Below, piece after piece: positions 1-36,787 of a DNA stretch of 36,787 bases (the first letter of the stretch is position 1; every line of letters begins with the position of its first letter). The stretch lies in contig JAITKM010000004.1 in assembly GCA_031278395.1 (NCBI GenBank), forward strand, positions 1 through 36,787, given 5' to 3'. This DNA comes from Deltaproteobacteria bacterium. GTDB lineage: Bacteria; Bdellovibrionota_C; UBA2361; SZUA-149; JAITKM01. A program made the position numbers and the translations under genes. Under the pieces are notes generated by a model, which searched no databases, was not told the DNA's origin, and was given only the letters and a program-made list of their open reading frames with translations.

Positions 1-110
1 GAATGGTCAATTTCCCACCTGTCAAAGTCCGGTGCGAAGTCTTTTGCGAAAAAGACCCAGCCTTTGCGCCTTATTCTTTCAAATATGCTGTTTTGTGCGT
101 CTTTCTTCAT
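1..110 (-). CDS. DUF6088/AbiEi-like regulator, N-terminal part (cut by window edge)
   Basis: Only the first 36 codons are inside the window, reading leftward from an ATG at 110. The start of the product, MKKDAQNSIFERIRRKGW followed by VFFAKDF, resembles the N-terminus of DUF6088 / AbiEi-type antitoxin winged-helix proteins, which often open with an I..RI..KG.GWVF..KDF pattern. An SD-like AGAAAGGG lies 7-14 bases upstream. The promoter region is a palindrome (see 120-158). In well-studied AbiE systems the antitoxin represses its own promoter through inverted repeats, so autoregulation is a reasonable inference. The gene directly follows an integrase remnant on the same strand, and base composition is richer in GC than the surrounding chromosome, which suggests transfer. 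A toxin partner, if any, would lie left of the window. Confidence 0.5.
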   Translation of the reverse strand, partial: MKKDAQNSIFERIRRKGWVFFAKDFAPDFDRWEIDH

Positions 111-119
111 GGGATGCCC

Positions 120-158
120 TTTCTATTTAGTAGAAATATAGTATAGTTTTTCTACTAA
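120..158 (-). promoter_or_regulatory. Palindromic operator/promoter of the DUF6088-like gene
   Basis: Perfect 10-bp arms TTAGTAGAAA (127-136) and TTTCTACTAA (149-158) flank a 12-base spacer that, on the minus strand, contains TATACT, a good -10 box. A third half-site, TTTCTA (120-125), pairs with TAGAAA (131-136), so the region carries three TAGAAA half-sites in alternating orientation. The position just upstream of the gene that starts at 110, overlapping its likely -10, is that of an autorepression operator. The protein that binds it is inferred, not shown. Confidence 0.55.
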
Positions 159-403
159 GCCCAGCGAAAAAAAGCAAGAAAAATAATAAAGTAGGCTAGT
201 CCGCGATAGAACGCGGTCGCGTCCCTTGGTTCTGAATTTGCGGATAAGGCGGACGGGGTTAGTGCCAAGGGTTTGATACTCCTGTTTTTCACACCAGTTC
301 AGAAAGTATGAAATGAACATCAGGCAGTGGTTCGCCTGCACCTGCGTATACTCGCCAACGGTTAGGTGCATTTTTTCAAGATGGCGAACATTTACCTCGT
401 TTA
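123..403 (-). pseudogene. Tyrosine integrase remnant (core-binding domain only)
   Basis: Reading leftward from the tRNA edge, the frame gives LNEVNVRHLEK, then ANHCLMFISYFLNWCEKQ and TNPVRLIRKFRTKGRDRVLS. This matches the SAM-like core-binding domain of phage or tyrosine recombinases (pattern L..IT..H, N.YL..L...LNWA...G....NPV..I...., R.R.LS). The catalytic domain with the R-H-R-Y residues is missing: after RVLS the sequence turns into unrelated, AT-rich codons and the gene operator. An ATG exists at 371 (82 residues), but the homology starts upstream of it, right at the 5' edge of the tRNA at 404. The fragment is GC-richer than its neighbours. It is read as a dead integrase left by a mobile element next to a tRNA gene. 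Confidence 0.7.
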
Positions 404-492
404 GCGGAAATGGTGGAATTGGCAGACACGCTAGACTTAGGATCTAGTGCTTTTAGTGTGTGGGTTCGACTCCCCCCCCTTTTTTTTTCGCA
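404..492 (+). tRNA. tRNA-Leu (anticodon UAG), abnormal 3' arm
   Basis: The 5' acceptor strand GCGGAAA, a normal D arm, and the anticodon arm CTAGA-CTTAGGA-TCTAG with anticodon TAG are all clear, and a long variable arm follows, as expected for Leu. The T arm reads GTGGG-TTCGACT-CCCCC, with one mismatch (second pair). After it the sequence is a run of eight C then nine T before CGC-A. The acceptor can close as GCGGAAA with TTTTCGC, but about eight extra bases lie between the T stem and the acceptor 3' strand. CCA is not encoded. Either homopolymer length is wrong in the assembly, or the gene decayed after an integration event at this tRNA. Confidence 0.75.
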
Positions 493-574
493 TAGCCATT
501 CTTACTTACTTACTTAAGTCCTACAGACAAAAAACTATAGTAATTATAAATGTAGTTTTTTATTCTATTCAGTT

Positions 575-743
575 ATGACAGTTAAGACTTCTATAGAAAC
601 GGAAAGTGAGGTTTTTAAAAATATTAAAATTGAAATCCCCTGCGCGATATTTAATGCGCAAATGGCTCAAAAGCTTGGTTCGGTTGCTGGGCGGTGTGCA
701 GCTGAAAGGTTTTCGCAAAGGCAAAGCGCCTAAGGATTTCGTT
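575..743 (+). pseudogene. Trigger factor (tig) N-terminal remnant, frameshifted
   Basis: An ATG at 575 opens MTVKTSIETESEVFKNIKI then EIP, the usual start of trigger factor (short beta strand, then an I.IP motif). This frame stops at 731-733. In the +1 frame the sequence continues as VQLKGFRKGKAPKDFV (about 699-743), which is the ribosome-binding loop of trigger factor (GFRKGK.P). A frameshift therefore lies near 680-700, and homology ends after about 57 codons of a protein normally about 430 long. No further trigger factor sequence follows. It is a dead fragment, possibly left by rearrangement at the tRNA-Leu locus. A functional copy, if present, is elsewhere. Confidence 0.7.
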
Positions 744-796
744 TTCTGGTTCAGCAGGATTTCACCTCGAAACCGCTGTACCAGAAATAATACTAT

Positions 797-877
797 GGTT
801 AGTGCATAGTGGTTAGTTTGCATGCGGAGATTATCACCGATTGTAAGTTCAAATCATTAAATCACTATGCACTAACC
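797..877. repeat. 15-bp perfect inverted repeat with 51-bp interior
   Basis: GGTTAGTGCATAGTG at 797-811 is mirrored exactly by CACTATGCACTAACC at 863-877. No reading frame spans the interior. The arms are too far apart for a classic terminator and no T-run follows. It could be a small non-autonomous element or a long-stem RNA. Confidence 0.7.
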
Positions 878-891
878 TTATTTTGTTTTTA

Positions 892-981
892 TTAACCCCA
901 GAGGACACACAGAGAGTACAGATAACATAGAAGGGGGTATTTAATTATCCTTCATACTCTCTGTGTATCCTCTGGGGTTAA
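892..981. repeat. 27-bp inverted repeat (26/27 match), REP/MITE-like
   Basis: The left arm at 892-918 begins TTAACCCCAGAGGACACAC. The right arm at 955-981 is its reverse complement with one change (C/T). The spacer is 36 bases, with a further GATAA/TTATC pairing inside. The CCCCAGAGGACACACAGAG style of sequence recalls intergenic palindromic repeats seen in many environmental genomes (recollection, not a search). It sits 14 bases downstream of the preceding inverted repeat and about 30 bases before the convergent gene end at 1011. Confidence 0.7.
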
Positions 982-1010
982 AAAATTCCATTTGTAAGGT
1001 TTTAGACGTT

Positions 1011-1823
1011 TCAAACTAAGTAGTGGGCAAAGAAGAATTTGCTAGTTCTATTGAGTAACCTTTTTCCACGATAATTAGGATAATTTTTTTGAACTATCCT
1101 TTTAAACTCTTCAGGTGTTTTGGCTACTCCTGCAATAGAATGTAAACATCTAAAATATTCTATTTTGTTTTGAATATCTTTTAAAGTTTCCAAACTATAA
1201 TAAGGAGTTAAAACTAAATCATAGCTTTTATTTAAGACGCTTTTTAAATGGGATATCATGTATATGATATCGGCTTTGCGAGGAACAACTGAATGAATAT
1301 GGTGTCCAAACAAATGGAGATAGACCGCGTTGATATCTGGCAGTTCTACATTAAAAGTTTTAGGTGAGGTATTTAAAATTTTTATTCTGATACCTGCAAT
1401 AACTGTTTCTGAATTATCAATGTATTCATGAATTACAGGAACTGAACTATCAAAAATTTCTCCGTATTTTCGAATATGACAATCGATGATTATTCTGCCT
1501 GTCCCTTTACTGCAATAATGAACAGCATTTTTAGTCGAATATCTTTTGACGTCTGGTAAAAAACTCGCTCCGACTGCACGATACATAACTAGTATGCCTG
1601 CTATTTGTAGCTTGGAAAGACTAAGATATAGTTCCAATTCTTTAATGTTTTCAAAGAAGCAAGGAGTTTCAATGATCAGTGCTTCTTGGTTTTTTTCTAA
1701 AATATAAATTTCGTCATTTAGAGAATCATTAGTCTTATAAGCATGTAATTTTATTTCACCAAAATCATAGATATGAACTTCACCTTTATTTAGCTTAATA
1801 ATTTGAAAAGGATTATTTTCCAT
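1011..1823 (-). CDS. Metallo-beta-lactamase-fold protein lacking the HxHxDH motif
   Basis: The 270-residue product resembles MBL-fold hydrolases in outline: a YILEKNQEALIIET strand pair (about residues 40-53), a GASFLPDVKRYSTKNAVHY stretch, a late LHLFGHHIHS segment (169-178) and an alpha-helical C-terminus. Where the HxHxDH metal motif should be (about 80-85) the sequence reads MYRAVG, so the usual dinuclear zinc site is absent. His 170, 174, 175 and 177 are the remaining candidate ligands. It may be a family member with altered metal binding or a non-catalytic relative. The ATG at 1823 has GGAG about 10 bases upstream. No partner gene is close; a 247-base AT-rich gap with no recognisable feature separates it from fhs, on the same strand upstream. 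The fold assignment is moderate; the substrate is unknown. Confidence 0.55.
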   Translation of the reverse strand: MENNPFQIIKLNKGEVHIYDFGEIKLHAYKTNDSLNDEIYILEKNQEALIIETPCFFENIKELELYLSLSKLQIAGILVMYRAVGASFLPDVKRYSTKNAVHYCSKGTGRIIIDCHIRKYGEIFDSSVPVIHEYIDNSETVIAGIRIKILNTSPKTFNVELPDINAVYLHLFGHHIHSVVPRKADIIYMISHLKSVLNKSYDLVLTPYYSLETLKDIQNKIEYFRCLHSIAGVAKTPEEFKRIVQKNYPNYRGKRLLNRTSKFFFAHYLV

Positions 1824-2070
1824 ATTTTTTACTACTCCATTTTTACAAAGTTACTACTCTCAAACTGCACCTCAACCGAGCCGACAACAATAGCATTAAA
1901 TTCTAAAAAGTCTAGTTTAGTTAAAAAAAAACAGAACTAATTATATTTAAAACTTTATAATGAAAAAAAATAATAATTTAATATTGATTAGAATAAGTAT
2001 TATACTTAGGAATAATTTTCATTTTTGTATTTTGACACTGAAGATAAGCCAGGGCTAAGTATAAGAAAAA

Positions 2071-3738
2071 TTAAAATAATCCTGATATGTTGCCTTGATT
2101 ATCTATATCTATGTTTAGGGCTGCTGGGAATTTAGGTAAGCCTGGCATGGTCATAATATCTCCGGTTAAGACGACAATAAAACCAGCTCCAGTAGAAAGT
2201 TTAACGTTTTTTATATTAATGTTAAATCCAGTTGGTCGCCCTAAAAGTTTGGCATTGTCTGAAAGAGAATATTGCGTTTTGGCAACACAAATTGGCAGTG
2301 CAGCAAATCCAAGTTTTTCAATTTGCAAAATTTTCTCTTCTGCAAGTTCTGAATAAACAACACCATCAGCACCATAAATCTTTTTTGCTAGAATTGAGAT
2401 TTTTTCTTTGATTGGTTGCGTAGTAGAATATAATGGAGCAAAATTTGATTTTGTTTCACAAAGAGCAATGACTTTTTTCGCAAGATTTGCCGCTCCAGCA
2501 GAACCTTTGGCAAATCCTTCACAAACCTCAGCTACAACTTCCTGAGTTTGGCAAAAATCTAATACAGCTTGGAGTTCTTCTTCAGTATCTGTGAGAAATT
2601 TATTAATACTTACTATTAATGGCACACCATATTGTTTTAAGTTTTCAATGTGTGCCGCTAAATTGCAAAGCCCACTATGTAAGGCAGGCAAATTTTCCAA
2701 AGCCAGATTTTCCTTTGTTATACCACCATTGTATTTTAAAGCTCGAACCGTTGCGACTAAAACAATCGCCGACGGAATAAAACCTGCCACTGGACACTTA
2801 ATATCTAAAAATTTTTCAGCTCCTAAGTCTGAACCAAAACCGGCTTCAGTAACACAGTAATCAGCTAATTTTAAAGCTAACTTTGTTGCGCGTATAGAAT
2901 TACAACCATGTGCAATATTCGCAAAAGGTCCACCATGAATAATCGCCGGCGTATTTTCTATAGTTTGCACTAAATTGGGTTTGATGGCTTCTTTTAAGAG
3001 CGCTGCCATTGCGCCTTGCATTTTAAAATCCCGGACAAATAAAGGTTGGTCAGATGTTGAATAACCAACTAGTATATTGCCTAAACGATTTTTTAAGTCT
3101 TGCAAGTCTTCAGCTAAACAGAGAATTGCCATGATCTCACTGGCAACTGTAATCACCAAACTGTCTGCTCGCTCCAGACCATTTGTTTTGGCACCTTGAC
3201 CTATACTAATTGAGCGTAGAGACCTGTCGTTCATATCCATGCAACGCTGGATACAAATGCGCTCCAGATCAAGTTTTAATTCATTTCCATGATAGAGGTG
3301 ATTATCAACGACAGCACAAAGTAAATTATTAGCTGTAGTAATGGCGTGCATGTCGCCAGTAAAGTGTAAATTTATTTCTTCCATTGGTAGGACTTGTGAG
3401 TAACCACCGCCAGTAGCTCCGCCTTTTAACCCAAAAACTGGGCCTAGTGAAGGCTCGCGCAGTGTAATAATTGCATTCTTTGTGTGAGTTAAAGCCATAC
3501 CAAGTGCAATAGTGGTTGTAGTTTTACCTTCACCAGCAGGTGTGGGATTAATGGCAGTAACTAAGATTAGTTTGCTGTGATTAGGCTTGTTACTTAATCG
3601 CAAAAATAATTCTTCTGAAAGTTTGGCTTTATATTTACCATATAGTTCTAGGTCCTCAGTAAAAATCCCAAGTTTTTTGGCAATTTCTGTAATGGGGAGC
3701 ATTTTAGTTTGTTGAGCAATTTCAATATCAGATAGCAT
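2071..3738 (-). CDS. fhs: Formate-tetrahydrofolate ligase
   Basis: The enzyme joins formate to tetrahydrofolate using ATP to give 10-formyl-THF in the cytosol. The 555-residue length is normal. The ATP-binding P-loop is [10 protein letters not shown] at about residues 66-75, followed by the family stretches [20 protein letters not shown] and FTGDMHAI. The end, [16 protein letters not shown], is the conserved C-terminus of the family. The start at 3738 gives MLSDIEIAQ, the usual N-terminus. The gene stands alone on the minus strand, divergent from xseB. It pairs functionally with folD at 29203-30102, which interconverts methylene- and formyl-THF. Both being present suggests formate-linked one-carbon supply; the direction of flux cannot be told from sequence. 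Confidence 0.97.
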
Positions 3739-3895
3739 ATGGTTGATGATTTTTATAAAGTGCTAATTAAAAAGCTTTCATTTTGAGGAGGTTTGTTGTA
3801 GTGCAACAATTCTTAAAAGTCAAGAAACTATATATACTTCTAACTTCGTGTATGCCTAGTGAGAAACAAAAAAATATGGAGAATCAGCGTGTTTT

Positions 3896-4120
3896 ATGAA
3901 AAAAGAAAATATTGAAAAAAGTTTTGAAGCTAATTTTAAAAAGCTAGAACAGTTATCAAAAGAATTACAAGAGGACAATATTTCGATTGATGAATTAGTT
4001 CCGCGTATGAAGGAGGCGTTAACTTCAATTAAAATTTGTAAAGAAGTTTTGCAGGAAACTAAGGTTAAACTCACTGAAGTGAGCAATGAATTTAAAGAAC
4101 TTAACACTTCCAACGATTAG
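3896..4120 (+). CDS. xseB: Exodeoxyribonuclease VII small subunit
   Basis: The 74-residue, highly charged helical product (SFEANFKKLEQLSKELQ, then a second helix with CKEVLQETKVKLTEV) matches XseB, which forms a helical bundle on the XseA large subunit of exonuclease VII. The SFE..L..LE.I...L...... LDE...... pattern of the family is clear. GGAGAA lies 12 bases before the ATG. xseA is not in this window, so the operon common in proteobacteria is broken here. The gene is convergent with the receiver gene, only 30 bases apart. Confidence 0.9.
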   Translation: MKKENIEKSFEANFKKLEQLSKELQEDNISIDELVPRMKEALTSIKICKEVLQETKVKLTEVSNEFKELNTSND

Positions 4121-4150
4121 TTTTTAATAACTTAATGTTGCAAGGTTTGT

Positions 4151-4549
4151 TTACTGGGGTAGTGTTTGATTGTTACGTAAAGCTATATTAGTTGCAGTTA
4201 TAAGTATAGAATGAATACCAGCCAGAGATTCATCTTTTTTAACGCAGTTTAAATTATCCGACTTTCCAATTTTAGTTTTTTGTTTACCTTCGATTTGTAA
4301 AACAACTGGTGGGTGTAGGGGAGAGAGGCTTTCCAGAAAAAGTTCACATTCTTCGTTAAGTGTATCGTCTAATACGATTACATCTGGTTGTTCTTTCTCA
4401 AGAAGTCTTAATCCTTCAGTTGCATCCTGAGCGTAAAATAATTCAAGTTTATCTGTTTTTTGCAAAGCTTGGGCAATGCACTTTTTAAATTCAAATATTA
4501 ATTCATCTTCTTCGACAAATAAAATTTTAGTTGTATTTGGGTTTTGCAT
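4151..4549 (-). CDS. Stand-alone receiver (REC) domain protein
   Basis: The 132-residue product is a single CheY-like receiver. It shows the ILFVEED acidic pocket (E13-E14-D15), the phospho-acceptor strand PDVIVLDD (most likely Asp61), and a Lys pair at 104-105 in the beta-5 position. The usual Ser/Thr at the end of beta-4 is not evident (VVLQIEG), so it is a divergent receiver. There is no output domain. A strong SD, AAGGAGC, precedes the ATG. No histidine kinase is nearby. It could act as a phosphate shuttle or bind a partner such as the SpoIIE-type phosphatase at 31387-32586; that link is speculation. Confidence 0.8.
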   Translation of the reverse strand: MQNPNTTKILFVEEDELIFEFKKCIAQALQKTDKLELFYAQDATEGLRLLEKEQPDVIVLDDTLNEECELFLESLSPLHPPVVLQIEGKQKTKIGKSDNLNCVKKDESLAGIHSILITATNIALRNNQTLPQ

Positions 4550-4641
4550 ACTTGCTCCTTAATAATTTTAGCATCGTGCTAAAATTAACTACGGATTCAA
4601 TATCGACAAAACTAAAAAAATACTAAAATCTAAGGATTCTA

Positions 4642-4785
4642 ATGGGATACCTGTTTGTTTTCTGGTCTGGGCTTCTTTTTCATAATATACTTAAGGATTC
4701 TAAAAATGCACGTATGTTTTGTGAACGCGCTGTTAAACTAAAGCCTGCCGGCGCGCGCAATAATTTAGGGGATATTGAAATGTAA
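4642..4785 (+). pseudogene. Possible C-terminal fragment of a membrane TPR protein
   Basis: A 47-codon frame from an ATG at 4642 reads a hydrophobic stretch (YLFVFWSGLLFHN), then NARMFCERAVKLKPAGARNN and LGDIEM. The A...ERAVKLKP..A..NLG spacing is typical of a tetratricopeptide repeat, and the hydrophobic lead-in recalls the end of polytopic membrane proteins with C-terminal TPRs. It is far too short to be a whole protein and no SD is evident. The 12-base sequence TAAGGATTCTAA occurs at 4631-4642 and again at 4692-4703. The rest of the 4550-5028 gap holds no other recognised gene. Confidence 0.3.
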
Positions 4786-5028
4786 ATGAAAATTATAACT
4801 GTGCAGAAAAAAGCATAATCTGAAAATATTTATAAAAAACGATCTAAAAAACTGAGAAGACAGAAAAGTTAATTCATGCCCATAAGTTACATGGAGAAAT
4901 AATGGGAAACAGGGAGTTAAGTAGTTAATCGTAAAAACATCTTGCTAAAGCAAAGTTTATAACCTATTGCACAAATCATATTATTGTTGGTGCGGTTAAA
5001 CGCGCTTTTTATTTATTTAAGGAGATTT

Positions 5029-6363
5029 ATGTTTAAACAATTTTTATCTTTGACATTATGTGTTGTTTTTTCCGTTGCTGTTACCGCATGCAAAAAGGAC
5101 AAGCCAGTACTGCAAGCAGATGCAACTGATAGAATAATAACTGTTGCTACAGCAGATGCTGAAAGGGTGCGGGAAACGTTACAGTTTAAATTGAATTTGC
5201 CAAAAGATTTGGAGGAAAAATTTTTAGACTTATTTGTTAAAGATCTTAATAAGAAAGGGGAAATTAGTGAACTTGTAAAGTCCTTTTTAGATTTTGATAT
5301 TAAGACCGAATATTTTATAGCTAGCGACAAAGAGCTTTTCTCGTCAGTAACCTACAATGTTAGAACAGGAAAGCGAATTTATTCGTCTGTAGTAGCTGAT
5401 AAAACGCTTTTTGTTGATATTACAGGTTTAAAGCCAGTTATTCATGATATTATTTCTAGTTTTGGCAGTCTCACTAGTGAAGCAAGTAAAGCAAACCAGA
5501 TGGTAGATGTGGTTTTAAAAGACGTTAAATGGGTTTCTACAACTGCTGACGATATTATAAACTTATTAAGTTCTCTGTCAAATAATGTCGATGATGCACT
5601 TGCTAAAACAGCATTGCAACTAAAGGCTGCTACGGGTGATGATCCACAAAAAGTTAATGACGATCTTGAGGCATTACAAAATACAAAAAAATTTTTCTTA
5701 TCAGAAAATCAAAAGGAGCAAATAAGAGATTTATTTGAACTAAAATCTATTTTGCCAAAAGCAACACGTAAGCAGTTGTGGGTTGAAGTATCTAACGCCT
5801 TTAAAAATTATAAATCTGAATTTGTAATTGAACAAAGCGGCGTCTATAATTTAAAATTAAATACAGAAAATATCGTTCCTTTCATTAAATCGGTTACTTT
5901 TTATCTAATAGATAATGTTGAAACAATTCAGGTAAACGTTAACAATTTTTTAACGATATTATTAGACGTAATTACTGATGGAGTTTTTCAACAACCAGAA
6001 ATAGAACAGGAAAAACAGAAATTTTTTGAAAAAATTGATGAACTCGTTGCAGATGTTAAGCAAAATCGTGATTTGCTTAAATCAGAACTTGAGACGTCAA
6101 TGATTGCCGTTGCAATGCTAACTGGAATGGCAAGCGGAAGTTCTTTTAATTTTCAGTGGTCAAACAAAAATGATATTAGTTCATATTCACAAGACATTAT
6201 AATTAAAGTGCCTATATATAATGTGTCGGCTAATGTTAATTTTAAACATGAGGCGTCAGATATTTCGGAAATTAGTGTCGCTGTTCCTACCAAAGACATA
6301 ATTTCAATTATTGAATTGCAAGAACGCTTTAATAAGGTCTTTGCTAAAACCACTAACTTATAA
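5029..6363 (+). CDS. Large lipoprotein of unknown function
   Basis: I do not recognise the family. The start was set at the ATG at 5029 because AAGGAG lies just upstream and because it gives a clean lipoprotein signal: MFKQFLSLTLCVVFSVAVTAC, with a VTAC lipobox and the lipidated Cys at residue 21. An in-frame start 45 bases upstream would bury the signal. The mature protein of about 424 residues is rich in Asp, Lys and hydrophobic heptads. A central region (about residues 150-250) looks helical, and a later segment (about 375-430) looks like a beta structure. It is probably anchored to the inner leaflet of the outer membrane or to the inner membrane facing the periplasm. The gene is monocistronic, ending at a strong hairpin shared with the convergent SPFH gene. 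Confidence 0.75.
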   Translation: MFKQFLSLTLCVVFSVAVTACKKDKPVLQADATDRIITVATADAERVRETLQFKLNLPKDLEEKFLDLFVKDLNKKGEISELVKSFLDFDIKTEYFIASDKELFSSVTYNVRTGKRIYSSVVADKTLFVDITGLKPVIHDIISSFGSLTSEASKANQMVDVVLKDVKWVSTTADDIINLLSSLSNNVDDALAKTALQLKAATGDDPQKVNDDLEALQNTKKFFLSENQKEQIRDLFELKSILPKATRKQLWVEVSNAFKNYKSEFVIEQSGVYNLKLNTENIVPFIKSVTFYLIDNVETIQVNVNNFLTILLDVITDGVFQQPEIEQEKQKFFEKIDELVADVKQNRDLLKSELETSMIAVAMLTGMASGSSFNFQWSNKNDISSYSQDIIIKVPIYNVSANVNFKHEASDISEISVAVPTKDIISIIELQERFNKVFAKTTNL

Positions 6364-6372
6364 AATTGAATA

Positions 6373-6404
6373 GGGCGTGCAAAACACACGCCCCTCATTT
6401 TTTT
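6373..6404. terminator. Rho-independent terminator between convergent genes
   Basis: The stem GGGCGTG (6373-6379) / CACGCCC (6387-6393) with a 7-base loop is followed by CTCATTTTTTT on the plus strand, a good terminator for the lipoprotein gene. On the minus strand it falls just after the SPFH stop and is followed by an AT-rich tract, so it may serve both. Confidence 0.8.
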
Positions 6405-7371
6405 AAAACCCTTTGAGGTTTGTAAAAGTCTCGGCTTTATTTGTTTTATTAGGATTGTCGTCAGTTAGTAAGCCTTTGGCCAAAGTTATCATGCTACCAA
6501 CATCACTTAAGTTAGCTGGTAAAACAAGGGTGTTACTCTTTTGAGCTAGTTTACCAAACTCATCTAAATACTTTTCAGCGATTTTTAATTCCATAGCTTT
6601 ATTACCACCTTGACTTGCCAGGGCTTGAGCTATAAGAACAATACCTTCAGCGTTAGCTCTAGCCAGGGCTAAAATAGCTTCAGCTTGACCTTCAGCTTCG
6701 TTAATTTGTTGTGCCTTATTAGCTTCAGATTCTTTAATAACCCGCTGTTTATTACCTTCAGCTTTATTGATTTCAGCTTCCTTAAAGCCTTCCGATTCTA
6801 AAATATTAGCACGCTTGTCTCGCTCAGCGCTTACTTCTCTTTCCATCTTAGCTAAAATTTCTGGTGGTGGAGTAATGTCTTTAATTTCATAACGCCAAAC
6901 CTTAACCCCCCAAGCTTCAGAGGCGTTATCAATTTGGCTTACAATAGCTGCGTTGATACGTAAGCGTTCTTCAAATGTTTCGTCCAGTTTTAACTTTCCG
7001 ATTTCACTTCTGAGTGTGGTTTGAGCTAATTGCACAATGGCATATTCATAGTTTGCAATACCATAAGAAGCACGGTGTGCATCCATAACCTGTAAATAAA
7101 CAATACCATCAACTTCCATACGCACATTGTCTTTAGTAATACAAATTTGGCAAGGTGTATCAATTGCTCGTTCTTTGAGTGAATGGCGATAAGCAATTAT
7201 ATCAACGAAAGGAATTAAAAAATGTAATCCAGCGCCCAAGGTATTGTGATATTGTCCCATTCTTTCTGTAACATATGCTGATTGTTGTGGAACAATCACG
7301 ATCGACTTAGAAAGCAATACTACAACGGTAAACAATAAGGCTACAACTACTGCCAATAATCCTGTTATCAT
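6403..7371 (-). CDS. SPFH/stomatin-like membrane protein (QmcA type)
   Basis: The 322-residue product has an N-terminal membrane segment (about 1-23), the SPFH entry SIVIVPQQSAYVTERMGQY, and the family stretches AGLHFLIPFVD and LRSEIGKLKLDE. An Ala/Glu-rich helical region follows (about 175-245, ERDKRANILESEGFKEAEI onward). This is the layout of paraslipin/QmcA proteins that oligomerise into cages or microdomains and associate with proteases and NfeD proteins. AGGAG precedes the ATG. It follows nfeD on the same strand, the usual pairing. Between the two lies a partial copy of its own 5' end (7415-7507). Assignment to family is firm; the exact role is not known. Confidence 0.92.
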   Translation of the reverse strand: MITGLLAVVVALLFTVVVLLSKSIVIVPQQSAYVTERMGQYHNTLGAGLHFLIPFVDIIAYRHSLKERAIDTPCQICITKDNVRMEVDGIVYLQVMDAHRASYGIANYEYAIVQLAQTTLRSEIGKLKLDETFEERLRINAAIVSQIDNASEAWGVKVWRYEIKDITPPPEILAKMEREVSAERDKRANILESEGFKEAEINKAEGNKQRVIKESEANKAQQINEAEGQAEAILALARANAEGIVLIAQALASQGGNKAMELKIAEKYLDEFGKLAQKSNTLVLPANLSDVGSMITLAKGLLTDDNPNKTNKAETFTNLKGF

Positions 7372-7414
7372 ACAAATTCTCCTATTATTAAACTACAAAC
7401 GGTTATTAAAAAAT

Positions 7415-7507
7415 TTAAACTGTAACATATGCTGATTGTTGTGGAACAATCACGATCGCTTTACGAAGCATAAAGACTACAATTATTAATAAAAAAATTT
7501 TAACCAT
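7415..7507 (-). pseudogene. Truncated duplicate of the SPFH gene 5' end (30 codons)
   Basis: Reading leftward from an ATG at 7507, preceded by GGAAG, the frame gives MVKIFLLIIVVFMLRKAIV then IVPQQSAYVTV and a stop. It parallels the start of the downstream SPFH protein (SKSIVIVPQQSAYVTERMG). The 39 bases at 7420-7458 are identical to 7266-7304, while the membrane-segment codons upstream have diverged strongly. It is either a remnant of a tandem SPFH paralogue or a recombination product. Because the start and SD are intact, a 30-residue membrane peptide could still be made. Confidence 0.75.
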
Positions 7508-7553
7508 TAATAACTTCCATACAAAAATAACCCTATACAAATGCCTCTTAAAC

Positions 7554-7982
7554 CTACTCGATAATTAATGTAATCCCATCTTTGCGAGAGATTTTATAAG
7601 ATTTGCCAACTTCTAACGCTGTGTTGCCTAAATTACGCACTTTACAAACAGCTCCACGAGTATTACCTGTCCCTGATTCGTTAGGGTTGATATCATTTCC
7701 CTCAATCGTAACGTAGTCGTCTAATATGATATCTTTTTTATTGCTTGAGAGATGATTAATTAGAGGTTTTTTGGCAAATACAAACAACAAAACAATTGTA
7801 ACAGCACAAATAAAATATTCGGCTGAGGAACCTATTTCAAATCCACAAAGCTGAGCTATGCCAGAAATTGCGCCAGTAATAATACCAGCTAAACCAATAA
7901 AGACTAAGAAGAAGTCTAGCGGAATTAACATCTCTAGAGATAAAACAATTAATCCTATAATTATCCAAAGCCACCAATTCAT
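7554..7982 (-). CDS. NfeD-like membrane protein
   Basis: The 142-residue product starts with a membrane segment (MNWWLWIIIGLIVLSLEM), contains further hydrophobic segments to about residue 66, and ends in a small beta domain with GAVCKVRNLGNTALEVGKSY, the OB-fold of short NfeD proteins. Short NfeD proteins lack the ClpP-like protease domain, as here, and pair with SPFH proteins, which matches the gene downstream (6403-7371). The OB domain lies on one face of the membrane, while the SPFH partner forms the ring; the joint role in membrane microdomain organisation is known only in outline. Confidence 0.85.
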   Translation of the reverse strand: MNWWLWIIIGLIVLSLEMLIPLDFFLVFIGLAGIITGAISGIAQLCGFEIGSSAEYFICAVTIVLLFVFAKKPLINHLSSNKKDIILDDYVTIEGNDINPNESGTGNTRGAVCKVRNLGNTALEVGKSYKISRKDGITLIIE

Positions 7983-8259
7983 ATACTTTTCTCCTGAATT
8001 AAATTGAATTTTTAAATTTTTTTAAGTTGTATATCAGACTTATTTTTATCAGTTCGGTTGATAACTTCGATTTTTTTTCCGAAAGTGCTGGAGATATATC
8101 ATATTAGATGTAATTTTCTAAATTCTTGTGCAAATTTTTTATAAATTTCGTATAAAAATTATAAATATCTTGCATTGGTCATCTTAAATGGCTAAAATCC
8201 GCTGCATTTTGATAGGGGAAGGAGGCTGGTTACAACTTAACAAATGGAGATTTAAAATT

Positions 8260-9141
8260 ATGTTCAAACGAATTTTTTTATTTATTTTAACTAACTTCTT
8301 AGTCATTACCACAATTAGTATAATTCTAAATTTGTTAGGGGTGAATGGTTATCTGACTGAAAATGGTATTGATTATTCAGCGTTGATAATTTTTTGCTCA
8401 GTTTGGGGTATGGGCGGCGCTTTTATTTCGCTACTACTTTCCAAAACTATGGCAAAGTGGATGATGGGAGTAAAAATTATTAATCCTAATTCGATTAGCG
8501 AATATTCTGGCGAATATGCTAGTTTGCTAGCAACGGTTGAAAGCCTTGTTATGCGTGCGAATCTGCCAATGCCAGAGGTTGGCGTGTATGAAAGCAGTTC
8601 TCCAAATGCATTTGCAACTGGCGCTACTAAATCATCGTCTTTAGTTGCAGTCTCAACTGGTTTGCTACATTCAATGGATAAGAATGAATTAGAAGGAGTA
8701 TTAGCTCACGAGATTTCGCATATTGCTAACGGCGATATGGTAACAATGACTTTGCTTCAAGGTGTTATCAATGCTTTTGTGATGGTGCTTTCGCGACTTT
8801 TAGCTCAGGTGATAATGCGTAATTCTGATCGTCGAGGTGAAACAACTTGGTTGGTAGTGCTGTTGCAAATTATGCTTTCAATACTTGGCTCTTTAGTGGT
8901 TTGCTGGTTTTCAAGACAGCGTGAATATAGAGCTGATAAGGGGTCTGCTGATTTAGCTGGACGACAAAAAATGATTGCTGCTTTGCGGGCATTACAAAAA
9001 ACAGTTAATCTCAAGACAGAAGAAGCGCATGAATCTTTTGCATCTTTACAAATATCGTCAAAACCATCTTTTTGGTCGTTGTTCAGCACGCATCCGGATT
9101 TAGAGGATAGAATTAAGGCGTTAGAAAATAACTATGTTTAA
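8260..9141 (+). CDS. htpX: Membrane zinc metalloprotease HtpX (M48)
   Basis: Start set at the ATG at 8260: it has GGAG ten bases upstream and gives MFKRIFLFILTNFLVI, the standard HtpX start, with a 293-residue product as in the E. coli enzyme. An in-frame ATG 72 bases upstream adds a charged leader unlike the family. Two N-terminal membrane segments are followed by the zinc motif HEISH (150-154) and the third-ligand glutamate in REYRADKGSADLAG (Glu222). A further hydrophobic hairpin (about 163-215) precedes it. HtpX degrades damaged inner-membrane proteins. The end overlaps trmL by eight bases, so translation is probably coupled. AT-rich divergent promoter space (7983-8259) separates it from nfeD. 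Confidence 0.95.
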   Translation: MFKRIFLFILTNFLVITTISIILNLLGVNGYLTENGIDYSALIIFCSVWGMGGAFISLLLSKTMAKWMMGVKIINPNSISEYSGEYASLLATVESLVMRANLPMPEVGVYESSSPNAFATGATKSSSLVAVSTGLLHSMDKNELEGVLAHEISHIANGDMVTMTLLQGVINAFVMVLSRLLAQVIMRNSDRRGETTWLVVLLQIMLSILGSLVVCWFSRQREYRADKGSADLAGRQKMIAALRALQKTVNLKTEEAHESFASLQISSKPSFWSLFSTHPDLEDRIKALENNYV

Positions 9142-9598
9142 TATTGTTTTAGTTCACCCTGTAATTCCGCAAAATACAGGTAATATTGGTCGTTTGGCAG
9201 GAGCGACCAATACGCTTTTGCATTTAATTGAGCCATTAGGGTTTGAAATTACGGATGCGAAAGTTAAGCGTGCTGGGCTGGATTATTGGCCTGAAATAAA
9301 ACTCATTATACATAAGTCGTGGGAACATTTTTTGGCTGCGACAAATGCTCAGCCCGAACAAATTTATTTATTAACTAAAAAAGCTGAGCAGTTTTACTTT
9401 TCAGCAAAGTTTAAAGCTGGCGATTTTTTGGTGTTTGGCGCAGAAACAACTGGTTTGCCGCCAGAACTGCATGAACGCTATCCGCAGCAGCGTTATCGTA
9501 TTCCAATGAATAATCCTAATGTTCGTAGTTTGAATTTATCTAATTCTGTATCAATAGTCCTTTACGAAGCTAAACGTCAGGTTGAATTTAATTTATAA
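9134..9598 (+). CDS. trmL: tRNA (cytidine/uridine-34 2'-O)-methyltransferase
   Basis: This SPOUT-family enzyme methylates the ribose of the wobble base in tRNA-Leu isoacceptors, using S-adenosylmethionine. The 154-residue length is right. The three motifs are present: NTGNIGRLAGATNT near the start, FGAETTGLPPEL (about 107-118), and the knot IPMNNPNVRSLNLSNSVSI (about 130-148). The ATG lies inside the last codons of htpX (8-base overlap). Note that its usual substrate class, tRNA-Leu, is the one with the odd gene at 404-492. Confidence 0.95.
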   Translation: MFNIVLVHPVIPQNTGNIGRLAGATNTLLHLIEPLGFEITDAKVKRAGLDYWPEIKLIIHKSWEHFLAATNAQPEQIYLLTKKAEQFYFSAKFKAGDFLVFGAETTGLPPELHERYPQQRYRIPMNNPNVRSLNLSNSVSIVLYEAKRQVEFNL

Positions 9599-9805
9599 AA
9601 ATACAAATAAATCAGAAAACAGCTACACACCACGAATTAGCCTAAAAAAGGCTTCCTGAACGGTTATTATACTAGGTTATTAGTTAAATAACTAGTTGTT
9701 TTTACATGATATTTTTTTATAAAAAATTATAAGTCAATTATTTTTAAAAAAGCTTTATAATATAGGTACGAGATTAGAATAAGCTACTAATAAACCTAAA
9801 AACAG

Positions 9806-10309
9806 ATGACGACAGTAGAGCTAGAAAAACAACCTAAAACAAATAACACGATCTTTGGATTTATGAAGTCTTTAGTCGATGGCGCGGCTAAGTTCGTATC
9901 TGCGATTGTTCCTAGTTATGTCAAACAAGTAGTTAGTCACGTTTGTAAATCCATAGATTTAGTTACGAGAACCTTATTTTGCTCACCAAATTTAAAGAAT
10001 GAAGATTTTAAAATCTTAGAGCTACCTACTACGCTAACTAGCTATACTGGCGGAGGTAGTTACTCAATAGCTAAACAACAAGAAATTAAATTTGAAGAAA
10101 TAAAACAAGAAAATCAAAAAAAAGTTGACCAGGCTATTGGGAAAATCTCAACTTCAAATTTACCACCAAATATTAAACAAACCTTTGTTAATGCTCTCGC
10201 TATTAAAGATGCGCTGGGATATCCAGCTAGTTTGTTAGGGGAAAGATTAGTTAAAATGAATTCCATTGATAGTGAGCAAATTCTAAAAGAGTTCGCCTCT
10301 TATTTGTAG
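9806..10309 (+). CDS. Hypothetical protein, 167 residues
   Basis: I do not recognise it. The N-terminal third contains two amphipathic or mildly hydrophobic stretches (FGFMKSLVDGAAKFVSAIVP and VKQVVSHVCKSIDLVTRTLF). A Gly/Ser/Thr patch (TLTSYTGGGSYS) links to a Lys/Glu-rich helix, then a C-terminal helical part with PPNIKQTFVNALAI. No signal peptide or catalytic motif is visible. A TATAAT-type -10 lies about 45 bases upstream and there is no clear SD. It is alone, convergent with parE. Codon use looks like that of neighbours. Confidence 0.6.
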   Translation: MTTVELEKQPKTNNTIFGFMKSLVDGAAKFVSAIVPSYVKQVVSHVCKSIDLVTRTLFCSPNLKNEDFKILELPTTLTSYTGGGSYSIAKQQEIKFEEIKQENQKKVDQAIGKISTSNLPPNIKQTFVNALAIKDALGYPASLLGERLVKMNSIDSEQILKEFASYL

Positions 10310-10409
10310 TCCTATTTTTGTTGCCTTTTTTAGTAAGAGGTAATCCTACAAGGCGCGCATCTCTACTCTAGGTAATGAGTAAAGCCGCTCGCACAAATGC
10401 AGGGCGTCC

Positions 10410-12458
10410 TTATACGTCAATTTCAACGACGTCAGCCGAGGCTTGAATCATTTCATAACGTCTTTGCGTGTCACTACCCATTAGGGCTTCTAATTCTTGA
10501 TTTGCTAGTTGGGCATCAGAAATTGTAACTCGTAACAGCGTGCGATTTTCTGGGTCAAGCGTAGTTTCCCAAAGTGTCTCAGGGTTCATTTCCCCTAAAC
10601 CTTTATAACGCACAATGCGCGGATTAGATAATTTGTGCTTTTTTAAAATTACTTCTAACTCCTCATCTGAATATGCCCAATAAACATTGGAAACTCGCGC
10701 CTTAGTTTTGGTTGCAACACCAGTTTTCTTGGCTTTAGCTTTTTGGCTCTTAAAACTCGCGCTACTCGTTTCAAGCGAACTACCTTTGGGAAAAATTCCA
10801 TAAAGCGGTGGATTACCTAAATACAAATGTCCAGCCTCAATCAAAGCTCGAATATGTTTAAAGAAAAACGCCATCAGTAAAGTTCCAATATGCATACCGT
10901 CAGAATCTGCATCAGTTAAAATAATTATTTTTCCATAACGCAATTTTTCCAAACGCACATCATTATCAAAACCACAGCCCAACGCAGAAATAATATTTGA
11001 AAATTCCTTATTTTCCACGATTTTTTTACCATTAGAAGTAATCGTATTTAGAACTTTCCCACGTAACGGCAAGACAGCTTGTATATTTCTGTCACGCCCC
11101 TGCTTAGCTGAACCGCCAGCTGAATCACCCTCTACAATAAATAACTCAGTCAGCTCCTGCTTGTTACCGCTACAATCTGCCAGCTTCCCCGGCAAATTCA
11201 GTCTATGACTGACTCCCACCTTGCGGCGTATACTTTGCACTGCCTCACGTGAAGCAGTGCGCGCCTTTGCTGCAAGTAAAACTCGCCCCATAATAGCTTG
11301 AGCAATACTTGGTTTTTGATTCAATTGTTGTTCTAAAATTCGCAAAGCATTTTCAACCAACGGTGTAATTTCGGGATTATTCAGCTTGCTTTTAGTCTGT
11401 CCTTGAAACTGCGCCTGATATAAAGCGCTTGGAATTTTTACAGAAACTAAACAAATTAAGCCTTCACGAATATCGTCGGCAGTGATTTTTAAACCTTTAG
11501 TTTGCACCTTGTGGACGTTCATGTAGTTTCTAATTGCTCGCACAATGCCTGATTTTACTCCAATTTCGTGAGAGCCTCCGTCATGAGTGTAAATTCCGTT
11601 AGCAAAAGAGAGAAACTCTTCCTTAGGGTTTTCAGTCCAAGCTAAAGCAATAGAAATTGAAATTCCGTCTTCTTTATTGATGAGAAAATTCTCGCCGACA
11701 ACAGTTTCTTTTTGATCTTGGATTAGTTGGGCTAAATAAGATTTTAACCCGTCTAAATAACAAAACTCTTCTTGAATTTTAGAAGCTTCGTCAATTAATG
11801 TAATTTTTAATCCAGGGTTAAGATAGGTTTTGGTTTGAACCGTATTTCTAATATACGAAATGGAAAACTTTCTTTGATTAAAAATTTCACTGTCTGGGCG
11901 AAAAAAAATAGATGTGCCGTGCGAACTGCCACAACTAGCTGTTTTTTTTGCATCAGTTTTTATAGTTTTTAAGCTACTGGTTGGTTTGCCGCGACTAAAG
12001 TTTTGCTGGTAAGTCTTACCCTCGCGAGTAATGGTCGCCACTAACTCTTCACTGAGAGCATTGACAACCGAACTACCAACGCCGTGTAAGCCGCCAGAAG
12101 TTTGATAGTTCTTACCCGAAAATTTACCACCTGCGTGTAGGGTGGTGAGAATAATTTCTAGTGTAGGTTTTTTAAATTTCGGGTGCATGTCTACTGGAAT
12201 GCCGCGACCATTGTCGGTTATAGTTACGCTTTGTTGGTCTTGGTGCAGAATAACTACGATTTTATCAGCAAAGCCGTTCATAGCTTCGTCAATGCTATTA
12301 TCTAAAATTTCGTCAACTAATTGATGTAGTCCACTTGGGGTGTCTGTGCCAGCAATGAACATACCGGGACGCTTTCGGACAGGTTCTAAACCTTCTAAAA
12401 CTTCAATATCCTCTGCCGTATAACTTGATTGCTTGGTTTTATTTTTTGAGATAGTCAT
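10410..12458 (-). CDS. parE: DNA topoisomerase IV subunit B
   Basis: ParE supplies the ATPase and part of the DNA gate of topoisomerase IV, which unlinks replicated chromosomes. The 682-residue product shows the GHKL ATP site (EILDNSIDEA 50-59, TDNGRGIP 81-88, GGLHGVGSSVVNA 122-134), and the TOPRIM motifs EGDSAGGSAKQGRDR (443 on) and DADSDG (516-521). DADSDG rather than the DADVDG of GyrB supports ParE. The conserved end, GLGEMNPETLWETT, is present. It starts four bases after the parC stop, in an operon with parC first. A Lys/Ser-rich insert (about 555-580) splits the C-terminal part and looks lineage-specific. Confidence 0.93.
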   Translation of the reverse strand: MTISKNKTKQSSYTAEDIEVLEGLEPVRKRPGMFIAGTDTPSGLHQLVDEILDNSIDEAMNGFADKIVVILHQDQQSVTITDNGRGIPVDMHPKFKKPTLEIILTTLHAGGKFSGKNYQTSGGLHGVGSSVVNALSEELVATITREGKTYQQNFSRGKPTSSLKTIKTDAKKTASCGSSHGTSIFFRPDSEIFNQRKFSISYIRNTVQTKTYLNPGLKITLIDEASKIQEEFCYLDGLKSYLAQLIQDQKETVVGENFLINKEDGISISIALAWTENPKEEFLSFANGIYTHDGGSHEIGVKSGIVRAIRNYMNVHKVQTKGLKITADDIREGLICLVSVKIPSALYQAQFQGQTKSKLNNPEITPLVENALRILEQQLNQKPSIAQAIMGRVLLAAKARTASREAVQSIRRKVGVSHRLNLPGKLADCSGNKQELTELFIVEGDSAGGSAKQGRDRNIQAVLPLRGKVLNTITSNGKKIVENKEFSNIISALGCGFDNDVRLEKLRYGKIIILTDADSDGMHIGTLLMAFFFKHIRALIEAGHLYLGNPPLYGIFPKGSSLETSSASFKSQKAKAKKTGVATKTKARVSNVYWAYSDEELEVILKKHKLSNPRIVRYKGLGEMNPETLWETTLDPENRTLLRVTISDAQLANQELEALMGSDTQRRYEMIQASADVVEIDV

Positions 12459-12462
12459 TTTT

Positions 12463-14739
12463 TTATTTCTTGCTTATTTCTTGATTTCTTATTCTTTTGA
12501 CAAAACCTTTTTTTATAATTTTTTCGCCACGACGAGAACGAGTAGCAATAGTCAGACTGCATATGCCAAATTCCTGTACACTGGTTTGGTTTAGGCCTTT
12601 TTCAAGCTCAATTGTAATTAGCTCTTTTTTATCCACGCCTAGCACGCCGATTAATTTATCTTCATCTGGCATACGTTGCAGAATAACGCCTTTAGCAACT
12701 CCGCTTAAAATTGGCACTTCGTTTTTAGCAAACAACAAAGCATAGCCCGCTTGGCTAAGTAGGAAAAAAAATTTTTTTTCAGGATTAATTTCTAAGACGC
12801 CGCCTAATTTATCTTTGTCCGTAAGTTTGATTAGTTTTTTGCCGGTGCGTTTTGTATCCGACAAAATACTTTTATTCACTCTAAAGCCCAGCCCTTTCTT
12901 AGTCCAAAGCAAAATTTCTTGCTGCGACTCAATCGCCTGTAATTCGTCTTTAGTCATGATGCCAGCTTGCACAATAGTTTCACCATCAGCAAACTTGAAC
13001 ATCTTTTGCACTGGTTCGCCAAACCCAGTTGTTGAAACAAGCTCGTTGACTTTGATAGAATACAAACAGCCAAGACTTGAAAAAATAATTAATGAGTCTT
13101 TGGTTGAAGCTGGGGCGGTAAAAAACAGGCTGTCCCCTTCGCGCAGTCTGGCGGACTGTGGATCGTTATTTTGACGAATTCGTTTAATCCAGCCATCTTT
13201 GGTAACTAGGACATACACATCCTCGTGTTGCACAAAATCATCAGCCACAATTTCAACCTCTTCAAACTCGTGAACCAATTTTGAACGACGCGCATCTCCA
13301 TAGCTCTCGTTAATTCGCGTTAAATCTTGGGCAATAAGTTTTTTTAGCTCACGTTCGTTTTTTAAGATTTTTTCAATTTCGTGAACTCGGTTTTGTTTGG
13401 CTTTAAGCTCAGCTAGAATTTCAGTAATTGAAGTTTGGGAAAGTTGATAAATATGCATGTCCACTACAAAATAACTTTGCTTTTCAGTTAGTTTAAAGCG
13501 TTTTTGTAAAGCCTCGGCTGCATCTGCTCGCCCTGTGCTTTTACGAACTATTTTTAAAGCTTCGTCTAAGGCGTCTAAAACCCGAACTAAACCAACTAAG
13601 AGATGGATGCGTTCGTCTAGTTTTTGTTTTTCAAATAACAGTTTATTGCGAGTTACGATGACTCTAAAGTTAATAAATTCTTTTAAGATATGTAATAAAC
13701 CAACCGTAACTGGTCGTCCAGTGAGTGGGTTAGCCGTCGGAATTAAAGCCGTGAGATTGACATTGAAATTAAGCTGTAAAGGTGTATTTTTAAATAAAAA
13801 TGCCATGGCTTTTTCAGCGTCTGCCTCTGGCGCTAGTTCTAGAACAATGCGAATATCTTTGGTGGATTCATCGCGAATATCAACAAACTGCGGAACTTTG
13901 CGGGTCGCAATCAGGTCGGCGATTTTTTCTACAAGTATGGATTTATCAACGGTGTAAGGAATTGAGGTAACAATCACGGCTTTTTTGCCACGTCCTAAAT
14001 CTTCAATTTGATAGTCGCTGCGCATGCGAATTGCACCTTTGCCAGAACTATAAATTTTTACTAATTCTTCTTTGGTGTTGAGAATTGAGCAACCAGTCGG
14101 GAAGTCTGGACCCTTGATAATACTTAAAAGTTTCTTGAGCCCGAGTTCTGGGTCTTCTATATATAAGAGTAAGGCTTTAATAACTTCGCTTAAATTATGT
14201 GGCGGACAGGAGGTTGCAAGCCCGACTGCAATACCCATACAACCGTTAAGCAGTAAGTTGGGAATCCGTGAAGGGAAAACAACAGGTTCTTTTGTAGTTT
14301 GGTCAAAGTTATCGCGTTCAGGAACGGTTTCTTCTGTAATATCGCCAATTACTTCTAGGGCAATTGGTTTAAGTCGAGCTTCTGTATAGCGGTAGGCGGC
14401 AGGATTATCGCCGTCGATAGAACCGAAATTTCCTTGTCCATCAACTAGTGGATAGCGAAAATTAAAATCTTGAGCCATACGCGCCATTGCTTCATAGCAA
14501 GCCACATCACCGTGTGGATGATAGCGCGCCAGAACTTCACCAATGACAGCCGCTGATTTGCGGTGCGTTTTTTCTGGCGTCAGGTGGAGGTTGTGCGACA
14601 TGGCATAGAGAATGCGGCGTTGGACTGGTTTTAGTCCGTCGCGAATGTCGGGCAGAGTTCTGCCGTTGACTACGCTTAGGGCATATGTCAGGTATCTGTT
14701 TTTTGATTCTTGAATTAGTTCAACATCAATAATGGACAT
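12463..14739 (-). CDS. parC: DNA topoisomerase IV subunit A
   Basis: This is the DNA-cleaving subunit of topoisomerase IV. The 758-residue product has [17 protein letters not shown] (31-47), the catalytic Tyr118 in [10 protein letters not shown], and the usual coiled-coil and C-terminal blade region. No GyrA box (QRRGGKG-like) is seen; the nearest match, [11 protein letters not shown] near the end, lacks the second Gly, which supports ParC over GyrA. At the quinolone contact position (Ser80 in E. coli ParC) the sequence reads [12 protein letters not shown], so Val79 replaces Ser while the nearby Glu is kept. It is upstream of parE with a 4-base gap. Its promoter must lie in 14740-14990. Confidence 0.93.
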
Positions 14740-14993
14740 ATAATGTAATAGGGTTATTTAAAATTTTCTTGACTGTTTTCGGGGTGGCTATAAAGCACGG
14801 ATAATAATGTTTGGCACGTATTTTTTATTTTTTTCTTGCAACTCCCTTGAATTACATAATTTTGTTATTTCTTATACTATTTTTTTTTAATGTTCACTGG
14901 TTTTTTGTATCCGTTAAATTATGGATATATTGAAGGGATTATGGCTCCAGATAATGAAGAACTGGATGCCTATTGGATTATTTCAGACCTATC

Positions 14994-15827
14994 TCAAAAT
15001 TTTCTCGCATTACGAATAGTTTGATATGCATTTTTAATTAAATTGAATTTGTAATTGGCAAATTTAATAAAATCTTCTGGTAAATTTTTAGAGTAAATTT
15101 TATCGGGATGATACTCGTTTATTAATTGCTGATATTGTCGCTTGATTGTGAAGTTTGAGTCGCTTGGTTTACAACCGAGTAGTTTATAAGGATCCATGCC
15201 TGTAGCATCTCTAAAATAATGCTCTTCGGCAGACGAATTACTTTGTTGATAATTATTATCTGAATAGTTTGTAGTGTTAAAGTTTTGTTTGTAATTTTCA
15301 CTTTCTAAGTCTATTCCGAAGATATTAGCTACACTCAATAAGGCAACACGTTCTCCGGGAGAAATCTGATCATTATCAGCAGTTGCTAAATTTAAAAGAA
15401 AACCAAAAAGATAAAGAGTAAGATTTCTCTCGTTTGGCAGTAACTCCATAAACTCAATTGCGTAAGAATTGAGTGTTCTTCTTGAATTTGAAGCAAGTTT
15501 AATACTTTGTTTTATAAGCTTCTTACCTTTGGCATTAACGTTGAAGTTTAAGTTGATAAAGTTTTCAATCATTTTTTTTTCTTGTTTGTTTATGTCCCCG
15601 TCCACCAGCGCAAGTTTGACGAGTATGCCTATTACGCTACGAATAAAAGATTCATTAAAATTCCTAAGAGAACATTGCTTTGCATATTTACGAGCTTGAT
15701 ATGTCCGAAATTTGACATTGATGATTTCATCTATACAAAAGCCAACTAAAATCCCAAGAATTACCCCAAAGCCATTTTTGCTAATGGCATAACCAATAAA
15801 CATTCCTAAAATTTTAAAGAAAATCAT
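14994..15827 (-). CDS. DjlA-like membrane J-domain co-chaperone
   Basis: The 277-residue product has an N-terminal glycine-rich membrane segment (MIFFKILGMFIGYAISKNGF and on to about 35), a TerB/DjlA-like helical domain (about 55-175, with LVKLALVDGDINKQEKKMI), an Asn/Ser-rich linker, and a C-terminal J domain (about 212-277) with the HPD tripeptide in NEYHPDKIY. This order is that of DjlA, an inner-membrane DnaJ protein that stimulates DnaK at the cytoplasmic face. The J domain is slightly short. No SD is evident before the ATG. It is alone on the minus strand, upstream and divergent from the STAS-like gene. Confidence 0.88.
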   Translation of the reverse strand: MIFFKILGMFIGYAISKNGFGVILGILVGFCIDEIINVKFRTYQARKYAKQCSLRNFNESFIRSVIGILVKLALVDGDINKQEKKMIENFINLNFNVNAKGKKLIKQSIKLASNSRRTLNSYAIEFMELLPNERNLTLYLFGFLLNLATADNDQISPGERVALLSVANIFGIDLESENYKQNFNTTNYSDNNYQQSNSSAEEHYFRDATGMDPYKLLGCKPSDSNFTIKRQYQQLINEYHPDKIYSKNLPEDFIKFANYKFNLIKNAYQTIRNARKF

Positions 15828-16034
15828 TTAGTTTTTAAAGTTGGATCATTGTTATAAAGTGGGAAACATAAACTAATTTGAAGTTGTCCTTTAAACATAA
15901 CTAGTTAATATTACGCAATTATTTTTTTATTATTATGTTTTATTATTAATTATATTGAATATAGCAAAAAAGTGAAACTTTTTATGAGATTTTAATAATC
16001 TAAGACTGTAGCAATTAGAAGGAGAACTAAAAAT

Positions 16035-16676
16035 ATGCCAACATTCTATGATTACGGGTATATATACCCTAGTGAGAAAAGTAAAAGGTTAGAAAATTTA
16101 TTAAGTATTGAGGAGCAAGAATCATATAATACTTTGTTATCAGGGCAGGCGACTTGTTTATCACGCTCGCAGATTGGGGAGTTAAAAGAGACCTATAAGA
16201 AACATGTGAATGCCGTCTGTTTATATCTGCTGGGTTGCAGGTCAATCAATGTTAATGATTTACCGAGTAAAGAATTTTGGAATTTATCAGAGTTATCAGA
16301 TCATGACACTGGTCAATTAAGAGTTGAAGCCAGTGGGGTTTTGCATACTACTGTTAAGAATAACAGGATTATAATGTTGCCTAACCATGTTAGTGAAGAA
16401 AACTGGCAAAAGTTTTATACCGAAGTATTTTCTTATTATAAATATACGGCTAGTGGCACTAATTGGATTATGGATTTTTCAATTGTGAGCGATATTCCAG
16501 AAAATTTTTGGGTGAACATTATTACTTACAATTATAAACTACGCTCTTTGGGTGGTGAGTTGTATTTATGCTGGGTTCATCATAGCATTTTGCCACAGCA
16601 AAATTTGGCTGGAATTTGTTCATTTTTCAGGCTAAAACGCATCGGTGATTTTTATTTTTCGACAGTTAATGTTTAG
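16035..16676 (+). CDS. STAS-like domain protein, 213 residues
   Basis: The C-terminal half (about 107-205) has the strand-helix order of STAS/anti-sigma-antagonist domains: NRIIMLPNHVSEENWQKFY, then WIMDFSIVSDIPENFWVNII, then LRSLGGELYLCWV. This matches the typical lDls.v..i.s...... l...G..l.l pattern. The phosphorylatable DSSG serine of SpoIIAA-type proteins is absent (SDIPENF), so a phospho-switch at that site is unlikely. The N-terminal half is helical and unrecognised. AGGAG lies nine bases before the ATG. The stop overlaps the stop of the convergent gene by four bases. A partner-switching role alongside the SpoIIE-type phosphatase at 31387 is only a guess. Confidence 0.55.
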   Translation: MPTFYDYGYIYPSEKSKRLENLLSIEEQESYNTLLSGQATCLSRSQIGELKETYKKHVNAVCLYLLGCRSINVNDLPSKEFWNLSELSDHDTGQLRVEASGVLHTTVKNNRIIMLPNHVSEENWQKFYTEVFSYYKYTASGTNWIMDFSIVSDIPENFWVNIITYNYKLRSLGGELYLCWVHHSILPQQNLAGICSFFRLKRIGDFYFSTVNV

Positions 16677-17131
16677 ACTGAATAGCCATCTTTATTTTTC
16701 TTCACTAGGCTTCGCAATAATAATTTAATATCTTCGGGAGTTGCCTTAGCTAGCGTATTGATTTCAGTGGAGGAAAGCATGGTAACCATTTTAATTGCTT
16801 CTTTTCTAGCGTTATTTTTCATGACTACTATTTCGTCCGGATTATTTGTTGACTGTGTATCGTTTTTTTCTTGAGTTAGGTTTTTGACAATCTTTTCTAT
16901 TAGCTCAGATTTAACTCCAGATTGAGAGCTAAATACCTCGTCAGTTAATTTGCTCTTGCCGGCTTGTTTGCTAACGATATTTGTAATGTGTGGTTGATAG
17001 TTGAGCAAAGAAATTTCTTTAATATTCTGATCGATATTAGAATTATAAATATCAGTAACTTTAGATTTACTAATTTCTTTGTTTCTATTATCTGTGGCGC
17101 CTGATATTGGCTTTCGATACTTGAGAGTCAT
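16673..17131 (-). CDS. Hypothetical protein, 152 residues
   Basis: I do not recognise it. The product is polar, Lys/Asn/Ser-rich, and mostly predicted disordered up to about residue 105. A short helical C-terminal domain (RKEAIKMVTMLSSTEINTLA then TPEDIKLLLRSLVKK) could bind a partner. No membrane segment or signal. It is convergent with the STAS-like gene and shares four bases at the stop codons. Its promoter lies in the hairpin-rich stretch to the right. The tail-to-tail overlap does not itself indicate functional linkage. Confidence 0.6.
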   Translation of the reverse strand: MTLKYRKPISGATDNRNKEISKSKVTDIYNSNIDQNIKEISLLNYQPHITNIVSKQAGKSKLTDEVFSSQSGVKSELIEKIVKNLTQEKNDTQSTNNPDEIVVMKNNARKEAIKMVTMLSSTEINTLAKATPEDIKLLLRSLVKKNKDGYSV

Positions 17132-17231
17132 TTTAAAAAACCTAAAAAGAATTACCTAAAGAATGGTGGAGAAGACAGAATAAATTTTTTGAAAACCTTT
17201 ATTATTGTAAAAATAATAAAAAGAAAAAATT

Positions 17232-17312
17232 CCCCCAAAACTTCTAGTTTTTTAGCCAAGTGAAACGATTGACTTGCGCAAAAAAAACTAGAAGCCTTTT
17301 TTTGGGGGGGGG
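17232..17312. repeat. Long imperfect hairpin with poly-G end
   Basis: CTTCTAGTTTTTT (17241-17253) pairs with AAAAAACTAGAAG (17282-17294). The stem is extended outward by CCCCCAAAA against TTTTTTTGGGGGGGGG with a small bulge, and inward by CAAGT/ACTTG. The run of nine G at 17304-17312 is unusual in this genome. It may terminate leftward transcripts from the MEMO operon, although no clean T-run follows the stem on that strand. Confidence 0.7.
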
Positions 17313-17415
17313 CTAAAGTAAATCCTTAGAGCTTATTTAAAACTAACTTCATTGTTTAGTCCTTTCTTTTGTTGTGGAGGGACTATAGGTTACGTTAAGT
17401 TTAAGAGGTTTGCTT

Positions 17416-17468
17416 GTTTGCTTTTTACGGCAATAAAAAACAAACTTTAAACTAAATTTCGACCGTAA
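17416..17468. repeat. Hairpin with possible pseudoknot
   Basis: GTTTGCTTTTT (17416-17426) pairs with AAAAAACAAAC (17435-17445), one mismatch. TTACGG, which overlaps the loop (17425-17430), is complementary to CCGTAA downstream (17463-17468), an H-type pseudoknot arrangement. An alternative outer pairing, AGTTTAAGAGGTTTG (17398-17412) with CAAACTTTAAACT (17441-17453), competes with the hairpin. Confidence 0.5.
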
Positions 17469-17476
17469 TGCCTATC

Positions 17477-17549
17477 ATACATCAAAATATTTCTGATGTA
17501 TTGTCCTCCGTTGTTGATTTTTACAAGAAAAAAACGATTATTGATGTAT
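17477..17549. repeat. Inverted repeat with two alternative right arms
   Basis: ATACATCA (17477-17484) is complementary both to TGATGTAT at 17494-17501 and to a second TGATGTAT at 17542-17549. The two pairings exclude each other, as in an attenuator-type switch. Confidence 0.5.
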
Positions 17550-17552
17550 ATT

Positions 17553-17625
17553 AAAAAATAAAAAACCTTTTTATTTTTTTATTCTGTCTCTCAATTAAAT
17601 TGGTTTAACAATTTAATTGAGAGAC
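17553..17625. repeat. Tandem hairpins: A/T 12-bp stem and 17-bp perfect stem
   Basis: AAAAAATAAAAA (17553-17564) pairs with TTTTTATTTTTT (17568-17579). Directly beside it GTCTCTCAATTAAATTG (17586-17602) pairs perfectly with 17609-17625 across a 6-base loop, GTTTAA. No T-run follows the 17-bp stem on the plus strand and an A-run follows on the minus strand, so a normal terminator is unlikely. Confidence 0.75.
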
Positions 17626-17797
17626 TAACTAATCTCTTCTACTCTGATTTACATATATAGAATATGTTATGAAGAGTTTTTTTAAAAAGTATCCTTTAAA
17701 TTTTATTTTTTTTATTGCATTTAAAATAGTTAATAAAAACAATAGATTATCTGAAATTTTTTTATTTCAAAAGAATGAAGTAATCCTAATTAACATA

Positions 17798-19423
17798 TTA
17801 CTCTATTGAAACTACTTGATATGTTTGTACAACTAAATTACCACTTCTCCACTCGTCTTTATCTAGTCCGGCTTTAAGACACAGGTGTGATAAAAAGTCT
17901 TCTTTATTTGGCAGCTGCTCCCAGACTTGGGGCAAGAAAGTCGCTTTATGAAATCCTTTTTGCAGAATGACGCCAGTTTTTCCAACTTCTAAAGCAGTTA
18001 GCAACTCGGCAGTTGTTCTATATGTTAAGTGTTCTGGTTTAGTCAAAATGGAAATCTCAATTTCTATGTCTTTTAACTCTTCAGGCTGGACAGCTGAAAA
18101 CCTGGTATCGTCTAGGGCGGCGCTAATTGTGTTGGCGATAACGCTTTTATATATTGGCTGTATAGCGATTAGATCTCCAATACAGCCACGGAGGTTTTTA
18201 TTTTTAGTTAGAGTAACAAAAGTTGCGGCTTTGGTTTTGAGGTAAGGGGATAATCTGGTCGGGTCTAAATTAGCTGCTATTTTTTCTAATATATATGGGG
18301 TATTATTATTAACCGCGGCTGAGAGGGTTTGCCGTGCTAAGTTTAGTAAAAATTGTTTATCATTATCTGTCATTTGCTGATCAGGATCAGTATCAGTAGT
18401 TTGTTGATTTTGTTTGGCGCCATAAAAAACTATAGCTGAATAGCCGACGACTGCTTTTTTATCGCCTGCTGTGTCGCCAGAATTTTTATAATTAACTAGT
18501 TTTGCTTCCCACCCCTTTTCACGGGCTAGCTCAAGTAGGACAAACAGAGCAGGCAAGCCACAAGCTTCGCATTTAACAAGTTTTTCTTGATCAAGCTGAG
18601 TAATAGCATAAACACAATTTGAATCTAATTCTTTCGCCAGCTCAGCTGGGTGATAGTGTGAGAGGTCAGAGGTAATAATTAATAAGGTTTGGTCATCGAG
18701 ATAATTTTTTAATATTTCAGCTAGCGCCAATAAATCTTTAGGCTGACTTGCGCCAGTGATGATGGAGATGAGTTCAAAATTTTTTAAACTGCGCTGGAGA
18801 AAGGGGAGCTGAACTTCTATGATATGGCTTTGATTAGCGTTTTTTTCATAAGTAAAAAGTTTAGGATATTTTTGAACTAGTTCTCTTGAGATGTCCGAGA
18901 TTTTAACTTTTCCAAGTGGGGTTTGGTAGTAGTCTTCTTCAAAGACTGAAAACTTAAAGTGTCCTGCTTTTTCATTATGGTTTGATCCTAAGATGAAAAC
19001 TTTTTTAAATGTTGGGTTTGGGATTAGATTGTTTTGAGTGAAGATTTTGCTAAAACAGTTGGTAGTTTTTGGATCGCATTTGTAATTTTTGATTAAGGTA
19101 GCATATCCTGTGCCTGCGACAGCGCCGGAATAAATATAGCCGGCATGTGGCACGACTAAAGCTTTGATTTGTTCGTTTGGAGTGAGGTGTAAATCTGTCC
19201 ATTCAGAGGTGGATAGGTATTCATCTAATTTTTGGTTTAGTTCTTTTTGGGAATCTGGATAAAAGTAACCAGCTACATATGCCATTCTGGTGGATTGATT
19301 ATCTATCATAGTAATTTTTTCCTTTAGTATTCCTAAATTATATAAAAATCTGCGTTGTAGCCGAGTATTAAAGGTCAGAACTATAAATAAGATTATATAA
19401 GCTATCAAGAGAAATTTTTTCAT
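17798..19423 (-). CDS. Membrane-anchored MEMO-AMMECR1 fusion protein
   Basis: The 541-residue product joins two conserved domains. An N-terminal hydrophobic anchor (about 3-19) precedes a MEMO domain (about 46-335) with VPHAGYIYSG (His93), LGSNHN (His149), SDLSHYHPAE (His256) and CGLPAL (Cys288), plus DTAGDK. The His/Cys positions are those of the family metal site. An AMMECR1 domain follows (about 355-541) with the hallmark LRGCIG at 411-416 and an IEISIL strand. In many bacteria these domains go with a radical-SAM protein (AmmeMemoRadiSam); none is in this window. The anchor would place both domains outside the cytoplasm or tether them to it; topology cannot be told. It is last in a run with M50 and rpoH, 29 bases after the M50 gene. 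Molecular role unknown. Confidence 0.9.
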   Translation of the reverse strand: MKKFLLIAYIILFIVLTFNTRLQRRFLYNLGILKEKITMIDNQSTRMAYVAGYFYPDSQKELNQKLDEYLSTSEWTDLHLTPNEQIKALVVPHAGYIYSGAVAGTGYATLIKNYKCDPKTTNCFSKIFTQNNLIPNPTFKKVFILGSNHNEKAGHFKFSVFEEDYYQTPLGKVKISDISRELVQKYPKLFTYEKNANQSHIIEVQLPFLQRSLKNFELISIITGASQPKDLLALAEILKNYLDDQTLLIITSDLSHYHPAELAKELDSNCVYAITQLDQEKLVKCEACGLPALFVLLELAREKGWEAKLVNYKNSGDTAGDKKAVVGYSAIVFYGAKQNQQTTDTDPDQQMTDNDKQFLLNLARQTLSAAVNNNTPYILEKIAANLDPTRLSPYLKTKAATFVTLTKNKNLRGCIGDLIAIQPIYKSVIANTISAALDDTRFSAVQPEELKDIEIEISILTKPEHLTYRTTAELLTALEVGKTGVILQKGFHKATFLPQVWEQLPNKEDFLSHLCLKAGLDKDEWRSGNLVVQTYQVVSIE

Positions 19424-19452
19424 AATCTTACTTCATCGTTTTTGTGGAAACG

Positions 19453-20091
19453 TTATCTCAAGTTGTTCTGAATAAATTTTAATATTGGGTTAAGAACAGA
19501 GTTTAAAACGCCGCTGTAGAGTAAGAGAAAGATAAGAAACAAGCCGAATTTTTCAGATTTGCTAAAAAAGATTGCCAGATTTCTAGGCAGTATCCCAGTT
19601 AATATTCGCCCGCCATCCAAAGGTAAAATAGGAAAAAGATTAAACAGAGCCAAAACAGCATTGATGACAATACTTAAAAACAACCAACCATAAGTTAGTG
19701 TTGCCAGATAATTACCAGCTTGTAAAAACGTCCCGTAGTTCTTAAACAAAATAAAACTAAGTAGAGCTAAAATAATATTAACGCCTGGTCCAGCAAAAGC
19801 AACCAATATCATGCCCTTCCTAATATTTTTAAAATAACTCGGATTAATTGGGACAGGCTTGGCTCCACCAAAGATAACAGGCGAATTAGCCAAAATTAAC
19901 AGCCCAGGAAAAATAATCGTCATAAATGGATCAACGTGTTTGATCGGATTTAAAGTCAAACGTCCACTATTTTTAGCTGTTGGGTCACCTAACTTATAGG
20001 CCACCCAGCCATGCGCAATTTCGTGCAACATCACAGCTAATAATAATGGCGGCGCGTAAAGTATAATTTTTTGAATTAGCTCAAGATCCAT
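19453..20091 (-). CDS. Site-2-type (M50) membrane metalloprotease
   Basis: The 212-residue polytopic protein has the zinc motif HEIAH at 23-27 in its first membrane segment and the second-site motif LFNLFPILPLDGGR near residue 160, where Asp is the third ligand. The GRLTLNPIKHVDP stretch is typical of the small, PDZ-free M50B group (site-2 protease family proteins of bacteria). Such proteases cut within the membrane; targets are often anti-sigma factors. It is 27 bases after rpoH and 29 before the MEMO gene, so it is co-transcribed. No anti-sigma factor is visible nearby, so its target is unknown. Confidence 0.93.
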   Translation of the reverse strand: MDLELIQKIILYAPPLLLAVMLHEIAHGWVAYKLGDPTAKNSGRLTLNPIKHVDPFMTIIFPGLLILANSPVIFGGAKPVPINPSYFKNIRKGMILVAFAGPGVNIILALLSFILFKNYGTFLQAGNYLATLTYGWLFLSIVINAVLALFNLFPILPLDGGRILTGILPRNLAIFFSKSEKFGLFLIFLLLYSGVLNSVLNPILKFIQNNLR

Positions 20092-20118
20092 TTGTTTTTA
20101 ATCTCTGTCGTATATTCT

Positions 20119-21159
20119 CTATGATAAATTAATTACATCCCCTTTGTGATTAAGGTTTAGTTTCTTCGAAAGATGCGTTTTTAGTTTTTCTTTAAGTTTA
20201 GTTTCAATCTGACGGATTCGTTCACGACTTACACCATGTTTTTCACCAATTTCTTGTAGCGATTGCGGTTCGTCAGCGCAAAGCCTGTTCTCGACAATGT
20301 CCTTTTCCTTAGCATCAAGCTTGGGTTTTAAAAGCTCAATCTCATTACGAATAGAATTAACAAATTGCCTATCCACTACGTTATTTTCCACATCACTATT
20401 ATGGTCTGGCAAAATTCCTAGCAAGGTCTGACTACCATTGTCTTCTTTAATTAAAGGTGCATCTAAACTAGCGTCAGGCAAAGCTAACCTCTGCTCCATT
20501 TCAATAACTTCTGACTCTTTAACATTTAATTTTTCAGCTAAGAGTTTAGCTTCTGGAACAAAACCTGCTGCAATTAATTTATCTTTTTCCTTTTGTAGGT
20601 TATAAAATAATTTACGTTGCGCTTGAGTTGTGCCGATTTTTACTAAGCGTAAATTGTTAATGATAAAACGCAACATATAGGCTCTAATCCAATATGTTGC
20701 ATATGAAGGAAAACGAATGCCTTTATAAGGATCAAATTGCCTAATCGCAGCCAGCAAACCAATATTTCCTTCCTGCACTAAATCTAAAATATTCTGAATA
20801 TTACGCTGATACTCCCTAGCAATAAAAACTACCAACCTTAAATTAGCCATCACCAAACGATAGCCTGCCATCTGATCACCACCTTCTTTATAAGCTATAG
20901 CTAACTCGTGTTCTTCCTCACGGGTCAGCTGCGGATAATGGCGAATTTCAGAAAGATATCTTTCCAGCGGATCAGAAATAACTAAGTCTTTAGAACTGGC
21001 TTGGGAAGGCAAAAGCGTTGCGTCATATGCAATATAGCCGTCATTTAAAAGCGCAGTTGTCTGAGAGAGTTTGGGAAATAGCGCCCTATTATCAGCGGCG
21101 TTTTCAACTTTCTCAATTTCATCATCTGTAATTTCAATCTCGTTATTCATATAGTGCAT
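20119..21159 (-). CDS. rpoH: RNA polymerase sigma-32 factor (heat shock)
   Basis: The 346-residue product has sigma region 2 (NLRLVVFIAREYQ, DLVQEGNIGLLAAIRQFD, YATYWIRAYMLRFI), followed by the RpoH box QRKLFYNLQ at 181-189, which distinguishes sigma-32 from other group 3 factors. Region 4 ends with the helix-turn-helix SLQEIGEKHGVSRERIRQIE. It is about 60 residues longer than E. coli RpoH because of an acidic N-terminal extension (about 1-60). The start overlaps rsmE by 17 bases; a second ATG at 21150 overlaps by 8. Neither has an SD, so translation may depend on coupling to rsmE. HtpX, in this window, is a heat-shock gene in other bacteria. Confidence 0.93.
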   Translation of the reverse strand: MHYMNNEIEITDDEIEKVENAADNRALFPKLSQTTALLNDGYIAYDATLLPSQASSKDLVISDPLERYLSEIRHYPQLTREEEHELAIAYKEGGDQMAGYRLVMANLRLVVFIAREYQRNIQNILDLVQEGNIGLLAAIRQFDPYKGIRFPSYATYWIRAYMLRFIINNLRLVKIGTTQAQRKLFYNLQKEKDKLIAAGFVPEAKLLAEKLNVKESEVIEMEQRLALPDASLDAPLIKEDNGSQTLLGILPDHNSDVENNVVDRQFVNSIRNEIELLKPKLDAKEKDIVENRLCADEPQSLQEIGEKHGVSRERIRQIETKLKEKLKTHLSKKLNLNHKGDVINLS

Positions 21160-21895
21160 TTGTAATTTGTGCTAATGTTACAGATACGGCTGTCTCAACT
21201 CGTAAAATTAATTTGCCGAGACTAACACATTTAAAACCATATTCACCAAATGTTTTAACTTCGTAGTCTAACCAACCACCTTCAGGTCCAATCGCTACCA
21301 CTGGTGAACTTGCTGGTAGCGCTGACTGCTGATAACTATTCACAACTTTAGCTAGTGGCTGGCTAAGCGCAGAATTATGGGCAATCAGCCGTAACCTTTC
21401 TGTTTTCTGTTCTGGTTTTAAAATTTTTTCTGAAAAAACTTTAAAACTCTTAAATACTTCTACCACTGGCAAAATTGTTGTCGCTGCTTGTTCCAGACCA
21501 ATGATTAAATGTTTTTTTATATTTTCTGGCTTTAAGACAGGCGAAGAAAAAAAACTTTTTTCAACTCTCTGCGAGTTAATTAAATATAGTTTGCAAACAC
21601 CAAGTGTGATGCTATTTTCCAAAATACGCTTCAACATTTGCGGACGCGGCAAAGCCAAGATTAGCTCAGCTGCTGGAGTAGGGGGATTTTGAGTTAGCTC
21701 TTGAATTTCAAGCAAAACACTATTTCCAATTTCCTTAACTATTCCACTGCCAATCAAACCACCAAGTTCGCCTATTTTGACTTTTGAGCCAGGCAGGACA
21801 TGCAGCACATTTTGTAAATGTTTTGCGCGTTCACCACTCACCAAAATATGATTTCCGGCAGTTAAATCCTGTTTCTCAAAAATTAATAAATTCAA
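21143..21895 (-). CDS. rsmE: 16S rRNA (uracil-1498 N3)-methyltransferase
   Basis: RsmE methylates U1498 in the decoding region of 16S rRNA. The SPOUT knot is clear: VVAIGPEGGWLDYEVKTF then SLGKLILRVETAVSV and TLAQI. The PUA-like N-terminus (HILVSGERAKHLQNVLHVL) is also present. I set the start at the TTG at 21895 because it gives NLLIFEKQDL, the usual family start, and a normal 250-residue length. The ATG at 22009 would run 113 bases into dcd, which is not credible. The TTG lies one base after the dcd stop; coupling to dcd is likely. Its end overlaps rpoH. Confidence 0.88.
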   Translation of the reverse strand: MNLLIFEKQDLTAGNHILVSGERAKHLQNVLHVLPGSKVKIGELGGLIGSGIVKEIGNSVLLEIQELTQNPPTPAAELILALPRPQMLKRILENSITLGVCKLYLINSQRVEKSFFSSPVLKPENIKKHLIIGLEQAATTILPVVEVFKSFKVFSEKILKPEQKTERLRLIAHNSALSQPLAKVVNSYQQSALPASSPVVAIGPEGGWLDYEVKTFGEYGFKCVSLGKLILRVETAVSVTLAQITNALYE

Positions 21896-21896
21896 A

Positions 21897-22433
21897 TTAT
21901 TTCTTCGTTCCGATTTTTTCGCGACTAGTATTAATTGGGAAGAATGAATCATCCCAAGTCCTAGTTGTACCAATTTGTCCTTGGTAATGTCCTTTGCCTT
22001 TCTCGCCATATGCTATTTCTGGCGGATCTGACATTTGATAGAATACTAACTGCGCAACACGCGTGCCTTTGGTAATTTTTCTTGGATAAGGACCCAAGTT
22101 TTGCAATTCTAAAGTTATTTGTCCTTGAAAGTTACAATCTATCCAGCCGCTTAAACTATGGTTAAGCCAAAGTCTGCCTAATGAGCTTTTAAGTTTTAAA
22201 TCGCCAACAATATCGCGAGGAAGTTTTACGTATTCTATACTAGTTGCCAAGATAACCTCGTTAGGGAAGAGTGTAATTTCGTCAGCAGTAAATTCTTCAG
22301 GATCTCTGGTTGGGCAAATCCAATGATTGTCAATCGTTAAATCATAACTGGCTGGGTTGACATGTTCTTCGGCAAAGGGTTGAATGCCGCCATGTTTCCC
22401 CCATTCTCTAATCCAAAAATCTGGTTTTACCAT
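21897..22433 (-). CDS. dcd: dCTP deaminase family protein
   Basis: dCTP deaminase converts dCTP to dUTP for thymidylate synthesis. The 178-residue product has NPASYDLTID (about 25-34), KSSLGRLWLN, and SLSGWIDCNFQGQITLELQN, which includes the catalytic glutamate in the TLEL motif. The start is set at the ATG at 22433, which has GGAGA eight bases upstream; a TTG at 22445 would overlap that SD. One base separates it from rsmE. The HSLSGWIDCNF stretch differs from the E. coli HRIDPGW version, as in other non-enterobacterial family members, so the bifunctional dCTP deaminase/dUTPase alternative cannot be excluded. Confidence 0.9.
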   Translation of the reverse strand: MVKPDFWIREWGKHGGIQPFAEEHVNPASYDLTIDNHWICPTRDPEEFTADEITLFPNEVILATSIEYVKLPRDIVGDLKLKSSLGRLWLNHSLSGWIDCNFQGQITLELQNLGPYPRKITKGTRVAQLVFYQMSDPPEIAYGEKGKGHYQGQIGTTRTWDDSFFPINTSREKIGTKK

Positions 22434-22592
22434 ATAGTTCTCCAAAATTCTGCAGGTCAGACAAAATTTGCATGAAATTTACAGACAGTGCAAAATTAAC
22501 CGCAACGAATTTTGGCACGTCATTACGAACTGAGACATTATGATTTTTGTCCACCTCTTTAAAAAATTCGGCGAAATCTATAACATTTGCAA

Positions 22593-23687
22593 TTAAAATT
22601 CAAGCCCAGCGATAATTTTTTCAAGTCCGTTAAAAAGATCCTGTTTTTCAACTAAACATGAAAGTATTAGGTGTTTAAGCTCTATCTTGCCATAAAAATA
22701 GCCAGGATGAACTAAGACCCCGTGAGCTATTAATTTTAAGACAATTTCTTCTTCAGTTTCTTTTAGCCCGATTATTTGAGGAAATAAATAATATCCCCCC
22801 TCTGGCAAGCTAACCTTGAGGTGTTTTGAAGAGTTAATCAATTTCACGGCTTGTTCAAGTTTGGTATTAATACTTTGCACCATCTGATTTTTAAATTCTT
22901 GTCCAAATTCAAAAATTGCAGGTAGGGCAGCCTGAACAAAAGAATTAGCGCTAAGAAACATATCATTTAAAAGTTCTAGTCGTTCGCCATATATTTTTAA
23001 GGCGAGGTCATTCATGGCAATCCAGCCGAGTTTTAAGTCGGGCAAGGCAAACATTTTTGAAATGCCGTTGAGGTGAAAGACTGGTAGGTCTGGATAATAA
23101 ACTCCTAATGGGGTTAATAGTTTTTTATCTCGCACAAATTCTGCAAAAACTTCATCACAGATAATTGGCAGATTGAACTTGGCAATTTCAGTATCTCTAT
23201 TTTGGATCACAGTTCCTAGTGGGTTATGTGGGGAAACAAAGAGTAAAGCTTTAGTGCGCTGTGTAACATTGTTTTTTTGCATTTGGATTCTTTGATATTC
23301 TGCCAAAAATTCAAAAAGGGGGTAAGTTATAGCTGGAGTTAAGATATTATCGCCAGTAGCGCAAAGAATAGAGAATAAAAAGCTGTAGGCTTCTGAAGTA
23401 TTGGCAGTCAGGATGATGTGTTCAGGTGATAGCTTTAAACCGCGTTCAGTATAATATTTAGCAATATATTCTCTGGTTTTTAGCTGTCCCTTAGATTGAG
23501 GGTCGTAAATTCGAGAGTTAAAATATTGGGTAGCTGCATTTTTTAAAATATCTGTAGGGAAGATATAGCCTTGTAGTGTTGGATTAGAGCAAGTTAAATC
23601 GCTTAATGGCAAACCTTGAGCTTTTCTGTTTTGGCAAGCGACTTCAATTGCGTTCAATTCTATATTTTGATTTTCAAAAAATGACAT
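22593..23687 (-). CDS. PLP-dependent class I/II aminotransferase
   Basis: The 364-residue product is a fold-type I aminotransferase: the substrate-side LTCSNPTLQGY, the YDPQSKGQLKTREYIAKYY stretch, the HNPLGT loop (the NPTG position), the PLP-phenol Asp in ICDEVF, and the Schiff-base Lys211 in NGISKMFALPDLKLGW. The C-terminal Arg that normally grips the substrate carboxylate (R386 in AspC) is not seen; the stretch reads LKHLILSCL. This resembles a sub-family with a VHPGYFY...LVLSLL ending. Start set at the ATG at 23687; the longer frame from 23873 runs into the TonB-like gene. No strong SD. Substrate unknown. It is in the long minus-strand run, 82 bases after tonB. Confidence 0.85.
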   Translation of the reverse strand: MSFFENQNIELNAIEVACQNRKAQGLPLSDLTCSNPTLQGYIFPTDILKNAATQYFNSRIYDPQSKGQLKTREYIAKYYTERGLKLSPEHIILTANTSEAYSFLFSILCATGDNILTPAITYPLFEFLAEYQRIQMQKNNVTQRTKALLFVSPHNPLGTVIQNRDTEIAKFNLPIICDEVFAEFVRDKKLLTPLGVYYPDLPVFHLNGISKMFALPDLKLGWIAMNDLALKIYGERLELLNDMFLSANSFVQAALPAIFEFGQEFKNQMVQSINTKLEQAVKLINSSKHLKVSLPEGGYYLFPQIIGLKETEEEIVLKLIAHGVLVHPGYFYGKIELKHLILSCLVEKQDLFNGLEKIIAGLEF

Positions 23688-23769
23688 AATGAATTTGTTC
23701 AGTGCCACATTCAGTAGTAATGCGCAACAAAAGTTAGAATTTTTTGTGTGGGATGGTAGGTAACTTATT

Positions 23770-24711
23770 TTATAATAATCCAGTTCCGAGCAGTAGCCAT
23801 CTTTGTTCATAAAATGTGGTTGCATGACGCTGGCTCCAGGTGCGGGCTTTAAAAATAAACTGAATATTGCCATCTACAGTTGAGATAGCTGCGGCGGGTG
23901 GATTTGGGTCGGCGGCGCTGGATAACACAGCATCTCGAACTAGATTATCAAAAGTTACGCTGTTTGAACTACTCACAATCGTTGTAGATAAAATTTTACC
24001 TTGGGGTGACATCGTAGCTTTAATAGTTACAAACTGATTTAACTTTGAAATTTCTTTAATTGATAATTGTTGCCAATTATTCTTTCTAATTGTAGCAAAG
24101 ACTTGTAAAGCCACCCGCCGGACAAAAACGGCAAAAATGTCAGCTTTGGTATTTAAAAGAGTAATATCGCCATCGGGAATATTGGGTAGATAATCTAAAC
24201 TACCTGTAGAAATATGAAAATCAGGAGACTGACTGATTTTTATCCAAGGTTGTGTTTTTTCTAGTGTTGCACTACGGACATTTTCGTCTGCAACTGCTTC
24301 AACAGCTGGTTTAGTATTTTGTTGGATTGAGTTTGTTTTTAGCAAATCTACATAATCATTGGGCGCCAGAAGTAGTTGAGATTTTTTGCTCGATTGCTTC
24401 TGGTTAGCGTTTTGGGCTGTAGATCTTTTAGGTTGTGCTGGTTCAGTTATTCCTTTTTTAAGTTGTTCACGTTTAGCCAAAGAATCTTTGGCGCTTAATA
24501 AACTAGCTTGCTCTAAATTTTCTCTTTCTGTGCTTTGCTCTGGCAGAGAAACAATTTGCGGTGTTTCTATTTTTGTTAAACTTAGTGGTTTGGATAGCGT
24601 ATCGGGTTTAAGAGTATTAGGTATTTTAACCGAGAAGAGTAAAATCAAGTGAACGATTAAAGAGAGAGTTATAAATTTAGATAGTCTCTTTTCTGTTGTC
24701 GTATATCTCAT
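23770..24711 (-). CDS. TonB-like protein
   Basis: The 313-residue product has a short cytoplasmic start, one membrane segment (about 13-29, FITLSLIVHLILLFSVK), a polar Lys/Gln/Ser linker through the periplasm, and a C-terminal TonB/TolA domain (about 220-295) with TIKATMSPQGKILSTTIVSS and FDNLVRDAVLSSAA. Such proteins couple inner-membrane ion motors to outer-membrane receptors, or span the periplasm like TolA. The linker lacks the usual Pro-Glu/Pro-Lys repeats. No exbB or exbD is nearby. It lies between the zinc-ribbon protein (43 bases upstream) and the aminotransferase. Confidence 0.85.
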   Translation of the reverse strand: MRYTTTEKRLSKFITLSLIVHLILLFSVKIPNTLKPDTLSKPLSLTKIETPQIVSLPEQSTERENLEQASLLSAKDSLAKREQLKKGITEPAQPKRSTAQNANQKQSSKKSQLLLAPNDYVDLLKTNSIQQNTKPAVEAVADENVRSATLEKTQPWIKISQSPDFHISTGSLDYLPNIPDGDITLLNTKADIFAVFVRRVALQVFATIRKNNWQQLSIKEISKLNQFVTIKATMSPQGKILSTTIVSSSNSVTFDNLVRDAVLSSAADPNPPAAAISTVDGNIQFIFKARTWSQRHATTFYEQRWLLLGTGLL

Positions 24712-24754
24712 ATTATAGGGTATCTCTAATGATTCAGGGAACCTCTAAAATCCC

Positions 24755-25885
24755 CTATAGATTATTCATCGTTCTTTTAACACTATAAACTCTAACTGAA
24801 AAATAAGACACCTTTTGTTCTGCATCTGTCAGGGATAATTTAAAATCTACACTGTGGTTGGGCTTTAATTTAATATTATTAGTTTCTGAGATAGGGACAA
24901 CACGACTCGCTAAAGTTCTATTGTGTTTGTCATAAGTTTTTAGCTCTAAATAAATATTTTCGAAAGAATAGATATCAGTATTAAAAATATTACCCGAGAC
25001 CATAACTACACGTTCTGACCCAGGAGTTGATATTTCTTGCTGTTCCAAGTTTAAGATTTCCAATGAACTGGGAGCAACTTCTTGTAAGTTATCTTTATTA
25101 ATTCCCATTAAAACTGAAATAATTTTGGGAGCCTGCTCGATGTTTTTGGCGCCATAACAAACCGTTACAAAAAACGCATATGGCAAGAACAAAAATAAAA
25201 TAATTTTAGGTGGAATAGCTTTGAGATTAGCCTTGATTTTTGCTCCGACTTTGCTACTTAAAGTATAGATACTAGTTGCAGTCTTTTTAAGACGATTTAG
25301 TTGATTCAAGAACTGTTTTTTTAGTTGTTCCTTAGTTTGTTTGATAATGAGATTTTCTTCTTGTTTGGCGATTATCTGGTCGATAAATACGCCTTCTTCA
25401 CCGAGATTAAAATTAATATCGTCAATATATTTTTTAAGTTTCTTTTGATACGGCTTAGTGCTAGCAATTTTTTTAGTATTATCCCAAATCCAAACCCCAG
25501 ATTTAGAAGAAACTTTGTCTTGAGGTAAGACAGGCTGCGTAACTTGCGATAGTTTTTTTGTTAAGGATGGTTCAGCTGACGAAATTTCAGATTCAGGTTC
25601 GGTTGCAGTGGGTGGCAAACTTTCTATTTGTTTATTTGCAGTTTTTCTAATATGAAAGATATTTTTGTATTTGGCTTTAATAATATGAGTTGATTTTTGA
25701 ATTTCTTGCGGAGTTAATTTGTTTTCAGATTCAAAATCTTGGTAAGTGGATGGGAAAATGTCATCTTTTGAAATTCTAAAGAATAAGTTACAGATGTTGC
25801 AGTGAAATCTAGGCGACTTCGCCTTCTTTAAGACGCTATCGTCTATTGCAAACTCAGAATTACAAGATGGACATTTAATTATCAT
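24755..25885 (-). CDS. MJ0042-type zinc-ribbon membrane protein with DUF3426-like C-terminus
   Basis: The 376-residue product opens with a zinc ribbon, CPSC (5-8) and CNIC (29-32), the MJ0042 pattern common in deltaproteobacterial proteins. A low-complexity linker (about 50-200) follows, with a helical QEENLIIKQTKEQLKKQFLN part, one membrane segment (about 228-246, KIILFLFLPYAFFVTVCYGA), and a C-terminal beta domain (about 275-370, VVMVSGNIFNTD then LELKTYDKHNRTLA) of the DUF3426 type. The ribbon would be cytoplasmic and the beta domain extracytoplasmic. It heads the minus-strand run and shares a short divergent region (25886-25962) with rlmB. Its function is not known. Confidence 0.85.
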   Translation of the reverse strand: MIIKCPSCNSEFAIDDSVLKKAKSPRFHCNICNLFFRISKDDIFPSTYQDFESENKLTPQEIQKSTHIIKAKYKNIFHIRKTANKQIESLPPTATEPESEISSAEPSLTKKLSQVTQPVLPQDKVSSKSGVWIWDNTKKIASTKPYQKKLKKYIDDINFNLGEEGVFIDQIIAKQEENLIIKQTKEQLKKQFLNQLNRLKKTATSIYTLSSKVGAKIKANLKAIPPKIILFLFLPYAFFVTVCYGAKNIEQAPKIISVLMGINKDNLQEVAPSSLEILNLEQQEISTPGSERVVMVSGNIFNTDIYSFENIYLELKTYDKHNRTLASRVVPISETNNIKLKPNHSVDFKLSLTDAEQKVSYFSVRVYSVKRTMNNL

Positions 25886-25962
25886 GAATAAATAAAAAAA
25901 ACTAAATACCTAAATTTAAGGTGTGGAAAACTACAATAAAATAAGTTTAAAAACAACCGGCT

Positions 25963-26727
25963 ATGAAGAAAAAATTTTTAAAACCACAAATGCAACCTAT
26001 TGTAAATTCTGCTTTTTTATATGGGAGAAAACCAGTCTTGGAAATTTTTCGACATGAAATTGGCAGAATTAAAAAAGTTTATTTGCAGAATAAGCTAAAC
26101 TTAGACCAAGAATTAAAAAATGTTTTGGATGGTTTTAGAGAGATAGAGATGTGTGAAGAAGAGACTTTAGATAATTTAACTCAGCTGGGTAGACATCAGG
26201 GGATTGTGGTGGAGTTAAAACCTAAGCTTGAGTTAAGTTTAGCAAGTTTGATTTTGCGTAGTAAAAAACAAAATGGTTTGTTGGTGGTAGCTGATCAAGT
26301 TAAAGATCCGCACAATCTAGGAGCGATTATGCGAGTTGCAGAAGCTGCTGGAGTTGATGGGCTAATAACTACGACGGATAAGAGCGCCCCCTTAACTTCC
26401 GCTACTATTCGGGCAAGTGCTGGCGCGGTTGAGTTTTTGCCAATTGTTTATATCAAAAATTTGCAAATGACTTTGCGTAATTTAAAAGAGAATGGTTTCT
26501 GGATTGTTGGGTTGCAGAAAAATGACTTTTCAACTGATTTATATCAAACTGAAATTCCAACGCCGACTGTAGTTGTACTTGGTTCGGAGGAGCGTGGGCT
26601 TAGGCAACTGACCGTGCAGGAGTGTGATTTATTAATTTCTATCCAGATGCAAGGCCGTATAGAATCCTTAAATGTCAGTCAGGCAGCATCAATTTTTTTG
26701 TACGAAATATTAAGACGCCGTAGGTAA
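25963..26727 (+). CDS. rlmB: 23S rRNA (guanosine-2251 2'-O)-methyltransferase
   Basis: RlmB methylates G2251 in the ribosomal P-loop. The 254-residue product has a substrate-binding N-terminal domain (AFLYGRKPVLEIFR) and the SPOUT domain: DQVKDPHNLGAIMRVAEAAG (about 104-123), VVLGSEERGLRQLT (about 204-217), and IQMQGRIESLNVSQAASIFL (about 227-246). The GRKPV start is the usual family N-terminus. The other candidate in the family, TrmH, lacks the N-terminal domain present here. It is divergent from the zinc-ribbon gene. Start SD is weak. Confidence 0.93.
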   Translation: MKKKFLKPQMQPIVNSAFLYGRKPVLEIFRHEIGRIKKVYLQNKLNLDQELKNVLDGFREIEMCEEETLDNLTQLGRHQGIVVELKPKLELSLASLILRSKKQNGLLVVADQVKDPHNLGAIMRVAEAAGVDGLITTTDKSAPLTSATIRASAGAVEFLPIVYIKNLQMTLRNLKENGFWIVGLQKNDFSTDLYQTEIPTPTVVVLGSEERGLRQLTVQECDLLISIQMQGRIESLNVSQAASIFLYEILRRRR

Positions 26728-26755
26728 GTCCCAATTAATTTGTTGTTTTGTTTCT

Positions 26756-26773
26756 GGTATAGGGTTACTTTAT
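26756..26773 (+). repeat. Dispersed intergenic 18-nt motif, copy 1
   Basis: GGTATAGGGTTACTTTAT, 28 bases after the rlmB stop. Near-identical copies occur at 33457-33474 (minus), 35857-35874 and 35901-35918. Confidence 0.6.
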
Positions 26774-26961
26774 GTTAACGAAATTCCAAAAATTTAACTA
26801 ATTGAAAGCCATAATAAAATCCTAATTTAACTAACTTAAATTTAAACTTGACGTGAGATGTTATTGTTTGCTACAAGCCACGTGAACTTTCGCTATATTT
26901 GTGTTTTCAAATTATTACACAGCCAACTATTTTGACTAAATAGTAAAGGAAATTACAACAG

Positions 26962-27927
26962 ATGAACAACGAGATATTAGAAGAACCAGATATTAATTCC
27001 AATCTTAAACAATCGCAATTTAGTTCTAAACGTAATGAGTTTTTTACTGAAGTTTCTTCGCTACAACATCATGGAAAAACTATTAAGGTTAAAGGCGTTA
27101 AAGAAGGCTTAACTGTTAGGATTGATGGTCAAATCGAATGGCGTGAAATTATAGAAGAGGTGAGACAGTTTTTTTCGGCAAGTCAGGGTTTTTTAAAAGG
27201 TGGGCATGTTGCTTTAGAATGGGTAGGAAAGTTGCCCTCCAAAGAAAGATGTAAAGAGTTAGAGTTAATGTTAAGAGATGAGTTTGAAATAATTGTAATT
27301 TCAAGTCCAAAGAAAGAAGCTAAGCTGGTTTTAGCTAGCGAGCCACTGGAAGTTAAAGAAGATCAAGAAATAGCAGTAGATACAGCATCATATTTAAATG
27401 GCTTATTTGAAGGTGAAAATAGTCTTTATAATACTCAAGCTGTTGAATGGTCGAGCGCGTCAGAAATTATTGCGAAGTTAGAGGACAATAAAGATTCTAA
27501 TAAAAAAATGCCAGCTAACGGAGATTATTTAGATAGAGTGAGTAGTGTCTTGGGGGATGATTGTTTTTATGATGATGAGGCAAATGCTAAAGTAATTTTT
27601 GGAACCCTGAGGTCTGGACAAAGAATTGAAACGCCATTTAGTCTTATTGTTGTCGGGGATGTCAACCCAGGTGCTGATATTATAGCTGGTGGAGATATTA
27701 TAATTTTAGGGAATCTACGTGGAACAGCGCATGCTGCTGCATATGATGATGCTGAGGATAGAATCATTTTTGCTTTAAAGATGCAACCAATGCAATTAAG
27801 AATTGGGGCTATCATTTCTCGTGGTTCAAATGAATGTGGCAAAACGCCAGAAATTGCTAGAGTTGAGAATAAAAGAATTATAGTAGAAAGTTTTAGTCCA
27901 CGTGGTTCAACTTTAAAGAAAAGATAA
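26962..27927 (+). CDS. minC: Septum site-determining protein MinC
   Basis: MinC blocks FtsZ ring assembly away from midcell. The 321-residue product has an N-terminal FtsZ-interacting domain (about 35-115, IKVKGVKEGLTVRIDG) and the C-terminal triangular beta-helix (about 210-315) with the VVGDVNPGADIIAGGDIIIL motif and GNLRGTAHAAA. It is longer than E. coli MinC (231) because of an extended linker (about 120-210). AAAGGA lies 11 bases before the ATG. It is first in the minC-minD-minE operon; the 234-base gap upstream carries the promoter and no other gene. Confidence 0.95.
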   Translation: MNNEILEEPDINSNLKQSQFSSKRNEFFTEVSSLQHHGKTIKVKGVKEGLTVRIDGQIEWREIIEEVRQFFSASQGFLKGGHVALEWVGKLPSKERCKELELMLRDEFEIIVISSPKKEAKLVLASEPLEVKEDQEIAVDTASYLNGLFEGENSLYNTQAVEWSSASEIIAKLEDNKDSNKKMPANGDYLDRVSSVLGDDCFYDDEANAKVIFGTLRSGQRIETPFSLIVVGDVNPGADIIAGGDIIILGNLRGTAHAAAYDDAEDRIIFALKMQPMQLRIGAIISRGSNECGKTPEIARVENKRIIVESFSPRGSTLKKR

Positions 27928-27978
27928 TAATTTGTAATTAATAATATTAACCTTATATTTTATTAGGGGGTTAAAATA

Positions 27979-28773
27979 ATGTCTGGAAGAGTGCTTGTTA
28001 TTACTTCAGGAAAAGGGGGAGTAGGTAAAACAACAGCTACCGCAAATTTAGGGGCTGCGCTTGCTTTAAGAGGAAAACGAGTGTTGGTTATTGATGCGGA
28101 TATTGGGTTACGTAATTTAGATGTAATTATGGGGCTTGAAAATCGTATAGTTTTTAATTTAGTGGATGTTATCAAAGGGGTTTGTAAGCATCAACAAGCT
28201 ATTATCAAAAGTAAAAGGTCAAATAATTTGTTTTTGCTTCCTGCTTCTCAAACTGATGATAAAAATGTGATTAATGTCGATGAAATGCGAGATTTGTTAA
28301 ATAAGTTAAAACAAGAGTTTCATTTTATTTTGGTAGACTGCCCGGCTGGTATCGAACAAGGTTTTAAAAATGCCTGTGCTGGGGCTGATCAAGCAATCGT
28401 AGTAACTACGCCAGAAGTATCGTCAATTCGTGATGCTGATCGAGTAATTGGGCTTTTAGCTTCAGAAGGGATTGAGACATCATTGTTAATTAATAGGGTT
28501 GATCGAGATTTAGTCAAGCAAGGTGATATGATAGCGCCGCAAGAAGTAGTAGAAATGTTGGGAATAGATCAAATAGGAATGATTTTTAGAGATAATGATA
28601 TAGTTATTTCTTCAAATTCTGGCGACCCTATTGTTTATAATGAGAAATCAAAAGTTGGAAAAGCTTTTTTAGAGGTTGCCGATAGATTATTAGGAGTTGC
28701 TGTTCCAATTTCAACAAATATTAGTGAAAGTTTTTGGACTAGATTGGGAAGAAAGTTTAGTCGAGCAGTGTAA
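27979..28773 (+). CDS. minD: Septum site-determining ATPase MinD
   Basis: MinD is the membrane-bound ATPase that carries MinC to the poles and drives the oscillation with MinE. The 264-residue product has the deviant Walker A GKGGVGKTT (11-19), the switch I DADIGLRNLD, Walker B ILVDCPAG, and a C-terminal amphipathic helix (SFWTRLGRKFSRAV) that is the membrane-targeting sequence. AGGGGG precedes the ATG. It follows minC by 51 bases and precedes minE by 51. Confidence 0.97.
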   Translation: MSGRVLVITSGKGGVGKTTATANLGAALALRGKRVLVIDADIGLRNLDVIMGLENRIVFNLVDVIKGVCKHQQAIIKSKRSNNLFLLPASQTDDKNVINVDEMRDLLNKLKQEFHFILVDCPAGIEQGFKNACAGADQAIVVTTPEVSSIRDADRVIGLLASEGIETSLLINRVDRDLVKQGDMIAPQEVVEMLGIDQIGMIFRDNDIVISSNSGDPIVYNEKSKVGKAFLEVADRLLGVAVPISTNISESFWTRLGRKFSRAV

Positions 28774-28824
28774 CAGTTAATTTGAGTTAGGTTTATTAAT
28801 TATTAAATACAGTAAATAGAGAAA

Positions 28825-29121
28825 ATGGTGTTTAGCAAAATTATAAAAAAAATATTTTCAGGAAGTTTTTCTAAGTATGCAGCGAAGAACAGATTACAGA
28901 TGGTCTTAACCCAAGATAGAACTGGGTTATCCTCAAATGACATGGAAGCTTTTAGAAAAGATTTATTAGCAGTAATTTCAACTTATTTTGTGATCGAAAA
29001 TAATCAGTTAGATATTCAGTGGGATAAAAAAGATAATACAACTGCGTTAATTATTAATACTCCGGTGATGGTGCGAACTGTTACTGGTGGAAAAATGAAA
29101 AAAGCTGTTGGTACAAAATAA
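28825..29121 (+). CDS. minE: Cell division topological specificity factor MinE
   Basis: MinE stimulates MinD ATPase and thereby sets the division site. The 98-residue product has an N-terminal membrane-binding/anti-MinCD segment (FSKIIKKIFSG, KYAAKNRLQMVLTQDRTGLS, corresponding to the A..RL..V...DR pattern) and the C-terminal dimerisation domain (FRKDLLAVISTYFVI). The length is close to the normal 88. Located directly after minD. Having all three genes suggests true MinE-driven oscillation rather than a DivIVA-type arrangement. Confidence 0.93.
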   Translation: MVFSKIIKKIFSGSFSKYAAKNRLQMVLTQDRTGLSSNDMEAFRKDLLAVISTYFVIENNQLDIQWDKKDNTTALIINTPVMVRTVTGGKMKKAVGTK

Positions 29122-29202
29122 AAACTCTCTTTGCTAAAGGGGCGTGGATAATTTTTTGTAAAAAAATCAAAAAATATAGAAGACACACTTAAGGTTTAGA
29201 GC

Positions 29203-30102
29203 ATGGCGCTAATTATTAACGGTAAAGAGTTGGCAAAAGAACTTGAGTCGGGTTTAGCGCAAAAAGTTAATGAATTAATTGTTAAAACTAGTCAAAGACC
29301 GCGATTAGCTGTGGTGTTAGTTGGAAGTGATCCAGCTTCTAAAATTTATGTTGGTCTTAAAACAAAAAGAGCAAATTTATGTGGAATAGAAGTTGCTGAT
29401 TTTTGTTATCCAGAAAATATATCCACTTCAGAGCTTAAAATTGAACTTGAAAGAATAGTCAAAGGTCAGAATGGTAATCAAATACCAGATGGTATTTTAA
29501 TTCAGCTGCCTTTACCCAAGCAGATTGTTGTGGATGAGGTGCTGTCTGTAATTCCAGTTGAATTGGATGTTGATGGTTTAGTCCCATTATCACAAGGTTT
29601 GATGTTGCGTGGACAAACTAGGTTTGAGCCTTGCACGCCGCTTGGAATTTTAAAATTAATAGATAAAGCTAACGAGTTGTTGGGCAATTCTATATTGTTA
29701 AGAGGAAAGAAAGCTGTTGTTTTAGGGCGTTCTTTAATTGTGGGAAAACCAATTGGTTTAATGCTTTTGGAAAAGGATTGCACAGTTACGTTTTGTCATT
29801 CAAAAACGCAAAATCTAAAAGAGGAATGTCGACAAGCTGATATATTAATTGTCGCTATTGGTGTGGCGAATTTTATTACGTCTGAGTATGTTAAAACTGG
29901 TGCGATTGTAATTGATGTTGGTATTAATAGACTGGCTGATGGGCGTGTAGTGGGAGATGTCGATTTTGAACAAGTTAGTCAGGTTGCTGCTGCGCTAACT
30001 CCGGTGCCGGGTGGGGTTGGTCCTATGACTATCGCCATGTTGTTGCAGAATGTAGTTAAGTCTGCAATTGGCAGAACTGTATGCGGAGCCATATACAAAT
30101 AG
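29203..30102 (+). CDS. folD: Bifunctional methylene-THF dehydrogenase/cyclohydrolase
   Basis: FolD interconverts methylene-, methenyl- and formyl-THF with NADP. The 299-residue product shows VGSDPASKIYVGLKTKRA (catalytic Lys), ILIQLPLPKQI, VDVDGLVPLSQG, PCTPLGILKLI, the dinucleotide-binding GRSLIVGKPIGLMLL, and the C-terminal PVPGGVGPMTIAML. It starts 81 bases after minE and is followed by rlmN. With fhs at 2071-3738 it completes the formate-to-methylene-THF route. Confidence 0.97.
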   Translation: MALIINGKELAKELESGLAQKVNELIVKTSQRPRLAVVLVGSDPASKIYVGLKTKRANLCGIEVADFCYPENISTSELKIELERIVKGQNGNQIPDGILIQLPLPKQIVVDEVLSVIPVELDVDGLVPLSQGLMLRGQTRFEPCTPLGILKLIDKANELLGNSILLRGKKAVVLGRSLIVGKPIGLMLLEKDCTVTFCHSKTQNLKEECRQADILIVAIGVANFITSEYVKTGAIVIDVGINRLADGRVVGDVDFEQVSQVAAALTPVPGGVGPMTIAMLLQNVVKSAIGRTVCGAIYK

Positions 30103-30141
30103 TCAGGCTTCCTAAAAATACAGGTAAAGCTAACTAAACTA

Positions 30142-31194
30142 ATGGAGCCTGACTATAAGAGTGTTATGTTAAGTATTCTAGATTACGACAGAGAGAAGTT
30201 GCAAGAAGTTTTGCGGGACGATTTAGGGTTAGAGCCGTTTCGAGCAAATCAGATTTTTCGTTGGATTTATAAAGAGCGAGTTAAGACTTTTGAGCTCATG
30301 ACAGATATTACTAAGTCAGTTAGACAAAAGTTAGCAAAATCTTTTTCAATATTTTACCCGCGGGTTAAATTAGTTAATCTGTCCAAAGATGGTACTAAAA
30401 AATATATGTTTGAGTTGGAAGATGGGGAATGTATTGAGAGTGTCTTAATCAAACAGCCTAAGCGTTGGACGGTTTGTATTTCAACTCAAGTTGGCTGTGC
30501 GATGGGTTGTAAGTTTTGTAAAACGGCTACGTTGGGGTTGAAAAGAAATCTTGAGGTTCATGAAATTATTGGGCAGGTTTTAGCAATTAAAGATGATACA
30601 CAGGTTGACTTTTATAATATTGTTTTTATGGGGATGGGCGAGCCGCTACATAATCTTAAGAATGTGTTGGTAGCGCTTAAAATTTTGAGTGATGACTATG
30701 GCTTGTGCTTTTCAGAACGTAAACTGACAGTTTCAACATCTGGGCTTGTGCCAGCTATTCAAAAATTTGGAAATGCAAAGAACCGGGCTAATTTAGCAGT
30801 TTCTCTGAATGCTACTACGGATGAAGTTAGAAATGAGCTTATGCCGATAAACAAAAAATATCCGCTAAAGCTGCTGATTGAAACTTTACGGAGTTATCCG
30901 TTACGTGGCAGGCAGTGTATTACAATTGAGTATGTGTTGTTAAGGGGGGTTAATGATTCTGTCGCAGATAGAAGGCGCTTAAAAAAACTACTGCATAATA
31001 TTCCAGTGAAGATTAATCTTATTCCTTATAATACTAATGTCGAGCTCGGTTTTGAGCGACCTAGTCGTGAGGTGCTTGTTGAGTGGCAGCAAGATTTATG
31101 TAATTCCAAATTTAACACAACAATCCGGTGGTCAAAAGGCAACGACGTCAACGCTGCTTGCGGGCAATTGATTGGTGTTTCAGGTATCGGATAG
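30142..31194 (+). CDS. rlmN: Dual-specificity RNA methyltransferase RlmN (radical SAM)
   Basis: RlmN makes 2-methyladenosine at 23S A2503 and at tRNA A37. The 350-residue product has the radical-SAM cluster motif CAMGCKFC (Cys119, 123, 126), the SAM-binding stretch GMGEPLHNL, and the C-terminal catalytic Cys340 in NAACGQL. An N-terminal helical accessory domain (about 15-65) is present. The start is uncertain: the ATG at 30142 has no clear SD, and a second in-frame ATG at 30166 is possible; the first gives a more complete N-terminus. It follows folD by 39 bases. Confidence 0.95.
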   Translation: MEPDYKSVMLSILDYDREKLQEVLRDDLGLEPFRANQIFRWIYKERVKTFELMTDITKSVRQKLAKSFSIFYPRVKLVNLSKDGTKKYMFELEDGECIESVLIKQPKRWTVCISTQVGCAMGCKFCKTATLGLKRNLEVHEIIGQVLAIKDDTQVDFYNIVFMGMGEPLHNLKNVLVALKILSDDYGLCFSERKLTVSTSGLVPAIQKFGNAKNRANLAVSLNATTDEVRNELMPINKKYPLKLLIETLRSYPLRGRQCITIEYVLLRGVNDSVADRRRLKKLLHNIPVKINLIPYNTNVELGFERPSREVLVEWQQDLCNSKFNTTIRWSKGNDVNAACGQLIGVSGIG

Positions 31195-31386
31195 AGATAA
31201 ATTAGTATGAGAGGGTAATAAACAGTAACGATGTATTCGATAAATCCTTTCTCTAAGCATTAGGTTCTAATTCAAAAGTGTGAGATATAGGTTTATCTCC
31301 GACTAGGTTATTAATGGTTTTCTGTTGTTTTTTAAGGGAAATTAAAAAAATTTACCATTTTTATAAAATTTGCCGACATAATTTTT

Positions 31387-32586
31387 ATGACGCCTAGCAA
31401 AAAAGACTTTACAAAACATATTGATAATATCCTAGTTATTTCTGGACAATCCAACAATGAAATTGTTCAGCTTTTAAATACTATGGAAGAGTATACCTGT
31501 AAACAAGCTAAGGATATTGATGAAGCAAGTAAACTGGCAGAAGACAATATTTTTGATTTAGTTATATTATATCAAACCAGACAAAATGATAATTATAAAA
31601 CTGCTATTAATATTATAAAGTCAAAATTAAACCTTTCAAGATATAATCTAGTAGTAGTTAATCCTAATATTACAGATAAAGAAAATTCAGAGACCTATAA
31701 ATCGAGCAATATTACCCTTATAAAATATCCAATTGGGAAAATAGATTTTTTGTGTAAAATTTCCACTAAATTACGTTTAAAAAAATTAAAAACAAAAGAG
31801 CAAGAAGTTACCAATGATATAATTCAGCAAAATTCACAATTAAAAGATGTTAATAATAAATTAAAGGCTGAATTATTAGAAGCAAAAAATATTCAAAACG
31901 CAATTCTGCCTAAAACCTTACCTAAGGTAGAAAATTATTCTTTAGCAGTAACTTTTATTCCATTAGACATAATCGGTGGAGATATTTACGATATTTGGAT
32001 GATAGATGAAGAACATCTTGGTTTGTTCTTAGGCGACGTTACAGGACATGGATTATCTGCTGCCTTGATTGGTGCAATGGCTAAAATGGCTTTAAAATAT
32101 GCAAATTCTCCAAATCCAAGTTATGTTTTAGAACATATAAACAAGAATATGGTAAGCGTTATTCCAGAAGGACGTTTTGTTGCCTCTAGTATGGCTTGTT
32201 TAAATATTAAAACTAACCAACTAACGATATCCTGTGGTGGACAACCTGCTCCCATCATCTGGCGCAAAAATCAAAATACAATTGAAGTTATCAATATTCG
32301 TGGGCTTGCTGTAGGTATGATAGAAGAAACTATGTATTCAACCTTTGAAACACAACTAAATCATGGCGATAAACTGCTTTTAGTTTCAGACGGTATAACT
32401 GAAACTATAAATATGCAAGGTAAGATGTTAAAAGTAGAAGGCTTAGCAAATTTGTTTTCCAATGCTGGAAAACAAAAAATCAATATTCAACAGGCGTTAG
32501 ATTATATAATTAAAGAGCAACAGAATTACACTCAAGGTAGAATTATTAAAGACGATGTAACTTTAATTGGCGTTGAAATTAACTAA
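31387..32586 (+). CDS. PP2C SpoIIE-type phosphatase with pseudo-receiver domain
   Basis: The 399-residue product has an N-terminal receiver-like domain (about 12-130; ILVISGQS, then FDLVILYQTRQ where Tyr62 sits in the phospho-acceptor place, so it is a pseudo-receiver), a coiled coil (about 133-172), then a SpoIIE/PP2C phosphatase domain (about 185-399) with the metal-binding motifs GGDIYD (197-202), GDVTGHG (216-222), VSDGITE and KDDVTLI near the end. It is probably a regulatory Ser/Thr phosphatase acting on STAS-type anti-sigma antagonists. The STAS-like protein at 16035-16676 lacks the phospho-Ser, so the partner is probably elsewhere. No SD before the ATG; TATAAA lies about 20 bases upstream, so the leader is short. 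Confidence 0.85.
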   Translation: MTPSKKDFTKHIDNILVISGQSNNEIVQLLNTMEEYTCKQAKDIDEASKLAEDNIFDLVILYQTRQNDNYKTAINIIKSKLNLSRYNLVVVNPNITDKENSETYKSSNITLIKYPIGKIDFLCKISTKLRLKKLKTKEQEVTNDIIQQNSQLKDVNNKLKAELLEAKNIQNAILPKTLPKVENYSLAVTFIPLDIIGGDIYDIWMIDEEHLGLFLGDVTGHGLSAALIGAMAKMALKYANSPNPSYVLEHINKNMVSVIPEGRFVASSMACLNIKTNQLTISCGGQPAPIIWRKNQNTIEVINIRGLAVGMIEETMYSTFETQLNHGDKLLLVSDGITETINMQGKMLKVEGLANLFSNAGKQKINIQQALDYIIKEQQNYTQGRIIKDDVTLIGVEIN

Positions 32587-32716
32587 CATTTTAAATTCGT
32601 TAATAAAACTTTTTGTGCTAAAAAATTAAGGTTTGCTAAAATTATGCCGATTAATAAAAAGTAGTATACTGGTATACTGAAAAAATCACATATTTCTTTA
32701 GAGTAGATGAGTAATG

Positions 32717-32756
32717 ACGCTTCTCATGTTAAGTCATGGCTTAACATGAGAAGCGT
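32717..32756. repeat. 17-bp perfect inverted repeat, H1
   Basis: Arms 32717-32733 and 32740-32756, loop TCATGG. No T-run follows on the plus strand. Confidence 0.85.
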
Positions 32757-32878
32757 AGATAGGATGTTAGGTTTTAAAGGCTTAACATATTTTTAAACCA
32801 AACATTAATTGTTTTGTATTCCACATTCTAGAGAGAGGATAAATTGTAGATTAATTTAATCGTCGATTTATTTAAATT

Positions 32879-32927
32879 ACAGAAAACGCTTGGTAAGTAT
32901 GACGCATGCTTAGCAAGCGTTTTCTGT
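32879..32927. repeat. 19-bp inverted repeat with one mismatch, H2
   Basis: Arms 32879-32897 and 32909-32927, 11-base loop. TTTGTTTG follows on the plus strand, so it could end a transcript that began near 32685 or upstream in the phosphatase gene. Confidence 0.8.
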
Positions 32928-32935
32928 TTGTTTGC

Positions 32936-33535
32936 TAATTAGTGGTAAAACTTCCTATTTTTTTTGATAGTTAATTTAAGAAAAACGTAATTTTAAGTAA
33001 TAGAATATCTGCTTACCTTAATTGAGTAAGACGGTGTAAGGTATTTATATTTCTACCCTGAGAAGAAAAATCTTGGTGAGCTAGAATACAAGTGTAGTAT
33101 AGTGGAGCAATCTGCTATCTCAACTTAGTTCTATTATTTGTTATTTGTTTTTAACATCATAATAAAAAATAAGTCGTTTAAACATGCAAAATGATTTGAT
33201 GGTTACTTCAGGATGAAGGAATGTGTATATAACAATCCTCTACGAAATGTAGTAGATTGATGTCTTACAATTATATTGCAGACGGTGGCGAGCTATTATA
33301 ACAAAGTTCGTCTTAACCCCAGCACCAAAATATAATTGCTGACAAATTTATATAGCTGGCTAAGAAATTTAGTTTAATTCACTACAATCTCTGCTCAGCA
33401 GCACAAAGGTTTTTAATTTCTATTTACGCTTCTTTTTATATATTTTTTTATGATAGGAAAAGTAACCTGATACCAGAGAAACATATTACAAAATTCCTAG
33501 ATTAATCTAATAACTGGATATTACTATTACTATCA
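32936..33535. other. Gene-free stretch, nothing recognised
   Basis: About 600 AT-rich bases with no credible reading frame on either strand. A weak hairpin pairs TACCTTA (33014-33020) with TAAGGTA (33036-33042). An extended -10-like TGTTATAAT occurs on the minus strand near 33300. I see no match to tmRNA, SRP RNA, RNase P RNA or a tRNA. Confidence 0.6.
33457..33474 (-). repeat. Dispersed intergenic 18-nt motif, copy 2
   Basis: GGTATCAGGTTACTTTTC on the minus strand, 62 bases from the ybeY stop. Confidence 0.55.
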
Positions 33536-33994
33536 CTACTTTTTTATGGCGTTGAACAGTTTATCTTCAAGGTCTTGCATCTCTTTAATTTTTTTGCTGG
33601 ATACTTTTTCGTGGTCATAACCTAAAAGGTGCAGAATGCCGTGAATTAACAACCTTAAGATTTCATCTTCTAGACTAACACCCAGCTCTTGGGCTTGGCG
33701 CCTGGCAGTTGTTACAGAAATAATAACATCACCTAACATATACTGAGGACAAACAAAATTTTTAGCTTCTTGTGACGCAAAGGACAACACATCTGTAGAC
33801 AGATCCAGTTTGCGATATTGTTTATTTAACTGGCGAATCTCTGTGTCGTCAGTCAACAAAAGACTTAATTCAAGATTTTTATTACATCTGAGTTTAGTAA
33901 GATTAATTTCTATCAAAGAAATTAATTTTTTCTTTGATAACCCCCTAGGCATTTGGCTTTTAATTTCGGGTCGGAGAGTAATATTAATATTCAC
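33536..33994 (-). CDS. ybeY: Endoribonuclease YbeY
   Basis: YbeY is a zinc RNase needed for 16S 3'-end maturation and ribosome quality control. The 152-residue product has the motif HGILHLLGYDH (His118, His122, His128) and the preceding STDVLSFA and LGDVIIS stretches. The start is the GTG at 33994; its SD, GGAG, lies within the last codons of alaS, five bases separating that stop from this start. This coupling also shows that alaS truly ends where drawn. Neighbours usual for ybeY (phoH, lnt) are absent. Confidence 0.95.
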   Translation of the reverse strand: MNINITLRPEIKSQMPRGLSKKKLISLIEINLTKLRCNKNLELSLLLTDDTEIRQLNKQYRKLDLSTDVLSFASQEAKNFVCPQYMLGDVIISVTTARRQAQELGVSLEDEILRLLIHGILHLLGYDHEKVSSKKIKEMQDLEDKLFNAIKK

Positions 33995-33999
33995 GCACT

Positions 34000-35775
34000 T
34001 TACTCCAAGACCGCCTTGATTCGACGAACACCAGCTGAACTAGCTTCTTCTTTTAAAATCCTAAAATGTCCCATTTCAGAAGTATTTTTGACATGGGGAC
34101 CTCCACAAATTTCCTTAGAAAACTTCCCGACGCTATAGACTTTAACTTTTTCCTTGTCGTATTTATTGGTAAACAACCCAATAGCGCCGGCTTGTTGTGC
34201 CTCCTCAAGCATCATTTCTTCCATCTGCACTTCAAGATTTTGCTCAATGACTTCATTAACTTTTTGTTCAATAAATTTTAATTCATCTGGTGTGAACTTG
34301 CGATCAAAAGAAAAATCAAAACGCATTCTTTCCGCTGTAATATTACTACCTTTCTGTTTAATATCTTGACCGAAATTCTTTCTTAAAACTGTATGCAGGA
34401 TATGCGTTGCAGTATGTAATCTTGTCGTAATCTCTGAATGATCTGCCAGTCCGCCTTTAAACTTTTGCTCTGCACCCCTTCTGGATTTCTCCTGATGCTC
34501 TGCAAAAAACTTATTAAATCCTGCGACGTCAACTTTAACCCCTTTCTCGCTAGCAATTTCTTCTGTAAATTCTAATGGGAAGCCGTAAGTGTCATATAAC
34601 TTAAATGCTATTTCTCCTCTAATCGTATCGTTACTTTGCAATTTCTCAAGCACTTTTGCTAACTCTTTTAAGCCTGAATGAATAGTTCTATTAAATAAGA
34701 TTTCTTCTTTGTTCAATTCATGCAAAATGAAATCTTTTCTTGTTTCTAAGATAGGGTAATATTTTTTATACTTTTCAATATAAATTTCTGCTAATTCTGC
34801 TAAGACATGTCCTGAGACTTCAAGCTGTTTGAGATTGCGAATAGCAATCCGAATTAGGCGGCGCAAAATATAACCTTGATCAATATTGGACGGCGCGATT
34901 CCATTTTCATCGCCTAAAAGAAAAACTGCTGTTCGCGTGTGGTCAGCAATTTTTCTAAAAGCTCGCAGATTATTTTGGTATTTTTTGCCTGAAATCTCTG
35001 CTAACTTAGCCAGGACCGCGCTAAAAAGCTCTGTTTCGTAATTGTCCTTAAAACCATTTAGAATGCCTAAAGTCCTTTCCAAGCCCATGCCAGTATCAAC
35101 ATTTTGTTGGGCGAGCTTTGAAAAAGAGCCATCGCTATTTTTATTGTATTCCATGAAGACGTCATTCCAAATTTCTAAATACCTGCCACATTTGCAAAGT
35201 GGACCACAAGTTGGCGAACATTTTTCGCCTTGGGTATTAAAAAACATTTCTGAACAAGGACCGCATGGACCTGTTATACCGGCTGGTCCCCACCAATTAT
35301 CTTCACACCAACAAATTTGTGAATCTTCTAATCCAATAGTTTTCCAAATATTATAACTTTCTACATCTTTAGGGGCAGATTCGTTCCCGATCCAGACCGT
35401 AACCGCTAATTCCTTTTTATTAATTTTTAAAACTTGGGTTAAAAATTCAAAGCTCATTTTAATAGCTTCTTCTTTGAAGTAGTCGCCAAGTGACCAGTTG
35501 CCAAGCATTTCAAAGAATGTAAAATGACTTATATCGCCGACTTCGCCAATATCAACTGTACGAACGCAACGTTGAACATTGGTCAGCCTGCGTCCTTCTG
35601 GGTGTTTTTCGCCTAGCAAGTATGGCACGAGTGGTTGCATACCAGCAGTTGTGAATAAGACAGTTGGATCGTTTTCAGGAATTAAAGAGGAGTTTTTTAT
35701 CAATTTATGATTTTTCGAAACAAAAAAATCTAAAAATTTTTGTCTAAAATCATCGTAACTAATTTTATAATTCAT
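34000..35775 (-). CDS. alaS: Compact alanyl-tRNA synthetase
   Basis: AlaRS charges tRNA-Ala. The 591-residue product has the class II catalytic core (FTTAGMQPLVPYLLGEKHP, DISHFTFFEMLGNWSLGDYF, GLERTLGILNG), a helical tRNA-recognition part (about 240-415), and an editing domain with HTATH (454-458) and CGGPH (557-561). It ends at AGVRRIKAVLE, directly after the editing domain: the DHHA1/C-Ala domain is absent, and the roughly 100-residue beta-barrel insert before HxxxH is also missing (usual length about 870). A Cys-rich loop with TGPCGPCSE and CSPTCGPLCKCGRYLEIWND (about 169-205) may bind zinc. These traits are like AlaRS of Patescibacteria as I recall them. No frameshift: ybeY follows at once. 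Confidence 0.93.
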   Translation of the reverse strand: MNYKISYDDFRQKFLDFFVSKNHKLIKNSSLIPENDPTVLFTTAGMQPLVPYLLGEKHPEGRRLTNVQRCVRTVDIGEVGDISHFTFFEMLGNWSLGDYFKEEAIKMSFEFLTQVLKINKKELAVTVWIGNESAPKDVESYNIWKTIGLEDSQICWCEDNWWGPAGITGPCGPCSEMFFNTQGEKCSPTCGPLCKCGRYLEIWNDVFMEYNKNSDGSFSKLAQQNVDTGMGLERTLGILNGFKDNYETELFSAVLAKLAEISGKKYQNNLRAFRKIADHTRTAVFLLGDENGIAPSNIDQGYILRRLIRIAIRNLKQLEVSGHVLAELAEIYIEKYKKYYPILETRKDFILHELNKEEILFNRTIHSGLKELAKVLEKLQSNDTIRGEIAFKLYDTYGFPLEFTEEIASEKGVKVDVAGFNKFFAEHQEKSRRGAEQKFKGGLADHSEITTRLHTATHILHTVLRKNFGQDIKQKGSNITAERMRFDFSFDRKFTPDELKFIEQKVNEVIEQNLEVQMEEMMLEEAQQAGAIGLFTNKYDKEKVKVYSVGKFSKEICGGPHVKNTSEMGHFRILKEEASSAGVRRIKAVLE

Positions 35776-35856
35776 AATATGAAAATTTTTGTTAAGTTGT
35801 AAAGGCGAGTTTTTTATAATCAGGCATAAAAATTGTCAACGACGATTTTATTTTTT

Positions 35857-35874
35857 GGTATCGGGTTACTTTTA
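35857..35874 (+). repeat. Dispersed intergenic 18-nt motif, copy 3
   Basis: GGTATCGGGTTACTTTTA, in the gap upstream of alaS. Next to it AGGCATAAAAATT occurs twice, at 35822-35834 and 35917-35929. Confidence 0.65.
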
Positions 35875-35900
35875 TGAATTGAGAATTACTTGTTTTTCTT

Positions 35901-35918
35901 GGTACAGGGTTACTTTTA
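35901..35918 (+). repeat. Dispersed intergenic 18-nt motif, copy 4
   Basis: GGTACAGGGTTACTTTTA, 26 bases after copy 3, same orientation. Confidence 0.65.
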
Positions 35919-36009
35919 GGCATAAAAATTTGGTGGCAATACAAAATAAAAGTAGCGAATTTTAGCTCGGCACATACACAACATGAAAATTTTTTGCGCA
36001 TTTTTGTTT

Positions 36010-36787
36010 TTAAATTTCATCAGAAAAATCATATACTGCAATGTCTATATCTATATTATACGGATCTTGAATCTCCTGAGTAATTTTTCCGCAGAAATTA
36101 TCACAATTTAAGCTAGATATATCAATGTTATAAAAACAGCTATTAAGATGCGAGTAATTAATTAAATCAGTAGTTAAAGCTGTATAACCATTTGTTATTA
36201 ACCATTCTTTACTAACAACTTGTTTAGTAATTCCTGTCAAAATAAAAAAATCCGCTGAACCAACATCATCTATCCCCCAACCAAAAAAACTATTAATATC
36301 AGGAGGGAAAATTGGGTATGTATAATTTCGGATAGAATGTTGACAAACAATACCACCTTCAGCATTATTTAACTTTTTACATGCCCATACCTCAGATAAC
36401 CTTGCGTAAAGTGCATAAGTATGGCGACCCCCATTCCATTCTCCTTGAATTTTCATAAATAAACGCACGCCCGAACAATTAATTGATTCCGAGCAACCGT
36501 CGGCAAGAGCCGCAAGATATCCTGCGTCAGTGTTACTTCCATATTGAGTAGCCGGAGATCTAGGACTGAAAGTAACTTTCTTGCATGGTGAGAAACCGGA
36601 ACCCGCAGGACCGCAAACAGTGACTGATAAACTGGTTGATCCTACTGTATTCGGACTAAAGCTGGCGTCGTTTGAAACACTCCAATCTGACAGATTGCCA
36701 GTTGGAACATAGGTGAGGGTCTGGCTTGGATTGGATAATTCTACTGTGCCTGAGCTACTGTTACATACGTATGAATAAGTTACAAAA
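36010..36787 (-). CDS. Secreted Ig-like/beta-rich protein, C-terminal part (cut by window edge)
   Basis: The frame is open from the right edge to the stop at 36010-36012, giving at least 258 residues; the true start lies beyond 36787. The part from the edge to about 36560 reads like repeated beta-sandwich modules: GTVELSNPSQTLTYVPTGN, DWSVSNDASFSPNTVGSTSL then SVTVCGPAG. Cys, Ser, Thr and Asn are frequent, and Cys occurs in several places (VCNSSSG, GCSESINCSG, LNSCFYNID, NCDNFCG), suggesting disulfides. The rest (about 36010-36480) is beta-rich with many Tyr and Trp and matches no family I know. A cell-surface or secreted protein is inferred. A GTG at 36468 is not the start because the frame and the same composition continue upstream of it. 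Confidence 0.7.
   Translation of the reverse strand, partial: FVTYSYVCNSSSGTVELSNPSQTLTYVPTGNLSDWSVSNDASFSPNTVGSTSLSVTVCGPAGSGFSPCKKVTFSPRSPATQYGSNTDAGYLAALADGCSESINCSGVRLFMKIQGEWNGGRHTYALYARLSEVWACKKLNNAEGGIVCQHSIRNYTYPIFPPDINSFFGWGIDDVGSADFFILTGITKQVVSKEWLITNGYTALTTDLINYSHLNSCFYNIDISSLNCDNFCGKITQEIQDPYNIDIDIAVYDFSDEI

Follow-up and report, generated by a model that had tools for sequence, protein, structure and literature searches.

Does a run of hairpins with competing pairing partners, packed into a stretch without genes, mark a regulatory RNA? The question arises from a window of 36,787 nucleotides (the whole stretch of DNA that was analysed; contig C56 of a 63-contig, 1.71-Mb genome of a Deltaproteobacteria bacterium), in which a sequence-only reading had described five hairpins in a gene-free gap and had taken their mutually exclusive pairings as a sign of an RNA switch. 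We find that an RNA switch is not supported for this gap (17132-17797). The account we favour, if only with moderate confidence, is that of a long 3' spacer, non-coding and closed by a terminator hairpin, H1, with the second strong hairpin, H5, being one of the many palindromes of this genome.

Genomic setting

The gap is bounded on both sides by genes of the same strand:

17798-19423, minus strand: Memo-AMMECR1 fusion (AmmeMemoRadiSam B+A), upstream of the gap on the minus strand; Pfam and NCBIfam matches
17132-17797: non-coding gap of 666 nt, GC 25%, flanked by two minus-strand genes; evidence from the ORF list, coding hexamers and GC
16673-17131, minus strand: orphan gene of 152 residues, downstream of the gap on the minus strand; coding hexamer signal present

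The supposed absence of genes between 17132 and 17797 is borne out, all small open reading frames in the gap having coding hexamer scores near or below zero. The description of the surroundings likewise holds: an M50 peptidase and a sigma-32-type factor (profile score 262 bits, cut-off 241) precede the Memo-AMMECR1 fusion, and on the minus strand the gap lies downstream of this run and before the 152-residue gene. The latter receives no family assignment in Pfam/NCBIfam-type profile searches and has no relative at E <= 1e-3 among 14 other genomes of the order, where the best match has an E-value of 0.02. Elsewhere in the genome lies a broken second copy, a piece of an AMMECR1 gene interrupted by stop codons (G000:C25:258021-258179, L027), with 84% DNA identity to positions 18003-18108 of the window. 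The window also contains a second long gene-free gap, 32587-33535, between a SpoIIE-domain gene and ybeY, with two long hairpins at 32717-32756 (perfect 17 bp) and 32879-32927 (14 bp).

Individual hairpins

All five pairings are present where they had been placed, between 17232 and 17625. The significance of each was judged by its folding energy against 1000 dinucleotide-preserving shuffles, or 600 for the redrawn versions of H2 and H3. The elements are as follows, in order of position:

17232-17312, minus strand: H1, long hairpin with CCCCC/GGGGG and CTTCTAGTTTTTT arms, followed on the minus strand by AATTTTTTCTTTTT; probable intrinsic terminator
17357-17385, plus strand: additional small hairpin TAGTCCTTTC/GGAGGGACTA with two G.U pairs on the plus strand; absent from the sequence-only reading
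17386-17475, unstranded: H2 redrawn as a longer imperfect hairpin
17477-17501, minus strand: near hairpin of H3, ATACATCA/TGATGTAT, with 11 pairs including one G.U on the minus strand and 8 on the plus strand
17542-17549, unstranded: alternative right arm of H3, a second copy of TGATGTAT
17553-17579, unstranded: H4, 12-bp stem of A/T only, low complexity
17586-17625, unstranded: H5, perfect 17-bp stem with a 6-base loop, without a T tract at either side

The five hairpins are of very unequal standing. None of the 1000 shuffles matches H1 (17229-17315; z -5.3 on the plus and -5.9 on the minus strand) or H5 (17580-17632; z -8.9 and -9.1), and these two hairpins can be regarded as genuine departures from chance. 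The A/T-only H4 reaches the 1-2% level (z -3.0 and -2.6, with 10/1000 and 22/1000 shuffles as good). The pairing of H2, to which a pseudoknot option had been ascribed, exists, but as drawn (17416-17468) it does not exceed chance, with z of -0.7 and -0.6 over 1000 shuffles; the longer redrawn hairpin fares better (z about -2.2, equalled in 14-20 of 600 shuffles). H3 in its two-arm form is near chance as well (z -0.7 on the plus strand and -2.3, or 2%, on the minus strand); its near hairpin taken alone beats chance, with 0/600 shuffles on the minus strand and 3/600 on the plus strand. The additional hairpin, folded within 17350-17392, is matched by 1/1000 shuffles on the plus strand and 27/1000 on the minus strand. 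The G.U pairs give conflicting indications of the transcribed strand: those of H3 favour minus, and those of 17357-17385 favour plus.

The gap against the genomic background

Taken as a whole, the gap is strongly structured (z -7.2/-7.4, 100 shuffles), and it is the most structured of the 65 gaps of 450-800 nt in the 1.22 Mb sampled (14 shuffles each). With H1 and H5 removed, the part between them (17313-17585) retains z of -2.4 on the plus and -3.2 on the minus strand, and the stretch 17353-17503, from which both strong hairpins are also excluded, still gives -4.2/-4.4.

The clustering of hairpins is a different matter. Perfect hairpins of at least 11 bp number 91 in the 689 gaps of the sampled 1.22 Mb, against 2-8 in each set of shuffled gaps (18 over three sets, about 6 expected), and when the 91 are distributed at random in proportion to gap length, some gap of at most 700 nt receives three of them in 28% of trials. 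Since long gap hairpins occur throughout the genome and three per gap arises this readily, the cluster by itself is unremarkable for this genome; each strong hairpin is nonetheless far from chance. In gaps between genes of one direction, the long hairpins tend somewhat towards the upstream stop codon: of 56, 20 are no more than 40 nt away from it, whereas 6 come that close to the start codon that follows, the expectation being 15 in either case.

A probable 3' spacer ended by H1

What, then, could be the role of H1 and H5? On the minus strand H1 has a folding energy (dG) of -34.8, and it is followed by the U-rich run AATTTTTTCTTTTT; of the 12 bases next to the stem on that side 9 are T, and two A precede the U run. 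Among 213 gene 3' regions it ranks fourth for terminator-like hairpins. Minus-strand genes flank it on either side, and it stands 489 nt downstream of the Memo stop codon, an unusually long distance. We conclude that H1 is probably an intrinsic terminator for minus-strand transcripts, the termination step itself being deduced from the sequence; terminators of this form are unproven for the organism, because T tails in the sense direction are not in excess among its long hairpins as a class (11 vs 15).

The following course of events can be envisaged. RNA polymerase arriving from the sigma-32/M50/Memo-AMMECR1 run, or starting inside the gap, would read through H5 and stop at H1, where a GGGGG-closed stem is succeeded by the U-rich run, so that the gap would form a long 3' UTR with its terminator. 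No start site could be placed by a promoter scan with TTGACA/TATAAT, a consensus that carries little sense-strand signal in this genome. The role of H5, once in RNA, would be limited to that of a 3'-end or stability hairpin; its best reading is that of a 3'-UTR hairpin or a palindromic one. Of the possibilities originally offered for the gap—a long 3' UTR, a leader or an independent RNA—the first emerges as the likeliest, and the key argument for a switch fails, as set out below.

A possible lineage-specific structured RNA

A reading that deserves weighing, unlikely as we hold it to be, takes the region from about 17640 to 17232 of the minus strand as an independent or 3'-UTR-derived structured RNA of some 400 nt, private to the lineage and ending at H1. 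Its more specific version, in which H5, H3 and the extended H2 form domains of an RNA unlike the curated families, strikes us as quite doubtful. The first rank of the gap among 65 of similar size is consistent with such an RNA, and so are the residual structure between H1 and H5, the preference of H3 for the minus strand and the terminator-like end provided by H1. The opposite preference of the hairpin 17357-17385 argues against it, as does base composition: the GC content of 17229-17640 is 30%, the same as the mean of gaps in this genome (25% for the entire gap), against 39-44% for the RNase P, tmRNA and SRP RNA of the same genome.

Nor do comparisons with other sequences speak for this RNA. 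The sequence-only reading knew of no described family with this order of hairpins, and an Rfam search of the gap returned nothing beyond chance at either gathering or loose thresholds, loose E-values included. A DNA search for the gap in its own genome, 96 others, phages and plasmids recovered only the gap itself and A/T-rich low-complexity scraps, and the exact hairpin patterns of H1 and H5 are absent from the viral contigs searched. The 96 genomes include 45 of the same order or class, the nearest belonging to the same order and none to the same family. The two closest same-order homologues of the Memo-AMMECR1 protein, at 43-44% identity, have different neighbours and different gaps, and the named relatives among genome contigs are distant. 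None of these searches yielded a relative of the gap from which covariation could be read.

Known housekeeping RNAs were considered as well. A divergent RNase P, tmRNA or SRP RNA in the gap was rejected, all three being located elsewhere in the genome. The Rfam model that stands for 6S RNA detects nothing in the whole genome, though these three RNAs are detected; judging from the predicted folds, the gap has no fold resembling a rod with a central bubble, and 6S RNA was rejected as a candidate.

Mobile repeats

It is rather unlikely, in our estimate, that H1 and H5 are palindromic mobile-repeat units of the REP or MITE type, or decayed remains of such units. Five places with Y1 transposases and several dispersed palindrome families in the genome speak for it, as does the appearance of H5, that of a perfect palindrome with no T tail. 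Both hairpins, however, are single copy in the genome, the Y1 transposase genes have no similar hairpin alongside, and no target duplication is apparent at H1 by inspection. When the H5 arm is sought genome-wide with up to 3 mismatches, the other matches appear only at the rate of a reversed control.

In a small family of gap hairpins, mostly near stop codons, the CTACC/GGTAG arms vary yet keep pairing, and most members have a TTTTTGCG(T/C)A centre; they resemble GTAG-tagged REPs (PMC3733652) and are found at L097:2752-2794, L094 near 17218, L044:17139-17184, L044 near 10457, L040:8579-8635 and L048:9879-9929. H1 shares TTTTTTGCGCA with the centre of this family; it lacks the CTACC arms, and the likeness is taken as coincidence. 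A dispersed palindrome family, CACAGAGAGCACAGAGAA ... TTCTCTGTGCTCTCTGTG, occurs at L040:18724-18774 and L077:4774-4841, and also by gene ends in L043, L049 and L055. A further one, TGGTATGGGGTTACTTTT ... AAAAGTAACCCCATACCA, occurs at L093:7494-7549, L124:17849-17896 and L106:12798-12833, and also in L040 and L052.

Competing pairings and the switch question

One rival reading takes the gap for a leader that controls the 152-residue gene by a switch or by attenuation; H1 would then terminate conditionally, its formation depending on the pairings upstream of it. In favour of this, H1 and its U run lie 100 nt upstream of the start codon of that gene and on the correct strand; against it, the gene is an orphan and shows no metabolic theme. 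The mutually exclusive pairings, which had been presented as a switch hallmark, do not withstand comparison with shuffled sequence. We counted, in shuffled gaps, 8-mers with two inverted partners within 90 nt: at least one such triplet, of the kind formed by H3 and its alternative right arm, occurs in 28% of shuffled gaps, and the observed number is reached in 12%. Nor is 17382-17553 raised in mean positional entropy, 126/200 and 182/200 shuffles on the two strands being at least as ambiguous. A search of 17313-17640 for an antiterminator partner of H1 yielded none that is convincing (193/300 shuffles were equally good), and an A/U partner further upstream (13/300) is weak and of low complexity. 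The switch argument fails because the alternative arms are at chance, the entropy does not exceed that of shuffles and there is no convincing H1 antiterminator in 17313-17640. The alternative pairings of H2 and H3 are best read as by-products of AT-rich sequence, and a leader that acts by switching or attenuation is improbable.

A role at the level of DNA, as an operator palindrome or replication origin, is highly improbable: H5 is indeed a perfect inverted repeat around six central bases, but its arm does not recur above the reversed control, the gap has no DnaA box at one mismatch, dnaA is on another contig and a six-box cluster lies elsewhere. That cluster, six DnaA-box-like 9-mers in 500 nt at L110:12423-12923 (G000:C47), is the densest in 1.22 Mb and constitutes a candidate replication origin.

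Comparison with known systems

If the gap is an ordinary spacer, as we favour, the main lesson is that hairpin clusters and competing arms are to be expected in AT-rich genomes loaded with intergenic palindromes and do not alone point to RNA switches. Should transcription of the gap yield a separate folded RNA instead, this would be a new RNA from a poorly sampled lineage.

Each of the nearest known systems is matched in part. With the GTAG-tagged REPs (Di Nocera et al. 2013, PMC3733652) the two strong hairpins have in common that they are palindromes in the gaps of a genome with Y1 (IS200/RAYT-type) transposases; unlike those REPs, H1 and H5 are single copy and have no GTAG tag. H1 shares with Rho-independent terminators a stable G-C-closed stem followed, on the minus strand, by a U-rich run, and departs from them in its hairpin length of 77 nt, in the two A that precede the U run and in its large distance from the stop codon; H5 departs from them in having no U run at all. 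Elements of the same general kind are covered by surveys of bacterial stem-loops (PMC1590033, PMC2267715). Long stable stems are over-represented in bacterial gaps, towards the 3' ends of genes (Petrillo et al. 2006, PMC1590033), and in low-GC firmicutes they often have an A-rich stretch pairing to a 3' U run (PMC1590033). The A/T part of H1 resembles this A-rich/U-run pairing, whereas its distance of 489 nt from the stop codon and the grouping of several stems, including two of unusual strength, within a single long gap set the locus apart from the stem-loops of Petrillo et al. (PMC1590033).
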